A stretch of DNA of 64,000 nt from Sulfitobacter sp. S223 (GTDB lineage: Bacteria; Pseudomonadota; Alphaproteobacteria; Rhodobacterales; Rhodobacteraceae), in the NCBI RefSeq assembly GCF_025143825.1, contig NZ_CP083560.1:2542001-2606000 (forward strand), given 5' to 3'. Shown here in pieces: positions 1 through 64,000 of this stretch (its first letter is position 1; the number at the start of each line of letters is the position of its first letter). The position numbers and the translations under genes were made by a program. The notes beneath the pieces were generated by a model that was not told the DNA's origin, searched no databases, and saw only the letters and a list, made by a program, of their open reading frames with translations.

Positions 1-75
1 TCCGGCAACACCAATGCGCCGACGATGATGCTCGCGCATCGCGCGTCCGACCTGATCCTGGATGACGCTTCCTAA
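1..75 (+). CDS. 3' end of an unidentified gene (partial)
   Basis: The first 75 bases read as one open frame of 24 codons ending in TAA, with the residues GNTNAPTMMLAHRASDLILDD. The start lies beyond the left edge. The frame uses ordinary codons for the region and converges on urtE, with a palindrome between the two stops, so it is probably a genuine C-terminus. I do not recognise the family from so short a piece and assign no function. Confidence 0.5.
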   Translation, partial: SGNTNAPTMMLAHRASDLILDDAS

Positions 76-78
76 GCC

Positions 79-98
79 GCAAAGGACGTGTCCTTTGC
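79..98. terminator. Hairpin between convergent genes
   Basis: A perfect inverted repeat, GCAAAGGAC-GT-GTCCTTTGC, fills the gap between the partial plus-strand gene and the urtE stop. It has no T-run on either side. It could end or stabilise both converging transcripts; the terminator role is inferred only from position and symmetry. Confidence 0.45.
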
Positions 99-102
99 CG
101 GG

Positions 103-804
103 TTACAAAGCCAGATCATCTTTCAGGGCGGCAATGGAGTAATCTTTTTTATCGGCGGTCCGCTTGATCATCCCGCGCTCCATAACCACAAAATTGTCGC
201 CCTGCTGAAAGGCAAAGTCGGCGTTCTGTTCGACCAGCACAATCGCCATCTCACCTTGCGCGCGCAAGTGTTGCAAGGCATCCCCGATCTGCTGGATAAC
301 ATTGGGCTGGATGCCCTCTGTCGGTTCATCCAACAACAACACACGTGGACGGGTGATCAGTGCCCGCGCGATTGCGAGTTGCTGTTGCTGGCCGCCGGAA
401 AGGTCGCCGCCGCGCCGTGACTTCATTTCTTTCAAGACGGGAAACAGCGCGAATATTGCTTCGGGGATGACGTGATCGGATTTTGGCAGACAGGCAAATC
501 CGGTTTCTAGGTTCTCAAGTACGCTCATCATCGGAAAGACTTCGCGCCCCTGCGGGACATAAGCAATGCCAGCGCGTGCGGCATCCACAGGCGATGCCAG
601 CCTGACCGCGCGCCCCTCTACGCTCACTGTGCCACCTGCCACCGGATGCCGCCCTGCAATGGCCTTCAGCAGGCTGGTTTTGCCCACACCGTTGTTGCCG
701 ATCACGGTGGTGATGCGACCCATTGCAGCGGTCATGGAGACATCAAACAGTATCTGGCTTTGCCCGTACTTCAGGTCAAGGTTCTGAACTTCAAGCATCG
801 GCAC
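103..804 (-). CDS. urtE: Urea ABC transporter ATP-binding protein UrtE
   Basis: This 233-residue ATPase energises urea uptake together with UrtD. Walker A is GNNGVGKTS at about residues 36-44, the ABC signature LSGGQ at 135-139 and Walker B with VLLLDEP at 155-161. It is of the LivF type, as expected for the last gene of the urtABCDE order, and it overlaps the end of urtD by a few codons, so the two are translationally coupled. A branched-chain amino-acid LivF would look similar. The assignment to urea rests on the complete neighbouring urt set and on the distant urease operon in the same window. Confidence 0.92.
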   Translation of the reverse strand: MPMLEVQNLDLKYGQSQILFDVSMTAAMGRITTVIGNNGVGKTSLLKAIAGRHPVAGGTVSVEGRAVRLASPVDAARAGIAYVPQGREVFPMMSVLENLETGFACLPKSDHVIPEAIFALFPVLKEMKSRRGGDLSGGQQQQLAIARALITRPRVLLLDEPTEGIQPNVIQQIGDALQHLRAQGEMAIVLVEQNADFAFQQGDNFVVMERGMIKRTADKKDYSIAALKDDLAL

Positions 805-1540
805 GCCCCAGATAAACTTCGATCACACGCGGGTTTGAGGTGACGTGATCAAGGCTGCCCTCAGCCAAAACGGAGCCTTCGTGCAGCACGGTCACTTTGC
901 AATTCAGGCGGCGAACGAATTCCATATCGTGTTCCACCACCACCACGGCGCGCGTCTGTGCCGCGCGGCGCAGGATATCTGTCGTCTTTTCACGTTCTTC
1001 CACTGTCATACCGGCGGCAGGTTCATCCACCAGCAACAACCGCGGCTCTTGAGCGAGCAACATCCCGATTTCAAGCCATTGCTTTTGACCATGGCTCAAT
1101 TCACCTGCGCGACGGGTCAGACTATCAGACAAACCGATCTCTTCGGCGACTTCCTCAATCCGTGCGGCATTTCCAGCGGTCTTTTTGTGCATAAGAACCG
1201 CAAATGGTCCACGCGGGTTTTTCAATGCCATGGCAAGGTTCTGACGCACCGTCTGTTCTTCGAATACTGTGGGTTTCTGGAACTTGCGGCCAATGCCTTC
1301 GCGCGCGATCTGGCTTTCTGACATGCCCAGCAGCGAGATATTACGCTCCCCCCAGATAACGGTGCCTTCGTCCGCCTTGGTCTTACCTGTCACGAGGTCC
1401 ATGAACGTCGTTTTACCCGCGCCGTTCGGCCCGATGATGGCGCGCAATTCGGCAGGGGCAAAGTTGATTGACAGATTGTTGATGGCGCGGAACCCGTCAA
1501 AGCTGACGCTGACGCCCGAGACTTCCAACAGCATACTCAT
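791..1540 (-). CDS. urtD: Urea ABC transporter ATP-binding protein UrtD
   Basis: This 249-residue ATPase is of the LivG type. Walker A GPNGAGKTT lies near residue 37, followed by a variant signature, LSHGQKQWLEIG, and Walker B LLLVDEP. The LSHGQKQWLEI signature is characteristic of UrtD as opposed to ordinary LivG. A longer frame reaching 1648 is open, but the ATG at 1540 is preferred because it forms a 4-base ATGA overlap with the urtC stop and begins the conserved fold. It pairs with UrtE as the nucleotide-binding half of the transporter. Confidence 0.92.
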   Translation of the reverse strand: MSMLLEVSGVSVSFDGFRAINNLSINFAPAELRAIIGPNGAGKTTFMDLVTGKTKADEGTVIWGERNISLLGMSESQIAREGIGRKFQKPTVFEEQTVRQNLAMALKNPRGPFAVLMHKKTAGNAARIEEVAEEIGLSDSLTRRAGELSHGQKQWLEIGMLLAQEPRLLLVDEPAAGMTVEEREKTTDILRRAAQTRAVVVVEHDMEFVRRLNCKVTVLHEGSVLAEGSLDHVTSNPRVIEVYLGRADA

Positions 1541-2703
1541 TGCGGCTTCCTCACCAAATAGTCGAACAATCCGCCAATGCCTTTGGGAAAGAACAAAGTG
1601 ACCGCCACAAAGCTGAAGCCAAGCAGAACCAGCCACCAATCCGTCCACTGGATTGTGTAGAAGCCCAAGTTGATGTTTGGTGCCCCGCCGCCGGTGAACC
1701 AGCTTGAGAGAAGCGAAACGAATGCAGCGCCGATCACAGCTCCGTACAACCGCCCGCGTCCGCCGATTGCCACCCAGACGGCAAGATAGATTGATGCAAT
1801 CGGTGCGATTTCACCGGGATTGATGATGCCCGCTTGCGGATAGTAAAGCGCACCGGCGATGCCGGAGACGACAGCGGTGATGGTAAAGATGAACAGCTTG
1901 TAGCTTTCCACGTGGTAGCCAAGAAAGCGCACGCGCGCCTCGTTATCGCGGATGCCTTTGACCACGCTGCCCATCTTGCCCGAGACAACCCAAGCAAAAA
2001 ATACATAGCCCGCTGCCAGTGCTGCCGCAGACGCAAGGAAGAACACAATCGATATGGCAGCCTGCGGGGTATCCTCAAAGCCGGGAATGTTTTGCAGTCC
2101 CGACAGGCCGTTGTTGCCCCGCAGCCCGCTGTCGTTCTGGAAAAGATAAAGCGAAAGCGCCAGCGTCATGGCTTGGGTCAGGATCGACAGATAGACGCCA
2201 GTAACGCGGCTCCGGAAGGCCAGCCAGCCAAAGACCAGCGCCAACAGGCCGGGGACCAGAACCACCATGGCAAGTTGCAGAAACAGGCTGTCTGCAAAGC
2301 TCCAGATCAGAGGGAACTCCGCGCTGCCGACGACGCCGAAAATCTGGTTGCCGATGGCGTCTGATATTTCTTGGGGCGTGGGCGGAATGGTTTGCGCGGC
2401 AAGGTTATCCAGCACGATGCTTTCCGTGCGTGCATACATCAGCCACATGCCAATGGCATACCCGCCGATGCCGAAGAAGGCGAAATGCCCAAGGCTCAGG
2501 ATGCCGCAATAGCCCCAGACGACATCCATCGCGATCGCGATCAGACACAGGCACAGTGTTTTACCCAAGACCTTGACGAATGAGGTAGAGATCAGGCCGA
2601 TGCCAGTGACTTCGGACAGCATTGCGACGCAAAGGGTAAAGACCCCGAGTGCTGCCAGAAAGTACATCACACTGGGGTTTTGGGATATAAAAGAGCGGTT
2701 CAT
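1537..2703 (-). CDS. urtC: Urea ABC transporter permease UrtC
   Basis: This 388-residue LivM-type inner-membrane permease has about ten hydrophobic segments. It includes the family stretch GYCGILSLGHFAFFGIGGYA near residues 64-83 and a C-terminal VAIGGRGRLYGAVIGA region. With UrtB it forms the urea channel. Its ATG at 2703 overlaps the stop of the upstream acetyltransferase gene (ATGA), and its own stop overlaps the start of urtD, so it is embedded in a tightly coupled operon. Length is normal for the family. Confidence 0.92.
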   Translation of the reverse strand: MNRSFISQNPSVMYFLAALGVFTLCVAMLSEVTGIGLISTSFVKVLGKTLCLCLIAIAMDVVWGYCGILSLGHFAFFGIGGYAIGMWLMYARTESIVLDNLAAQTIPPTPQEISDAIGNQIFGVVGSAEFPLIWSFADSLFLQLAMVVLVPGLLALVFGWLAFRSRVTGVYLSILTQAMTLALSLYLFQNDSGLRGNNGLSGLQNIPGFEDTPQAAISIVFFLASAAALAAGYVFFAWVVSGKMGSVVKGIRDNEARVRFLGYHVESYKLFIFTITAVVSGIAGALYYPQAGIINPGEIAPIASIYLAVWVAIGGRGRLYGAVIGAAFVSLLSSWFTGGGAPNINLGFYTIQWTDWWLVLLGFSFVAVTLFFPKGIGGLFDYLVRKPQ

Positions 2704-3167
2704 TGATCCGCCTCCAAAGTCATGGTCATAAAGATCGAATGGGGATCGGTAACGTAGTCGCCGAATGGGTCACATTCAGTGAAGCCGTGCGCGGCATAAA
2801 GCCCGCGCGCCGCGCTAAAGGCGGGATGCGCGCCGGTTTCCAACGAAAGCGTTTTGAGCCCCTCTTCGCGGCCGGCAGTCACGATGGTCTGGATGATGGC
2901 ACGCGCCACGCCCTTGCCTCTGGCAGTGGCGCGCGTGTGCATGGACTTGATTTCCCCATGGTGGGCAGACAGCCGTTTCAGGGCCCCCATGCCAATCAGT
3001 TCATCCCTTTCATACGCGCCCCAGACTGTCAGATCAGGACCAAACAATGCCGATACAGGCAAGCGATGGCAGCTTTCGGCGGGGGCGGTACTGTCACAAA
3101 AGACGGTGTGGGTATCGACCAGATGCTCAAAAGCTGGCGTCGGGGCGGGGAGAATTACGATGCGCAT
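2700..3167 (-). CDS. GNAT-family N-acetyltransferase inside the urt operon
   Basis: This 155-residue protein has the GNAT core: an acetyl-CoA binding loop like RGKGVARAII near residues 77-86, followed by an L-LETG strand and a C-terminal FTEC-GDY segment. The frame is open upstream to 3344, inside urtB, but the ATG at 3167 is chosen because it begins the conserved fold and lies two bases after the urtB stop. Its own stop overlaps urtC by ATGA. It must therefore be co-transcribed and coupled with the urea transporter. The acetyl acceptor (small molecule or protein) cannot be told from sequence. Confidence 0.85.
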   Translation of the reverse strand: MRIVILPAPTPAFEHLVDTHTVFCDSTAPAESCHRLPVSALFGPDLTVWGAYERDELIGMGALKRLSAHHGEIKSMHTRATARGKGVARAIIQTIVTAGREEGLKTLSLETGAHPAFSAARGLYAAHGFTECDPFGDYVTDPHSIFMTMTLEADQ

Positions 3168-3169
3168 AC

Positions 3170-5119
3170 TCAATCCGCCGCCGCGCGACCCTTGAGGGCA
3201 ACGATGCCCTTTGGCCGGAACTGGATAAACAGGATGATGAATAGGATCATATAGGTCTGTGCCGCCAATGTGTTGGAGGGGTTGAGCCATTCGATCCCCT
3301 TTTGCAAAAAGCCGATCATCGAGGCACCAGCAAGCGTGCCCCAAACATTGCCAACCCCGCCGACAACCACGGTCATAAAACTTTGCACGATGTAATCTGC
3401 GCCCATTTCAGAGGTCACTTTGGCATAAAGCCCGATAGCCACGCCCGCGATCCCCGCAATGCCGGAGCCAAGACCGAAGGTCATCATATTGATGCGGTCG
3501 GGGTTGATGCCCATGCTGGCGGCCATACCGGGGTTCTGGGTGACCGCGCGCACCTCAAGCCCCAGTCGCGTGCGTTTGAGCACGAAAAGGATCAGCGCGA
3601 GAAACAGCAGAGCCAGAACAAATATCGCGATGCGGATATAGCTGATCTGGATTACGTCAGAAAACACCAGCGCGCCGTCCAGCCATTCAGGGGAGGTCAG
3701 CGGACGCGCCTGCGTGCCAAAGATATTCTTTGCCAACTGCTGCAAGGCAATCGAGATGCCGAAGGTGGCCAACAATGTTTCTAGCGGGCGGTGATAGAGG
3801 TGGCGGATCACCAACCGCTCCATCGCGACACCGGCCCCGAATGTGATGGCAAACGCCAGCGGCAAGGCAATGATGATCGACAGGGTGTAATCGGGCACGA
3901 ACAGCTGCACCACATAGCCCGTATAAGCCCCCATCATAATAAATTCGCCATGGGCCATGTTGATCACCCCCATCACACCAAATGTGATGGCAAGGCCAAT
4001 GGCCGCGAGAAAGTAGATCGAGGCAAGCGACAGACCATCAAGCGCCAGATCAACGGTCTGGGCCACCCCGACACGCGCTTCGACCGACGCGAGTGCTGCC
4101 TCTGCTGCATCTGTCACGGCGGTGTCAGGTTCATCATAAATCTCGTAGAAAGCGTAGAATGGCAGTGTGTATGCGATGGTCTGTTCTGTAACCAAAGGCG
4201 GGACCAATTCTGCCTCGGCCAGCGCGGCGTAGGCCTTGGCCCGCATGTCATCGGTGTCCAACTGTGCCAGCGGCACGCCACCCACACGGCCATTATCGAT
4301 GTGCGCCTCCAAGGCGGTGCGGATCATTTGCCGAGTGGTCATCTGCGGGGCGAGACCAGCCTCTACCGCTTGGGCGTAATAGGCTAGCGGCGTATCAGTC
4401 GGGTCGATTACCCGCGCAATGTTGCCTTCTGGCAGTGTAGCTTCGGTGCTATCTGGCAGGTTGGTTGCCACCCCTGCTTTTGTGCTGAGGATTTGATTCA
4501 GCGCCGCGCGCGCCTCGACACTGGTGTCCGTCGATAGGCTGTAAATCGCCGCAATCCTCTGCTCCTGTGTATCGGCAAAGCTGGCAGACATGAAATTGGC
4601 TAACTGGATTTTGCGTGCCTTCAGGGCGGCATCCACCTCTCCTTCAATCGATGCAAGAAGCGGTGCTAGCTGGGTCGCATCCGGCCTGCGCGCGATTGAG
4701 GCAACCGCCGTCTCGCGCCGCGCCAGATCGGGATCGCTTAGCTGGAACTGGACAAGGGCCGTTCCGATCACCCGCCGCACGCCTCCGTTCGGCTTGAGCT
4801 GGGTAAAGCTGTGCTTCGGCTGTGTTGTCTCCGCCCCCGTATCAACATCGCGCAGGGCCAGATCATCGCCCTGCTCACGTGCAATAAAGAACATGCCATC
4901 TTCCTGCTGCCAGACATTCTTTTCTGACCACTGCTCAAGAAACGTCGGAACTTGCGGCAAACCGGAAGCGACCAGATCGTCCAGCACCACCCCCACCGAA
5001 TTGCGCGAGGGTTTGGCAAGCTCGTCCGCATGGGTTTGCAGGATGGCTTGCAGGTCTTGAGCTTGTGAGCTGGTCACGGAAGCAAGGCAAACAGCAAGAG
5101 CCAGAAAAAGGGGGCGCAT
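3170..5119 (-). CDS. urtB: Urea ABC transporter permease UrtB
   Basis: This 649-residue protein starts with a cleavable-looking signal (LFLALAVCLASVTSSQA). About 330 residues of soluble, helical-repeat-like exported domain follow, and then a LivH-type permease of around 300 residues beginning LALDGLSLASIYFLAAIGLAITFGV-type sequence and including NMAHGEFIMMGAY. The N-terminal exported extension distinguishes UrtB from LivH. It is the first membrane subunit after urtA and is separated from it by a hairpin. The length is somewhat greater than the 520-550 residues I recall for many UrtB proteins. Confidence 0.92.
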   Translation of the reverse strand: MRPLFLALAVCLASVTSSQAQDLQAILQTHADELAKPSRNSVGVVLDDLVASGLPQVPTFLEQWSEKNVWQQEDGMFFIAREQGDDLALRDVDTGAETTQPKHSFTQLKPNGGVRRVIGTALVQFQLSDPDLARRETAVASIARRPDATQLAPLLASIEGEVDAALKARKIQLANFMSASFADTQEQRIAAIYSLSTDTSVEARAALNQILSTKAGVATNLPDSTEATLPEGNIARVIDPTDTPLAYYAQAVEAGLAPQMTTRQMIRTALEAHIDNGRVGGVPLAQLDTDDMRAKAYAALAEAELVPPLVTEQTIAYTLPFYAFYEIYDEPDTAVTDAAEAALASVEARVGVAQTVDLALDGLSLASIYFLAAIGLAITFGVMGVINMAHGEFIMMGAYTGYVVQLFVPDYTLSIIIALPLAFAITFGAGVAMERLVIRHLYHRPLETLLATFGISIALQQLAKNIFGTQARPLTSPEWLDGALVFSDVIQISYIRIAIFVLALLFLALILFVLKRTRLGLEVRAVTQNPGMAASMGINPDRINMMTFGLGSGIAGIAGVAIGLYAKVTSEMGADYIVQSFMTVVVGGVGNVWGTLAGASMIGFLQKGIEWLNPSNTLAAQTYMILFIILFIQFRPKGIVALKGRAAAD

Positions 5120-5146
5120 AAGGCGGGACTTTCGGAATTTAAGGAT

Positions 5147-5176
5147 GCGCGAGGCCCATGGATACAGGCCCCGCGC
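5147..5176 (-). terminator. Intercistronic hairpin between urtA and urtB
   Basis: In the 65-base gap after urtA, GCGCG-A-GGCC is followed by a 10-base loop and GGCC-C-CGCGC, giving a very stable stem with one internal mismatch. No T-run follows, so it is more likely an mRNA-stabilising or partial attenuation element than a full stop. It sits exactly where the binding-protein message would need to be protected. Confidence 0.6.
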
Positions 5177-5184
5177 GAGGTGTT

Positions 5185-6465
5185 TTAGTAGTTGGATGTC
5201 AGCTGGACACAGGCCTTGGTTTCAGTGTTGTACATGCCGCAACCAAGGTCCTTCCAATCAGAGGTCAGAACCTTTGACGCGGGCAGGAAGTCCGTCCATG
5301 CATCGCCCGGCACTTCCTCAGTCTGAGAGATGATGTCGAACTGGCCCTCTGCGGTGATCTCACCGATCAGGACTGGTTTGGCCAAATGGTGGTTTGGCAG
5401 CATGACAGCTGTGCCGCCTGTGAGGTTCGGGAACTCCTGACCATACATTGCCGTACGGACGGCATCCACATCGGTGGTGCCTGCCGCTTCAACCGCATTC
5501 ACCCACATGTTGAAGCCGATGTAATGCGCCTCCATCGGGTCATTGGTCACACGCTCTTCGCCAGCGAAGGCTTTCCATTCCTTGATGAACTCGGCGTTTG
5601 CAGGGGTATCGGCCGACTGGAAGTAATTCCATGCCGCAAGGTGGCCAACTAGGTTGGAGGTATCCAGACCCGACAGCTCTTCTTCACCGACAGAGAACGC
5701 GACCACGGGGATATCATCAGCAGAGATATCTGCCGCGGCGAGTTCTTTATAGAAGCCGATATTCGCGTCGCCATTGATGGTGGAAATCACACCCACCTGT
5801 TTACCATCTGCGCCCAGCGCGACGACGTCCCCGACGATTGTCGCCCAGTCGGAATGACCGAAGGGCGTATAATTCACAAAGATATCTTCCTTTGCGATGC
5901 CTTTGTCTTGCAGATATTGCTCAAGAATATTGTTGGTCGTGCGGGGATACACATAGTCTGTGCCCAACAGCGCGAACTTCTCTACACCCAGTTCTTCAAG
6001 AAAGTAATCTACCGCAGGGATCGCCTGCTGGTTTGGCGCTGCACCTGTGTAGAACACGTTTTTGGAGCTTTCTTCTCCCTCGTACTGAACAGGGTAGAAC
6101 AGAAGGCCGTTCAGTTCCTCGATGACCGGCAGCACGGATTTGCGCGACACAGACGTCCAGTTGCCAAAGATCACATCGACGTCCGACACCGTCAAAAGCT
6201 CACGTGCTTTTTCGGCGAACAGCGGCCAGTCAGAGGCCGGATCGACGACGACCGGTTCAATCTGGCAGCCCAGCACACCACCGGCGGCGTTCTGTTTTTC
6301 GATGAGCATCAGCATCGTATCTTTCAGGGTCGTTTCGGAGATTGCCATTGTGCCGGATAGCGAATGCAGAACGCCCACTTTGATCGGATCAGCGCATTCA
6401 GCAGCGGCAAATGATGTTGTCCCCATCAGAACAGCAAGCGAGAGAGAGGTGATTTTCAATGTCAT
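5185..6465 (-). CDS. urtA: Urea ABC transporter substrate-binding protein UrtA
   Basis: This 426-residue periplasmic receptor belongs to the LivJ/UrtA family. The signal peptide is MTLKITSLSLAVLMGTTSFA, cleaved before AAECADPIKVGVLHSLSGTMAIS. The latter is the diagnostic UrtA start, and LLFYPVQYEGEE is also typical of urea/short-amide receptors. The frame is open to 6522, but the ATG at 6465 is preferred since it places the signal peptide at the N-terminus and has an AGGGAT ribosome-binding site. It is the first gene of urtABCDE. Confidence 0.94.
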   Translation of the reverse strand: MTLKITSLSLAVLMGTTSFAAAECADPIKVGVLHSLSGTMAISETTLKDTMLMLIEKQNAAGGVLGCQIEPVVVDPASDWPLFAEKARELLTVSDVDVIFGNWTSVSRKSVLPVIEELNGLLFYPVQYEGEESSKNVFYTGAAPNQQAIPAVDYFLEELGVEKFALLGTDYVYPRTTNNILEQYLQDKGIAKEDIFVNYTPFGHSDWATIVGDVVALGADGKQVGVISTINGDANIGFYKELAAADISADDIPVVAFSVGEEELSGLDTSNLVGHLAAWNYFQSADTPANAEFIKEWKAFAGEERVTNDPMEAHYIGFNMWVNAVEAAGTTDVDAVRTAMYGQEFPNLTGGTAVMLPNHHLAKPVLIGEITAEGQFDIISQTEEVPGDAWTDFLPASKVLTSDWKDLGCGMYNTETKACVQLTSNY

Positions 6466-6763
6466 TTTTTTATCCCTATTGTCGCCGCGCGCACTTTCAG
6501 AGGTGCCAAAAGCACTTTCCAAAAGCGTTCTGAACAGTGTAGCCAGATAGCGCAGCAGTGTTGTTGCAGTCGCGTAGAGGGAGAAGTCTTCCCGGACGCC
6601 CTTCTACGCGGCAGTTTTGCCCTTGATGGGCAGCGTCAGTTAGAACCAGCCCGAAAACCTATGCCACGATTCATCATGTTTCATCGGCCCACCAATGACA
6701 TCTGCCAGAAAATTAGGCAGTTAAATTTCGCAACGCCTATCAATTAATCAGCAAATATGACGG
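6466..6763 (-). promoter_or_regulatory. urtA promoter and structured leader region
   Basis: This 298-base gap holds no gene. It must contain the urtA promoter. Two inverted repeats are visible: CGCGTAGAGGG (6571-6581) with CCCTTCTACGCG (6599-6610, one bulge), and TGCCC-TTGAT-GGGCA at 6618-6632. The inner part of the larger repeat, around GGGAGAAGTCTTCCC, can form a competing hairpin. I could not identify a convincing sigma-54 -24/-12 element or an NtrC site. Confidence 0.5.
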
Positions 6764-7678
6764 TCAGCCGCCTGAGGGTGTCACACGATAAGGTTCAAGG
6801 CTGGCTTCGAATGCTTCAATGAATTCCTGCACCACCAAGGACGGGCGCATTAAGGTTGGCTGCAATAGCGAAAGCCGATGCGGCAGAGTCGGAGCAAATG
6901 GGCGCAACTGCACGGCATCCGACGCGATCTTTTCTGCATCCAGCTCGCTTATCACCGCGACACCGATGCCTTGCGATATCAACGCACAGGCTGCCGTGAA
7001 CTGACGGATTTCTACAAGCGTGTTGAATTGGTATCCTTGTGACTTGAATAGGTCAGACAGGCTTTTGAAAAATGCGCTGTCGCGTCGGGTGTGGATGATA
7101 CGTTCACCGTCCAGATCGGCAGGCGTCACGACCTTACAAGTCTCCAACCTATGTCCGGTGGGGAACACGCACACGGTGCGCACATCGATATCCTTGCTCT
7201 GCACCGCTGGATGCCCCTCAAAGCTGTCCGTGATGCCAAAATCGAACTTCTCTCCGATGATCCATTCAAGGATGCGCTCCGGTCGGTCGGGCTCAATGGT
7301 GATGCTGAGGTTGGGACGCTCTTTCAAGAATTGCGCCACCACGATCGGGAGATGGCTGGTGGCAAACCCGGGCAGGCACGTAATACGTATATGACCCGCC
7401 TTGCGCTCAGTAATGCTTTGGCTGGCCTCACCGATCTGTTCCATTAGTTCAAGGACGCGCTGGATGTCTGGTTGCAGGAACCGCACCTCTTGCGTCGGCA
7501 CCAACTGCCCGTCGCGGCGGTCGAAAAGGGCAAATCCGAATGACTGCGCAAGGTCGGACAAAAGCCTGCTGGTCGCGGGTTGGCTAATTCCCAAATCTTT
7601 TGCGGCGCGTGTCACAGAACCGTAACGCACCGCCGCCATAAGGGCCTCAAGCTGACGTAACCGCGGAATTTGTTTCAC
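6764..7678 (-). CDS. LysR-family transcriptional regulator (ugp-adjacent)
   Basis: This 304-residue regulator has an N-terminal winged HTH (LRQLEALMAAVRYGSVTRAA and SQPATSRLLSDL near residues 6-45) and a C-terminal LysR co-inducer domain. The GTG at 7678 is chosen because it puts the HTH at the usual distance from the N-terminus and follows an AGAGG site. An in-frame ATG at 7714 is possible but lies inside a palindrome likely to be the operator. The gene is divergent from ugpB and probably controls it. The effector is unknown. Confidence 0.88.
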   Translation of the reverse strand: MKQIPRLRQLEALMAAVRYGSVTRAAKDLGISQPATSRLLSDLAQSFGFALFDRRDGQLVPTQEVRFLQPDIQRVLELMEQIGEASQSITERKAGHIRITCLPGFATSHLPIVVAQFLKERPNLSITIEPDRPERILEWIIGEKFDFGITDSFEGHPAVQSKDIDVRTVCVFPTGHRLETCKVVTPADLDGERIIHTRRDSAFFKSLSDLFKSQGYQFNTLVEIRQFTAACALISQGIGVAVISELDAEKIASDAVQLRPFAPTLPHRLSLLQPTLMRPSLVVQEFIEAFEASLEPYRVTPSGG

Positions 7679-7711
7679 TATGAATAGACCTCTTATGAAG
7701 AACGCCGCACC

Positions 7712-7728
7712 CATAACACGGTGTTATG
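7712..7728. promoter_or_regulatory. Candidate LysR-box palindrome
   Basis: CATAACAC-G-GTGTTATG is an inverted repeat with 8-base arms and a one-base centre. It contains the T-N11-A pattern typical of LysR-type binding sites. It lies between the divergent LysR gene and ugpB, about 34 bases upstream of the GTG start and 129 bases upstream of ugpB. Binding by the adjacent regulator is inferred. Confidence 0.6.
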
Positions 7729-7829
7729 TTTTTTCAATATTTTGCGGTCTTGAATTATAGCAAAGCAAGTGTATCGTTTCGAAGTCGAAAACCGATGCAG
7801 GTCAGTGACTCAAAGCATCTCATGACACA

Positions 7830-7844
7830 TCACCATTTTGGTGA
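7830..7844 (+). promoter_or_regulatory. Hairpin abutting the ugpB ribosome-binding site
   Basis: TCACCA-TTT-TGGTGA is a perfect inverted repeat in the 5' untranslated region, ending directly at the Shine-Dalgarno run AAAGGGAGGA at 7845-7854. It could act as a translational control hairpin or, as DNA, as a protein-binding site. Which of these applies is not evident. Confidence 0.4.
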
Positions 7845-7856
7845 AAGGGAGGAAAT

Positions 7857-9167
7857 ATGAAGAAATCATTAATCGGCGCGCTTGCCGTATCCACAATTCT
7901 GTCACCCATCGCGGCAATGGCCGAAACAGAGGTACAGTTCTGGCACGCATTTACGGGCCGCTTGGGCGAATTGGTTGCTACTCAGGTTGAAGAATTCAAC
8001 GCCAGCCAAGACGAATATGTCGTCGTCCAGAATCACAAAGGTAATTATTCCGAGACACTTAACGCCGGTATTGCAGCGTTCCGCGCGGGAGAGCAGCCTC
8101 ATATCCTGATGGTGTTCGAAGTCGGCACAGCAACAATGATGGCCGCAAAAGGGGCTGTTCGCCCTGTCTTCGAAGTCATGGCAGCAAGCGGTGCCGAGTT
8201 TGATCAGGACGCCTATATCGGCGCGGTCAAAGGCTACTACACATCCACAGACGGTGACATGCTGTCCCTGCCCTTCAACTCCTCCACACCTGTGCTTTGG
8301 GTAAACCGCGATGCAATGCAAGCGGCAGGCGTAGATCCCGACACAGATCTGTCCACATGGCAGAAAGTCGGCGAAACACTGGAGGCGCTGAAAGCTGGTG
8401 GCGAGGAATGCCCGCTGGTTACCGCATGGCAAAGCTGGATCCACCTCGAAAACCTGTCGGCCTATCATGACGTACCTTTCGCATCCAAAGACAACGGATT
8501 TGCGGGGACGGATACCGAACTGATGCTGAACGGCGAAGCCCAAGTGGCCCACCTTACGGCGATGGGTGAGTGGGCCAAGGATGGTAAGTTCATCTACACC
8601 GGCCGCCGCAATGAAGGTGGCGCGAACTTCCGGTCTGGCGAATGTGCGCTTTTCACCGAAAGCTCGGCTGGCTACGCGGGCATCAAGTCCGAAGCAGAGT
8701 TCGAATTTGACGTGCGTCCCCTGCCCTATTGGGAAGGTGTCGGCAACAGCCCGCAGAACACTATCATCGGCGGCGCGTCGCTGTGGGTTATGGAAGGCCA
8801 TGAAGCCGAAGAATACAAAGGCGTTGGTGAATTCCTCAGCTACCTGTCCTCTTCCGATGTTCAGGCGAAATGGCACCAGGATACCGGTTATCTGCCGATC
8901 ACAACTGCGGCAGGCGAAGCCACCCGCGCCTCCGGTTTCTATGACGAAAACCCCGGCACCGATGTGGCTGTGATCCAGATGACGGCGAACCAGCCAACAG
9001 CAAACTCCAAAGGTCTGCGTTTGGGCTCCTTTGATCAGATCCGCGGCATCATCGACGAAGAAATGGAAGCGATCTGGGCGGGCGACAAATCCGCTCAGGA
9101 AGCCATGGACAGCGCGAAAGAGCGCGGCGATGCGTTGCTTCGCCGTTTTGAAGCTGCCAATCGCTAA
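7857..9167 (+). CDS. ugpB: sn-Glycerol-3-phosphate-type ABC transporter substrate-binding protein
   Basis: This 436-residue periplasmic protein has the signal peptide MKKSLIGALAVSTILSPIAAMA and then ETEVQFWHAFTGRLGE, as in UgpB. Other UgpB-like stretches are FNSSTPVLWVNRDA, GGASLWVM and TGYLPITTAA. It has a strong AGGGAGG site seven bases before the ATG. It is the first gene of ugpBAEC. Glycerol-3-phosphate or its diesters are the likely ligands by homology. No glycerophosphodiesterase gene or clear Pho box accompanies it, so the true ligand could differ. Confidence 0.87.
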   Translation: MKKSLIGALAVSTILSPIAAMAETEVQFWHAFTGRLGELVATQVEEFNASQDEYVVVQNHKGNYSETLNAGIAAFRAGEQPHILMVFEVGTATMMAAKGAVRPVFEVMAASGAEFDQDAYIGAVKGYYTSTDGDMLSLPFNSSTPVLWVNRDAMQAAGVDPDTDLSTWQKVGETLEALKAGGEECPLVTAWQSWIHLENLSAYHDVPFASKDNGFAGTDTELMLNGEAQVAHLTAMGEWAKDGKFIYTGRRNEGGANFRSGECALFTESSAGYAGIKSEAEFEFDVRPLPYWEGVGNSPQNTIIGGASLWVMEGHEAEEYKGVGEFLSYLSSSDVQAKWHQDTGYLPITTAAGEATRASGFYDENPGTDVAVIQMTANQPTANSKGLRLGSFDQIRGIIDEEMEAIWAGDKSAQEAMDSAKERGDALLRRFEAANR

Positions 9168-9182
9168 CCAACACGACCAAGA

Positions 9183-9208
9183 GCAGGCCCCGTTGCGGGC
9201 CTGCTTTT
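9183..9208 (+). terminator. Attenuating hairpin after ugpB
   Basis: GCAGGCCC, a six-base loop and GGGCCTGC followed by TTTT form a classic intrinsic terminator 15 bases after the ugpB stop and 20 bases before ugpA. Partial read-through would let the binding protein be expressed above the permease genes. Confidence 0.75.
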
Positions 9209-9227
9209 CATTTTTAGGGGCATATTG

Positions 9228-10109
9228 ATGGAAAAACGCGTGATCTTTCGCGGCTGGATGTTGCCTGCGCTGCTGATTGCACCGCAGGTCCTTATCTCTG
9301 TGGTGTTCTTTTTCTATCCAGCGGGTCAGGCAATCTGGCAATCGCTGTTCATCCCCGATCCATTCGGCCTGTCCTCCCAATTTGTGGGCTTGGGCAACTT
9401 CGAATACCTGCTGGGAGATAAGTTCTACCGCGCGTCCTTTGTGACCACAGCGATCTTTTCGATCCTCGTTACCCTATGCTCTATGGTTCCTGCGCTTTTT
9501 CTCGCGGTGCTGGCGGACCGCCTGATAAAAGGCTCCGGTGCCTACCGGACCATGCTGATATGGCCCTATGCCGTGGCCCCTGCAATCGCAGGTGTGTTGT
9601 GGCTTTTCATGTTCAACACCCGCGTCGGCGTGGTTTCATGGTACCTTGGCCAGCTTGGCTATGACTGGAATCACGTTCTCAATGGCAGCGAGGCGATGGG
9701 CCTTGTTGTTGTTGCGTCCTCTTGGGGTCGGATCAGCTATAACTTCTTGTTCTTTTTCGCGGCGTTACAAGCCGTGCCAAAGTCGGTGATCGAAGCTGCG
9801 GCGATTGATGGCGCACGATTCTGGCGGCGCTTCTGGACGATTGTTCTGCCGCTGCTGTCGCCCACCACGTTCTTCTTGTTGGTGGTAAATGTGGTCTATG
9901 CCTTCTTCGAGACATTCGGCGTCATTCACACAATCACGGCAGGCGGGCCGCAACAATCGACCACCATTCTGGTGTATAAGGTCTTTGCGGACGGATTTGT
10001 CGGCCAGGATTTGGGCGCCTCTTCGGCGCAGTCTGTAATCTTGCTGTTCGTTGTCGGGCTTCTCACCATCATCCAGTTTAAATTTGTAGAGAAAAGGGTG
10101 CATTACTGA
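9228..10109 (+). CDS. ugpA: Glycerol-3-phosphate-type ABC permease UgpA
   Basis: This 293-residue MalF/UgpA-type permease has six hydrophobic segments. The coupling-helix EAA motif is [22 protein letters not shown] near residues 189-210. The ATG at 9228 follows a TTAGGGG site; an in-frame TTG at 9225 is less likely. Its stop overlaps the ugpE start by one base (TGATG). It forms the membrane channel with UgpE. Confidence 0.9.
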
Positions 10110-10966
10110 TGGCCCGTGAAACCCATGGTATGGTCGAAAAACGTGGCGCCGGTCTGTGGCTGACGCACGTGTTTATGATCCTCGGCGTGTTGGTGATCTT
10201 CTTCCCGATCTGGCTTGCCTTCGTTGCATCGACCGTGACGCAGCCTGAAATCGTCAAACCGCCGATGCCCCTGTGGCCCGGCAACCAATTTGTCGAAAAC
10301 TACACGAAGGCGCTGTTTTCCGGCGTGAACGTGCCGGTGGCCACGATGCTGCTGAACAGCCTCATCATGGCGATGGGGATTGCGATTGGCAAAATCGTGA
10401 TCTCGCTTTTGTCGGCTTTCGCGATTGTGTATTTCCGGTTTCCGGGGCGAAACATGTTTTTCTGGATGATTTTCCTGACGCTTATGCTGCCGGTAGAGGT
10501 ACGCATTGTCCCGACTTTCGAAGTTGTGGCAAGCTTTGGTATGCTCAACAGCTATAGCGGGTTGATCTTTCCACTGATCGCATCCGCCACCGCGACGTTC
10601 CTGTTTCGCCAGTTCTTTCTGACCATTCCGGATGAGCTGGCCGAAGCGGCGCGCGTGGACGGTGCCGGCGCTATGCGGTTCTTTTGGGATATCGTTCTTC
10701 CGATGAGCCGGACCAATATTGCCGCCCTGTTCGTGATCCTGTTCATCTATGGCTGGAACCAGTACCTTTGGCCCTTGCTGATCACCACAGACCCCGAAAT
10801 GAACACCATCGTGATGGGCATCAAACAGATGTTCCCGTCGGGCGATGATGTGGCTGAATGGCCTGTGATCATGGCAACTTCCATCCTTGCGATGATCCCC
10901 CCTGTTATTGTCGTAGTGAGCATGCAGCGGCTGTTCATTCGCGGCCTTGTCGATAGCGAGAAATAA
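10109..10966 (+). CDS. ugpE: Glycerol-3-phosphate-type ABC permease UgpE
   Basis: This 285-residue MalG/UgpE-type inner-membrane permease has six predicted transmembrane segments. The EAA coupling motif [24 protein letters not shown] starts near residue 176. The C-terminus [14 protein letters not shown] resembles the GLV-GAVKG end common to this family. It is coupled to ugpA by TGATG and followed by ugpC after three bases. Confidence 0.9.
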
Positions 10967-10969
10967 TCA

Positions 10970-12025
10970 ATGGCGACCGTTACCCTCAAAGACATCAAGA
11001 AAAGCTTTGGCAAAACGGATGTGATCCACGGGATCAGCACCGAAATAGTCGAGGGCGAATTCATCGTCATCGTTGGCCCTTCTGGCTGTGGGAAATCCAC
11101 GCTTCTTCGTATGGTTGCGGGGTTGGAGACTATCACGTCGGGCGACATCCTGATTGGCGGGGAGCGTGCAAATGACAAAGAGCCGATGGACCGCGACATC
11201 GCGATGGTGTTCCAGAATTATGCGCTATATCCGCATATGTCCGTGCGCCAGAACATGGGCTATGGCCTGAAAATCGCCAAGCTGCCCAAAGACCAGATTG
11301 AGAAAAAAGTGACCGAGGCTGCGCGCCTGCTACAGCTTGACGCGCTACTGGACCGCAAGCCAAGAGAGCTTTCCGGCGGGCAGCGTCAGCGTGTGGCGAT
11401 GGGGCGCGCGATTGTGCGCGAACCCGCAGTGTTCCTGTTTGATGAGCCCCTTTCGAACCTTGACGCCAAGCTGCGTGTGCAGATGCGTCTTGAGATCAAG
11501 GAACTACAATCAAAGCTTGGGATCACTTCGCTTTATGTGACCCACGATCAGGTTGAGGCGATGACCATGGCCGACCGCATGATCGTGATGAACGCGGGCG
11601 TGGCCGAACAGATCGGCACGCCGCTAGAGGTCTACGAGACGCCCCGCACCCTGTTCGCTGCCCAATTTATCGGGAGCCCTGCGATGAACATCGTCGATGC
11701 TCACGTGAAGGGTGGCAAGGTCATGATAGGTGACCAGCCCATAGCGGATGCGATTGGCCCGGACGGCCCGGTAAAGCTGGGCGTGCGCCCCGAACATCTG
11801 GACCGCGACGACACTGGTCCTCTTTCGGTCAGCGTGCAAATGTCAGAGCCTTTGGGAGCAAACACCCTGATGCACGGCCGCCTGTCAGGCAGCGCACAAA
11901 GCTTTACCGTCAGCCAGCAAGGGGTGCACTTGATGGCCGACAATCGTGAAGACCTGCGATTCCGCATTCAGCCCGGCAAGGCACACCTGTTTGATGTTGC
12001 GACAGGTCTGCGCCGTACCGCTTAA
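10970..12025 (+). CDS. ugpC: Glycerol-3-phosphate-type ABC transporter ATPase UgpC
   Basis: This 351-residue MalK-family ATPase has Walker [10 protein letters not shown] near residues 37-45, the signature [17 protein letters not shown] near 135-150 and Walker [18 protein letters not shown]-terminal OB-type regulatory domain contains the MalK-like GVRPEHL motif. It powers transport through UgpA/UgpE and closes the ugpBAEC operon just ahead of an intrinsic terminator. Confidence 0.92.
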
Positions 12026-12048
12026 CGCAATTGTTTCCCTAGACAAAG

Positions 12049-12091
12049 AGGGCCTACACAGTAGCAAAACTGTGCGGGCCCTTCTTTTTTT
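12049..12091 (+). terminator. Intrinsic terminator of the ugp operon
   Basis: The stem AGGGCC (12049-12054) plus CACAGT (12057-12062) pairs with ACTGTG (12069-12074) plus GGCCCT (12077-12082). A T-rich run with seven consecutive T residues follows. It lies 24 bases after the ugpC stop. Confidence 0.85.
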
Positions 12092-12360
12092 GGGTCTCTC
12101 AAATTTTGAGTTGTGTCATCATCGGGGATCACAGACAGCCTCAACGACCCGTTTTGTGAATTCAAATGTCTCGCTGCGTCCGCCCGTAGCGCGAATAATG
12201 CGGCATCAGCGAAGAACTCCTTGCCGCCGCATAGTAGAACTCGCGGTCATTCGTACAATTCGCAGCATAGATCGGGCGTTCAATTTGCCGGTCGCGCACA
12301 AATTGCCAGTTCGCTGCGGTTAGCCCAATGGCTGCTTTTGGACGGTTCTGGAAAGACTTC
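12092..12360. other. Gap between ugp terminator and the dehydrogenase gene, no gene seen
   Basis: About 270 bases with no convincing gene. Short frames exist on both strands (for example 12162-12392 on the minus strand), but none has a ribosome-binding site or a recognisable fold, and that one runs into the neighbouring gene. On the minus strand the sequence has an irregular composition (GCAGCCATTGGG, GAATGACCGCGAG) that reminds me of degenerate dispersed intergenic sequence in roseobacters. I cannot verify that here. Confidence 0.4.
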
Positions 12361-14796
12361 TCAGCTCCGCATGCGTTCGAATTTGGGGTCATAGGGCCCG
12401 CTATCGATCACATGCGCAGCGATGCGTTCTCCGCATAGATCAAGCTGCACTGTTGACCCGACGGTGGCAAAATCGGGTTTTACGAACGCGTATGCGAGGT
12501 TCATTTCGACGCGGTGGCCGAAATCGCCGGACGTGATGGTGCCTACCACCGTGTTGCCTTGCATCAGCGATGCGCCCGGATGTGCCGGGGCGTGGTTGGT
12601 GTCAATCTTCAGCGTGACAAGCTGGCTTTGCGGTCCGGCGGCCTGCCGTTCCAGCAGGGCCGCTTTGCCGATAAAGTCCGTTTTTTCTAACTTCACGAAA
12701 CGTGAAAGGCCCGTCTCGAATGGGTCAAACTCGGTAATCAGGTCGGCTTTCCAGTGAAGGAACCCCTTCTCCATGCGCATGGATTCAATGGCGCGCGCGC
12801 CGAAGAGTTTCAAACCATGCGCCTGTCCAGCCTCGCGCAAAGCAAGGTAAACTGCATAAAGCGATGCGTTCGGCACATGGATTTCATATGCCAATTCCCC
12901 TGAAAAGCTGACGCCCATCACCACAGCTGGTGCGAAGCCGATGCAACATTCACGGACCGACAGCCATGGGAATGCTTTGGCGGACCAGTCGCCGCGCGCG
13001 CAGTCAGACAGGACCGCCCGCGCCTTCGGTCCGGCAAGAACCAATATCGTATGATCGTTGGTCAGGCTGCGCAGGTGCACATCTTCGTCGTGCTTCAGAT
13101 GCGCGGCGAGCCAATCCATGTCGTGGTACTCCGACGCAGCGGCTGATCCATACCAGACCCTGTCTGGTCCGCGGTCCGTGGCGGGCAGATTGGCAACCGT
13201 AGCCTCGCCCTTGATGCACCCGTGGTCGTTCAACAGATACCCTAGCCCGACGCGGCCGTCGCGTTTGGTGACGGTCCCGCAGATCATGCGGTCAAGGAAA
13301 GCGTGACGATCCTTTCCGGTGATCTCGATACGGTTGAAACCATTCACTTCGGCCAGACCTACATTTGTTGCGACATTGGCGACCTCGGCGGCGACCACAT
13401 CGAAGGCCTCGTCGAAATTGAAGCTCAGCGAGGGGTGAAAGTCAGGCGATGGCTTGATGTAGTCGACACGCTCCCATCCATTCACGACCGTGAATTCAGC
13501 GCCTTCGGCGGCCAGAACAGGCGTCAGCGGCGTTGTTTTCGCGTTTCGTGCTGCGGGGCGATGTTCGTGCGGGAAGTGAAACCGGAATTCGTTCTGGTAG
13601 TCCTCTATCGCCTTGAGCGCCGTCATTTCGACGGTCGCATGACCGGTGAAGCGACGCGGATCGATGACCCACGTGTCATAGCACGCCTCGCCCTGCACGA
13701 TCTGCTGCGCCAGAAGCCATCCGTGGCCACCCCCTTCGCCAAGCCCTGCACGCAACCCGATGATGCAGTAGGCGTTGCGCTTTCCGGGGATCGGGCCGAC
13801 CAAAGGCGCACCATCGATCGTATAGGTGATCGGGCCATTCACGATCCGCTTTATGCCGACATCGGCCAAGGTAGGCATCCGTTCGAACGCGCCTTCCAGC
13901 ACGTCCATCACACGATCCAGATCATCGGGACACAGATCGTTCGAAAAGCTGGGGCTGATCCCGTCCATCCCCCAGGTTTTGCAGTCCTGTTCGTAGAACC
14001 CGACCAGCAGGCCGCCCTTTTCCTGACGGGAATAATAGTCCGAGATAGGGCAGCGCAGGAGAGGCATACGGTGCCCGGCCTCCGCAATCGCGGGGATATC
14101 CTCGGTTATGAAATACTGATGTTCCATTGACGCGACGGGATGCTGCACACCCATCATCCGGCCAATCTCGTTCACGCGGTATCCGCCCGCATTGACCACG
14201 ATGTCGCAATCGATGTCACCGTGCTCGGTGTGGACAGTCCACGTATCATCCTTGTGCTGGGTCAACGCAGTGACAGGTGTATTGCGATAGACCTCTGCCC
14301 CGGCCTTGCGTGCATGAAACGCAAGCGCCTGACATAGCTGGGCAGGATCAATATCACCGTCCTCGCCGTCCCACAGCCCGCCCAGAAGGTTCTCGGTTGA
14401 AATCAGCGGGTGGCGGCGCGCGCATTCCTCGGCATCGATAATCTCATACTCTACACCCATACCGCGCGCCATTGATGCAAAGTGGCGATACCCCTGCATC
14501 TGTTCTTCTGTGTTGGCCAGGCGGATGCCGCCATCGCCGTGGTGATAGCCAACGGGATATTCAGGATCGTCTCGTAGTTTCTTGTAAAGGGCGATGGAGT
14601 GGGACTTGAGACCAACCATCGTCTGCGTCATGCCGAAATTCGTAACCTGAGCCGCCGAATGCCACGTCGTCCCGGACGTCAGTTCATCACGTTCAACCAA
14701 GACCACGTCAGACCATCCCTCCTGCGTAAGATGATACAACGTCGAGCAGCCAGCAATGCCGCCACCAATGACGACGACTTTGGTCCGTGTTTTCAT
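12361..14796 (-). CDS. FAD-dependent dimethylglycine/sarcosine dehydrogenase-like protein with GcvT domain
   Basis: The 811 residues divide into two parts. The first is a DAO-type flavoprotein of about 380 residues, with dinucleotide motif GGGIAGCSTLYHL near residues 12-24, TSGTTWHSAA as in dimethylglycine/sarcosine dehydrogenases, and GLRAGLGEGGGHGW near the end of the domain. The second is a C-terminal GcvT/aminomethyltransferase-like half with RIEITGKDRHAFLDRM, GARAIESMRMEKGF and a GDFGHRV segment. This layout belongs to enzymes that oxidise N-methylated glycines and pass the one-carbon unit to tetrahydrofolate. It is divergent from a LysR gene that may control it. The exact methylamine substrate is not determined. 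Confidence 0.85.
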   Translation of the reverse strand: MKTRTKVVVIGGGIAGCSTLYHLTQEGWSDVVLVERDELTSGTTWHSAAQVTNFGMTQTMVGLKSHSIALYKKLRDDPEYPVGYHHGDGGIRLANTEEQMQGYRHFASMARGMGVEYEIIDAEECARRHPLISTENLLGGLWDGEDGDIDPAQLCQALAFHARKAGAEVYRNTPVTALTQHKDDTWTVHTEHGDIDCDIVVNAGGYRVNEIGRMMGVQHPVASMEHQYFITEDIPAIAEAGHRMPLLRCPISDYYSRQEKGGLLVGFYEQDCKTWGMDGISPSFSNDLCPDDLDRVMDVLEGAFERMPTLADVGIKRIVNGPITYTIDGAPLVGPIPGKRNAYCIIGLRAGLGEGGGHGWLLAQQIVQGEACYDTWVIDPRRFTGHATVEMTALKAIEDYQNEFRFHFPHEHRPAARNAKTTPLTPVLAAEGAEFTVVNGWERVDYIKPSPDFHPSLSFNFDEAFDVVAAEVANVATNVGLAEVNGFNRIEITGKDRHAFLDRMICGTVTKRDGRVGLGYLLNDHGCIKGEATVANLPATDRGPDRVWYGSAAASEYHDMDWLAAHLKHDEDVHLRSLTNDHTILVLAGPKARAVLSDCARGDWSAKAFPWLSVRECCIGFAPAVVMGVSFSGELAYEIHVPNASLYAVYLALREAGQAHGLKLFGARAIESMRMEKGFLHWKADLITEFDPFETGLSRFVKLEKTDFIGKAALLERQAAGPQSQLVTLKIDTNHAPAHPGASLMQGNTVVGTITSGDFGHRVEMNLAYAFVKPDFATVGSTVQLDLCGERIAAHVIDSGPYDPKFERMRS

Positions 14797-14898
14797 GTCA
14801 GACTCCCAAGTGTTTTCACTGGATACTCTGGCAAATGTATAATCCTTTGAAAAATAGTTTTATACTTGATATATCCTCACAAAAACCGAGGTATTGCT
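14797..14898. promoter_or_regulatory. Divergent promoter region, dehydrogenase / LysR
   Basis: The 102-base divergent gap is AT-rich. It contains a dyad, GTATAA (14837-14842) and TTATAC (14860-14865), separated by 17 bases, which may be part of the LysR binding region. A GAGG ribosome-binding site precedes the ATG at 14899. Confidence 0.4.
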
Positions 14899-15825
14899 AT
14901 GTCACTGTCTCTGCGTGCAATGCGCTACGTTCAGGCCGCTTTGATGCACGGCAGCATCACGGGCGCGGCCGAGGCCACCCACGTGACGCCATCGGCTATC
15001 GCTGCTGCTTTGGATCAGGCCGAAGCCTCATTCGGTATGGCACTTGTCACACGTGCGCGGGCCAAGGGCATCTTTCCGACCGCCGCAGGCCGTGATGTCG
15101 GACGGCGTATCGATGATTTGCTGGAACGGTATGATGCCTTGCTCACAGGCATTTCTGACCTTCAATCAAACCTCTCCGGCAATCTAAGTATCGGATACAA
15201 CGCACCCATTGCTCCGGCTTTTTTGCCAATGCTTGCCGCTCAAATGCTGCAAGCCAATCCCAGCGTGACATTCACCCTGACAGAAGGCGACAACAACTCT
15301 GTCCAGACTGGACTGGTGGACGGGCAGTTCGATGTAATCCTGTTTGTCGAAGAACTGCCCAATCCGCAAATCGAGACGCAACCGCTTATCCATGCCCCCA
15401 CGTATTGCGTATGTGCAACCGATCACGCGCTTGCCCGGCAGAACACGGTGCGCGTGTCCCAAATCGTGGCCGAACCGCTGATCCTGTTGGACCGCCCTGC
15501 TGCACGTGGGTATTATCTGGAGCTTCTTGAACAGGATGGAGAAGCCCTTCGTATCGTGGCAACCGCAAATTCGACCGAAATGGTTCGGTCGCTTGTCGCC
15601 GCGAAGATCGGGATTTCCCTTTTGAACATGAAACCACGTGACGTGCCGACCTATGCAGGAAATAGCTTACGCTGCCTACCGATCCAGGACAGCAACAGCG
15701 GCGTCACCCTCTCGCTGGGGTTTGCACCAGGACCGAAACGAAAACTGGTTCAGACGTTCGCCGAAAGCTGCGTCGCGTTATGTGAGGGACCATTGGGCGC
15801 GGATTTGACTGTATCCATAGCTTAA
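14899..15825 (+). CDS. LysR-family transcriptional regulator
   Basis: This 308-residue regulator has an N-terminal winged HTH (LRAMRYVQAALMHGSITGAA, then TPSAIAAALDQAEASFG) and a C-terminal effector-binding domain. The ATG at 14899 is preferred to the TTG at 14866 because it has a GAGG site and the usual spacing to the HTH. The recognition helix is unusual in having SAIAAALDQAEA where SQPAVSRQIKALE-type sequence is common. Divergence from the dimethylglycine dehydrogenase-like gene suggests it regulates that enzyme. Confidence 0.87.
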   Translation: MSLSLRAMRYVQAALMHGSITGAAEATHVTPSAIAAALDQAEASFGMALVTRARAKGIFPTAAGRDVGRRIDDLLERYDALLTGISDLQSNLSGNLSIGYNAPIAPAFLPMLAAQMLQANPSVTFTLTEGDNNSVQTGLVDGQFDVILFVEELPNPQIETQPLIHAPTYCVCATDHALARQNTVRVSQIVAEPLILLDRPAARGYYLELLEQDGEALRIVATANSTEMVRSLVAAKIGISLLNMKPRDVPTYAGNSLRCLPIQDSNSGVTLSLGFAPGPKRKLVQTFAESCVALCEGPLGADLTVSIA

Positions 15826-15880
15826 TGCGCTGCAATAACAGCAGTCTCCGGGTTGCCGAACAAGTGTGCCGCCCGCACGC

Positions 15881-16120
15881 CTTGGGATTGCTGGCTATCT
15901 ACGCGATCCTGCGCTGTTCAATATCGCGATCGAGAGCAAACTGCGTGGGTAAGATCACCTATGATGATCAATTGCGCGACATGTTTCTGAGCCGCGCCAC
16001 GGCCGCCTGCACATCTCAACGCGGCAATATGGTCGGCTCGTGCGTGAGGGGGTGACGGCGATTGCTCTGGAACCCAGCGGATATGGGACACATTCGCTGC
16101 GTCACACCAAAGCTGCGGAG
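15881..16120 (+). pseudogene. Decayed tyrosine-recombinase (integrase) remnant
   Basis: Two disconnected pieces of a phage-integrase-like protein can be read. At about 15881-15949 one frame gives GYLRDPALFNIAIESKLRG and then a stop. It resumes in a shifted frame as KITYDD. At about 16007-16120 another frame gives HISTRQYGRLVREGVTAIALEPSGYGTHSLRHTKAA, which contains the catalytic-domain HxLRHT signature of tyrosine recombinases. The intervening part is missing or frameshifted, and the protein breaks off before the final catalytic tyrosine. The family is the small integrases with RDLALFNLAIDSKLRG. The gene is clearly not functional. Confidence 0.7.
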
Positions 16121-16269
16121 AGAGCGGTCATTCATGCAAATCGCCAAAACAGATCATCCCCAGGCTCTGTTCGGACCCCTTCCAAAAGATCCTGATCTTG
16201 GCAATTCGATCCGGTGAACAAGCGGAGCCGCAGGACGTTGTAAGCAGCGCCTAACCCAAAGAAGATAAA

Positions 16270-17196
16270 TTAAAGGTCACTTCTCCACGGCGGATTGGCC
16301 CCCGCCCGAGATACCACAATAGCAGCTACTTGTGCACCGAGACCAATCGCATCCGTAAGATCCTGCGCTGACACTGTTGCAAGTGCATTTTTTGTGAGCA
16401 GCCCCGCATCAGACAAATGCGCGAGGACGCCTGCATTGAACGTATCCCCTGCGCCAACTGTATCAACGACCTCGACCTTGCGGCTTGGGACACACACAGA
16501 TTGTCCGTCCGGTAGCCATGCCTGTGCACCGGCGCTTCCACGAGTCAGAATGACAACTGACGGCCCCAAAGCACACAACTGCGCGACCTTGTCGTCCAAA
16601 CTGGCGTCGCCCGAATATATCCAGTGCAGATCCTCATCCGACACTTTCACGATGTCGGACAGACGCATCATTCGCTCGATACGGTGGCGAAAGCCCGCTT
16701 CGTCCTTGATGAAACCCGACCTGATGTTAGGGTCCAGCATCACTATGCAGTTTTGGGCATGGGCCTGGGCAAAACGCTCATAGACATCTGCCCCCGGCTC
16801 GCAGGCAAGACTGATCCCGCCGAAGTATAGCGCGGAGACATCGTTAATGGTTTGGGGTAAATCGGATGGTTCGATCATCCGTCCTGCCGAGTTTTCGTCA
16901 AAGAACGAATAGGACGCCTGTCCGTCTGTCAGCTGGACAAAGGCCAGCGTTGTGGGCCGGTCTGAGCGCATCAGGCGATCCGTCTCGACATTGCTTGCAC
17001 GTAGATCGCCGACCAATTGCGTGCCGAAAAGGTCTGTCGAAATACCGCTCAGCAATCCGGTGCGGCATCCCAGCCGCCCCAGAGCAATCGCCGTGTTGAA
17101 AATGGCACCGCCTGTATGCGGCACATACCCGTCGTCGCCCGAAAAAGTCGGCTCGGGGATCATGTCAATCAGCGCTTCTCCGCAACACAGGATCAT
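16270..17196 (-). CDS. PfkB-family carbohydrate kinase (fructokinase-like)
   Basis: This 308-residue kinase starts MILCCGEALIDMIPE. It has the PfkB N-terminal glycine-rich GGAIFNTAIALGRLG motif near residues 29-43 and the C-terminal signature VVDTVGAGDTFNAGVLA, whose aspartate is the catalytic base. It is the last gene of the leftward polyol operon, nine bases after the polyol dehydrogenase. Its likely job is phosphorylation of the fructose produced from sorbitol or mannitol. Confidence 0.88.
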   Translation of the reverse strand: MILCCGEALIDMIPEPTFSGDDGYVPHTGGAIFNTAIALGRLGCRTGLLSGISTDLFGTQLVGDLRASNVETDRLMRSDRPTTLAFVQLTDGQASYSFFDENSAGRMIEPSDLPQTINDVSALYFGGISLACEPGADVYERFAQAHAQNCIVMLDPNIRSGFIKDEAGFRHRIERMMRLSDIVKVSDEDLHWIYSGDASLDDKVAQLCALGPSVVILTRGSAGAQAWLPDGQSVCVPSRKVEVVDTVGAGDTFNAGVLAHLSDAGLLTKNALATVSAQDLTDAIGLGAQVAAIVVSRAGANPPWRSDL

Positions 17197-17205
17197 AGGT
17201 ATCTT

Positions 17206-18672
17206 TCAGCTTGCCAAATAAGTGGAGAGCGCGGCTTCCAGCCCGTCTTGCCAGATCAACCGAAGGTATCTGTCAAAACTGTCCGCAAACCGCGGTGCAT
17301 CCGCAAGATCACCGTAAAACTGGCGCATCTCAAGCCAGACCGATGGCGTGCGTCGCGCCTGTTCGGCTTTTGCTGTCAGCATATCCCAAGACGGGTCGTT
17401 CGGCTCAATCATTGTGCCGTCCTCGCGTGTGCCCTGGCACATGCGCGCCCAGATCGCTTCGACAAGGGCCAGGCCCTCTACAGGTGTGCCTTGCACCAAC
17501 CCATCACGGATGGAGGGGATGACAAAGCCCGGGTGGCGGGCAGAGCCGTCAAAGGCCACGCGGCGCGTAGTGTCTACGATTTTCGGGTTCGAGAACCGGC
17601 TGTGAACCAGGCTGACATAATCTGTCGGTGTCATGCCCGGAACCGCCTCGACCAAAGGCGCGATTTCTGTGCGCGCGACTTTGGCAAAAAGCGGACCGAT
17701 CAGGCCGTGCTGCATACATCCTGCAATCGTGTCCACCGACAACAACTCGCCCGCGACCGATATCACCTGATGCCCGCCGTTCAGAATGCGGATTTTCATG
17801 GCTTCATAGGCATGCACATCCTTGGCAAACGTCGCGCCGACTTTGTCCCAATCCGGACGGCCTGCACAAAAATCATCCTCCATCACCCATTGGCGAAAAT
17901 TTTCGTGCGTAACGGGGACCTGATCGTCGATGCCAAGCTGATGGACCAATGCCCGCTCATTCGGGCCGGTGGCGGGCACGATGCTGTCAACCATCGAATT
18001 GGGGAAACTGCACTGCGTTTCGATCCATGTGGCAAGCTCGGGGTCCGACATGCGGGCCAAAGACACAACCGTCTGGCGCAACACATTGCCGTTGCCCAGC
18101 AGGTTGTCACAGCACTGACAAGTAAACGGGCCTGTGCCTGCATCACGCCGGAGGCGCAGCGCTGCGATAATCGCGCCAAAAGCGGTTCGCGGCGTGTCGG
18201 GGTTCTGGCTGTCGTGCACAATGTCAGGGTGGCTCTGGTCAAAATCTTTTGTGGCGGGATCAATAAAATAGCCGCTTTCCGTGACTGTCATCGCAACAAT
18301 GCGAATGTCCGCCGCGGCCATACGGTTGATCAACGCGCCATTGTTTTCTTCGATCGGCAGGTAGTCGATCATAGAGCCTATAACTTCGGCTGCTGACGAT
18401 TCTGGCGCAAGCTCGATCAATGTGCTCAAGCAGTCCTGGGCCAGCAGGTGCTCGCGCATGCGCGCATCGTTGGGGCGCACGCCTGCGCCGATGATTGCCC
18501 AATCCAGTGCGCAGCCTTGTTGCATCAATCGGTGCAGATACCACGCCTGATGTGCGCGATGAAAGTTGCCAAGGCCGATATGCACGATACCGGGCCTGAG
18601 CGCCGCGCGGTCATAGTGCGGTCGAAGCACGGTTTCAGGCAATTGGTTTAATGTCGCGTTACCAAGTTTCAT
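17206..18672 (-). CDS. mtlK: Mannitol/polyol 2-dehydrogenase
   Basis: This 488-residue NAD-dependent long-chain polyol dehydrogenase begins with the Rossmann segment GIVHIGLGNFHRAHQAWYL near residues 27-45 and contains KIRILNGGHQ, the mannitol dehydrogenase catalytic lysine/asparagine/histidine region. The ATG at 18672 has an AAGGA site nine bases away and the usual family N-terminus. A start at 18702 (TGATG with the upstream gene) is also possible. It would oxidise D-mannitol or D-arabitol to the ketose. It lies between the sorbitol dehydrogenase and kinase genes. Confidence 0.9.
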   Translation of the reverse strand: MKLGNATLNQLPETVLRPHYDRAALRPGIVHIGLGNFHRAHQAWYLHRLMQQGCALDWAIIGAGVRPNDARMREHLLAQDCLSTLIELAPESSAAEVIGSMIDYLPIEENNGALINRMAAADIRIVAMTVTESGYFIDPATKDFDQSHPDIVHDSQNPDTPRTAFGAIIAALRLRRDAGTGPFTCQCCDNLLGNGNVLRQTVVSLARMSDPELATWIETQCSFPNSMVDSIVPATGPNERALVHQLGIDDQVPVTHENFRQWVMEDDFCAGRPDWDKVGATFAKDVHAYEAMKIRILNGGHQVISVAGELLSVDTIAGCMQHGLIGPLFAKVARTEIAPLVEAVPGMTPTDYVSLVHSRFSNPKIVDTTRRVAFDGSARHPGFVIPSIRDGLVQGTPVEGLALVEAIWARMCQGTREDGTMIEPNDPSWDMLTAKAEQARRTPSVWLEMRQFYGDLADAPRFADSFDRYLRLIWQDGLEAALSTYLAS

Positions 18673-18701
18673 GAGGGCGCGTCCTTGCGGTAGATCTTTC
18701 A

Positions 18702-19475
18702 TCAGCTCATCCAATTTCCGCCATCGACATTATATGTCTGGGCGACAATGTAGTCGGCATCACTCGAGGCCAAAAAAATCGCCATGCCGGTCAGGTCGTC
18801 AGCTGTGGCCATACGTCCGATGGGGACTGCCGCGCCGACTTCGCGTTTCTTTTGGCCGAGGGGTTTGTTCTCAAATTTGGCAAAGAAGGCATCGACGCGG
18901 TCCCAATGCACTCCGTCCACAACACCGGGGGCGATGGCATTCACGTTAATTCCATGCTCGATCAGGTTCAGCCCCGCAGATTGCGTGATGCTGATCACTG
19001 CCGCTTTGGTAGCGCAATAGACCGCGACCAATGGCTCACCGCGCCTGCCGGCCTGCGAGGCCATATTGATGATCTTGCCCCCCTCGCCGCGTGCAATCAT
19101 ATGGCGCGCGACCGCTTGTAACGTGAACAAGGTGCCTTTGACGTTGATGTCAAAGGCACGATCATATTCGTCTTGCGTGATCTCGGCGAGGGGCGCGGCC
19201 GTGAAAATCGCCGCATTGTTGATCAAGATGTCGATGTGCCCGACAGCATCGATTGTCCGGCGGACGGCGTCCTCGATGCTGGTCAGATCGTTCACATCCA
19301 TCTTCACGGCCCAGGCCGCATCGCCCAGTTCACGGGCAGTTTGAACAGCGCCTGCCTCGTCAACATCGGCAATCGCCACGCGCGCCCCCTCGCGAATATA
19401 GGCCGCAGCAAACGCCCGCCCGATGCCGCGCGCGGCACCTGTGATCAAAGCTGTTTTGCCAGCCAGTCGCATCAT
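18702..19475 (-). CDS. smoS: Sorbitol (L-iditol) 2-dehydrogenase, SDR family
   Basis: This 257-residue classical short-chain dehydrogenase has the coenzyme motif TGAARGIG near residues 13-20, NNAA, the catalytic serine in NMAS, YxxxK in YCATK, and a C-terminal NVDGGNWMS. It closely resembles SmoS of Rhodobacter sphaeroides as I recall it. The start overlaps the stop of the ATPase gene; ATG at 19475 or 19472 are equally placed. It converts D-sorbitol to D-fructose, or galactitol to tagatose. Confidence 0.9.
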
Positions 19476-20476
19476 CCTATCCGTAGCCCTTGCGCGTCAA
19501 ACCTGTGCAGCTTGTCCGGCTGGGGCGTAAGATAGATATCATCGCCATGTGTCACCGAAAGGTCCCCGTTAATCCGCACGGTGATCATCTCGGCAAGGCC
19601 TGTGTCATGGACGTGGATGAAGGTATCCGAGCCCAGATGTTCGGCCACGCCAACGCGGCCTTTCCACAGCCCGTCGCTTTGGCTGACGTCCGTATGTTCG
19701 GGCCGAATGCCAATGGTAGCAGCACCCTGTTTTTCCGCCTCTGCCCCTTTGATGAGGTTCATCTTGGGTGAGCCGATGAAGCCCGCAACAAATTCGTTGC
19801 GCGGCTTGTGGTAAAGCTCAAGCGGGCTGCCCACCTGTTCGATCACACCCGCCTGCAGAACAACGATTTTGTTTGCCATGGTCATCGCCTCGACCTGATC
19901 GTGGGTCACATAGATCATGGTGGTGTTCATACGCGCATGCATTTCCGAGATTTCCAGACGCATCCCGACACGCAGGGCCGCATCAAGGTTCGAGAGCGGC
20001 TCGTCAAACAGGAAGGCTGAAGGATCGCGCACAATCGCACGGCCGATAGCAACACGCTGGCGTTGACCTCCCGACAGCTGACCGGGCTTGCGGTCGAGGT
20101 AGTCGGTCAGATTCAGCGATTTCGCCGCCGCCTCGACACGTTTGTTTTGCTCGTCCTCGGACAGGCCCGCCATGCGCATCGGAAAGGCGATGTTCTTGCG
20201 CACGGTCATATGCGGGTAGAGCGCGTAGCTTTGGAACACCATCGCCAGCCCTCGTTTGGAAGGCGAGATTTCGGTCATATCCTGATCATCAATCAGAATG
20301 CGGCCCGAACTGGTTTCCTCCAGCCCTGCAATCAGGCGAAGCAGCGTGGACTTGCCGCAGCCCGACGGGCCTACAAATACCGCAAATTCACCGTCCTCGA
20401 TTGTGAGGTCCAGTGGCGGGATAACCTCGATGTCACCAAACTTCTTGGTGATACGTTCTAGTACAATGCGTCCCAT
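19472..20476 (-). CDS. smoK: Polyol ABC transporter ATP-binding protein
   Basis: This 334-residue MalK-type ATPase has Walker [10 protein letters not shown] near residues 37-45, signature [17 protein letters not shown], Walker [16 protein letters not shown] and a C-terminal OB domain with GIRPEHTDV. It energises the smoEFG transporter. The coupling to smoS downstream (ATGA/TGATG) and the 21-base gap to smoG place it in the operon. Confidence 0.92.
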
Positions 20477-20497
20477 GTAGGTATCCTTGAATTCCGT

Positions 20498-21331
20498 TTA
20501 TTTCACAGCGCCAAAGGTCAGGCCCTGCACCAGTTGTTTCTGGCAGAACCATCCCAGCACGACGATGGGGCCCACTGCTGCCGCAGATACGGCGGACAAG
20601 CGGCCAAAGAACAGCCCCTCGGGCGCGCGGTTGCCCTCAATCAGCTTGGAGAGCGTAGCGGCTTCGGTCGTGGTCAGACGCACAGTCCAATAGGCCTCGT
20701 TCCAGCAAAAGATGAAGCACAATAGCGCTGTCGACGCGATGCCGCCCCACGCAAGCGGGATGAGGATCTCGCGCACTTCGCCCCATGTGCTGACCCCGTC
20801 CATCTGGCCTGCTTCGATGATCTCTTTGGGGATCTCTTTGAAGTAGGTGAACAACATCCAGATCACGATGGGCAGGTTGATCAGCGCAAGCACGAGGATT
20901 ACCAGAAAATGGGTGTCGAACAGGCCTGCACTCTTGGTCAGGAAGGTCATTGGATAGAGCACCCCTGCCGCCGGCAGCATCTTGGTGGAGAGCATCCACA
21001 TCAGCACGTCTTTGGTGGCACGGCCGGGATTGAACGCCATCGCATAGGCCGCCGGAATGCCGACCACCAGCGCGAACAACGTCGCAAAGACCGAGGTGAT
21101 GACCGAATTCGTGGCAAAGCGCCAATAGTCGTAGTTGGCGGTCATGTTGGTGTAATTCTCAAGCGTGGGCGTGAAGAAAAACAGGAATTCGGGCTTTACC
21201 GCATCTGCATCGGTCTTGAACGATGTCAGCACCATCCAGAAGATCGGAAAGAAAAACAGCAGCGCCACAAGCCACGCCAGTGTCGGGCGGCCATATCGGC
21301 TGAAACGGGTCTGTTGGGCAACAATAGCCAT
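20498..21331 (-). CDS. smoG: Polyol ABC transporter permease (MalG type)
   Basis: This 277-residue inner-membrane permease has six hydrophobic segments. The EAA coupling loop is EIIEAGQMDGVSTWGEVREILIPL near residues 164-187. It ends in LVQGLTFGAVK, the G-GAVK terminus typical of MalG-type polyol permeases. It pairs with smoF. Confidence 0.92.
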   Translation of the reverse strand: MAIVAQQTRFSRYGRPTLAWLVALLFFFPIFWMVLTSFKTDADAVKPEFLFFFTPTLENYTNMTANYDYWRFATNSVITSVFATLFALVVGIPAAYAMAFNPGRATKDVLMWMLSTKMLPAAGVLYPMTFLTKSAGLFDTHFLVILVLALINLPIVIWMLFTYFKEIPKEIIEAGQMDGVSTWGEVREILIPLAWGGIASTALLCFIFCWNEAYWTVRLTTTEAATLSKLIEGNRAPEGLFFGRLSAVSAAAVGPIVVLGWFCQKQLVQGLTFGAVK

Positions 21332-21343
21332 GGTCTTTGTCTC

Positions 21344-22282
21344 CTATTCCATCAACGTCTTGCCGATCATGCGCAGCAAGAAGATGGCGACGATATTGGC
21401 AAGGATGACGGCAAAGATACCGGTCGCACTGGCCGCACCGATGTTGTTGTTGGCGAACTCGCCGATAAGATAGGGCAGGTTCTTGTTGCCGTTGCCACGG
21501 CTCACGATCTCGATCTCGGCATATAGCGACAGGTGAAAGATCGCCTGGATCATGACCACAATCGCAATTGGACGGCCAAGGTGCGGCAAGGTCAGGAAGC
21601 GGAACTGCGACCACGTGCCGGCACCGTCGAGAATGGCGGCTTCTTTCTGTTGCTGGTCTTCGGATTGCAGTGAGGTCATGAAAATCAGCACGGCAAAGGG
21701 CGTCCACTGCCATGTGACCATGATGATCACCGCAATGGCCGAGGTCTGCGTGGCACGGAATGAAATCGGCTCAAGCTGCGGCCAGAGAGAGAAAAACCAG
21801 CCCACCAATGGCGCATCCTGCAAGGAGGCGATCAGATCGTTGATGCCGCCCACGGCCAGCCCCTGCAGGCCCAGAACCGGATCAAGGATCATGTTGATCC
21901 ACAGCACCGCGTTCACCGCAGGCATTACAAAGAACGGCGAAATCAACAGCACGCGCACGATACCCTGTCCAGGGAAGGCTTTGTTGATCAGCACCGCGAT
22001 CAGAATGCCAAGGGCTACGGTCAGGAACAGGATTGAGCAGACGATGAAGAGGCTGTTCTGGATCGCCAGTAAAAAGTCTTTGGAATTGAGAACGAATTCA
22101 TAGTTACCGAAACCGCGCCAGTTGCTGATCGAAGGACTGGTCCATTCGGGGCGGCGCAGGTTGTTCAGCACATAGCGGATGAAAGAAAAATAAAGCGTCA
22201 TACCCAGCGGGATCAGCATCCAGATCAACAAGAGTACGACGGCGGGCGTCTGCAACAAGCGCGGTATAGATCGGTTTGACAT
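21344..22282 (-). CDS. smoF: Polyol ABC transporter permease (MalF type)
   Basis: This 312-residue permease has six or more membrane segments and the coupling loop EAAILDGAGTWSQFRFLTLPHL near residues 209-230. The ATG at 22282 is preferred over an upstream in-frame start at 22318 because of the AAGGAC site and the family-like N-terminus. It is separated from the binding-protein gene by about 150 bases containing a hairpin. Confidence 0.9.
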   Translation of the reverse strand: MSNRSIPRLLQTPAVVLLLIWMLIPLGMTLYFSFIRYVLNNLRRPEWTSPSISNWRGFGNYEFVLNSKDFLLAIQNSLFIVCSILFLTVALGILIAVLINKAFPGQGIVRVLLISPFFVMPAVNAVLWINMILDPVLGLQGLAVGGINDLIASLQDAPLVGWFFSLWPQLEPISFRATQTSAIAVIIMVTWQWTPFAVLIFMTSLQSEDQQQKEAAILDGAGTWSQFRFLTLPHLGRPIAIVVMIQAIFHLSLYAEIEIVSRGNGNKNLPYLIGEFANNNIGAASATGIFAVILANIVAIFLLRMIGKTLME

Positions 22283-22397
22283 GACTTCGTCCTTCAGGCG
22301 GCGGGTGGTCCGCGCCAATCTTAGCTTAGCGAATGCAAGATCGCTTGAATACGTGGGCTACGGCAACTTGTGCACCTGGGGCCGCAACAGGCGTGTA

Positions 22398-22423
22398 GGG
22401 GAAGACCCGCCAGGGCCTTCCCC
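22398..22423 (-). terminator. Hairpin after the polyol binding-protein gene
   Basis: The arms GGGGAAG (22398-22404) and CTTCCCC (22417-22423) enclose an inner CCC-GCCA-GGG stem. The whole lies 9 bases after the smoE stop in the direction of transcription. No T-run follows, so transcript stabilisation or partial attenuation is more likely than complete termination. Confidence 0.6.
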
Positions 22424-22432
22424 GATTGAGGC

Positions 22433-23725
22433 TTAGTAGCCGGCCTCTGTCATGATCGCTTCGGCAGCGGACTGGGACGCTTCAAGCGCTTCGTCAACCG
22501 TCTTGGCACCGGACAGGGCAGCCGCGATTTCCTGTGCAACGGCCGAACCCACTTCGGGGAACTCGGGAATTGCTGCGAACTGAACACCTACGTATGGCTT
22601 CAGGTCTGTCGCTTCTGGTGCTGCGGATTCGATTGCTGCCATTTCCGCGGCGGCAAAATCTGCAACAGCCTGGAACTCGGGCAGAGCATATGTAGACGCA
22701 CGCTGACCTGTCGGGACAGAGCCCCAGCCAAAGTCGGGGTGGTTACCCACGGCCTGCACATACTCTTTGGAAGTAGCCCACTCGATAAAGGCCTTGGCCT
22801 CTTCGGTGTTCTCGGTACCTGTCGGCACAGCCATTGCCCATGCCCACAGCCAGTTCGCACCAACAGGGTTACCCGCGTTTGGCGATTGTGCGTAAGCCAC
22901 ACCGTCCACCTCAAGGAAAGACGCGGCGATTGTGGCGTCGATCCACATGCCGCACTTGCCTTCGTTATAAAGCGCGAGAATCTCGTTGAAGGAGTTACCT
23001 TCGGATCCGGGAGGGCCGTAGTTGCCCAGCAGATCAACGTAGAAGTTGATGGCCGACTTCCATTCGTCAGAGTTGATTGTCGGCTTGAAATCAGCATCAA
23101 ACCATGCGCCGCCGAAAGAGTTCACCATTGTTGTGACGAACGCCATGTTGTCGCCCCAACCCGGCTTTCCGCGCAAACATGCACCGTAAACGCCGTTGTC
23201 TGGGTCATGCATAGCAGCCGCAGCCGCCTTCACGTTGTCCCAGCTGTCGTTGTCAGCAATTGTTACGCCGGCTGCGTCGGCCAGGTCCTTGCGATACATA
23301 ACCATGGAGCTTTCGCCGTAGAAAGGCGCGGCATACATTGTGCCCTCATGGGACAGGCCGGTGCGGATAGCAGGCAGGATGTCATCGGCGTCATATTCCG
23401 CGCCAAACTCCAGCGGCTCGATCCAGCCGGCAGCACCCCAGATAGGCGCTTCTTGCATGCCGATGTTGATGACGTCGTACTGGCCGCCACCGGTAGCCGT
23501 ATCGGAGGTGACCTGCTCGCGCAGAACGCTTTCCTCCAGCGTGACCCAGTTCAGCTCGACCCCGGTCTCTTCGGTGTAGGCCTCCGCCACCTTTTGCATG
23601 TTGATCATGTGGCCGTTGTTGACGATCGCAATTGTGAGTTCCTTCGCATGACCGCCGGCAAATGCGCCGCCGACCGTAAGAACTGAAAGTGCTGTCGCAG
23701 TGTAGAGCGCGCGCTTAAGAGACAT
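22433..23725 (-). CDS. smoE: Polyol (sorbitol/mannitol) ABC transporter substrate-binding protein
   Basis: This 430-residue extracellular solute-binding protein of family 1 has the signal peptide MSLKRALYTATALSVLTVGGAFA and a mature start at GGHAKELTIAIVNNGHM. Its length, and motifs such as YAAPFYGESSMVMYRKDL and GKCGMWIDATIAASFLE, match SmoE-type polyol receptors. It is first in the operon, downstream of the LacI gene and a candidate operator. Confidence 0.9.
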   Translation of the reverse strand: MSLKRALYTATALSVLTVGGAFAGGHAKELTIAIVNNGHMINMQKVAEAYTEETGVELNWVTLEESVLREQVTSDTATGGGQYDVINIGMQEAPIWGAAGWIEPLEFGAEYDADDILPAIRTGLSHEGTMYAAPFYGESSMVMYRKDLADAAGVTIADNDSWDNVKAAAAAMHDPDNGVYGACLRGKPGWGDNMAFVTTMVNSFGGAWFDADFKPTINSDEWKSAINFYVDLLGNYGPPGSEGNSFNEILALYNEGKCGMWIDATIAASFLEVDGVAYAQSPNAGNPVGANWLWAWAMAVPTGTENTEEAKAFIEWATSKEYVQAVGNHPDFGWGSVPTGQRASTYALPEFQAVADFAAAEMAAIESAAPEATDLKPYVGVQFAAIPEFPEVGSAVAQEIAAALSGAKTVDEALEASQSAAEAIMTEAGY

Positions 23726-23767
23726 CCAAATTCCTCCCTAGATAGGATGTGATGCCCAAACGTTAGC

Positions 23768-23781
23768 AAGTATTATTACTT
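23768..23781. promoter_or_regulatory. Candidate LacI-family operator of the polyol operon
   Basis: AAGTA-TTAT-TACTT is a perfect 5-base-arm palindrome 43 bases upstream of the smoE start codon, in the 118-base gap between the LacI gene and smoE. Binding by the adjacent LacI protein is inferred from position and symmetry. Part of the half-site (TACTTGTAA) recurs upstream of the LacI gene near 24937. Confidence 0.5.
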
Positions 23782-23843
23782 CGGGTCAATCACAATCTTT
23801 ACGCGCGAAAAGAATTTGCGATGCCCATATATCTTCCAATCGC

Positions 23844-24875
23844 TTAAGCAGAGTTCCGCATCACCAGTCGGCCTTCAAATAGGGTCTCTTCGCGTTGGTC
23901 GATGCGATCTTCAGAATCGATCAAAGACAAAACCGTCTCTACACTTCGTTCGGCAATCGCATCGTAGTTCTGCGAAACCGTGGTCAGACTGGGACAGGTA
24001 AAACGCGAGAACGGATGGTCATCGTGCCCAGCGATCCGAAGTTCCGCATCCGGCAGCAGCCCTACCTTCACTCCCCTCTCAAACGCGGCGGACAGAAATC
24101 CAATGGCAAGCCGGTCGTTTGAGCACAGCACGGTGTTTGTCTTCAGCTCCTTTCTGTCCAACAGACGCCCGCCCTCGACGAAACCGATCTCTTCGAAATT
24201 CCAACCCTCGCCGCCGACCTGTACGAGGTGCGGCGCGTGCCCCAACCGGGTCATTGCGGCAATGTAGGCCTTGCGGCGCTTGTATGCGTTGGGGTTAACC
24301 GGCGTTTTCATCTCAAAAAAAGCGGGCGGCTCGCCGGAGCGGCACAGATAGTCCACAATCAGATCGACGCTTTGTGCATTATCAGAGCCGAAAAACGCCT
24401 TGCCGATGCCTTCTAGGTTGGCGTCAAACAGCACTGTAGGCACGCCATGGGCAAATTCTTCGACTTGCTCAAGCCGCGACGCTCGCCCTAACGGTGCAAG
24501 CAGCACAGCCGCAGGTTTGATCGCGCGCAAACTCTCAAGGTTGGCAATCTCCTGTTCTGGTCCGCCATGCGAGCTGAGCAACAGCGGATTATAACCCGCC
24601 TTTACAATCAGACCTTCGATGGTCCGCGCGATGCCCGCAAAGAACGGGTCCGTCAGATTGGGCACGACCAGACCGATGTTCTTGGTCTGGCGCCTGTTCT
24701 GGTTCACCGCGTAGATATTCGGACGATAGTCATACTCTTGCAGCGCGGCATCGATCTTTTCACGGATTGAGCGGCGCACACTGGCGGGGTCATTAAAGTA
24801 CTTCGAGATCGTCGGGCGCGAGACCCCACTGACCGATGCGAAGTCTTCCATGTTTTTGATCTTCTGGTCACTCAT
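23844..24875 (-). CDS. LacI-family regulator of the polyol operon
   Basis: This 343-residue repressor has an N-terminal LacI HTH with MEDFASVSGVSRPTISKYFNDP near residues 9-30 and a hinge with DYRPNIYAV. A periplasmic-binding-protein-like core follows, with IGLVVPNLTDPFFAGIARTIE. The ATG at 24875 has a GGAAAG site; the GTG at 24896 is less likely. It lies immediately upstream of smoE on the same strand and probably responds to a polyol or ketose. Confidence 0.9.
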   Translation of the reverse strand: MSDQKIKNMEDFASVSGVSRPTISKYFNDPASVRRSIREKIDAALQEYDYRPNIYAVNQNRRQTKNIGLVVPNLTDPFFAGIARTIEGLIVKAGYNPLLLSSHGGPEQEIANLESLRAIKPAAVLLAPLGRASRLEQVEEFAHGVPTVLFDANLEGIGKAFFGSDNAQSVDLIVDYLCRSGEPPAFFEMKTPVNPNAYKRRKAYIAAMTRLGHAPHLVQVGGEGWNFEEIGFVEGGRLLDRKELKTNTVLCSNDRLAIGFLSAAFERGVKVGLLPDAELRIAGHDDHPFSRFTCPSLTTVSQNYDAIAERSVETVLSLIDSEDRIDQREETLFEGRLVMRNSA

Positions 24876-25697
24876 CAAGCACTGCTTTCCAAACACACGG
24901 TGTCAAATTCTTTTCTTAAAGTGAACAATGGAAAAAATACTTGTAAAGAGAAAATTTGTCGCGCGCAAAGATTTTTCTGCGCAGCACCCCCGTATTCACG
25001 TGCCAAGCTTGCTCACCTAGAAACAATCGAAAGGACACCACCCATGCTAGTCCGCCCCATTTCGGTCCTGTGTCTAGGCGCAATCTCCAAGGCGATGGTG
25101 TGGAACACAACATCCTCCAATTCGTGTTGCTGGACGCTGGTTCCCGAACCGGAAGCAGGCCTTGGCGCAACCTGAGCAAAAGCTCGCTTCTCCCCGCCCC
25201 TTAGATTTCAAATACCGCGACGCGAAAGTGCAGCTCCGACGGGGTCGCGAAAACGGTCCGGGAACGACCGCTTCTGCAACTTGCGCAGCATCACCACAAG
25301 ATCCTTGTCGCACATACAAAGCAATGCTGCGTCAGCAAAGACTTGAAATCCAAGGGCGGGTTTGTCCGCAGTCTGTGCCTTCTTGCGCGATGTAGTGAAC
25401 GACAGCAAATATCAGACCCGCCGTTCGTGGCTCACGCAGCGGATCAACGCGAATACCCCTTTTTTTGAAAATGCGATCCCGCAGTATTTTGCGTTTGCAG
25501 CTGCAACATCGCGTTACAGAGAGATCACTATCGACATTCAGAGCAACTGGGACCATCCGGTTTTTTTCAGCGCGATTTCTGCAGCTCTTGAAATATCTAA
25601 GCGCACAATTTTGCGGCACTTCATTTAAAGACAGCAGAAGAAACGGGCATTTGCGCGGCGCGCATTCCTCTGGGTCTGTCGGGCAATGTACATATAA
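24876..25697. other. 822-base gap upstream of nasT
   Basis: No certain gene is visible. The left 90 bases must hold the LacI promoter (AT-rich, with TACTTGTAAAG). A 43-codon frame starting at 25044 is listed separately. From about 25180 to 25690 only short frames occur on either strand and none has a recognisable fold. The final 60 bases before 25698 presumably contain the nasT promoter. The long non-coding stretch between two operons suggests gene loss. Confidence 0.4.
25044..25175 (+). CDS. Small unidentified frame, possibly a truncated gene start
   Basis: ATG at 25044 follows AAGGACACCACCC, a good ribosome-binding site, and opens a 43-codon frame beginning MLVRPISVLCLGAIS. That start resembles the beginning of a sugar kinase or Rossmann protein, but the rest (WNTTSSNSCCW) does not continue any fold I know. 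It may be the surviving 5' end of a lost gene in the polyol region, or chance. Confidence 0.2.
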   Translation: MLVRPISVLCLGAISKAMVWNTTSSNSCCWTLVPEPEAGLGAT

Positions 25698-26306
25698 ATG
25701 AATGCCTGTGATATCAGCAGCGTGAGAAAAGATCTTCGTATCCTTGTCGTTGAAGCTGATGCAGCCAAAGCGAAAAACATAATCGACGCGCTGCTTGAGG
25801 CAGGGTGGACCGATCTGCACGCGATCTCTCAGGTTTCGGGTCTGGAGCAATCCATAGAAGAGCATGCGCCGGATATTGTGCTCATCGACATGGCCAACCC
25901 CGACCGTGATACGCTTGAACATATTGGTGCTGTCTCGAACACCAAATCCCGCGCTGTTGCGATGTTCGTGGACCAGACCGATCCCCATCTGACCCAAGCG
26001 GCCCTTGCCGCGGGTGTCAGCGCCTATGTCGTCGACGGTTTGCAGATGAACCGCATCAAATCGGTGATCGAAACGGCAATCGCGCGGTTCCAGATGATGC
26101 GGCAAATGCGGTCAGAGCTGGATGCCGCTAAACAGGCGCTGGAGGACCGTAAAACCATCGACCGCGCCAAGGGCATTCTGATGCGCCGTCGCGGTCTTTC
26201 CGAGGATGAAGCCTATAAGCTTTTGCGAAAAGCGGCCATGGATCAGGGTCGCAAGGTGATCGACGTGGCGCAAGCACTTGTCACGGCCTCGGACTTGCTC
26301 GGATGA
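25698..26306 (+). CDS. nasT: Nitrate-responsive ANTAR antiterminator NasT
   Basis: The 202 residues comprise an N-terminal receiver-like domain (LRILVVEADAAKAKNIIDAL near residues 13-32, DIVLIDM with the acceptor-position aspartate) and a C-terminal ANTAR RNA-binding domain. The latter contains ALEDRKTIDRAKGILMRRRGLSEDEAY-type sequence from about residue 148. NasT binds paired hexaloop hairpins and prevents termination in the leader of nitrate-assimilation operons. It is held inactive by NasS, encoded by the overlapping next gene. Such a leader is visible at 27570-27656. Confidence 0.93.
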   Translation: MNACDISSVRKDLRILVVEADAAKAKNIIDALLEAGWTDLHAISQVSGLEQSIEEHAPDIVLIDMANPDRDTLEHIGAVSNTKSRAVAMFVDQTDPHLTQAALAAGVSAYVVDGLQMNRIKSVIETAIARFQMMRQMRSELDAAKQALEDRKTIDRAKGILMRRRGLSEDEAYKLLRKAAMDQGRKVIDVAQALVTASDLLG

Positions 26307-27451
26307 CGCGTACTGTCCTAAACTGTGGCTATGTTCCTTTGGTTGACAGCGCTCCGCTGATCATCGCGCACGAGCTGGGTTTCGCCGCCGAAGAAGGTTT
26401 GGAGCTTAATCTTATGCGCCAGCCGTCGTGGTCCGCCTTGCGCGATATGTTGGGCCTTGGGCATCTGGACGCGGCGCAGATGCTGTCACCGATGCCGGTG
26501 GCGATGACGCTGGGACTGGGCGGACTTTCTGCGCAGATCGATACGCTTATGGGCCTGTCTGCAAATGGAACGGTATTTGGCGTCACTACACGGCTTGCGC
26601 AGCACCTTGAGCAGATTACCTTTGGCGACCCTCATGCGCTGCTGGCAGGCCTTGAGGCGTGGGGGCCAAGACCCTTGCGTGTCGGTGTCCCGTTTCCCTT
26701 CTCGATGCATCGCTTGTTGCTGTCCTATTGGACAGCGGCCGCTCCGGGCCTTGCGGTAGAGAGCGTGACCGTACCGCCCCCGCGCATGGCCGAAGCTGTA
26801 GCACAAGGGCACGTTGATGCCTTCTGGGTGGGTGAGCCTTGGGGCAGCGATATTGTGGCGCGCGGAGTGGGTGATATCGTCATGGCGGGATCTCACGTCT
26901 GGGGGTTTGCGCCCGAAAAAGTTCTGGCCGCGCGTCATGATTGGACAGTGGACAACCCCGAAACCACCCAAAAACTGATGCGCGCGGTCTATCAGGCGTC
27001 CCGCTGGCTTGATCTGGAAGAGAACAAACCGTTGGCCGTCGAAATGCTGGGCCGGAGCGAGCATCTGAACCTTTCGCATGAAGTCATCGAACCTGCGGTC
27101 ACAGGCATGCTCACACCAACCGCTGGCGCTGCCCCCATACGGGTGGAGCATTTCTTGATGTTTCATGATCATGCAGCGTCGTTTCCGTGGCGCAGTCAGG
27201 CCGCGTGGATCGCCAAGCAGCTCGGCGCAGACTCTGACGGAACCGCCGCAGCCATGTCTTGTTGCCGGACTGATCTCTACCGCAAATACCTCGGCCCGAT
27301 CGGCGCTGACCTGCCCGGCGCATCGGAAAAAGTCGAAGGCGCGATGAATGAAAAGACCGCTGTTGCCTCATCGCGGGGGCAGATGATTCTTGCGCCGGAT
27401 GCTTTTTTTGACGGCAGGACGTTCGATTTCTCATCAAATGCGGCTGAATAA
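26303..27451 (+). CDS. nasS: Nitrate sensor NasS
   Basis: This 382-residue protein is homologous to the nitrate-binding protein NrtA but starts MTRTVLNCGYVPLVDSAPLIIA with no signal peptide. That makes it the cytoplasmic sensor NasS rather than a transporter subunit. Conserved features include VGVPFPFSMHRLLLSYW, VDAFWVGEPWGSDIV and SRWLDLEENK. It binds nitrate or nitrite and then releases NasT. The ATG overlaps the nasT stop by four bases, as expected for a complex-forming pair. Confidence 0.92.
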   Translation: MTRTVLNCGYVPLVDSAPLIIAHELGFAAEEGLELNLMRQPSWSALRDMLGLGHLDAAQMLSPMPVAMTLGLGGLSAQIDTLMGLSANGTVFGVTTRLAQHLEQITFGDPHALLAGLEAWGPRPLRVGVPFPFSMHRLLLSYWTAAAPGLAVESVTVPPPRMAEAVAQGHVDAFWVGEPWGSDIVARGVGDIVMAGSHVWGFAPEKVLAARHDWTVDNPETTQKLMRAVYQASRWLDLEENKPLAVEMLGRSEHLNLSHEVIEPAVTGMLTPTAGAAPIRVEHFLMFHDHAASFPWRSQAAWIAKQLGADSDGTAAAMSCCRTDLYRKYLGPIGADLPGASEKVEGAMNEKTAVASSRGQMILAPDAFFDGRTFDFSSNAAE

Positions 27452-27569
27452 ATAGGCACTCTGCGAGGCGGCTTGTATTTTTGTGCCGCACTGCAGAAAA
27501 AACATTGCGAACCGTGTCAGGGCGGTTCAACGTACTACGAAGACCACAGGCGCTGCCGCCTAACACCTC
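27452..27569 (+). other. Upstream part of the nitrate-operon leader
   Basis: This non-coding segment after nasS holds further small inverted repeats: GCGGC/GCCGC at 27468-27489, GAACCG/CGGTTC at 27509-27528, and AGGCG-CTGC-CGCCT at 27548-27561. They suggest that the leader folds along its whole length. An operon promoter may also lie here. A reading frame runs through to nrtA, but it has no start signal and no family-like sequence. Confidence 0.45.
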
Positions 27570-27656
27570 CCGCCAATGATGGTGGATTCCTCTCAAGAGC
27601 AAAGCCGCTCGTAAGACGCATGGATTTCTCCGTGCCACTTACGTGTGGCTTTTTTT
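27570..27656 (+). promoter_or_regulatory. ANTAR-type antitermination leader of the nitrate operon
   Basis: Hairpin P1 is CCGCC-AATGAT-GGTGG (27570-27585, one G-U pair). Hairpin P2 is GAGC-AAAGCC-GCTC (27597-27610). Both have six-base loops with A at position 1 and G at position 4, the ANTAR-recognition pattern. P2 overlaps the left arm of a terminator: AGCCGCTCGTAAG (27603-27615) pairs with CTTACGTGTGGCT (27638-27650) except at two positions, followed by seven T. Holding P1/P2 would break the terminator and allow nrtA transcription. The leader lies between nasS and nrtA. Confidence 0.82.
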
Positions 27657-27697
27657 CGTTTTACGGGCCCCGCCCGTCCCATCACAGGACACATAAG

Positions 27698-29068
27698 ATG
27701 ATTGCAAAACTCCCTATCGCCCTTGCCGCTACCAGCCTTCTGGCCACAGCGGCCTATGCTGAAATGCTTGATCTTGAGAAAGACGAGCTGACCTTTGGCT
27801 TTATCAAACTCACCGACATGGCCCCGCTGGCCGTGGCCTATGAGAATGGATATTTCGAGGACGAAGGTTTATTTGTGACCCTTGAGGCACAAGCCAACTG
27901 GAAAGTGCTGCTGGACGGTGTGATCGACGGACAGCTGGACGGCGCGCATATGCTGGCAGGGCAGCCGTTGGCCGCCACAATCGGCTATGGCACCAAGGCG
28001 CATATTATCACGCCTTTCTCGATGGATTTGAACGGCAACGCGATCACTGTGTCCAATGAGATATGGGAGCAGATGAAGCCCAATGTTCCGCTTATGGACG
28101 ATGGCCGCCCCCAACACCCGATCAGCGCCGAGGCACTGGCCCCAGTGGTCGAAGCCTATGATGAAGAGGGTAAGCCGTTTAACATGGGCATGGTTTTCCC
28201 TGTATCCACGCACAACTATGAAATCCGCTATTGGCTGGCCGCTGGCGGTCTGAAGCCAGGGTACTATTCCCCTGAGGATGTAACAGGCACGATTGGCGCG
28301 GATGTTTTTCTGTCGGTGACACCTCCACCGCAGATGCCCGCCACAATGGAAGCCGGCACGATTTACGGCTACGCCGTGGGGGAGCCATGGAACCAGCAAG
28401 CGGTGTTCAAAGGCATCGGCGTACCGGTCATTACCGACTACGACATGTGGAAAAACAACCCCGAAAAGGTCTTTGGCATCACCAAGGAATTCGCGGATGA
28501 GAACCCCAACACGACAATCGCTCTGACCAAGGCGCTGATCCGTGCAGCGATCTGGCTGGACGAGAATGATAATGCCAACCGCGAGGAAGCGGTCGAAATG
28601 CTGTCGCGCTCGGAGTACGTCGGTGCGGATGCCGAGGTCATCGCCAATTCGATGACAGGTTTCTTTGAATTCGAGAAGGGCGACCGCCGCCCTGCCCCTG
28701 ATTTCAACGTCTTCTTCCGCTATAACGCGACTTATCCATTCTATTCTGACGCCGTGTGGTACCTCACGCAGATGCGCCGCTGGGGCCAGATCGCAGAGCC
28801 GAAGTCTGACGAGTGGTTCATCGAGACAGCCAAGGAAGTCTACCGCCCCGACATCTATCTTAAAGCCGCCCGGATGCTGGTAGACGAAGATATGGCAAAT
28901 GCGGCTGACTTCCCCTTTGACAGCGACGGGTTCAAAGCGCCGACGCCTGCGGCGGATATCATTGATGGCATCGGCTATAACGGGCGCACGCCCAACGCCT
29001 ATCTTGAAAGCCTGCCCATCGGCCTGAAGGGCGAACAGATGATCGTCGACAACGAAATTCAGGGCTAA
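27698..29068 (+). CDS. nrtA: Nitrate ABC transporter substrate-binding protein
   Basis: This 456-residue periplasmic receptor has the signal [21 protein letters not shown] and then [19 protein letters not shown], the NrtA/NasF start. Typical NrtA segments are [35 protein letters not shown] and [14 protein letters not shown]. The frame continues upstream to 27473, but the ATG at 27698 gives the signal peptide and follows the leader terminator. It delivers nitrate to NrtB/NrtCD. Confidence 0.93.
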
Positions 29069-29082
29069 ACCCATCTGAATTG

Positions 29083-29133
29083 CCGCGCCGCAGCACACAC
29101 GCCTGCCCAAAAACCAGGCACGCTGCGGCGCGG
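29083..29133 (+). terminator. Long intercistronic hairpin between nrtA and nrtB
   Basis: The 12-base arms CCGCGCCGCAGC and GCTGCGGCGCGG pair perfectly and enclose an inner GCCTG-N9-CAGGC stem. The structure starts 15 bases after the nrtA stop, within a 166-base gap. No T-run is present, so it probably stabilises the 3' end of the nrtA message or causes partial termination. Confidence 0.65.
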
Positions 29134-29234
29134 AAGCTTCCCCCAATCCGCCCAGCCATCCCGCGCACACAACCCGTACCCCCCGGTACACCGCCCTAGC
29201 GCAGCACATTAGCCCCGACCAGAGAGGCCATACC

Positions 29235-30317
29235 ATGACCGCCATTGATCCAACGCAGATCCAGACCGCCGAACGCGAGGCCAAGCGCGCCCGCCTGTTC
29301 ACCCGCATCAACAAGGCCGACTCCTGGTTTCAGGTCTTGGGTCTTGCATGGCTCACCCCGATCCTGAAAGCCGCCGCTGGCGACAACCCGCGCGCGCAGG
29401 TGGGCGAAATCTGGCGTCTACTGGGCGTGCCGCTCTTGGCGATTGCGATTTTCTTGCTCGCATGGGGCATACTGGCACCGAAAGTGCAAACATCCCTTGG
29501 TGCTGTGCCCGGGCCTGCGCAAGTCTGGGAACAGGCAAAAGCCCTCAATGCCGATGCCATTCGGGAGCGAGAGAAAGAAGCCGCATTCTATGAGCGTCAA
29601 GATGCCCGCAACGCCAAGCTTGTCGCAGACGGCCAAGAGGATCGCGTGCGCGAGCGGGCCTATACAGGGCGCCCGACCTATTACGCGCAAATCTGGACCT
29701 CAATCAAAACCGTCTTCTTCGGGTTTCTGATTGCTGCCATCATCGCCATTCCGCTGGGCATCGCGGCGGGCCTGTCCAAGACGGCCAATGCAGCCCTGAA
29801 CCCGCTGATCCAGATTTTCAAACCCGTCTCGCCGCTGGCGTGGCTGCCGATTGTGACCATGATCGTCTCGGCGCTTTATGCCAGTAATGACGGCATGTTT
29901 TCCAAGAGCTTTCTGATCTCGGCGATCACAGTGACTCTCTGCTCGCTCTGGCCCACGCTGATCAACACCGCATTGGGTGTGGCCAGCATCGACAAAGATC
30001 TGTTGAGCGTGTCCCGCGTCCTGAAGATGAACACATGGACCAAGATCACCAAGCTGGTGCTGCCCTCGGCGCTGCCGCTGATCTTCACCGGCCTGCGGCT
30101 GAGCCTTGGGGTCGGTTGGATGGTGCTGATCGCCGCCGAGATGCTGGCGCAGAACCCCGGTCTGGGAAAATTCGTCTGGGATGAGTTCCAGAACGGCTCA
30201 TCCCAGTCCTTGGCCAAGATCATGGTGGCGGTGTTCACCATCGGGATCATCGGTTTCCTGTTGGACCGTGTGATGTACGCACTCCAGTCCATGTTTACCT
30301 TCTCGGCCAATCGGTAA
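29235..30317 (+). CDS. nrtB: Nitrate ABC transporter permease
   Basis: This 360-residue permease of the NrtB/TauC type has a cytoplasmic N-terminal extension of about 50 residues, a first membrane segment near residues 60-80, and a linker of charged residues. A cluster of membrane helices follows from about residue 155, with the motif FKPVSPLAWLPIVTMIV and the EAA-like loop TKITKLVLPSALPLIFTGLRLSLG. It forms the membrane channel for nitrate/nitrite uptake. Confidence 0.92.
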   Translation: MTAIDPTQIQTAEREAKRARLFTRINKADSWFQVLGLAWLTPILKAAAGDNPRAQVGEIWRLLGVPLLAIAIFLLAWGILAPKVQTSLGAVPGPAQVWEQAKALNADAIREREKEAAFYERQDARNAKLVADGQEDRVRERAYTGRPTYYAQIWTSIKTVFFGFLIAAIIAIPLGIAAGLSKTANAALNPLIQIFKPVSPLAWLPIVTMIVSALYASNDGMFSKSFLISAITVTLCSLWPTLINTALGVASIDKDLLSVSRVLKMNTWTKITKLVLPSALPLIFTGLRLSLGVGWMVLIAAEMLAQNPGLGKFVWDEFQNGSSQSLAKIMVAVFTIGIIGFLLDRVMYALQSMFTFSANR

Positions 30318-30349
30318 GCGGCGCTCGGGCGACGCAGAAAGGAATAACG

Positions 30350-32047
30350 ATGAGCATTCTGAGCATCAAAAACGTGAACAAGGGCTTTGGCGTAGGCACC
30401 GAGCGGGCCGAGGTTCTCAAAGGCATCAATCTTGAGGTGAAGGAAGGCGAATTCCTTGCCATCCTCGGCTTCTCCGGCACGGGTAAATCCACGCTGATGA
30501 ACTTGATTGCAGGGCTTGAGATGCCCGACAGCGGAACGCTGACCTATCGCGGCGCGCCCATCACCGAACCGGGACCAGAGCGGGGGCTGATCTTCCAGTC
30601 CTATTCGCTCATGCCGTGGCTGACAGTGGGCGGCAATGTGGGACTGGCCGTGGATGCGGTTTTCCCCAAGCTCAGCAAGGCGGAGCGGGAGACGAAGATC
30701 AATCACTACGTCTCGATGGTGGGTCTGCCGCATGCAATCGGGCGACGTCCAGCGGAATTGTCGGGGGGCATGCGCCAACGGGTTGCTGTGGCGCGCGCAC
30801 TGGCGATGAACCCCGAGATGCTGCTGCTGGACGAGCCGCTCTCGGCGCTGGATGCGTTGACACGGGCCAATCTGGCGGATGAAATTCTGGAGATTTGGGA
30901 GAGCGACAAAAAGACCTGCATCCTGATCACCAATGATGTGGATGAGGCGATCCTCCTTGCAGACCGTATTGTGCCGCTCAACCCTGATGGCACTTTGGCC
31001 GATCCGATTGAGGTAGGTATCCCCCGCCCCCGCGACCGGATGGCCATGAACAACGACGAGACGTTCAAGGCGCTGCGCGCAAGTGTGACCAAATATCTGA
31101 TGGATGTGGGGATCGAGGCCAAGGTCGAAGAGAGCAAGACCTTGCCCGATGTCACGCCAATTCATGCGGTGCCAAAGGTTGTAGCAGACGCGCAGAAAAG
31201 CCCGATTGAGGAACGCTATCTGACGTTCTCGCAGTTGCACAAAGTCTACCCGACGCCCAAAGGGCCGCTGACAGTGGTTGAGGATTTTGACCTCAAGGTC
31301 AACAAGGGCGAGTTTATCTCGCTGATCGGGCATTCGGGCTGTGGCAAATCGACGGTGCTGACCATGGCGGCAGGCCTAAACCCGATCTCGAAGGGCGCGA
31401 TCAAACTGGATGGATGGAACGTGGAGGGGGCGGACCCCGAGCGTGCCGTTGTCTTCCAGTCACCCAACCTGTTCCCGTGGCTGAGCGCCAAGGAGAATGT
31501 GGCGATCGGGGTGGATAAAGTTTACCCCAAAGCATCCCAAGCCGAGCGCCAGGATGTGGTGGAATACTACCTTGAGCGTGTCGGTCTGGCCGACAGTATG
31601 GACAAGGGGGCGGCGTCGCTTTCCAACGGGATGAAGCAGCGCGTTGGCATCGCACGGGCTTTTGCGCTGTCGCCTAAACTGCTCTTGCTGGACGAGCCAT
31701 TTGGCATGCTCGACAGCCTGACGCGATGGGAACTGCAAGAAGTGCTGATGGAGGTCTGGTCGCGCACCAAGGTGACGGCCGTTTGTGTAACCCATGACGT
31801 TGATGAGGCGATCCTTTTGGCCGACCGCGTTGTGATGATGACCAACGGCCCACAGGCCACAATTGGCAAGATCACGGATGTGAAGCTGCCCCGTCCACGC
31901 ACCCGCAAGGCGCTGCTGGAGCATCCCGATTACTATGCTTACCGGCAGGAGGTTCTTGATTTCCTTGAGGAATACGAACACGGCAACACGTCGAAATCCG
32001 AGAAGGCCGGGAAACCAGTCCCCAAAAAACCCATCGCGGCGGAGTAA
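30350..32047 (+). CDS. nrtC: Nitrate ABC transporter ATPase with two fused nucleotide-binding domains
   Basis: The 565 residues hold two complete ABC domains. The first has Walker A GFSGTGKST near residues 40-48, signature LSGGMRQRVAVARAL and Walker B LLLDEPLSALD. The second has Walker A GHSGCGKST near residue 326, a variant signature LSNGMKQRVGIARAF and LLLDEPFGMLDSLTR. In cyanobacteria these are separate proteins, NrtC and NrtD, and NrtC carries an NrtA-like domain that is absent here. A fused pair would make the transporter ATPase from a single chain. Confidence 0.92.
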   Translation: MSILSIKNVNKGFGVGTERAEVLKGINLEVKEGEFLAILGFSGTGKSTLMNLIAGLEMPDSGTLTYRGAPITEPGPERGLIFQSYSLMPWLTVGGNVGLAVDAVFPKLSKAERETKINHYVSMVGLPHAIGRRPAELSGGMRQRVAVARALAMNPEMLLLDEPLSALDALTRANLADEILEIWESDKKTCILITNDVDEAILLADRIVPLNPDGTLADPIEVGIPRPRDRMAMNNDETFKALRASVTKYLMDVGIEAKVEESKTLPDVTPIHAVPKVVADAQKSPIEERYLTFSQLHKVYPTPKGPLTVVEDFDLKVNKGEFISLIGHSGCGKSTVLTMAAGLNPISKGAIKLDGWNVEGADPERAVVFQSPNLFPWLSAKENVAIGVDKVYPKASQAERQDVVEYYLERVGLADSMDKGAASLSNGMKQRVGIARAFALSPKLLLLDEPFGMLDSLTRWELQEVLMEVWSRTKVTAVCVTHDVDEAILLADRVVMMTNGPQATIGKITDVKLPRPRTRKALLEHPDYYAYRQEVLDFLEEYEHGNTSKSEKAGKPVPKKPIAAE

Positions 32048-32050
32048 ATT

Positions 32051-34489
32051 ATGACACAAAAACTGATTATTATCGGGGCGGGAATGGCCACGGGCCGTGC
32101 GCTAGAAACCTTGCTGGAAACAGCACCAAACGCCTATGAGGTCACGCTCTTCAACGCCGAGCCGCGCGGCAACTACAACCGCATCATGCTCAGCCCCGTT
32201 CTGGCGGGTGACAAGACTTATGCCGAGATCGAGACGCATACGCCTGCATGGTACGCCGAGAATGGCGTGACCTGCCGCTTTGGAGAGAAGATCGCCAGCA
32301 TCGACCGCACGGCCAGGACCGTCACAGCCGAAAATGGCGATGTGCTGGCCTATGACAAGCTGTTGTTCGGCACTGGATCGAACCCGTTCATGATCCCTCT
32401 GCCCGGTCACGATCTGGAAGGCGTCATCGCCTACCGCGATCTGGAAGATACCGAGCGAATGATGGACCTTGGGCCTGATCACAAATGCGTGGTGATCGGT
32501 GGCGGTTTGTTGGGTTTGGAGGCCGCCGCGGGCATGGCGGCGCGCGGTGTCGACGTTACAGTGGTTCACATCATGGGCCACCTGATGGAGCGTCAGCTGG
32601 ACGAGGCTGCTGGCTATCTGCTGCGCAATGCTTTGGTGGCCAAGGGCATTACCGTCAAATGCTCCGCCAACTCCAAGGAGATACTGGGCAAGGACGGCCA
32701 TGTGCGCGCGCTGTTGCTGGATGATGGGACAGAGCTGCCCTGCGATCTGCTGGTGATGGCGGTCGGCATCCGGCCCAATGTGAAACTGGCGCAAGATGCA
32801 GGGCTGGCCGTAGGGCGCGGTATTCACGTGGACGACCAGATGGTGAGCTCCGACCCCGACATCCTCGCCGTGGGCGAATGTGTAGAGCATGACGGCGCGA
32901 TCTTTGGCCTTGTTGCCCCGCTTTATGATCAGGCGCGGGTGGCTGCAATGACCCTGCTGGAGGAAGAGGCGCAGTTTGTTCAAAAAGAGCTGTCGACCAA
33001 GCTTAAGGTGACAGGATGCGATCTGTTTTCAGCAGGTGATTTTGCGGAGAGTGAAGGGCGCGAGGACATCGTGTTCCGCGATCCTGCACGCGGCGTTTAC
33101 CGGCGTCTGGTGATCGAGAATAACGTGATTATCGGGGCGGTAATGTACGGCGATACGGCCGACAGCAATTGGTTCTTTGGCCTTATTCGCGACAAGACCG
33201 ACATCGTAGAGATGCGCGACACGCTGATCTTTGGTCCTGCCTATCAGGGGGGCCCCCTCGCGGACCCGCTCTCAGCCGTTGCAGCCTTACCGCGTGACGC
33301 GGAAATCTGTGGCTGTAACGGCATTTGCAAAGGCACGATTGAGGATGCCATCGCAGGCGGGGCGACCGACCTTGCGGCGGTGAAAGCCACGACAAAGGCT
33401 TCGGCCTCCTGCGGGACCTGCACCGGATTGGTCGAGCAGGTTCTGGCGGTCACATTGGGCGATGATTTCGTGCTGCCCGCCACCGCCAGTATCTGCGCCT
33501 GCACTGACATGACCCATGAGGATGTGCGCCGCATGATCAAATCACAGCGGCTGACCTCGATGCCTGCCGTCTGGCAGGAATGCGGGTGGAAAACCTCGTG
33601 CGGATGCCATGTGTGCCGCCCTGCCCTGAACTTCTATCTGCTGGCAGACTGGCCGCTGGACTATACCGATGATCCGCAGTCGCGTTTCATCAACGAGCGC
33701 AAGCACGCCAACATTCAGAAAGACGGCACGTTTAGCGTGGTACCGCGCATGTGGGGCGGGATCACCACACCAGACGAACTGCGCGCGATCGCGGATGCGG
33801 CGGATAAATACATGGTGCCTACGGTCAAGGTGACGGGCGGTCAGCGGATCGACCTTCTGGGCGTCAAAGGCGAGGACCTGCCCGCGATCTGGAAGGATCT
33901 CAACGATGCGGGCATGGTGTCGGGCTATGCCTACTCCAAGGGGCTGCGCACGGTCAAAACCTGCGTTGGCACGGATCATTGCCGCTTTGGCACGCAGGAT
34001 TCTACTGGCCTTGGCATCAAGCTGGAAAAGACGCTGCACGGCTCTTGGACACCCCATAAGCTCAAGCTTGGCGTGTCGGGATGCCCGCGCAACTGTGCCG
34101 AGGCGACCTGCAAAGATATCGGTGTAATCTGTGTCGACAGCGGATTTCAAATCAGCATCGGCGGTGCCGCTGGCATGGACGTCAAAGAGACCGAATTGCT
34201 GGTACAGGTGGCCTCTGAGGCAGAGGCGATAGACGTGATCAAGGCTATGACGCAGCTCTACCGCGAGAACGCCAAATACCTTGACCGCATTTACAAATGG
34301 ATGGCCAAGGTGGGTCTGAACTGGATCGAGACGCGTGTCGTCACCGATCTGGCAGAACGCGCCGCCTTGGTGGAACGGTTCGAGTTGAGCCAGAGTATTT
34401 ACCGCCATGATCCTTGGGCGGCCCATGTCAATGACAAGGCCGAAAGCTACCAGCCCCTTGCGCAGCTTGGCTTGGAGGCAGCGGAATGA
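32051..34489 (+). CDS. nirB: Assimilatory nitrite reductase, large subunit NirB
   Basis: This 812-residue NAD(P)H- and siroheme-dependent enzyme reduces nitrite to ammonium. The order is an FAD motif GAGMATGRALETLL, an NAD motif VVIGGGLLGLEAAAG near residues 148-162, then two BFD-type [2Fe-2S] regions (CGCNGICKGTIEDAI with CGTCTGLVEQVL, and CACTDMTHEDV with CGCHVCRP). A C-terminal sulfite/nitrite reductase half carries the siroheme/4Fe-4S cysteines in CVGTDHCRFG and SGCPRNCAEATC. Three bases separate it from nrtC, and nirD overlaps its end. Confidence 0.95.
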   Translation: MTQKLIIIGAGMATGRALETLLETAPNAYEVTLFNAEPRGNYNRIMLSPVLAGDKTYAEIETHTPAWYAENGVTCRFGEKIASIDRTARTVTAENGDVLAYDKLLFGTGSNPFMIPLPGHDLEGVIAYRDLEDTERMMDLGPDHKCVVIGGGLLGLEAAAGMAARGVDVTVVHIMGHLMERQLDEAAGYLLRNALVAKGITVKCSANSKEILGKDGHVRALLLDDGTELPCDLLVMAVGIRPNVKLAQDAGLAVGRGIHVDDQMVSSDPDILAVGECVEHDGAIFGLVAPLYDQARVAAMTLLEEEAQFVQKELSTKLKVTGCDLFSAGDFAESEGREDIVFRDPARGVYRRLVIENNVIIGAVMYGDTADSNWFFGLIRDKTDIVEMRDTLIFGPAYQGGPLADPLSAVAALPRDAEICGCNGICKGTIEDAIAGGATDLAAVKATTKASASCGTCTGLVEQVLAVTLGDDFVLPATASICACTDMTHEDVRRMIKSQRLTSMPAVWQECGWKTSCGCHVCRPALNFYLLADWPLDYTDDPQSRFINERKHANIQKDGTFSVVPRMWGGITTPDELRAIADAADKYMVPTVKVTGGQRIDLLGVKGEDLPAIWKDLNDAGMVSGYAYSKGLRTVKTCVGTDHCRFGTQDSTGLGIKLEKTLHGSWTPHKLKLGVSGCPRNCAEATCKDIGVICVDSGFQISIGGAAGMDVKETELLVQVASEAEAIDVIKAMTQLYRENAKYLDRIYKWMAKVGLNWIETRVVTDLAERAALVERFELSQSIYRHDPWAAHVNDKAESYQPLAQLGLEAAE

Positions 34490-34821
34490 GCGACTGGATT
34501 GATATTGCGGCCCTTGACGACATCCCCCAGCGTGGAGCGCGTTTGGTCAAAACGGCTCAGGGCTGTGTGGCCGTGTTCCGCACCGCCACCGATGCGGTCT
34601 ATGCCCTCGACAACAGGTGCCCACACAAAGGCGGGCCTTTGGCCGAAGGGATCGTGCATGGCGCCTCCGTCACCTGCCCGCTGCACAATTGGGTGTTCTC
34701 GCTTGAAACGGGTCAGGCCCAAGGACTGGATGAGGGTCAGGTGGCCACCTATCCCGCGCGCGTCATAGACGGGCGGATCGAGTTGGAGGCGGCCTTCCTC
34801 GCGGCGCGCACCGCCGCATGA
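34486..34821 (+). CDS. nirD: Nitrite reductase small subunit NirD
   Basis: This 111-residue Rieske-fold protein has CPHKGGPLAEGIV and CPLHNWVFSLETG. It therefore keeps all four Rieske-type ligand positions (C-x-H and C-x2-H) rather than having lost them. It partners NirB and overlaps both nirB and nasA by ATGA, so stoichiometric translation is likely. Confidence 0.93.
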   Translation: MSDWIDIAALDDIPQRGARLVKTAQGCVAVFRTATDAVYALDNRCPHKGGPLAEGIVHGASVTCPLHNWVFSLETGQAQGLDEGQVATYPARVIDGRIELEAAFLAARTAA

Positions 34822-37397
34822 GCCTGACGCGGACAACCTGCCCCTATTGCGGCGTTGGATGTGGCGTTTTGGCAGGGCCCGACGGCACGATCAAAGGCGA
34901 TCCCGATCATCCGGCAAACTTTGGCCGGCTGTGCTCGAAGGGGGCCGCACTGGGCGAGACAATTGATCTGGAGGGACGATTGCTCGCACCCCAGATTGGA
35001 GGCATGGAAGTGGACTGGGATAGCGCATTGGAGCGCGTCGCACAGGCGTTCTCTGACGCGGTCCGCGATCACGGGCCTGACAGCGTCGCGTTCTATGCCT
35101 CCGGCCAGCTGCTGACCGAAGATTATTACGTGGCCAACAAGCTGATGAAAGGGTTCATCGGCTCGGCCAATATCGACACGAACTCACGGCTGTGCATGGC
35201 ATCGTCGGTGGCGGGGCATAAGCGCGCTTTCGGGACGGATACTGTGCCCGGCACCTATGCCGATCTGGAGCAAGCGGATCTCATTGTTTTGGTTGGCTCA
35301 AACCTCGCGTGGTGTCATCCGGTGCTCTACCAGCGCATCGTAGCAGCGAAAGAGGCGCGGCCAAACATGCGCGTGGTCAACATTGATCCACGTCGCACGG
35401 CAACTTGTGATCTGGCGGATGCACATTTGCGCGTGGCACCTGACGGCGATGTGGCGCTGTTCAACGGGTTGCTGGCCTATCTGGCCGACCATGACCACCT
35501 CGATATGGACTATGTCACCGCGCATGTGGGCGGATGCAGTGCCGCACTGGCGCAGGCGCGTGCCACAGATGCTTTGCAATCCGGCATCAGCGCCGAAGAT
35601 CTGGGCCGTTTTTACAAACTTTGGGCGCGGACCAAAAAGGTCGTGACCGTCTATTCGCAAGGCGTAAATCAATCGGCCAGCGGCACCGACAAAGTGGGCG
35701 CGATCCTGAATTGTCATCTGGCCACGGGTCGCATTGGCAAGGTCGGCGCGGGGCCGTTTTCTGTCACGGGCCAGCCCAACGCCATGGGTGGGCGCGAAGT
35801 GGGCGGGCTGGCGAATATGCTGGCCAATCATCTCGACATCGAGAATTCCGAACACCGCGACACGGTGCAAACCTTTTGGAACAGCCCCACCATCTGTGAC
35901 CAAGCGGGTCTCAAGGCCGTTGATCTGTTCGAAGCCTGTGCGCGGGGCAAGATCAAGGCGCTTTGGGTGATGTCCACCAATCCTGCCGTCTCGATGCCCG
36001 ATGCGGGATATGTGGCGAAGGCCATAGCAAACGTGCCATTTGTCGCCGTCTCTGACATCATGGCGCGCACGGATACCGGTGATCTGGCCGATGTGCTGCT
36101 CCCTGCCGCAGGCTGGGGCGAGAAGGACGGCACGGTCACCAATTCCGAACGCCGCATTTCGCGCCAGCGGGCGTTTTTGCCAACGCCCGGTCAGGCACGC
36201 CCTGATTGGCGCATTATCAGTGATGTAGCAACGACCATGGGCTTTGGTGAGGCGTTCGACTATGATACCTCCGCCGATGTCTTTGCCGAATATATCGCAC
36301 TGGATGCGGCCGCGCGCCCCTTTGACCGCGATCTGGACCTGAGCATCTTTGCCGATGTTGATTACGCCAAACTGATCCCCACGCAATGGCCGCGCACCGA
36401 TGCAAGGTTTTTCGCGGACGGCAAATTCTACCACACGGATGGCAAGGCGCGGATGCTACCGATCACGGCGCCGACGTTGGAGCACAAAGGCCTGACGCTC
36501 AATACAGGGCGGAACCGTGACCAGTGGCATACGATGACGCGCACGGGGAAATCCCCGAAACTGGGCGCACATCTGGCGGAGCCTTATCTGGAAATCCATC
36601 CAGACGATGCGGCGGATGTCGGTACATCCCACGGCGATCTGATGGCGGTCGAAACGGCTCAAGGCAGCGCCATTTTGCGCAGCCTTGTCACCGACCGTGT
36701 TGCACGCGGACAGCTTTTTGCACCGATGCACTGGACCCGCCAGACCGCGCGCGGTGCTGTGGTGAATACGTTGATGTCCTCGGTCACGGATCCTTTTTCC
36801 GGCCAGCCCGCGCTCAAACGTGGCAGGGGCTTGAGCGTCTCTCCCTTTGTGGCCAAGTGGTATGGTTTCATGGCTTGCGCGCAGAAGCCGCGGGCCACGA
36901 CGCCCTATGCCGCGATTGCGCGCACGGCGACGGGGTGGCAGGTCGAGATGGCAGCACTTGAATCGCCAACGGACTGGATCGAGGCCGCCCGCAGCATCGC
37001 GCAACTGCCAAAGGCGGAGGCGGCAGTCTATGAGGGCGGCCCAGGAGGCATCCTGCGCGTGGCTCTGAGCACTCAAGGCATGATCCAAGCGCTATTCTTT
37101 GTCGCAAATAGCGCCGTGGCGCTCTCGCGCAGCGCGGCCATTGCGCATATCGGGACAGACACGCCGCCGTTGGAGGCATTGGCGGGGCGCATGGGCAAGA
37201 ACCAGCCCGACCCCGGCGCAATCGTGTGTGCCTGTCTGAACGTGGGTCAGAACACGCTGGTCAATGCAATTGGTGCGGGGGCATTTTCCGTGGCGGCCTT
37301 GGGTGAGGTGACCTGCGCGGGGACCAACTGCGGCTCTTGCAAGCCTGAGCTTGCACGGCTGGTGGCGCAGCACAGCCTGCCGGTGGCGGCAGAATGA
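34818..37397 (+). CDS. nasA: Assimilatory nitrate reductase catalytic subunit
   Basis: This 859-residue molybdopterin enzyme has an N-terminal [4Fe-4S] motif CPYCGVGCGV-(x)n-RLCSKG within residues 8-45. A Mo-bisMGD core includes NIDTNSRLCMASSVAGHKRAFG with the expected cysteine ligand region. The C-terminus carries a BFD-like [2Fe-2S] domain, CACLNVGQNTLVNAI to CAGTNCGSCKPELARL. This places an extra electron-entry cluster on the catalytic chain. No separate NasC-type reductase gene is present, so the electron donor is probably encoded elsewhere or is a ferredoxin or NirB. Confidence 0.94.
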   Translation: MSLTRTTCPYCGVGCGVLAGPDGTIKGDPDHPANFGRLCSKGAALGETIDLEGRLLAPQIGGMEVDWDSALERVAQAFSDAVRDHGPDSVAFYASGQLLTEDYYVANKLMKGFIGSANIDTNSRLCMASSVAGHKRAFGTDTVPGTYADLEQADLIVLVGSNLAWCHPVLYQRIVAAKEARPNMRVVNIDPRRTATCDLADAHLRVAPDGDVALFNGLLAYLADHDHLDMDYVTAHVGGCSAALAQARATDALQSGISAEDLGRFYKLWARTKKVVTVYSQGVNQSASGTDKVGAILNCHLATGRIGKVGAGPFSVTGQPNAMGGREVGGLANMLANHLDIENSEHRDTVQTFWNSPTICDQAGLKAVDLFEACARGKIKALWVMSTNPAVSMPDAGYVAKAIANVPFVAVSDIMARTDTGDLADVLLPAAGWGEKDGTVTNSERRISRQRAFLPTPGQARPDWRIISDVATTMGFGEAFDYDTSADVFAEYIALDAAARPFDRDLDLSIFADVDYAKLIPTQWPRTDARFFADGKFYHTDGKARMLPITAPTLEHKGLTLNTGRNRDQWHTMTRTGKSPKLGAHLAEPYLEIHPDDAADVGTSHGDLMAVETAQGSAILRSLVTDRVARGQLFAPMHWTRQTARGAVVNTLMSSVTDPFSGQPALKRGRGLSVSPFVAKWYGFMACAQKPRATTPYAAIARTATGWQVEMAALESPTDWIEAARSIAQLPKAEAAVYEGGPGGILRVALSTQGMIQALFFVANSAVALSRSAAIAHIGTDTPPLEALAGRMGKNQPDPGAIVCACLNVGQNTLVNAIGAGAFSVAALGEVTCAGTNCGSCKPELARLVAQHSLPVAAE

Positions 37398-38329
37398 CCC
37401 TCGCCCCTTTTGTCAGGATCGTCGCACAGGGCAAGGGGCGCGCCCGCGCCATGACCTTGGATGAGGCGCAAGATGCGATGAGCGTGATCCTGCAAGGAAA
37501 GGCTGCGCCTGAGGCGGTGGGCGCGCTGCTGATGGTGCTGCGTTTGCGCGGGGAAGAGCCACAGGAGATCGCCGGTTTCACTGCCGCCCTGCGCGCGCAT
37601 ACGAAGGGGCAACTGCCGGCTGCTGATCTGGATTGGCCCAGCTACGCCGCAGGGCGTAGTCGGGGCGCGCCGCTTTATCTGCTGGCGGCCCGGCTGGTGG
37701 CGCAGACGGGTGTTCGCATATCGATGCACGGCCACAATGCCTATCAGAACATGGCAATACAGCCGGATGATATCCGTGCACTGGCAGGACCTCAGGTGCG
37801 GTATGACCCGCTGGCCGAGTTGTGCCCAGAGGCCTTTTCCCTGTTGGATTTGCGCAGAGACCTGGGCTTGCGGTCATGCATTAACACGGTGTTGCGCATG
37901 TGGAATCCGGCGCAGGCCCCCGCCACGGTGCAGGGCGTGTTCCATCCCTCCTATCGCAGCCTGCAGGCGCAGGCTGCCGAGATATTGGGCCAGAAAACCC
38001 TCAGCATCATCAAGGGCGGCGGCGGCGAGTTCGAGCGCCATCCCTCCAAGGACATTATCTGTTTTGGCCTGCGCAAAGGTCAGCACATCCAGGAAAAAGC
38101 CCCCGCGATCCTGTCCCAGACCCGCCGCTTGCATGAAGAGAGCACGAGGATCGACCCGAGGGCGCTTTGGCAAGGGACGCTGCGCGATCCGTTTGCCGAA
38201 GCCACGGTGACCGGCACCGCCGCATTGGCGCTCTGGACGCTTGATCCGAACTTAACCCTCAACGCCGCGCAGGGCCACGCGAATGCACTTTGGCTGGACC
38301 GCACCATGGATGAAGGAATTTACGCATGA
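37394..38329 (+). CDS. TrpD2/YbiB-like anthranilate phosphoribosyltransferase-family protein
   Basis: This 311-residue protein has the fold of anthranilate phosphoribosyltransferase but not its standard active-site set. An N-terminal helical domain contains LTLDEAQDAM and GALLMVLRLRGE, then GHNAYQN appears where the PRPP-binding GTGGD motif normally sits, and later KGGGGEFERHPSKD. It corresponds to the group annotated as glycosyl transferase family protein or TrpD2, whose members are reported to bind nucleic acid. It overlaps nasA and cysG by ATGA, tying it to nitrate assimilation. Its role there is not known to me. Confidence 0.8.
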   Translation: MTLAPFVRIVAQGKGRARAMTLDEAQDAMSVILQGKAAPEAVGALLMVLRLRGEEPQEIAGFTAALRAHTKGQLPAADLDWPSYAAGRSRGAPLYLLAARLVAQTGVRISMHGHNAYQNMAIQPDDIRALAGPQVRYDPLAELCPEAFSLLDLRRDLGLRSCINTVLRMWNPAQAPATVQGVFHPSYRSLQAQAAEILGQKTLSIIKGGGGEFERHPSKDIICFGLRKGQHIQEKAPAILSQTRRLHEESTRIDPRALWQGTLRDPFAEATVTGTAALALWTLDPNLTLNAAQGHANALWLDRTMDEGIYA

Positions 38330-39765
38330 AGACTTTTCCGATGTTCCTGCAGATGGCGGGCCGCCGTGTTGTGATTGTGGGCGGCGGCGAACAAGCGGCG
38401 CAAAAGACGCGACTGATGCTCAAAACCGAAGCCACGATCACCGTGATCAGCGATGCGCTGGATGATGAGTTGGCAGATCTTGCTGCCGTTGGCCGGATCA
38501 CCCAACATAGCGGTGCGGTAATTGCGCAAGACTTCGGGGATAGCGCATTGGTGTTTGTCGCCACAGGCTGCCCCGGTGCGGATGGTGCGCTGCATGCGCT
38601 GGCCAAAACGGCAGGCGCGACGGTGAACGTAGTGGACCAGCCCGCGCTATGTGATGTGATCACGCCTTCGATCGTGGACCGCGATCCGGTGGTTGTTGCG
38701 ATCGGAACAGAAGGCACAGCGCCCGTTCTGGCCCGCCAGATCAAAACGCAAGTCGAGCAGATGCTGGAGCCCGAACTGGGCGCATTGGCGTCCCTTGCGG
38801 GACGGTTGCGCGCCAGTGCGGCACAGCACCTTGGCCCGCGCGCACGACGCGATTTGTGGCGGTGGGTATTTGGTGATGCACCCCGCCGTGCTCATGCGCG
38901 CGGGGCGCAGCGGGAAACGGCACATATGATAAAACATGCCATTGCCACAGGTGATTTCGGACAAGAGCCCGGCGGGAGTGTTGCCTTGGTCGGGGCTGGG
39001 CCAGGGGCGAAAGACCTCATCACCCTACGCGGTGTGCAGCGCCTGCAAGAGGCCGATGTGATCTACTATGATCGTTTGGTGGACCCCGACATTCTGGAAC
39101 TGGCGCGGCGGGATGCAGAGCGGATCTATGTGGGCAAACGGCCCGGTTGCCACAGCTGGCCACAGGAGAAAATCACGCAAACAATCGTTGCCGCTGCCAA
39201 GGGCGGAGCGCGGGTTGTGCGCCTCAAATGCGGCGATCCGGGTATTTTTGCCCGTGGGCTTGAAGAAATAGAGGCCCTGCGTGCGGCAGATATCCCCGTT
39301 GAAATCGTACCCGGTGTTACTGCGGCGAGCGGTGTGGCGGCAGCCAGTGGCCAGACCCTGACCGAGCGGGAAGAGATCGACACGTTAGTGCTCACCACGG
39401 GCCATGTCTCGGAGGGATGTGCGGTGCCAGAGGTCCTGCGCACCCTCACGCCGGGAACGTGCGTTGCCCTTTACATGGCCGTTCGCGCGGCGCCGCAGAT
39501 CAGCGCATATTTGGCCACACGTCACGCGCCCCAAGCCATTGACGTCACGATCGTCGCCCATGCGCAAACGGATGCCCAGATTGTCACGAGCTGCGATATC
39601 GCGTCGCTTCCTGCAACGCTTTTGGCGCATGGCATCACGGATACCGCGACTCTCCTACTCAAATTACGCAGGAACGTTCGACATGATCAGCGGAAGCAAG
39701 ATACCGGAGGTCATCACCCTTCGTCATGTGGCAGTGCTGTCATTCCATTGCACGTGGGAGGGTGA
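38326..39765 (+). CDS. cysG: Siroheme synthase CysG (trifunctional)
   Basis: The 479 residues combine a precorrin-2 dehydrogenase/ferrochelatase half with an NAD motif VVIVGGGEQAAQKTRLML near residues 14-31 and a C-terminal uroporphyrinogen-III methyltransferase half from about residue 215. The latter carries VALVGAGPGAKDLITLRG, EADVIYYDRLVDP and VVRLKCGDPGIFARG. It makes the siroheme required by NirB, which explains its place at the end of the nitrate operon. The last 25 residues are unlike the family and may be a neutral extension. Confidence 0.93.
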   Translation: MKTFPMFLQMAGRRVVIVGGGEQAAQKTRLMLKTEATITVISDALDDELADLAAVGRITQHSGAVIAQDFGDSALVFVATGCPGADGALHALAKTAGATVNVVDQPALCDVITPSIVDRDPVVVAIGTEGTAPVLARQIKTQVEQMLEPELGALASLAGRLRASAAQHLGPRARRDLWRWVFGDAPRRAHARGAQRETAHMIKHAIATGDFGQEPGGSVALVGAGPGAKDLITLRGVQRLQEADVIYYDRLVDPDILELARRDAERIYVGKRPGCHSWPQEKITQTIVAAAKGGARVVRLKCGDPGIFARGLEEIEALRAADIPVEIVPGVTAASGVAAASGQTLTEREEIDTLVLTTGHVSEGCAVPEVLRTLTPGTCVALYMAVRAAPQISAYLATRHAPQAIDVTIVAHAQTDAQIVTSCDIASLPATLLAHGITDTATLLLKLRRNVRHDQRKQDTGGHHPSSCGSAVIPLHVGG

Positions 39766-39851
39766 GATATCACCTATCGCTGTAGATCGTATCTGCGGCT
39801 ACAACGGTCCACCGCCGTCAAAGAAATTAGGGCAAAGTCTGTCTATTCGCA

Positions 39852-39883
39852 GCCGCGGGGTAAACTCTCTTTTCCCCGCGGTT
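39852..39883 (+). terminator. Terminator of the nitrate operon
   Basis: CCGCGGGG (39852-39859), a 13-base loop and CCCCGCGG (39873-39880) followed by TTT lie 86 bases after the cysG stop, between convergent operons. The stem is very stable and the T-run short. Confidence 0.65.
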
Positions 39884-39901
39884 TGATAGCTCCGACACAA
39901 A

Positions 39902-39921
39902 GCCCCCCGCATTGCGGAGGC
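39902..39921 (-). terminator. Terminator of the TRAP operon
   Basis: On the minus strand GCCTCCGC-AAT-GCGGGGGGC folds with one G-U pair and one bulge. CTTTGTG follows, 40 bases after the dctM stop. It likely ends the leftward TRAP transporter transcript. Confidence 0.5.
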
Positions 39922-39961
39922 CCGCGTCTTTTACCGCCTTCTGTTCGTCTCGCTTAACCCC

Positions 39962-41458
39962 TTACCATGGGATCAGGATCAATGTGATCGCGGGGAACAG
40001 GACCAGAAGAACCACGCGGAACAGATCAGAGGCGACGAAGAACATGACCGCTTTGTAGGTCTCGGACATCGGGGTTTTGCGGTCCATCGCGTTGATGATG
40101 AACAGGTTCATGCCGACGGGCGGTGTAATCAAGCCCACTTCGACCACGATCAATACCAGAATGCCGAACCAGATCGCCACCAATTCTTCATTGATCCGGT
40201 ACAGCGCGCCTTTGTTTACGCTGCGAATTTCCATCGCTTTGATCTGGTCACGTGTCAGCTCAACCCCGTCCGCAAGGCTTTGTTGCACACTGGCTAACAT
40301 GTCAGGCGCCAGCTGCACCCCCGCCGCAAAGGCATCAGCGGCGCGGTGGGCGTGCAGTTCTGCCATTGTGACAAAGCCGAAATCGAGGCCCTGAATGACC
40401 GGCCAGAAGATCGGGATCGTCAGAAGGATCATAGATAGGCTGTCCATCACACAGCCCAAGGCAAGGTAGAATATCAGAATACACACCAGCACCAGCCACG
40501 GGCTATAGCCTTGCCCGCCGATCCACTCGGCAATCTCCTGCGGGACTTGCGTAAGCGCCAGAAAGCCGTTGTAGAATGCAGCGCCCAGCACGATGAAAAA
40601 GATCATCGCCGTGGAGCGTGCCGTCACCAGAAAGCTTTCGGCCAGCGTTTTGCGCGTAAGCCCACCATTTAAAAGCGCAATCAATCCTGTGCCAAATGCG
40701 CCGACAGCCGCCCCTTCGGTGGGGGTGAACCAGCCAAGGTAGATACCGCCGACCACCAGAGCAAAGACAATGAGCACGGGCCAGACCTGCACCAGATCAA
40801 CGAGCCGTTCGGCCCAAGGAACGCGCCCGCGCGTCCCCGCCGCGTTGGGATAAATACGCACATAGATCGAGATCACCACGACATAGCCAAGCGCCGCCAG
40901 AATCCCCGGAATGAAGGCCGCGAGAAACAATTTCGCAATGTTCTGCTCTGTCAGGATGGCGTAGATCACCAGCACAACAGAGGGCGGGATCAGGATGCCA
41001 AGGGTGCCGCCCGCCGCAAGGGTCGCCGTCGAGATGCCCCCCTCATAGCCGTATTTGCGCATCTCCGGCAGGGCAACACGGCTCATCGTGGCGGCTGTCG
41101 CAAGGGAGGAGCCGCAGATCGCGCCAAAGCCCGCACAGGCGCCGATGGCAGCCATTGCCACCCCGCCCTTGCGGTGGCCGATGAATCCCGCAGCCGCTTT
41201 GAACAGCGCCTGTGACATACCGCCCAATGTTGCGAAATGCCCCATTAGCAGAAACATCGGAATGATCGACAGCGAATAGCTGGAATAGGTGGTGAAGGTT
41301 TCGGATTTGAGCCGCGCAAGCGGCAGGCCAATATCACCCGTGACAAGCATCATACCGACCAAGCCGGCCAGAAACATCGCCAGACCGATAGGCACACGCA
41401 AAAAGATCAGTCCCAGAAGCGCCGGGAATGACAGGATACCGATTGCAATATCGCTCAA
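39962..41458 (-). CDS. dctM: TRAP transporter large permease (DctM family) with central insertion
   Basis: This 498-residue membrane protein has typical DctM segments: LRVPIGLAMFLAGLVG, SIIPMFLLMGHFA, GTLGILIPPSVVLVIYA and GLITPPVGMNLFIIN. The family is usually about 430 residues. The excess is a block of roughly 66 hydrophilic, mostly helical residues (about 362-428) between FWPVIQGLDFG and IWFGILVLIVVE, two segments that are normally almost adjacent. It works with DctQ to import a carboxylate bound by DctP, driven by sodium. The start overlaps the dctQ stop (ATGA). Confidence 0.9.
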   Translation of the reverse strand: MSDIAIGILSFPALLGLIFLRVPIGLAMFLAGLVGMMLVTGDIGLPLARLKSETFTTYSSYSLSIIPMFLLMGHFATLGGMSQALFKAAAGFIGHRKGGVAMAAIGACAGFGAICGSSLATAATMSRVALPEMRKYGYEGGISTATLAAGGTLGILIPPSVVLVIYAILTEQNIAKLFLAAFIPGILAALGYVVVISIYVRIYPNAAGTRGRVPWAERLVDLVQVWPVLIVFALVVGGIYLGWFTPTEGAAVGAFGTGLIALLNGGLTRKTLAESFLVTARSTAMIFFIVLGAAFYNGFLALTQVPQEIAEWIGGQGYSPWLVLVCILIFYLALGCVMDSLSMILLTIPIFWPVIQGLDFGFVTMAELHAHRAADAFAAGVQLAPDMLASVQQSLADGVELTRDQIKAMEIRSVNKGALYRINEELVAIWFGILVLIVVEVGLITPPVGMNLFIINAMDRKTPMSETYKAVMFFVASDLFRVVLLVLFPAITLILIPW

Positions 41459-42039
41459 TGGTCTGCTCCTGTTTCGGTCGGCAACAGATCATGACCCGAC
41501 AAAGTTTCTAACACACGCATCACTGCGACATAGACCGCAACGACGGCTGCGATTGCGGCTGCGAACATGCTGAGCGCATAGGCCCACCAGAGTGGGAATT
41601 CCAAAAGAAATGTGGTCTGACCCGAGCGGTATTTGGTGAGAAGACCGCCGAAAAGCTGGGTCGCGATCAGGACAAACACTGCCGCAAAAAGCAGCGATGT
41701 GATCAGGCTCAGGATCCTGTTGACCCGACCCGACATTCCTTGGGTAAAGATATCAACCGACGCGTGCGCACCTGACAAGGTGCACAGGGGCATGAATGCA
41801 AAGATGGCAAATGCGATGCCTGCCTCGATCAGTTCAAAGTCACCATTTATGGGGCCAACGCCAAGATTGATCGCCCATTGCGCAAATCCCGGTGCGATAC
41901 CTTCGACGAAATCAGAGTGCAGCATCCCGTTTAGCGACCTGCCCAAAACGGACAAGCAGGTCAAAAGGATCAACACAGCAAGCATCGTGCCACCAAGATA
42001 GGCCATAATGCGCGATAGCTTCATGAAGGCTGGATACAT
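41455..42039 (-). CDS. dctQ: TRAP transporter small permease (DctQ family)
   Basis: This 194-residue protein has four hydrophobic segments (near residues 14-32, 68-85, 104-125 and 155-172). It contains the family-like GAHASVDIFTQGMSGRVN stretch. ATG at 42039 or 42024 are both possible. It is the small membrane component that pairs with DctM. It is separated from the binding-protein gene by a hairpin. Confidence 0.85.
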   Translation of the reverse strand: MYPAFMKLSRIMAYLGGTMLAVLILLTCLSVLGRSLNGMLHSDFVEGIAPGFAQWAINLGVGPINGDFELIEAGIAFAIFAFMPLCTLSGAHASVDIFTQGMSGRVNRILSLITSLLFAAVFVLIATQLFGGLLTKYRSGQTTFLLEFPLWWAYALSMFAAAIAAVVAVYVAVMRVLETLSGHDLLPTETGADH

Positions 42040-42097
42040 CTTGCCCCGTTCCTGAAAGTGGGCGGACCAAATACATCAGGCCCGCAAAATGCAAAAC

Positions 42098-42122
42098 GGC
42101 CGCAGCAAAACATGCTACGGCC
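42098..42122 (-). terminator. Attenuating hairpin between dctP and dctQ
   Basis: On the minus strand GGCCGTAGCA, a five-base loop and TGCTGCGGCC form a 10-base stem with one G-U pair. GTTTTGCATTTTG follows. The structure is 9 bases after the dctP stop and would reduce read-through into the permease genes. Confidence 0.65.
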
Positions 42123-42131
42123 ATTCGTTTC

Positions 42132-43172
42132 TTATTTGTTGGCGGTGTATTCCGTCATCAACGCACGTGCTTGATCAATCCGCGCCTGACCGTCGATGCC
42201 TTTTTCGGCCATCTCGGCAATCCATGACGCATAAATCGGCTGAACCACTGGCAGCCATGTGCTTTCGGCGGTTGCCGCGTCGATTGTGATGATGTTGTTA
42301 CCCATCTCTACGGCCATTTCACGTGCTGGGCCGTCGGAATCAGATTGTGTACCGCCGGCAAAGACAGAGAATTCCAGACCGGAGTTCTTGTCGATCACAG
42401 CCTTCAAATCATCTGGAAGACCGTCATAGACGCCCTTGTTCATCGCCAGGACAAACGTGAGATTATAAAGCGCGGGGCCTTCAAATTCCGTGTGGTTCTC
42501 AACAAGCTCCGGCACCTTCAATGCGCCGGTCACTTCCCACGGAATGGTTGTGCCGTCGATGACGCCTTTGGACAGACCTTCCGGGATCGCTGGGACCGGC
42601 ATACCGACAGGTGTGGCACCTGTTGTTTCCAGCAGCTTGTTCACCAGACGCGACCCACCGCGGATTTTCATCCCACGCAGATCGTCAGGGGTCTCGACCG
42701 GATCAGCGGTGTGGAACATGCCCGGGCCGTGAACCCATGTGCCCAGAATATGTGTGTCGTTGAACTCATCCTGCATGTGTTCTTCAAACATCTTGTAATA
42801 GGCATAAGATGCCGCACGCGCGTCAGCCACCATGAAGGGCAGTTCAAACACTTCAGTGGAAGGGAAACGGCCAGGCGTATAGCCGACAACTGTCCAAACC
42901 ACATCAGCAACGCCATCGACAACTTGGTCATACAGCTCCGGTGGCACGCCACCCAACTGCATGGAAGGAAAACGATCAACTTTGATGCGGCCATCGGAAT
43001 CCGCTTCTACGCCATCCGCCCAAACGTCCAGAATAAGTTTCGGCACATTTGCCTGAGCCGGCAAAAACTGGTGCAGCTTCAGCGTCACTTCTTGCGCCAT
43101 TGCGTTGCCTGCCGTCAAAGCAAGCATCGCAACGCTGCCCAGAGCACCCAGAATTGTTCTACGGTTTGTCAT
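42132..43172 (-). CDS. dctP: TRAP transporter substrate-binding protein (DctP family)
   Basis: This 346-residue periplasmic receptor has a twin-arginine-like N-terminus, MTNRRTILGALGSVAMLALTA, cleaved near GNAMAQEVTLKLHQFLP. The conserved DctP core DLRGMKIRGGSRLVNKLLETTGATPVGMPVPAIPEGLSKGVIDG contains the arginine that binds the ligand carboxylate. The ATG at 43172 follows AAGGGAGG and is preferred to an in-frame start at 43217. It is divergent from paaG, so an aromatic or acyl carboxylate is a plausible ligand. Confidence 0.9.
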   Translation of the reverse strand: MTNRRTILGALGSVAMLALTAGNAMAQEVTLKLHQFLPAQANVPKLILDVWADGVEADSDGRIKVDRFPSMQLGGVPPELYDQVVDGVADVVWTVVGYTPGRFPSTEVFELPFMVADARAASYAYYKMFEEHMQDEFNDTHILGTWVHGPGMFHTADPVETPDDLRGMKIRGGSRLVNKLLETTGATPVGMPVPAIPEGLSKGVIDGTTIPWEVTGALKVPELVENHTEFEGPALYNLTFVLAMNKGVYDGLPDDLKAVIDKNSGLEFSVFAGGTQSDSDGPAREMAVEMGNNIITIDAATAESTWLPVVQPIYASWIAEMAEKGIDGQARIDQARALMTEYTANK

Positions 43173-43488
43173 GTGGTTCCTCCCTTGGATCCGTTTATGA
43201 ACGATGCGGATCTGCATCGCGAATTAAGTCGTTCAGGCGCGCATTTCTATGATGCGTTCGCCGGTATCGGTCTTTTCTGCCCCATCCCAGAAAGATCGCA
43301 GGCAGATCGTTATCCAGTGCCAGATCCGTCGGATTGGCAAGTATTTTGCACGGTTCTAACTGCTTGGTATCGCAGCGTGCGTCCCTCAAGTCGGCAGTTT
43401 ATTGGCACCAACTGGAAGAATCCATGTCATTCGTTAACAGCGTTCTGTCGTCGGGTAACAAGGCCAAATCGAATCTGCTTATTTATTG
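43173..43488. other. Divergent non-coding region between dctP and paaG
   Basis: About 315 bases with no gene. A long frame on the plus strand passes through antisense to dctP and into paaG, but it has no start signal until 43536. This stretch must contain the dctP promoter and probably the upstream part of the paaG promoter. Confidence 0.45.
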
Positions 43489-43502
43489 ACCGACCGGTTG
43501 GT
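43489..43502. promoter_or_regulatory. Candidate TetR/PaaR-type operator
   Basis: ACCGACCGGTTGGT is a near-perfect palindrome (one mismatched pair), 33 bases before the paaG start and just upstream of its AAAGGGGAGG site. The ACCGACCGGT core resembles sites used by TetR regulators of phenylacetyl-CoA and acyl-CoA genes. The TetR gene lies directly downstream of paaG. Confidence 0.55.
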
Positions 43503-43535
43503 TTATGCAAGATATTTCCCAAAGGGGAGGATGCA

Positions 43536-44315
43536 ATGTCAGATACAATCCAAATCGAAGACCACGGACTCTGGGTCGAAATCACCCTTAATCGCCCCGA
43601 CAGACTGAACAGCTTCAACGAAGAGATGCATCTAGCGCTCCGCGCTGCCCTTGAGGACGCGAAAGCCAAGCGCGCAGTGCTTCTGACAGGCGCAGGTCGC
43701 GGCTTTTGCGCAGGTCAGGATCTGGGCGAACGGGACCCTGCCAAGATGGATACCCCCCCTGATCTGGGCCAAACGGTGCGCCAGTTCTGGGCGCCGCTCG
43801 TGCGGCAATTGCGCGGCCTTGAAATGCCCGTGGTCTGTGCTGTCAACGGTGTCGCCGCAGGTGCGGGCTCAAGCCTTGCGATTAACTGCGATATGGTCTT
43901 TGCGGCGCAGTCTGCCCGTTTCATCCAGAGCTTTGGAAAGGTCGGATTGATCCCGGACACTGGCGGCAGCTGGCAGCTGACGCGATTGCTTGGTCCTGCC
44001 CGCGCGCGCGGTCTTGCGCTTACGTCAGAGCCGCTGACCGCCAGTCAGGCTGCTGAATGGGGGCTGATCTGGAAAGCGTGTCCCGATGACGCCCTGATGG
44101 AAGAAGCCCGTGCGCTGACTGCTAAACTGGCGTCCGGTCCAACCTTTGGCTACGCCAGCACCAAGCGCGCCATAGATGCCGCTGCGACAAACACGCTGGA
44201 CGACCACCTTGAGCTGGAAGCCGACCTTATGAAAGCCTGCGGCGAAAGCATCGACTACGCCGAAGGGGTGAGCGCCTTTCTCAATAAGCGCGCCCCCGTC
44301 TTTCTAGGCCGCTGA
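43536..44315 (+). CDS. paaG: PaaG-like 2-(1,2-epoxy-1,2-dihydrophenyl)acetyl-CoA isomerase
   Basis: This 259-residue crotonase-fold protein has GAGRGFCAGQDLGERD near residues 51-66 with the conserved catalytic aspartate region, the oxyanion-hole GVAAGAGSSLAINCD and GLIPDTGGSWQL. The match to PaaG of phenylacetate degradation is strong by eye. The ATG at 43536 follows a strong AAAGGGGAGG site. No other paa gene is in the window, so it may be an orphan paralogue. A generic enoyl-CoA hydratase is the alternative. Confidence 0.8.
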   Translation: MSDTIQIEDHGLWVEITLNRPDRLNSFNEEMHLALRAALEDAKAKRAVLLTGAGRGFCAGQDLGERDPAKMDTPPDLGQTVRQFWAPLVRQLRGLEMPVVCAVNGVAAGAGSSLAINCDMVFAAQSARFIQSFGKVGLIPDTGGSWQLTRLLGPARARGLALTSEPLTASQAAEWGLIWKACPDDALMEEARALTAKLASGPTFGYASTKRAIDAAATNTLDDHLELEADLMKACGESIDYAEGVSAFLNKRAPVFLGR

Positions 44316-44338
44316 CCTTACCAACAAAGGATACCACT

Positions 44339-44938
44339 GTGCCCCGCCCCATTGCCCAAGACCATGACGACAAACGCGATGCCATCCTGCGCGCCGCCGC
44401 CCGTTTGTTCGCCGATGTGGGATATGGCCGCGGATCAATGGCCGAAGTTGCACAGGTATGTGGCATCTCCAAAGCTAACATATACCATTACTACCCAAGC
44501 AAAGAGGCGCTTCTGTTCGATATTCTGGACAGCCACCTACGCTACCTGCGCGACCGCATTGGCAACCTGAGCTTTCCCAGCAGCGACCCGAAGGCCAAGG
44601 TCCTGCACATGATTACCGAAGTTCTGCTGGCCTATCAGGATGCAGACGCGGAACATGAAGTATTGTTGAACGCGACAAAAGCTCTGCCAAAAGAGCAACA
44701 GCAGATTCTACGCCAACACCAAAGTGATCTCATTGGTTACGGCCAGACGATCCTGACCCTGATCACCCCACCCGATATTGTGGCAGACAGCGGCAAGATG
44801 CGGGCGCTGACGATGTCGGTATTCGGGATGCTGAACTGGCACTACAAATGGTGCCGCAATGCGGACGCCGAAACGCGCAGGGCGCATGCCAAAATCATTG
44901 CGCAGCTTGTCATCGGCGGGGCGCCGAGCCTGTCCTGA
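44339..44938 (+). CDS. TetR-family regulator (PaaR-like)
   Basis: This 199-residue regulator has the TetR HTH: RDAILRAAARLFADVGYGRGSMAEVAQVCGISKANIYHYYPSKEALL at about residues 13-60. It has a GTG start with an AAAGG site eight bases away. It follows paaG by 23 bases and probably represses paaG, and perhaps the divergent TRAP genes, through the palindrome at 43489. An acyl-CoA ligand is likely by analogy to PaaR. Confidence 0.87.
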   Translation: MPRPIAQDHDDKRDAILRAAARLFADVGYGRGSMAEVAQVCGISKANIYHYYPSKEALLFDILDSHLRYLRDRIGNLSFPSSDPKAKVLHMITEVLLAYQDADAEHEVLLNATKALPKEQQQILRQHQSDLIGYGQTILTLITPPDIVADSGKMRALTMSVFGMLNWHYKWCRNADAETRRAHAKIIAQLVIGGAPSLS

Positions 44939-44999
44939 AGCTCCCTATTCATGGCCGTAGAAAAACCTCTTGCCAGCAAAAAGAATCTCTTGCCAAAAT

Positions 45000-45026
45000 C
45001 ATAACTTCATATATTCATGAATTATG
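45000..45026. promoter_or_regulatory. Candidate ArsR operator overlapping the start codon
   Basis: A dyad with outer arms CATAA and TTATG and the inner perfect palindrome ATTCATGAAT (45013-45022) ends at the ATG of the ArsR-ArsC fusion gene. AT-rich TTCAT/ATGAA repeats are typical of ArsR sites. Its position leaves no room for a normal Shine-Dalgarno sequence. Confidence 0.45.
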
Positions 45027-45869
45027 GAAACTATACTCATCAACCGCCTCTCGACCCTGAGCCACCCACAACGGATGGCCGTGTTCAGGCTGCTTATGCG
45101 GCGTTGTCCAGATGAGGTGCCAGCAGGTGAAATCGCCGCCGCCCTCTCGCTCAAGTCCAGCACCGCGTCTGTGTATCTGTCAGCGCTGACGCAAGCAGGA
45201 CTGATCAGCCAACGGCGCGACGGCACACGGCTTCTTTATGCTGTGAACCTTGAAACCACGCGCGAAGTTGTAACAGGACTTTTTTCCGATTGCTGTCGTG
45301 GGCGACCGGACCTATGCCCACCACAATTCGCTGAATTCCTCCAGACACCGGTTAAGGACAGAAAACTCAACGTACTCTTCGTCTGTACCGGCAACTCCGC
45401 GCGTTCAATCATCGCGGAGACTGTTTTGAGAGACTTGGCTGGCGACAAATTTACAGCCTATTCGGCGGGCACAGCACATCGTTCTACCTTGAACCCTTTT
45501 GCGGTCGAGATGCTGGAGACAAAGGGCCATGATGTGTCTCTCCTGCGGTCCAAAAACCTGACAGAGTTTCAGGGGCCGGACGCACCGGTGATGGATTTCG
45601 TCTTCACTGTCTGTGACCACGCCGCGAATGAAGAATGCCCGACCTGGCGCGGCCAACCCGTTTCGGGGCACTGGGGCATGCCCGACCCAGTCAAAGCTCA
45701 GGGAACCGAAGCGGAAAAACGACTGGCCTTTCACCAGACCTATGGCGCGCTGCGCAACCGGCTTTCCGCCTTCGCCGCGCTTTCATTCGAAGCTTTGGAC
45801 CGTGGATCGCTACAAAAACAGATAGACGCCATTGGCAAGGCCCCCGCCACAGAGGAACCAACATCATGA
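45024..45869 (+). CDS. arsC: ArsR-type repressor fused to thioredoxin-coupled arsenate reductase ArsC
   Basis: The 281 residues hold two domains. Residues 1-100 are a winged helix of the ArsR family ([52 protein letters not shown]). Residues 115-265 are a low-molecular-weight phosphatase-type arsenate reductase with P-loop VCTGNSARS and the redox pair region [11 protein letters not shown]. Arsenate would be reduced to arsenite for ACR3 export, while the HTH controls the operon. It overlaps the GAPDH gene by ATGA. Confidence 0.9.
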
Positions 45870-46864
45870 CCACATATGCCATCAACGGCCTTGGCCGTAT
45901 CGGCAAGCTTGCCCTTCGCCCACTTCTGGAAAGAGGTGCAAGGATCGCCTTTATCAATGACGCGGTGGGCGACCCCGCGATGCATGCACATCTGTTGGAG
46001 TTCGATTCAATCCACGGCCGTTGGCCAGCCGCGTTTACAGCCGACGAGACATCGATCAGCATCGACGGCACCCGCATTCCCGTGACCTGTACCCGCAACC
46101 TCGAAGAGTTGCCGCTTGACGGTGTGGACGTTGTGATTGACTGCACCGGCGCCTTCAAAACCGAAGCCAAGCTCGCGCCCTACTTTGCTGCTGGCGTGAA
46201 GAAGGTGATCATTTCGGCTCCGGTCAAGGATGGCCCGACGGCCAATATCGTCTACGGCGTTAATGACGACACCTATGCCCCCGACCAGCACCACATTGTC
46301 ACGGCCGCCAGCTGTACCACGAATTGCCTCGCGCCGGTAGTGAAGGTGTTGCTCGACGGGATCGGGATCAAGCACGGGTCGATCACCACGATCCACGACG
46401 TCACCAACACGCAGACAATCGTAGACCGCCCCGCAAAGGATTTGCGCCGCGCGCGGTCGGCTCTGACAAATCTGATCCCTACCACCACAGGCTCTGCCAC
46501 AGCGATCACGCTGATTTACCCCGAGCTTAAGGGAAAGCTGAATGGTCATGCGGTTCGGGTGCCCCTGCTGAATGCCTCCATCACCGACTGCGTTTTCGAG
46601 ATGTCCCGCGAGACGACTGTGGAGGAAATCAACGCCTTGTTCAAAACGGCGGCAGAGGGGCCATTGAACGGCATTCTGGGATACGAAGAGCGGCCGCTGG
46701 TCTCCTCCGATTACACCAACGATCCGCGCAGCAGCATCATTGATGCTCTCTCGACCATGGTTGTGAACGGCACACAGGTGAAGATTTACGCATGGTATGA
46801 TAACGAATTCGGCTATGCCAACCGTCTGGTTGATGTGGCCCTGATGGTGGGCGGCAAGCTGTGA
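45866..46864 (+). CDS. gap: ArsJ-associated glyceraldehyde-3-phosphate dehydrogenase
   Basis: This 332-residue GAPDH starts [21 protein letters not shown] with the NAD motif. It contains the catalytic cysteine in [12 protein letters not shown] near residue 150 and ends [15 protein letters not shown]. In arsenic operons this enzyme uses arsenate in place of phosphate to form 1-arseno-3-phosphoglycerate, the substrate of ArsJ (established for GAPDH/ArsJ pairs). Coupling to both neighbours by ATGA/GTGA overlaps supports that role over central glycolysis. Confidence 0.9.
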
Positions 46865-48126
46865 CACGTCCTGCGGGCCTTGCGGCTTATATCACCGTTA
46901 CGGCGGCCTATTGGGCCTTTATGCTGACAGATGGCGCGCTGCGGATGCTGGTGCTGTTGCACTTTCATACGCTAGGCTTCTCGCCGGTGCAGCTGGCCTA
47001 TCTGTTTGTGCTCTATGAGATAGCAGGCGTCATCACCAACCTGTCCGCTGGCTGGATCGCTGCCCGTTTCGGTCTGACTAAAACGCTTTATGCTGGGTTG
47101 GCGCTGCAGGTCATCGCGCTGCTGGCACTGGCAAGGCTTGACCCAAGCTGGAGTATCACAGCCTCTGTGATTTTCGTGATGCTGGTACAGGGTCTTTCGG
47201 GCGTTGCGAAAGATCTGGCCAAGATGAGCGCTAAAAGCGCGGTCAAGATCCTCGCCCCAAGCGATGGCGCGGGCCTTTTTCGCTGGGTTGCGATCCTGAC
47301 GGGTTCGAAGAATGCCGTGAAGGGCTTTGGCTTTCTGCTGGGTGCATTATTGCTGGGCACCATCGGTTTCGTGACGTCTGTCCTGGGCATGGCTGTGGTT
47401 CTGTTTGCCATCCTTGTTTGCGTTTTTCTTGCAATGCCCACGGGCCTGCCCACCGGACGCAAGGACGCCAAATTCACAGAAGTACTGTCCAAGAACCGCA
47501 ACATAAACTGGCTAAGCGCCGCGCGGCTTTTTCTATTCGGTGCGCGCGACGTCTGGTTTGTTGTCGGTATCCCGATCTATTTCTACGCAGTGCTGTCGGA
47601 CGGCAGCGAAGACGGCAACCGCGCGGCGTTTTTCATGATCGGCAGCTTCATGGCCGTCTGGACGATCCTATATGGCATCGTGCAGGGCTGGGCCCCGCGC
47701 ATCCTGCGCGCAACCTCCCGAACCGAGGGCGATATCCTGCTGCAAGCGCGTCACTGGGTTGGTGCGCTCATTTTTGTGCCCGCGTTCTTGGCGGCATTGG
47801 TGTGGTTCGTGCCAGCGGCCTCACCTGCGCTTACGGCAACAATTGTGCTGGGGCTGCTAATCTTCGGCGGGGTGTTTGCTGTCAACTCGGCGCTCCATTC
47901 CTACTTGATACTCAGCTTTACCGATGCAAAGCGGGTCACGCTGGACGTTGGGTTTTATTACATGTCCAATGCAGCGGGCAGACTGGTTGGGACCGTATTG
48001 TCCGGCCTGACTTACCAGCTCGGTGGACTGGCGTTGTGTCTCGCCACTGCTGCTACGATGATAGCTCTAAGCTGGCTGGCTGTCTCCCGGCTTGAACTTC
48101 AAACACAAAAAGGTGCCCTTGCATGA
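46861..48126 (+). CDS. arsJ: Organoarsenical efflux permease ArsJ (MFS)
   Basis: This 421-residue major-facilitator protein has about 12 hydrophobic segments. It starts with GTG overlapping the GAPDH stop. Segments such as [32 protein letters not shown] near the N-terminus and [19 protein letters not shown] are typical of ArsJ. It is expected to export 1-arseno-3-phosphoglycerate, which breaks down outside to arsenate, giving arsenate resistance without reduction. Confidence 0.9.
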
Positions 48127-49130
48127 GCATTTTTGAAAGGTACCTGTCGCTGTGGATTGCCTTGGCCATGGGGGCCGGTATTTTGCTGGGCAACTTCGCC
48201 CCGTCTGTGATCACTGCCATTGCTGCCACGGAGGTGGCCAGCGTCAATCTGGTGGTGGCGGTGCTGATCTGGGCGATGGTCTATCCGATGATGGTCGGCG
48301 TTGATCCTGCCTCGCTGCGTGACGTGGCAAAGCAGCCGCGCGGGTTGATGATCACGCTGGTGGTAAACTGGCTGATCAAACCTTTCACAATGGCTGCCTT
48401 GGCCGTGTTGTTCTTTCAATATGTCTTTGCGCCATGGATACCGCCTGAAGACGCAATGCAATACATCGCCGGGCTGATCCTGCTTGGCGCTGCCCCCTGC
48501 ACAGCAATGGTTTTTGTATGGTCACAGCTCACCCGCGGCGATGAGACCTACACACTGCTTCAGGTGTCGGTGAATGATCTGATTATGGTTATCGCCTTTG
48601 CACCGATCGTGGCGTTTCTGTTGGGGGTCACTGATCTGACCGTCCCGTGGTCCACCCTTGTCCTGTCGGTTGTGCTGTTCATCGCGTTGCCGTTGGTTGC
48701 CGGACTGCTAACGCGCAAACGCCTCGGCTCTGCCGAAGCGATCGCGGCGTTCCAAGCAAGGGTAAAACCCTATTCGGTGGTCGGGCTGATTGTCACGGTC
48801 ATGATCCTGTTCGGCCTTCAGGGTCAGGTGATCGTGTCCAAGCCGTTCATCATCGTGCTTATTGCCGTGCCAATCATTCTGCAAAGTTATGGTATCTTTG
48901 CAATTGCTTATGCGGCGGCCTTTGCGCTGAAAGTACCGCACCGCATTGCTGCCCCTTGCGCGTTGATCGGTACGTCGAATTTCTTTGAACTGGCGGTCGC
49001 TGTTGCCATCAGCCTGTTCGGCCTGAACTCGGGCGCAGCATTGGCAACTGTTGTCGGCGTTCTGGTTGAGGTTCCGGTAATGCTGACATTGGTTGCATTC
49101 GCGAACCGAACGCGGGCGCGCTTTTCATGA
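48123..49130 (+). CDS. acr3: ACR3-family arsenite efflux protein
   Basis: This 335-residue membrane protein of the bile/arsenite/riboflavin transporter superfamily has about ten helices. It contains the ACR3 hallmark [39 protein letters not shown], with the conserved cysteine needed for arsenite transport, and [24 protein letters not shown]. It overlaps arsJ (ATGA) and is the last gene of the operon, exporting arsenite produced by ArsC. Confidence 0.93.
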
Positions 49131-49152
49131 AGGCAGTCATGCCCAAACAAGT

Positions 49153-49827
49153 TCATTCAAAAAATGTCGCATTGCGCCCGCCAACGACGATATCAAACCG
49201 GTAGCCCTGATCGACATCACGATCAGGGGTGTCATACTCTTGCCCGACGTTGCGCACAAAGGCATCGCCCATCAGGATCGCCATAGGATCGGATGCATTG
49301 TTTTCCTCTCGCGGGAAATACATCTGCGTAATCAGGCGCGAAGAACCGCCCGTGACCGAAATATGGATATGCTTTGGACGCCAGCGCCCGATATCGGGTC
49401 GGGCCAGATAGGCACCCGGACTGATTGTCCAGAACGCGTACCGCCCGGCTTCATCCGTTATGATGCGTCCAAGCCCCAGGAAATTCGGGTCAAGTTGTAG
49501 GCCGCTGCCATCCTCACTGTGGGTATAGCGGCCAAAGCTATTCGCGCTCCAAACCTCCAGCAAAGCGCCCGCGACAGGTCGGCCTGTCTCACTGCGCAAG
49601 GTTCCGGAAACCTCTATGGGCTGGCCTTGCGCGCGCGGACGGTTGGGGGCGATACGGGTCATATCAGCTTCATTCGGCCGGATCATGGCGCGGGCCGGCG
49701 CGTATGGCACAAAAGACGCACGCGCGGCCTCCGGGATCAGCCGCAAGCGTTGCCGCGGCGTGCGTTGATCAGACGTGTTGTCCGTCGGCCCGATTTGCAG
49801 CAATCTGCCTTGATCTCTAGTGACCAT
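49153..49827 (-). CDS. Intradiol ring-cleavage dioxygenase, PcaH-like (iron-binding subunit)
   Basis: This 224-residue protein carries the four Fe(III) ligands of protocatechuate 3,4-dioxygenase beta chains: Tyr in FGRYTH, Tyr in PGAYLARP, and two His in RPKHIHISV. LDPNFLGLGRIITDE is also typical. The ATG at 49827 has a GGGAGGAAC site; an upstream in-frame ATG at 49881 would extend into the gap and is less likely. It is paired with the alpha-like gene upstream. Other pca genes are absent, so the catechol substrate is open. Confidence 0.82.
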   Translation of the reverse strand: MVTRDQGRLLQIGPTDNTSDQRTPRQRLRLIPEAARASFVPYAPARAMIRPNEADMTRIAPNRPRAQGQPIEVSGTLRSETGRPVAGALLEVWSANSFGRYTHSEDGSGLQLDPNFLGLGRIITDEAGRYAFWTISPGAYLARPDIGRWRPKHIHISVTGGSSRLITQMYFPREENNASDPMAILMGDAFVRNVGQEYDTPDRDVDQGYRFDIVVGGRNATFFE

Positions 49828-49840
49828 GCCCGTTCCTCCC

Positions 49841-50446
49841 TTAGCTTGCCAAATCATCAAAGAAGGGTGTCTCACCCTCACCGGCCATCACGATATCAAT
49901 TACATACACCTCATAGCCGTTCCGGGTGCGCCCGTCGTGACGCGCAATCAGCTTGCCTTGATCCTCTGGCGGCAATGAAGCAAGCAACGGGTCGGCAGCG
50001 TTGGCGGGTTCATCATCAAAAAACAATTGCGTGACGATGCGGCTGATCCCGTCAGAAAAGATTGTCAGCGTCATACAAGGTGCGCGGCCCACAGCTGCTC
50101 CGGGTTTGACGCTTTTGAATTCGAATGCGCCGCTGGCGGTGCGGATGCGGCCATAGCCGTGGAACCACGGGTCCAAATCAGGGTGTCCGGCATTGTCCGG
50201 CGTATCGTATACACCCTTGGCGTTGGCCTGCCAGAACTCCAGCAGGACGCCATTCGCCAGATCTTTGTGACGGTCCAGTACCCTGCCCCGCAAGATCATC
50301 GGCGTCCCTTCCGGCCCTACCACCAGCCCATGATGCAATCGGCTGATGTCCATCAGCTCGGGGTCTTCGAAATAGATCGGAAAATAGGGCCCTACCGTGT
50401 CTTCGTTTGTGGCGGGGAGTATGTTTGGGGTTACGTCGGCATCCAT
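49841..50446 (-). CDS. Intradiol ring-cleavage dioxygenase, PcaG-like (alpha subunit)
   Basis: This 201-residue protein resembles the non-metal alpha chain of protocatechuate 3,4-dioxygenase. It has TVGPYFPIYFEDPEL near residues 17-31, GRVLDRHKDLANGVLLEFWQANAKGVYDTP and HGYGRIRTASGAFEFKSVKPG. It lacks the HIH iron ligands. It is divergent from the IclR gene and 13 bases before the PcaH-like gene. The partner pair probably opens a catechol-like ring, but I would not fix the substrate as protocatechuate. Confidence 0.82.
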   Translation of the reverse strand: MDADVTPNILPATNEDTVGPYFPIYFEDPELMDISRLHHGLVVGPEGTPMILRGRVLDRHKDLANGVLLEFWQANAKGVYDTPDNAGHPDLDPWFHGYGRIRTASGAFEFKSVKPGAAVGRAPCMTLTIFSDGISRIVTQLFFDDEPANAADPLLASLPPEDQGKLIARHDGRTRNGYEVYVIDIVMAGEGETPFFDDLAS

Positions 50447-50472
50447 CGGCTATCCTTTATTGCGCAACGATT

Positions 50473-50490
50473 GTTTTATATACTAAACAA
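50473..50490. promoter_or_regulatory. Candidate IclR operator, left promoter
   Basis: GTTTTATATACTAAACAA lies in the 70-base divergent gap between the dioxygenase pair and the IclR gene. It is part of a TTGTTT-N8-AAACAA palindrome at 50471-50490. A related sequence (13 of 18 positions identical) occurs at 51475-51492 before the CoA-transferase gene, so a shared regulator is likely. Confidence 0.5.
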
Positions 50491-50516
50491 CGCAGGCCAC
50501 AAACCAAGAGAGCCAT

Positions 50517-51311
50517 ATGACCCAGCCCGAAGCCGCCAACCACGCAGTCTATTTCGTTCCGGGCTTGCATCGCGGTTTGAAAGTGCTTGAAACCCTCGGG
50601 GCCTCTGACGAACCACTGTCGCTGAGCGAAATCGCCCGCGCGTTGGAGATCAGCCGGTCTTCTGCCTTTCGCCTTGTCTATACGCTGCGCCAGATGGAGT
50701 TTATCAAGGAAGCCGAACAGAAGAACACCTATACGCTGGGCGCGCGGGTGCTGAACCTCGGGTTTGCCTATCTCAACCAACAACCCATGACCGCAATCGC
50801 CCGCCCGCATCTGTCGGCCCTGCGCGACAAGGTTAACATCAGCGCACATCTGAGCGTGCTTGAAGGGACGGACGTTTTGTACCTCAGCAGTCATCAGGCG
50901 CGCGCAGGATATGTGAGCAACATGGTCACTGGCACGCGGCAAAAAGCCTATGCCTCGGCCATCGGCTGGTGCCTGTTGAGCGATTTGTCCGAAGAAGAGT
51001 TGCGCGCGTTTTGTAGCGGTCAGGACATGGCTGCGGTGACTGTACACACCCCCACAGACGCCGACATGTTGATTGAGCGTGTTCACGACGTTGTCGCCAA
51101 AGGCTACGTTTATTCCAAAGGTTTTCGCGAACCCGGAGGCTCCAGCGTTGCGGCACCGGTGCGGGATGCCCGGGGGCGCATCGTGGCTTGCGTCAACATC
51201 TCTGGTCCGGATGGTGCCTTTGACGAAACCAGGATCGAAAGTTTTTACTGGCCTGCCGTTGCCGAAACCGCGCAGCATATCTCCCGTGGTTTGGGGTATA
51301 CCGGCGCGTAA
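50517..51311 (+). CDS. IclR-family transcriptional regulator
   Basis: This 264-residue regulator has an N-terminal winged helix, VPGLHRGLKVLETLGASDEPLSLSEIARALEISRSSAFRLVYTL at about residues 14-57. A C-terminal ligand domain follows, with LEGTDVLYLSS, TGTRQKAYASAIGW and the IclR-type PVRDARGRIVACVNISGPDG. It stands between the dioxygenase pair and the CoA-transferase operon and probably controls both. The effector would be the aromatic or organic-acid substrate. Confidence 0.9.
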   Translation: MTQPEAANHAVYFVPGLHRGLKVLETLGASDEPLSLSEIARALEISRSSAFRLVYTLRQMEFIKEAEQKNTYTLGARVLNLGFAYLNQQPMTAIARPHLSALRDKVNISAHLSVLEGTDVLYLSSHQARAGYVSNMVTGTRQKAYASAIGWCLLSDLSEEELRAFCSGQDMAAVTVHTPTDADMLIERVHDVVAKGYVYSKGFREPGGSSVAAPVRDARGRIVACVNISGPDGAFDETRIESFYWPAVAETAQHISRGLGYTGA

Positions 51312-51474
51312 CCTCGCACCGGTGCCTGGCTGAAGGCGCACACCGTCCAGAGACCGCATTTGGACGTCGTCAGTCAACCGATACCCTCTCCTCTGCAAAA
51401 CCGCCTGAAACCTGCACCCCATTCTTGGGGCGGAATGTTGCTGCACTTATCTATAGTCTTGTATATTGAACTAC

Positions 51475-51492
51475 GTTTTGCATACAATACAG
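51475..51492. promoter_or_regulatory. Candidate IclR operator, right promoter
   Basis: GTTTTGCATACAATACAG lies 44 bases before the CoA-transferase start. It shares the pattern GTTTTnnATACnAnACA with the left site. It forms the right half of a TTGTAT (51459-51464)/ATACAA (51482-51487) dyad. Confidence 0.45.
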
Positions 51493-51535
51493 TTAGGGAA
51501 ACGGCAAGTCACGCTATGAATAAGGAAAGCTATCG

Positions 51536-52702
51536 GTGTCCGGTGCATTGAAAAATCTGAGGGTGCTGGACATCACGCATGTGTTAGCTGGCCCTTACTG
51601 CACCTATCAGCTTGCACTGCTTGGCGCAGACGTGACCAAGATCGAACCTCCGCACGCGCCGGATTGCGCAAGAGAACGCGGCCCCGATGATGCGCTAAAC
51701 GCACAAGGTTTGGGGTTGAACTATCAGGTGCAAGGCGGAAACAAGCGCGCGCTTGCAGTTGATCTATCGACTCCCGAAGGTGCCAAAATACTACGTGATC
51801 TGGCGCTGAACGCCGATATTCTTGTAGAAAACTACACCACAGGCGCGCTGGCTGTGATGGGATTAGGCCCCTGTGATTTGCGCGCGCTGAACCCGCAGCT
51901 TATCTATTGTTCGCTCACAGGATATGGGGATACCGGCCCGCTGGCGCAGACAGGGGCCTATGACAACGTCATTCAGGCTGGCAGTGGCATCATCGACCAG
52001 TCAGACGGGCATAAACCTGCTGTGTCGTTTGTTGATTATACCGCTGGCCTTTCCGCAGCCTTCGCAATCCTTGCAGCGGTGAACCAGCGCAACATGACCG
52101 GAGAAGGCTGCACGATCTCTGTCTCTATGCTCGAAGTCGCGATGAATCTCATGGCACCCGAAGCTGCGGCAGCGCAACATGCCACTCACACCGTCCGAGC
52201 CAAGGAGGCGGGGATCACAGCCTACGATACGAAACAGGGCAAGCTGATGTTGGGCGTCTTCACACCCGCGCAATACCGCCGCCTTGGGAGCGTGCTGACG
52301 AACCTACAACAGCCAATCCCTGCCCTTTCTTCAATCAACAATTGGTCCGATGTATGGGCGTGCGCGGAACAGCTCAACCGTGATCTAGCGGCCGTTTTTG
52401 CAGGTCGGACCTGTGAAGAATGGATCACGGTGCTGCGAGCGAATGATCTCCCTTGTGACCGGATCAAGCCGCTGTCAGAAGCCGTCGACAGTGCGCAACT
52501 GCGGGCACGTGGGTATTTTACAGGCAGCCCCGATGATCCGTCGGTCACCTTGCCCCTATCCCCGTTCCACATGTCGCAGGGCGGTCCGGCACTGACCAAA
52601 GCGCCGCCCCGCCACGGTCAGGATAGCGAAGCCGTCTTGGCAGAAGCAGGACGCAGTGCGACAGACATCCAACACCTTCGGGACATCGGGGTTATCAGAT
52701 GA
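51536..52702 (+). CDS. CaiB/BaiF (class III) CoA-transferase
   Basis: The 388 residues have the family start LKNLRVLDITHVLAGPYCTYQLALLGADVTKIEPP with the conserved aspartate region, NADILVENYTTGALAVMGLG and LIYCSLTGYGDTGPLAQTGAYDNVIQAGSGI. GTG start with AAGGAAAG site. It would move CoA from a donor such as succinyl-CoA or acetyl-CoA to a carboxylic-acid substrate. It overlaps the next gene by ATGA and heads a run of seven genes with gaps of at most nine bases. Confidence 0.9.
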   Translation: MSGALKNLRVLDITHVLAGPYCTYQLALLGADVTKIEPPHAPDCARERGPDDALNAQGLGLNYQVQGGNKRALAVDLSTPEGAKILRDLALNADILVENYTTGALAVMGLGPCDLRALNPQLIYCSLTGYGDTGPLAQTGAYDNVIQAGSGIIDQSDGHKPAVSFVDYTAGLSAAFAILAAVNQRNMTGEGCTISVSMLEVAMNLMAPEAAAAQHATHTVRAKEAGITAYDTKQGKLMLGVFTPAQYRRLGSVLTNLQQPIPALSSINNWSDVWACAEQLNRDLAAVFAGRTCEEWITVLRANDLPCDRIKPLSEAVDSAQLRARGYFTGSPDDPSVTLPLSPFHMSQGGPALTKAPPRHGQDSEAVLAEAGRSATDIQHLRDIGVIR

Positions 52703-53589
52703 TGCGCCCCGCCCCGATCATGACAGCACAGCCATTTGCAAAACTGCCAGAGCACTTGCGCCACAAGGGCATGCCTTCCGACTGGGCGAAGATGACACGC
52801 CCCGGTCATGCCATGCATTCATTTCTTGAAGGTGCCTTTTTCGACAGCCATGGCGATCTGTGGCTAAGCGATGTGCCGTATGGCCGCGTCTTTCGGGTCG
52901 CGCCGCAAGGCGCATGGCACTTGGAACACCAGATTGACGGCGCACCCCATGCGATGCGGATTGCGTCAGATGGACGTCATATCGCCGTAGATTACCACCA
53001 TGGACTGATCGAGCTAACCGGCACAGAGCAATATTCGGTCATAAGCACAGGTCTGAAAGACCATCCCTTTTTAGGCCTGTCGGACATGGCCTATGCCCCT
53101 GATGGTGCGCTGTGGTTTACCGATAGCGGACGTTCGTCGCTAAGTGACCCTACGGGCCGATTATATGTCATGATGCCTGATGGCCAACTGCGCCTTGTGT
53201 TGGAAAACATCCCCTATTCCAACGGCATCTGTCTGTCACCGAACGGTGAGTGGGTCTATGTTGCGGCGACGCGTGCCAATCAGGTGTGGCGCCTCTCAGC
53301 ACGGCTGCCCGACACAGGCTATCCGATGGTCGGCACCTTCTTGCAGCTGTCCGGCGGGCTTGGCCCTGACGGATTGGCCTGCAATCGCGACGGCTGGATT
53401 GCCATCGCCCAAGCACAAGCAGGGCGCGCATATGTATTCGATGCGTTGGGTGATCCGATTGCCGAAGTCCGCCTGCCAGAAGGGCTTTGGACCACGTCTG
53501 TGACCTTTCATCCCGACAATTCAAAACACTTGTTTATCGTTGATGCCCAACACGGCGCGATTTTTCAGTGTGACCTGACAGATATTTAG
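52699..53589 (+). CDS. SMP-30/gluconolactonase-like beta-propeller protein
   Basis: This 296-residue protein has repeated blade motifs (GAFFDSHGDLWLSDVPYGRVFRV, LSDMAYAPDGALWFTDSGR, NGICLSPNGEWVYVAATRANQVWRL, GGLGPDGLACNRDGWIAIA). They fit the SMP-30/gluconolactonase/LRE fold with its metal-binding Glu/Asn/Asp positions. Lactone hydrolysis is the usual activity. In this cluster it might hydrolyse a lactone made after ring cleavage or sugar-acid oxidation. Confidence 0.83.
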   Translation: MMRPAPIMTAQPFAKLPEHLRHKGMPSDWAKMTRPGHAMHSFLEGAFFDSHGDLWLSDVPYGRVFRVAPQGAWHLEHQIDGAPHAMRIASDGRHIAVDYHHGLIELTGTEQYSVISTGLKDHPFLGLSDMAYAPDGALWFTDSGRSSLSDPTGRLYVMMPDGQLRLVLENIPYSNGICLSPNGEWVYVAATRANQVWRLSARLPDTGYPMVGTFLQLSGGLGPDGLACNRDGWIAIAQAQAGRAYVFDALGDPIAEVRLPEGLWTTSVTFHPDNSKHLFIVDAQHGAIFQCDLTDI

Positions 53590-53597
53590 GAACCGGC

Positions 53598-54497
53598 ATG
53601 AACAAAGATGACCTTCACGGCTATGTCCCCGCCATTGCCACCCCCTTCTCTCCGAAGGGCGACATCATGGAAGACGCCTTTGTCGAACTTTTCGAATTTC
53701 TCATCGCGCGGGGTGCTACAGGCATTTGCATAGCCGGAGACAACGGCGAAAGCTGGGCGCTTAGCGCGGCCGAGCGCGGCCGTCTGGTCCGGTTGGCCAA
53801 AGACACCGCCAGAGGCCGCGTGCATGTGATGATGGGTATTTCCGCGCCGGTGATCGAAACATCGGTAAGCTATATCAATGCGGCCGAAGAAAACGGCGCG
53901 GATGTTCTGTTGTCGATGCCGCAGACATATGTTCTCAAAGTATCAGAGCCCGAGTTGATGGCCCGCTTTGACAAAATATCTGCGGCGACAAAATTACCGC
54001 TGGTTCTATACAACTCGCCGCGCAGAATGGGATTTTCCCTGACGGTTGACCAGACAGAGAGGTTGCTGAACGCACACAACGTCATTGGCATCAAAGAATC
54101 CCAACGCGACTTTTTCTACCACACCCATCTGCTGGATCGTCTGGCAAACCGCATGGCGATTATGACGGGCCCCTGTCACTATATCCTGCCCGCTTTTGCG
54201 CTGGGGGCCAAGGGTTTCATCGCCACAGGGCCAGAGTTCACAACGACCAAACCGTCAGAAATGGCGGCAATGGGCACCTCTGCCCCCGATGCTTTATACC
54301 GCAAGACCCATATGGAGCTGACAGTGCTGTATGAGATGTTGATGGGCTTGGGCACGTGGCCAGCAGCCTTTAAGGCGGCGCTGAACCTGATTGGCCAACC
54401 CGCGGGTGTGCCGCGCGATCCGGTCATGGCGCTGGCGCCAGCGGACGTAGACAAAATCCGGCAGACCTTTGACCGGCTCGGGATAAGCTATTCATGA
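53598..54497 (+). CDS. DHDPS/NAL-family pyruvate-dependent lyase
   Basis: This 299-residue TIM-barrel protein has Schiff-base Lys166 in GIKES and Tyr138 in LYNSPRRMG. The substrate-binding loop that is GTTGE in dihydrodipicolinate synthase is here GDNGES (residues 47-52). That change, and the operon context, argue against lysine biosynthesis and for a catabolic aldolase, deaminase or dehydratase acting on a 2-keto acid. It is followed by the flavoprotein genes with a four-base overlap. Confidence 0.85.
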   Translation: MNKDDLHGYVPAIATPFSPKGDIMEDAFVELFEFLIARGATGICIAGDNGESWALSAAERGRLVRLAKDTARGRVHVMMGISAPVIETSVSYINAAEENGADVLLSMPQTYVLKVSEPELMARFDKISAATKLPLVLYNSPRRMGFSLTVDQTERLLNAHNVIGIKESQRDFFYHTHLLDRLANRMAIMTGPCHYILPAFALGAKGFIATGPEFTTTKPSEMAAMGTSAPDALYRKTHMELTVLYEMLMGLGTWPAAFKAALNLIGQPAGVPRDPVMALAPADVDKIRQTFDRLGISYS

Positions 54498-54775
54498 TCC
54501 GTCTGATCCCCTCTCAACAGGATAAGATCACGCGCGCTGCGCAGGTGGTGTTCTTTTACAATGACGCACCGCTCACAGCATCGGAGGGAGAGACCCTCAC
54601 AGCAGCCCTGTTGCGCAACGGGATCAGACAATTGCGCAGCCCCGCGCGCGGCATGTTCTGTTGCATGGGCCTATGTCAGGAATGCTCAGTCTTAATCAAC
54701 GGCCGCAGCATTGAGGCCTGCCGTGTCGCAGTGCGTGAAGGTCTGCGGATAGGTTCCATGGACTCCCGTCAATGA
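54494..54775 (+). CDS. [2Fe-2S] subunit of a three-part flavoprotein dehydrogenase
   Basis: This 93-residue ferredoxin-like protein has Cys56-Cys57, Cys61, Cys64 and Cys76 in the C-x3-C-x2-C-(x)11-C spacing used by HcnA and by the gamma subunits of hydroxyproline and opine dehydrogenases. It begins after the lyase stop and overlaps the next gene. It should pass electrons between the two flavin subunits. Confidence 0.85.
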   Translation: MIRLIPSQQDKITRAAQVVFFYNDAPLTASEGETLTAALLRNGIRQLRSPARGMFCCMGLCQECSVLINGRSIEACRVAVREGLRIGSMDSRQ

Positions 54776-56208
54776 CTGCCACCTATGATATTGCCGTGCT
54801 TGGCGCGGGACCAGCTGGCACAAATGCCGCACTCGCGGCGGCAGGCGCAGGAAAGACAGTGCTGTTGATCGACGAACAGGCCACTGCAGGCGGACAGGTC
54901 TGGCGCGCAAAATCCGCCTCGATACGCTCGACCCCCACAACCCCAGAAAGCCGCGCGGGCGATGCCCTGCGGGCGCGGCTCTTGGCGGCAACCAACTCGG
55001 GCAAACTCACCTATCTGTGCAGCACGCGTCTGTGGCAGATAGAGCGTGTTGGCGCTGACTGGGCTGTGCATCTGCTGACAGACGACAAGGTCACTCAACA
55101 CTCAGCCCGCGCGCTTGTGCTGGCCAGCGGCGCGCGGGAATTTGTACAGCCACTACCCGGTTGGACCACCCCCGGCGTACTGGGGCTGGCCGGTGTCACA
55201 GCCTTGATGAAGTCAGAGCAAATCCCGCCAGGACAGGCCACTGTCGTGTCAGGCACCGGCCCGCTGGTCTTTTATGCGGCCAGCGAAACTCGCCGTTTGG
55301 GCGGCACGGTGGTCGCTGTGGTTACCCCCAACAGGCGCTGCGACTGGCTCAAGGTCCTTCCCGCGCTGCTCCGCCGTCCCAAGCTTTTTCTGCGGGGTAT
55401 GCTGTGGATCGCAGACCTAACACTGGCGCGCGTACCGGTGCTGTGGGGACATACTGTGACCTCGGTCGAGGGTAAGCAGACAGTGAGCGCGGTCAATGTT
55501 CAAAGCGTAGATCACACATGGGCACCACGTGGCACCGCGCGCCATTTGTCTGCCGATAGCCTGTGCCTGGGCCATGGCCTGATACCAGCGACCGAGGCGG
55601 CACAACTTGCGGGCGCCACGCTTTGTCATGATCCGGCGCTTGGCGGGTGGATACCGCAAGCCACAGTAGATGGAAGCACCGATGTAAGCGGACTTTATCT
55701 TTGCGGCGATGGCGCTGGCATTCGCGGGGCGGATGCAGCGGAAACCCAAGGCACACTGGCAGGGCTGAAAGCGGCAAGTGATCTTGGGGCCAAAGGTCTG
55801 GTGCAGAGAATCCGCGCACTCAGTCGTCGTCACGCGGCGCGGTCGCGATTTGGTATTGCCATGGCCGCGCTTAGCATTCCGCGCGCGGGTATGGCCGAAT
55901 GGAGCACGGCGCAGACGATCATGTGCCGTTGTGAAGATATCAGGCGTGCCACAATCACGGCGGAAATCAGCGCCGGTGCCAGCAGCGCCAATGCGGTCAA
56001 ATCGGGTTTGCGTGCGGGCATGGGTCCGTGTGGCGGCAAGTTCTGCCAGACCGCGATTGCCCGCCTGATCGCCAACCAGACTTCCCGCGCGGTTGGCGAC
56101 ATTCATCCTCCCACACCACGCCCGCCCCTGCGCCCTGTCCCCGTCTCGGCGATAGCCGAGGGATTTGACTATGATGATCTGCCAATCCCGAAACCCGCGC
56201 CATTATGA
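54772..56208 (+). CDS. FAD/NAD(P)-binding subunit with BFD-like cluster (HcnB/OoxA-like)
   Basis: This 478-residue flavoprotein has the N-terminal FAD motif VLGAGPAGTNAALAAAGAGKTVLLIDEQ near residues 7-34, LVLASGAREFVQPLPGWTTPGVL, and YLCGDGAGIRGADAAETQG. A C-terminal domain has CRCEDIRR and GPCGGKFCQ, a BFD-type [2Fe-2S] site. This layout matches the alpha-type subunit of hydrogen-cyanide synthase, octopine/nopaline oxidase and D-hydroxyproline dehydrogenase complexes. Confidence 0.85.
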   Translation: MTATYDIAVLGAGPAGTNAALAAAGAGKTVLLIDEQATAGGQVWRAKSASIRSTPTTPESRAGDALRARLLAATNSGKLTYLCSTRLWQIERVGADWAVHLLTDDKVTQHSARALVLASGAREFVQPLPGWTTPGVLGLAGVTALMKSEQIPPGQATVVSGTGPLVFYAASETRRLGGTVVAVVTPNRRCDWLKVLPALLRRPKLFLRGMLWIADLTLARVPVLWGHTVTSVEGKQTVSAVNVQSVDHTWAPRGTARHLSADSLCLGHGLIPATEAAQLAGATLCHDPALGGWIPQATVDGSTDVSGLYLCGDGAGIRGADAAETQGTLAGLKAASDLGAKGLVQRIRALSRRHAARSRFGIAMAALSIPRAGMAEWSTAQTIMCRCEDIRRATITAEISAGASSANAVKSGLRAGMGPCGGKFCQTAIARLIANQTSRAVGDIHPPTPRPPLRPVPVSAIAEGFDYDDLPIPKPAPL

Positions 56209-57305
56209 GTGAACCATACGACATAGCCGTGATCGGCGGCGGCATTATGGGATGCGGCGCAGCGCTTCGGGTCGCGCAAGGCGGTATGCGCCCTATCCTG
56301 CTGGACATGGGGGACTTGGGCCAGGGTGCATCGGGCGTCAATGCTGGCACCCTGAGCCTGCAAATCAAGCGGGTCAGCCTGATCCCCTACGCATTGCGCG
56401 GGCACCGAATGTGGGAACAGATGGGGGATGCGGTCGGCTTTCACAAGACAGGTGGCTTTACCGTTGCCTTCACACCCCGCGAAGCGGAATTGCTGCTTGA
56501 ACGGCAGACACTCAAAGCAGCGGCGGGCGCACCAATTGAATTCATCTCTGTCGAGGCCTTGCGCAAGGCCGAGCCGAACCTGTCCCAAAAGGTGCAAGCC
56601 GCAAGCTTTTGCGCTGAGGACGGGTATGCAAATGCGTCGCTGACAGGACAGTATTACCGCGCGCGGCTAGGCGCAGCGGGCATCCCCTACCGCGAGCGAT
56701 GCGCGGTCACGCAGATCACCCGAAGCGCACATGGTTTCACCCTCCAGACGGAAGGCGGGATAGTCAGTGCCACTCGCGTTCTTCTTGCCGCAGGCGGCTG
56801 GCTGCGCCCCTTGGCCCGCATGTTGGGCGTCGATCTACCCGTGGCTGCGCGCATTAACACTGTGTCGGTGACCGAAAGAATGCCGACGATCATGTCCCAT
56901 GTCATCGGCCATGCCACCGGCCTTTTGACGATGAAACAGAAAACAAATGGCACCGTTCTTATCGGGGGTGGCTGGCAGGGGCGCGGGACGCCACAGACAG
57001 GACGCGGCGAAGTCACCGCCGAAAGCCTATCGCCCAATCTTGCGTTGGCACAATTTGCGGTGCCCGCCCTGAAGGATGCCCGCGTATTGCGCAGCTGGAC
57101 CGGATTTGAAGCCAATACACCGGATTTTTATCCTCTGGCGGGCGCGCTTGCCGGTGTGCCTGATGCCTTCGTGCTTGGCTGTGTGCGCGGCGGTTATACC
57201 ATCGGCCCTTATATCAGCGAGTTGATGGGCGACTTCATCCTCGGGCGGGATCCTGAATTGCCCCTGTTTGACCCGGGCCGCGACTTTGAGAAAGCACTCA
57301 CATGA
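56205..57305 (+). CDS. FAD-dependent amine/amino-acid dehydrogenase subunit (HcnC/OoxB-like)
   Basis: This 366-residue DAO-type flavoprotein has IAVIGGGIMGCGAALRVAQGG near residues 7-27, QGASGVNAGTLSLQ (the flavin-contact loop) and a C-terminal GCVRGGYTIGPYISELM. It is the substrate-oxidising subunit, probably acting on a D-amino acid, imino acid or opine. Overlaps of four bases with both neighbours indicate that the complex is co-translated. Confidence 0.87.
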   Translation: MSEPYDIAVIGGGIMGCGAALRVAQGGMRPILLDMGDLGQGASGVNAGTLSLQIKRVSLIPYALRGHRMWEQMGDAVGFHKTGGFTVAFTPREAELLLERQTLKAAAGAPIEFISVEALRKAEPNLSQKVQAASFCAEDGYANASLTGQYYRARLGAAGIPYRERCAVTQITRSAHGFTLQTEGGIVSATRVLLAAGGWLRPLARMLGVDLPVAARINTVSVTERMPTIMSHVIGHATGLLTMKQKTNGTVLIGGGWQGRGTPQTGRGEVTAESLSPNLALAQFAVPALKDARVLRSWTGFEANTPDFYPLAGALAGVPDAFVLGCVRGGYTIGPYISELMGDFILGRDPELPLFDPGRDFEKALT

Positions 57306-58081
57306 CGAAAAATGACCCCAGCCGCCTTGACGGCAAGCTTGCAATCGTGACCGGCGGAGGGTCCGGTATCGGCGCTGCAACGGCGCACATCTTTGCCCAA
57401 GCAGGCGCAACTGTGCTTGTCACTGGCCGCAGGCTTGAGCCGCTGAAAACTGTCGCCGATGCGATCGGTGGTCACGCAATCACCTGCGATGTTTCGCAAC
57501 AGGATCAGGTAGACGCGATGTTTGATGAAGCGCTCAGGATCACTGGCCGCGTCGATGTTGTGCTGAATAACGCCGGTGGGCCCGGCCCGATTGCAGCAGT
57601 GGCTGATGTGGATATGGCCGAATGGGTGGCCTGCATGAACGTCAATCTGGTCGGCGCAATGCACGTCTTGCAAGCCGCAGCCAAGATCATGGGCGCCCAA
57701 AAATCCGGCTCAATTATAAACATGTCTTCTCTGATGGGTATTCAGGGGTACCCTATGCGATCAGCCTATGTCGCATCAAAATTCGCACTGATCGGCATCA
57801 CAGAAACGATGGCCCGCGAATTGGGTCCGCTTGGCGTGCGGGTGAATGCGCTGATGCCCGGCGCTGTCTCGGGAGAGAACATGGACCGTATTCTTGCCAA
57901 ACGCGCAGCGGCAGAAGGCCTACCTGTAGAAGAAATAGAGCGGCAGAACTATACGGATGTTGCCGCGCTCAAACGTTGGGTTACCCCCGAAGAAGTGGGC
58001 CGCGCAGCGCTTTATTACGCCTGCGATTTGTCATCGGCCATTACAGGCGACAAAATGAAAGTGGATTGCGGGCGCTTTTAG
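57302..58081 (+). CDS. SDR-family dehydrogenase
   Basis: This 259-residue classical short-chain dehydrogenase has TGGGSGIG near residues 18-25, NNAGG, catalytic Ser in NMSS, YVASK as the YxxxK motif and a C-terminal GDKMKVDCGRF. It uses NAD(P)H. It ends the IclR-cluster operon, nine bases before the convergent msrA stop. The substrate is not evident. Confidence 0.87.
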   Translation: MTKNDPSRLDGKLAIVTGGGSGIGAATAHIFAQAGATVLVTGRRLEPLKTVADAIGGHAITCDVSQQDQVDAMFDEALRITGRVDVVLNNAGGPGPIAAVADVDMAEWVACMNVNLVGAMHVLQAAAKIMGAQKSGSIINMSSLMGIQGYPMRSAYVASKFALIGITETMARELGPLGVRVNALMPGAVSGENMDRILAKRAAAEGLPVEEIERQNYTDVAALKRWVTPEEVGRAALYYACDLSSAITGDKMKVDCGRF

Positions 58082-58090
58082 GAGCCGCGC

Positions 58091-58630
58091 TCAGGGCTTC
58101 TTTAACCAGTCCGAATACTGCTGCCGAAGCAGGTCAAGCTTTGGATCGATGTAGCGCGTGCAAAACGGCGCCTCGGGATTGCGCGCTTGGTAGTCCTGAA
58201 ACCGCGGGTCAGAATGTTTGAACCCACGATGGGACAAGACCTGTGTGACCAAAGGCGCTGGGAAATCGTGCGCCAAGTGGCGCAACACGTCTGTGACTTC
58301 TTCAGATTGTGCCCGTGAGAAAACATAGACAGCGCTGCGATATTTGCCGCGCATCTTGTGGTTCGACGTGCTGCCGTGTGTGCGCAGATGAATATCAACC
58401 AGCACCTGCATTGGCACTTGCACCGGATCAAAGGCGATCTCTACCGCCTCTGAATAGCTGTCGTTTGGCGGGTCAGATACGATGAAACCCTGCGATACCC
58501 GATCTACTCCGCGCAGCGCGCTGAATACCGCTTCGGTACACCAATGGCAGCCGCCGCCAAAGCCGATGCGCTGCACGTCCGTCAAAAGCGGGCAAACGCG
58601 CAGCGCAACCGGATCACATCCGCGCCGCAA
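58091..58630 (-). CDS. msrA: Peptide methionine sulfoxide reductase MsrA
   Basis: The 179 residues hold the MsrA active-site motif GFGGGCHWCTEAVF with catalytic Cys28. A histidine replaces the phenylalanine of the usual GCFWC. HGSTSNHKMRGKYRSAVYV corresponds to the family's DPTxxNRQGNDxGxQYRS region in altered form. The start codon lies within the last codons of talB, a 17-base overlap, so it is probably co-transcribed with talB. It repairs oxidised methionine. Confidence 0.83.
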   Translation of the reverse strand: MRRGCDPVALRVCPLLTDVQRIGFGGGCHWCTEAVFSALRGVDRVSQGFIVSDPPNDSYSEAVEIAFDPVQVPMQVLVDIHLRTHGSTSNHKMRGKYRSAVYVFSRAQSEEVTDVLRHLAHDFPAPLVTQVLSHRGFKHSDPRFQDYQARNPEAPFCTRYIDPKLDLLRQQYSDWLKKP

Positions 58631-59555
58631 TAATGCGGATCAGTTTCTTGTGGTCTGCGTCGAAGTTGCGGATGCCTTCCGCAAGCTTTTCTGTCGCCAT
58701 AGGATCGGCGTTCATTTCCCAGCGGAACAGCGCTTCGGTCATTTTGACCGGAGCGACACCGCTTGCGTTTTCGGGCGACAACACGCGGGTAAGCGTGCTT
58801 GTGTCCTTGGCCATCTCATCCAGCAGGCTGGGCGCAATCGTCAGGTTGTCACAGCCTGCCAGCGCCTTGATCTGATCAGAGCTTCGGAAAGAGGCGCCCA
58901 TCACGACCGTCTTGATCCCGTTGGATTTGTAATAGTCATAGATGGCGCGCACGGACTTCACGCCCGGATCTTCATCGGGGGCATAGCTGTCACGGCCCTC
59001 GGCCTTTTTGTACCAATCTGTGATGCGGCCCACAAAAGGTGAGATCAGGAAAGATTTTGCATCAGCACAAGCCACAGCCTGCGCCATCGAGAAGAGCAGT
59101 GTGAGGTTACAATCAATGCCTTCGTCTTGCAGGATCTCTGCTGCACGGATGCCTTCCCACGTCGCGGCAAGCTTGATCAGGATCTTTTCCTTGCCAACGC
59201 CCCGCTTGGCGTATTCAGCGATGATCGCCCGCGCACGTGTGACAGATGCATCGGTATCAAAAGACAGGCACGCATCCACTTCGGTTGAAACACGGCCCGG
59301 AACCAGTGCTGCCAGCTCTGCGCCCACGGCAACGGTCAACACTTCGGTGACCTGCTCGGCGTTCAGACCGGCACTTTTGCCCGCTTCGATTTCGCGCTTT
59401 ACCAATTCCTCTGACGCAGGGTCTTCCAGCGTTTTCAGAACCAGCGACGGGTTGGTGGTACAATCCACCGGCTTATAGGTTTTAACAGCGGCTACTTCGC
59501 CGGTATCGGCAACCACGGTCGTCATGGTGCGCAGTTGATCCAACACATTTGTCAT
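58614..59555 (-). CDS. tal: Transaldolase
   Basis: This 313-residue TalB-type enzyme has TTNPSLVLKTLEDP near residues 33-46, the Schiff-base Lys128 in ILIKLAATWEGI, NLTLLFSMAQAVAC and SPFVGRITDWYKK. It transfers dihydroxyacetone units in the pentose-phosphate pathway. The family length is about 315, so it is complete. It overlaps msrA downstream. Confidence 0.95.
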   Translation of the reverse strand: MTNVLDQLRTMTTVVADTGEVAAVKTYKPVDCTTNPSLVLKTLEDPASEELVKREIEAGKSAGLNAEQVTEVLTVAVGAELAALVPGRVSTEVDACLSFDTDASVTRARAIIAEYAKRGVGKEKILIKLAATWEGIRAAEILQDEGIDCNLTLLFSMAQAVACADAKSFLISPFVGRITDWYKKAEGRDSYAPDEDPGVKSVRAIYDYYKSNGIKTVVMGASFRSSDQIKALAGCDNLTIAPSLLDEMAKDTSTLTRVLSPENASGVAPVKMTEALFRWEMNADPMATEKLAEGIRNFDADHKKLIRIIAARM

Positions 59556-59792
59556 ATCATGTTTCCTTGCTTTGCGTCCGGCGCGGGCATGGTGCCTTTG
59601 TCGAATCCGTCAATGTTGGGTTCGGTGTAGCGGACCTGCGCCAGTGAATCCATCCATCCCGCGCCGCTTGGGCGCAATGCGCGAAAATGCAAAGAAAATA
59701 GCAATCAGAACGCATCAAGCGTCGTGCCTTATGCGGCATGAACGGTTACAAACGGCTGACCACCCTGCCCCCAAGAAAGCGAAGGCTGCCCG
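59556..59792. other. Divergent gap between tal and the M20 peptidase
   Basis: This 237-base region holds no convincing gene. Short frames on each strand lack a ribosome-binding site or family features. It presumably contains the two divergent promoters. AAGG at about eight bases before 59793 serves the peptidase gene. Confidence 0.4.
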
Positions 59793-61184
59793 ATGTCCCG
59801 TGCGAACGCTCTAACCCAAGCTGCCAGCTATTTCGACAGTGGCGCGCTACAATCCGATCTTGCCCGTTTGGTAAGCTACCGCAGCGAAAGCCAGAATCCC
59901 GCACAAGCAGATGTGCTTGTCAGCTATCTCGAAACCGCCATGCGCCCGAGGCTTGAGGCGATGGGTTTCGTCTGCTCATTGCATGACAATCCTACCGGAC
60001 GCGGCGGCCCCTTCCTCATTGCGCTGAGGATCGAGGATGCAGCCCTGCCAACAGTTCTGTCTTACGGTCACGGCGATGTGGTGTTGGGGCAGGATGACCA
60101 ATGGCGCGCAGGGTTGGAACCCTTCACACTGACCGAAGAGGGTGACAGGCTCTATGGTCGCGGCGCTGCGGACAACAAGGTCCAGCATCTAGTGAATATT
60201 GCCGCCCTTGAAACTGTACTCGCGGTGCGCGGCAAGCTGGGTTTCAACGTCAAGATCGTGATGGAAACAGGCGAGGAGATCGGCTCTCCCGGTCTGGCCG
60301 AGATGATGAAGTTGCACAAAGAAACGCTTGAATCGGATGTTCTGATTGCGTCGGACGGGCCAAGGTTGAGCGCGGATGTCCCGACGATGTTCATGGGATC
60401 ACGCGGAGGCATCGGGTTTGATCTGGTGGTGAAACTGCGCGACGGCGCGCATCATTCGGGGAATTGGGGTGGGCTGCTGGCTGATCCGGCGATGATCCTG
60501 TGTCATGCGCTGGCCAGCATTACCGATGCGCGCGGTCAGTTGCGGATACCGGAATGGCGGCCAACCAGCCTGACCGATGCGGTGCGCGAGGCACTGCGCG
60601 CTCTGCCCGTGGGCGCCGCCGAAGGGCAGCCAAGGGTCGATACCGATTGGGGCGAAGCAACCTTAACACCGGCAGAGCGCGCCTATGGCTGGAACAGCTT
60701 CACCATTCTGGCGATGAAATCCGGCACGCCCGAAGCACCGCTGAATGCGATTTCAGGCAGCGCGCGGGCCTCATGCCAACTGCGCTATGTGGTAGGCACC
60801 GATGCGCAAGAGGTCCTTCCTGCCTTACGTCGTCATTTGGATGCCAATGGCTTTCAGCAGGTCCTCATCGAAGGGGCGGACAACGGCATCTTTGCCGCGA
60901 CCAGACTTGAACCCGACCACCCTTGGGTCGCGTATGTAGAGAACTCCATCACGCGCACCACCGGCAAACCGCCCCATGTTTTGCCTAATCTGGCAGGCTC
61001 GCTGCCCAATGACTGCTTTGCCGATATTCTGGGCCTGCCAACCATCTGGATTCCGCACAGCTATCTGGGCTGTAACCAGCACGCGCCGGATGAACACGTA
61101 CTTAAACCCGTCTGCCGCGAGGCCATGCAAATTATGGCCGGTCTGTTCTGGGATATCGGGCAAAACACGCCCGACCAAGACTAG
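59793..61184 (+). CDS. M20-family metallopeptidase/deacylase
   Basis: This 463-residue zinc-dependent hydrolase has the M20 metal-binding motifs YGHGDVV near residue 90, [11 protein letters not shown] near 121 and [12 protein letters not shown] near 155. A dimerisation domain follows, then [14 protein letters not shown] near the C-terminus with the last histidine ligand. Substrates of the family are dipeptides, N-acyl or N-carbamoyl amino acids. Its TAG stop lies inside the palindrome CTAG shared with the ureG stop on the other strand. Confidence 0.88.
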
Positions 61185-61825
61185 GCTGGTTCGGATTGGG
61201 CAAAGGCAGGAACCGACAGACCACCAGCGGCAATGATGTGGCGAACCACGGCTTCGGCGCCTTCCCCGTGTCGCAGCGCGCAGAAGACAAAAGGCAAATC
61301 GCCACGCATGCGTTTTGCATCACGCTCCATCACCTCCAGCGAGGCACCGACATGCGGGGCAAGATCGGTCTTGTTGATCACCAGCAGGTCGGATTTTGTG
61401 ATGGCAGGGCCGCCTTTCCGCGGAATTTCCTCACCTGCGGCCACGTCGATCACATAGAGGGTCAGGTCTGCCAACTCCGGACTGAAGGTCGCTGACAGAT
61501 TGTCGCCGCCACTTTCAATCAGGACAAGATCTAGATCGGTATGGCGGCGCTGCATCTCGGCCACAGCCGCCAGATTGATCGAGGCGTCCTCGCGGATCGC
61601 GGTATGTGGGCAGCCCCCTGTCTCAACGCCCATAACGCGGTCCTGAGGCAGTATTTGCATACGCATCAACGCCTCGGCATCCTCTTGGGTGTAAATGTCA
61701 TTGGTGATCACCCCCAGTGACAGATGAGGATGCAACGCGCGCGCGATAGCCGCAGTAAGAGTGGTTTTTCCGGCCCCGACAGGGCCACCGATGCCGACCC
61801 GCAGGGGGCCATTCATTTTGGTCAT
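61181..61825 (-). CDS. ureG: Urease accessory GTPase UreG
   Basis: This 214-residue SIMIBI GTPase has the P-loop [19 protein letters not shown] near residues 13-31, nickel-related CPH in [30 protein letters not shown] and [16 protein letters not shown]. It drives nickel delivery into urease together with UreF, UreH/D and UreE. Its start overlaps the ureF stop (ATGA). Confidence 0.95.
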
Positions 61826-62466
61826 GTGCGAAAAATCCTGTGGTTGAGTGTTTCATGTCGCATGGCCGCGATGTCAAAGGCGAAAGTGGCGCTCATCAAA
61901 CCGTCCAACCCCTCCCGAGCCGCCTGCGCAGTGATCTGGGGACACAGCAGGCTAAGACGGCGTAGCACCGCCTGCCCGTCGGTTTGGCCCAGCGGCACAA
62001 GCCGCACAGCGCAAGACACAAGGTTTGCAACGAATGCCTGTAAATACAGGGTTGCCGTCATGGTGACCGGAAGATCAAGCTGCCGTGCTGCATAACCTAC
62101 GGCAACCGGATGCAGGAGGTCCGGCAATTCAAGGCCCCAGATGTCACGGGTGGTTCGCGCAAAGGCACCGCCCTGCTGGACGCTTTCGAACAACCGCTCC
62201 GCGCTTGGAGAAAAAGCACGTGCATGCGCATCAAGCATCTCAACGCCAGCAATATCGTCACAGGCATAGGCAGCCTGCAAAAAGATCGCGTCAGTATGTC
62301 CCGTACCGTGGTGCAGCAGATCGTCTAGCCAAAGTTCCAGCTGCGCGGCAGTGCTGATGCTGCCCTCCTGTATCGCCAGTTCAAGCCCGTGCGAATAGGC
62401 AAAGCTTCCCAAGGGATAGGCCGGCGAAAACCACTGGCTGAGAACAAGGATCGGATCAGTGGGCAT
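61822..62466 (-). CDS. ureF: Urease accessory protein UreF
   Basis: This 214-residue helical protein starts [35 protein letters not shown], the UreF N-terminus. [17 protein letters not shown] and a C-terminal [13 protein letters not shown] also fit. The frame is open upstream to 62622 inside ureE, but that extension is an antiparallel by-product of the His-rich ureE tail; ATG at 62466 or 62472 is right. UreF acts as the adaptor and fidelity factor of urease activation. Confidence 0.9.
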
Positions 62467-62950
62467 GGTCATGGCTGTGGTTGTGATCATGCGCCGTGTG
62501 TCCATGTTCATGGCTATGGGTGCGCCCATGACCATATGCTCCGCCCTCGGGCGTGAAGGGGCGCTGCACCTTTGTGACCACTGCGCCCAAATGCTCAAGC
62601 ATATGTCCAATGACCGGATCATTCTGGATCAGCAGGTGATCCGCTTCGATCTGGCAAGGTGTATGGCGGTTGCCGATGTGCCAAGCCAGCTGCACCAGAT
62701 TGTCACCGGTGATCTCAAGCAGTTCTTCTTTGGCCGCGATGATTTCGATCAACTGCCCCTCAGCAGTCGCAAGAGCATCGCCGTGGTTAAGCGACGTTGT
62801 CTTTGGCAAATCCACCAGCACACTGCGCCCATCGGTCGTCTGGATCACCTTCCGGCGCAAAAAACGTTCATCATAGCTTAGCTCGCATGTGGGAACCGAA
62901 CCGGTCCAAGTGCCTGCTGCGCGGGTGGTTTGGGTCAGGTAGTCAGTCAT
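62456..62950 (-). CDS. ureE: Urease accessory nickel chaperone UreE
   Basis: This 164-residue protein has the UreE fold (DERFLRRKVIQTTDGRSVLVDLPKTTSLNHGDAL, AWHIGNRHTPCQIEADHLLI, MLEHLGAVVTKVQRPFTPEGGAYG). It ends in a tail of about 28 residues with 13 histidines in H-x-H repeats. The tail should bind several nickel ions for storage or delivery. The last codons overlap the ureF start. Confidence 0.93.
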   Translation of the reverse strand: MTDYLTQTTRAAGTWTGSVPTCELSYDERFLRRKVIQTTDGRSVLVDLPKTTSLNHGDALATAEGQLIEIIAAKEELLEITGDNLVQLAWHIGNRHTPCQIEADHLLIQNDPVIGHMLEHLGAVVTKVQRPFTPEGGAYGHGRTHSHEHGHTAHDHNHSHDHAH

Positions 62951-63004
62951 GATGCACTTTCGCTTGGGGTGGATTGGTCGCTTGGTTTCATTGTGTGTGA
63001 CCCG

Positions 63005-64000
63005 TCAGAACATGAAATATCGCTGCGCCATCGGCAGCACCTCTGCCGGTTCACACGTCAGCAGAACGCCATCGGCGCGGACTTCGTAAGTCTCCGGATC
63101 AACCTCTACCTGAGGCAGGGCACTGTTGAGGATCAGGTCTTTCTTGCCGATGTTGCGGGTATTTTTCACGGCAATGGTTTGCTTGGCCAGCCCAAGAGAC
63201 GCGCCAATGCCGTCGGCGTGAGCCGCACCCGACACGAACGTCACCGAAGATTCCGTGAGCGATCGGCCAAAGGCCCCGAACATCGGGCGCGAATAAACCG
63301 GCTGCGGCGTAGGAATGGAGGCGTTTGTATCGCCCATCTGCGCCACGACGATGGTGCCCGCCATCAGGACCATTTCTGGCTTCACACCAAAAAAGGCCGG
63401 ATTCCACAGAACCAGATCGGCGCGCTTGCCAACCTCGACCGAGCCAATGACATGACTGACGCCCTGCGCAATGGCGGGGTTGATGGTGTATTTCGCAATA
63501 TAACGGCGCACACGGAAGTTGTCGTTATCGCCGGTTTCTTCAGCCAGACGGCCGCGCTGCTTGCGCATCTTGTCAGCTGTCTGCCAAGTACGGATCAGCA
63601 CCTCGCCCACGCGCCCCATTGCCTGACTGTCAGACGCGATGATGGAAAACGCGCCCATGTCATGCAGGATGTCTTCTGCTGCAATCGTCTCGCGGCGGAT
63701 GCGGCTTTCGGCAAAGGCGATGTCCTCGGGGATGGATTTATCAAGGTGATGGCAGACCATCAGCATGTCCAGATGCTCTTCTACGGTGTTGACTGTAAAG
63801 GGCCGCGTGGGGTTGGTAGAGCTGGGCAAGACGTAGTCTTCGCCGCAGATTTTGATGATGTCAGGCGCATGACCGCCCCCTGCCCCTTCGGTATGAAACG
63901 CATGGATGGTGCGGCCCTTCATGGCCGCTACGGTATGCTCGACAAAGCCGCTTTCGTTCAGGGTGTCTGTGTGGATCATCACCTGCACATCCATGTCGTC
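63005..64000 (-). CDS. ureC: Urease alpha subunit UreC (partial, 5' end off the window)
   Basis: The C-terminal 331 residues are visible, about 58 percent of the usual 570. Visible features are [32 protein letters not shown] with nickel/substrate histidines, the flap cysteine and histidine in [27 protein letters not shown] with the nickel-binding aspartate, and the terminal MAQRYFMF. The nickel-bridging carbamylated lysine lies off the right edge. It hydrolyses urea to ammonia and carbamate. Upstream genes ureD, ureA and ureB probably lie beyond the edge. Confidence 0.97.

Follow-up and report, generated by a model that had tools for sequence, protein, structure and literature searches.

A probable NasT-controlled, nitrate-responsive antitermination leader with three hexaloop hairpins upstream of nrtA in Sulfitobacter sp. 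S223 and related Rhodobacteraceae

The 246-nt region between nasS and nrtA in Sulfitobacter sp. S223 is very probably a nitrate-responsive antitermination leader controlled by the ANTAR protein NasT, in an alphaproteobacterial form with three hexaloop hairpins, which we term P0, P1 and P2. The basic switch is an ordinary further member of the established NasS-NasT class; the three-hairpin architecture, judged by its conservation and covariation in relatives, appears to be the new part as far as we checked. The window, i.e. the whole stretch of DNA analysed here, spans 64,000 nucleotides of a 4.03 Mb Rhodobacteraceae genome; among its named relatives, Sulfitobacter and Roseobacter are the closest.

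Gene neighbourhood and anatomy of the leader

The genes at this locus occur in the order nasT, nasS, leader, nrtA, nrtB, nrtCD-type ATPase, nirB, assimilatory nitrate reductase, PRK09071-type glycosyl transferase and cysG. The relevant features, in positions of the window, are:

25698..26306, plus strand: nasT, a receiver-like domain and ANTAR RNA-binding protein (PF03861, 83.1 bits, cut-off 27.3)
26303..27451, plus strand: nasS, an NrtA-like nitrate/nitrite sensor and partner of NasT (PF13379, 206 bits)
27452..27697, plus strand: nasS-nrtA leader, 246 nt (MFE -96.9, z -5.84)
27548..27561, plus strand: hairpin P0, AGGC-GCTGCC-GCCT, the third hexaloop hairpin, 8 nt 5' of P1, with loop A1 changed to G in the window genome and G4 kept
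27570..27585, plus strand: hairpin P1, CCGCC-AATGAT-GGTGG, with one G-U pair
27597..27610, plus strand: hairpin P2, GAGC-AAAGCC-GCTC, the putative antiterminator hairpin, with four pairs and bases in common with the terminator left arm
27604..27649, plus strand: intrinsic terminator hairpin (27604-27615/27638-27649 plus an apical helix 27618-27623/27630-27635)
27650..27656, plus strand: T7 tract, read from the sequence
27698..29068, plus strand: nrtA, the predicted first gene under leader control (PF13379, 314.9 bits)
29235..39765, plus strand: downstream genes nrtB, nrtCD-type ATPase, nirB, assimilatory nitrate reductase, PRK09071-type glycosyl transferase and cysG (profile matches)

The nasT and nasS genes overlap by 4 bases. 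While the ANTAR domain of NasT is recovered far above its cut-off, the receiver domain scores slightly under it (PF00072, 29.1 bits against 30.2), and the conserved receiver Lys is replaced by Asp; such a receiver would be compatible with control through NasS rather than through phosphorylation. NasT can be aligned to EutV (6wsh), Rv1626 (1s8n), NasR (4akk) and AmiR (1qo0), with the EutV alignment extending over the full length (E 2.2e-17). Arg142, Lys143, Tyr164 and Met172 of EutV (numbering from PMC8934654) are identical in NasT and Lys147 is replaced by Arg; the Tyr and Met with which EutV contacts RNA are hence kept in this sequence alignment. The top PDB matches of NasS are the binding domains of nitrate and bicarbonate ABC transporters. 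An ANTAR protein with the RNA-contact residues and an NrtA-like NasS are thus encoded side by side, which, going by these sequences, places the pair in the NasS-NasT class. In the downstream genes, the ntrCD, NirB, PRK09071 and CysG models matched above the NCBIfam cut-offs, with the ntrB and nitrate reductase models falling under theirs. The glycosyl transferase gene between the nitrate reductase and cysG (37394-38329; TrpD2/YbiB-like, NF006564, 292 bits, cut-off 257) has no obvious role in a nitrate operon.

The original prediction had described, from the DNA alone, an ANTAR-type leader upstream of nrtA with two hairpins, the second overlapping a terminator. Its class assignment is borne out by the adjacent nasTS genes, the 83.1-bit ANTAR domain and about 100 leaders of like build. 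The two hairpins are exactly as it gave them: the loops AATGAT and AAAGCC both have A at the first and G at the fourth position (A1 and G4 hereafter), as in ANTAR dual-hexaloop leaders, P1 requires one G-U pair and P2 is closed by four pairs. They are separated by a linker of 11 nt, within the 5-12 nt of the eut leaders, although relatives vary more (e.g. 15 nt in leader L037). The overlap was likewise correctly noted: the loop and right arm of P2 (27601-27610) form part of the left arm of the terminator, which is followed by the seven T. The terminator is real, but the '13-base' stem ascribed to it is an approximate figure, its main helix comprising eleven pairs (one of them G-U) and one U-U mismatch, with three further A-U pairs possible into the T tract.

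When the 246-nt leader was dinucleotide-shuffled 20,000 times, a strict ANNGNN pair arose in 32 of the shuffles, and such a pair with an overlapping terminator in none. The segment 27566-27662 has a folding energy of -39.5 kcal/mol (z -5.6), a value reached by 0 of 200 shuffles. No Rfam family matched anywhere in the window at the gathering score, and a consensus scan detected no sigma-70-like promoter. A sigma-54 promoter in the leader was considered and rejected, given that GG-N10-GC is absent from 58 of 101 leaders against 61.0 of 101 in mononucleotide shuffles, with similar scores. By eye, a sigma-54-like TGGCAC-N5-TGC is visible 5' of the hexaloop hairpins in three leaders from outside Rhodobacteraceae (L062, L064 and L122), with no excess in the 101. 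Also seen 5' of P0, at 27508-27529, is the palindrome GAACCG-N10-CGGTTC, which has six pairs and, on the minus strand, a T-rich tail.

The folding of the complete leader that the original prediction had called for gave the low free energy listed above. We also folded growing transcripts from 27452 at successive 3' ends, as an equilibrium calculation rather than a kinetic one. P1 was present with a pair probability of at least 0.97 at every 3' end. Between the 3' ends 27624 and 27642, P2 had a mean pair probability of 0.65-0.86 at most positions but of 0.26 at 27633; the value then fell to 0.53, 0.19 and 0.00 at 27645, 27648 and 27651 as the terminator climbed to 1.00. P2 and the intrinsic terminator are therefore mutually exclusive in folding, having 27601-27610 in common. 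P2 alone amounts to -5.4 kcal/mol, and forcing P1 and P2 in 27540-27657 gives -41.8 kcal/mol against -46.1 for the free fold, a cost of 4.3 kcal/mol. P2 is expected to exist only briefly unless held, because the terminator displaces it as the 3' end grows and forcing the two hairpins gives the less stable fold. This is consistent with the earlier suggestion that P2 may need NasT to be stabilised.

Conservation and covariation of a third hairpin

To collect relatives, NasS was searched against 198 genomes of the family (83 matched at E <= 1e-30) and GTDB contigs (39 loci), and further stretches were added. This yielded 103 full leaders, from the nasS stop to nrtA, of which all but L024 and L109 had a P2 anchor; among the resulting 101 are the leader of the window and three from Pseudomonadales. 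Two alignments were made: alignment A1 holds all 37 Roseobacter-group leaders with a NasS at least 60% identical, and alignment A2 holds 44 of the other 64, hand-picked for clean alignment with 20 left out. The zone counts and spacing figures below refer to all 101. Leaders were selected by a P2 pattern that fixes G4, so the G4 of P2 is not free evidence; P0 and P1 played no part in the selection.

A common architecture is seen 5' of nrtA in about 100 of these leaders. Loops of the ANNGNN type occur in 202 of the 455 hexaloop hairpins counted in 99 of the leaders, against a mean of 16.8 of 287 over 30 shuffle rounds. The loop of P2 has A1 and G4 in 37/37 sequences of alignment A1, and A1 in 43/44 and G4 in 44/44 of alignment A2. 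P1 is looser: in alignment A1 its loop begins with A in 26/37 and G in 11/37, with G4 in 37/37, and in the P1 zone a 4-pair hexaloop hairpin is present in 56 of the 101 leaders, 43 of these with G4 and 32 with A1. In the leaders of alignment A2, which come from non-Roseobacter Rhodobacteraceae, the P1 loop is often of 7 nt, CCC-ANNGNN-N-GGG, i.e. a hexaloop with one extra 3' base.

The description of the leader as dual-hexaloop holds for P1 and P2, both of which are canonical, but falls short, as the family carries three hairpins and P0 had gone unlisted. The homologues of P0 mostly have canonical ANNGNN loops and in most relatives lie about 50 nt 5' of the P2 loop. A1 is found in 35/37 and 44/44 sequences of alignments A1 and A2, respectively, and G4 in 37/37 and 44/44; over the 81 aligned leaders (A1 79/81, G4 81/81) this strictness equals that of P2 and exceeds that of P1. 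Taking from the P0 zone the hexaloop hairpin with the longest stem, whatever its loop letters, gave ANNGNN in 69 of 80 leaders, with 21 of the 101 having no such hairpin. At least two RNNGNN hairpins (6-7-nt loops, stem of at least 4) lie within 75 nt 5' of P2 in 55/101 leaders, against a shuffled mean of 0.8. Even for strict ANNGNN hexaloops in that span, two are present in 19/101 (shuffled 0.0) and at least one in 80/101 (shuffled 4.2).

Covariation is strongest in P0, a hairpin absent from the original prediction. In alignment A2 its stem has changes on both sides at 5 of 7 pairs, and the covariation score of P0 and P2 taken together is 0.504, against a shuffled mean of 0.168 and at most 0.120 for slid versions. 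For the two hairpins to which a covariation check had originally been confined, the outcome is divided. P1 does covary: in alignment A1 the frequency of pairing at its pairs 2, 4 and 5 exceeds that in 1000, 1000 and 999 of 1000 shuffles, respectively, with no significant covariation at pairs 3, 6 and 7. P2 is nearly invariant in relatives and so unable to show covariation, which neither supports nor refutes it and is as expected if hairpin and terminator both constrain P2. The terminator itself displays pair changes on both sides, e.g. in ten sequences at columns 97-130 of alignment A1 and thirteen at columns 107-160 of alignment A2. On these comparisons P0 is the best-supported hairpin among relatives.

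A congener search had matches in 11 of 62 genomes including the window, and two short matches were left out of the loop reading. Of the eight congeners with a readable leader, the sister species L217 has the same P0 loop as the window, GCTGCC, and the other seven (L218-L224) have A1. In the window P0 lacks A1, and the folding program pairs G1 with C6 across its loop (as it does A1 with U6 in P1), so this hairpin may not bind NasT. In the EutV structure, as the text of PMC8934654 has it, Tyr164 stacks with G4 and the uncontacted A1 may hold the loop open. On this account P0 is perhaps weakened in the window, yet not plainly dead; in the P1 of relatives G1 is common. The leaders with G1 in P0 (L003, L044 and L217) all keep A1 in P1, three cases being too few to count. 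With P0 conserved and covarying in relatives, and its loop without A1 in the window, the leader departs from the exactly two hairpins of the ANTAR dual-hexaloop class. This argues for a variant of the ANTAR leader and would not contradict its working principle.

Distribution and comparison with known ANTAR systems

At E <= 0.01, model R1, made of 37 leaders, recovered 19 of 29 sources outside its training set, including a Pseudomonadales leader (E 1.7e-7). In the window genome its sole match is the nasS-nrtA leader (E 1.9e-17; opposite strand 0.045, next place 0.44), and it found no other NasT target there. At large it matched in 2 of 289 genomes of the class and 7 of 398 of the phylum; given these few matches R1 was judged too close to the Roseobacter group, and NasT loci were surveyed instead. 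Among 56 such loci from the class and phylum, 22 gave a terminator-overlapping hexaloop and 34 gave no P2; these are raw counts without a shuffle baseline, and many of the 34 blanks perhaps stem from loci ending near the leader. Nine, the window included, have two more hairpins 5', and five of the nine are from outside the family (L148, L159, L164, L168 and L194), with four of these five strict in all three loops. A strict triple also occurs on a Sphingomonas plasmid (L123), and a Novosphingobium leader (L126) has a triple with G1 in the first hairpin; those of Sinorhizobium (L122) and Methylocella (L124) are dual in appearance, the second hairpin being read by eye. In 25 mostly gammaproteobacterial stretches, L208 is the only strict triple, L062 is a triple whose middle hairpin has C1, and one upstream strict hairpin is present in L198, L199, L204 and L212. 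Gammaproteobacterial leaders are mostly dual where readable, and most of the remaining stretches gave nothing usable.

The window genome encodes a second ANTAR gene (38.1 bits), behind a binding-protein-like gene (L119, G000:C1:1683500-1684300; L120, G000:C1:1684150-1687400), an arrangement that presumably resembles amiC-amiR. Directly 5' of the first gene of that locus is a hairpin with seven T, with an ANNGNN loop, ACAGTT, inside the terminator hairpin; no second strict hairpin was found close to it.

The closest parallel is the NasS-NasT/nasA leader of Paracoccus denitrificans, which shares the nasT-nasS order, a leader before the first structural gene, an ANTAR antiterminator and leader hairpins, as described in the text of PMC5424462 and PMC3795266. 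There NasT binds the nasA leader RNA by EMSA and nitrate frees NasT from NasS (text of PMC3795266), and mutating leader hairpin HI abolishes growth on nitrate (text of PMC5424462). The leader of P. denitrificans HAMBI_2443 (L121) has hexaloop hairpins AACGGC, AATGAT and GACGAT, followed by a hairpin that resembles a terminator but lacks a T4 tract, so that the terminator may work differently there. Two leader structures, HI and HII, are named in the text of PMC5424462, and judged by distance HI could, with some uncertainty, lie at or beside the AATGAT hairpin.

The EutV leaders of Enterococcus faecalis (eutP, eutG, eutS and eutA) are similar in their A1/G4 hexaloops, in a second hairpin that overlaps an intrinsic terminator and in a linker of 5-12 nt (text of PMC3369931). 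They differ in having two hairpins against three in the NasT leader family, and EutV is phosphorylated by EutW, in contrast to NasT with its Lys-less receiver-like domain and its partner NasS. NasR and the Klebsiella nasF leader, as far as the sources consulted describe them, likewise provide nitrate-responsive ANTAR antitermination of a nas operon; unlike NasS-NasT, NasR is a one-component NIT-ANTAR sensor, and the nasF leader is a dual hairpin. A precedent for a third hexaloop exists in the EutX sRNA, where an extra single hexaloop lies next to the dual motif; however, in the account of PMC8934654 this RNA acts in trans by sequestering EutV and is not a three-hairpin leader ahead of a terminator. 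ANTAR RNAs are described as dual stem-loops in the text of PMC3369931, PMC8934654, PMC5424462, PMC3795266, PMC6759348, PMC3369936 and PMC8164766, and we recognised no published three-hexaloop ANTAR leader in the mostly open-access running text searched.

Proposed switch and alternative readings

We propose that in the absence of nitrate NasS would retain NasT, and the nascent RNA would adopt the 27604-27649 terminator with its T7 tract, stopping transcription before nrtA. With nitrate, NasT would be freed from NasS and could capture the hexaloop hairpins as they emerge from the polymerase; P2 would be kept folded, 27601-27610 would be denied to the terminator, and the polymerase would continue into the nrtA-cysG genes. 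P0, P1 and P2 follow one another at intervals of about 27 nt in the nearest group, and P0 and P1 could act as loading sites that hand NasT to P2. In EutV, according to the text of PMC8934654, a single ANTAR dimer engages a single hexaloop at a time, a recruitment hairpin and then an antitermination hairpin, and three hexaloops in series would suit such a stepwise hand-over along the RNA. In the window genome, with the A1 of P0 lost and its G4 kept, P1 would be the only fully canonical loading hairpin remaining.

Going further, and with slightly more doubt than belief, we suggest that alphaproteobacterial NasT leaders form a distinct three-hexaloop ANTAR class, in which NasT would move from P0 to P1 to P2 as each emerges, doubling the loading window before the terminator; the change of A1 to G in the P0 of a small clade would then be a natural reversion towards a relay of two hairpins.

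A serious possibility, though one we lean against, is that these are plain dual-hexaloop ANTAR leaders in which P1 and P2 act and P0 is a remnant or has another role, its conservation being unrelated to NasT. In the window genome A1 and G4 are indeed found together only in P1 and P2, the linker between them falls in the eut range (text of PMC3369931), and Pseudomonas-like and some rhizobial leaders have two hairpins. We disfavour it because the near-absolute G4 and A1 of P0 (81/81 and 79/81), along with the strongest covariation in the leader, are hard to explain without an ANTAR ligand.

It is unlikely, in our view, that all three hairpins are occupied jointly by a NasT oligomer or three dimers, with avidity taking the place of hand-over. 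In PMC3795266 free Paracoccus NasT ran at about 130 kDa, which the text calls 'broadly consistent with a hexamer', and the P0-P1 and P1-P2 spacings are nearly equal (26.6 and 26.6 nt) in 22 of the 37 Roseobacter-group leaders. Against this, the spacings are 28.1 and 21.6 nt in the other group (17 of 64 leaders), hence not rigid, and in EutV one dimer was described per hexaloop (PMC8934654).

That the loop motifs are fortuitous and the site is one of ordinary attenuation, or of plain termination separating two transcription units, is hardly credible: a strong terminator would by itself be enough to insulate nasTS from nrtA, and neither a sigma-70-like promoter nor a sigma-54-like excess was seen, but this reading runs against the 0 of 20,000 shuffles, the excess of ANNGNN loops (202/455 against 16.8/287) and the adjacent ANTAR gene.

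Under the preferred reading of a NasT-controlled leader with three hexaloop hairpins, a search in which ANTAR RNAs are defined by a dual motif would leave the third hairpin unrecorded. As to why ANTAR leaders need several hairpins, the EutV structure, in the text of PMC8934654, suggests a move from recruitment to antitermination. The strict P0 and P2, the looser P1 and the single species in which the A1 of P0 has been lost offer natural variants for separating hand-over from joint binding.
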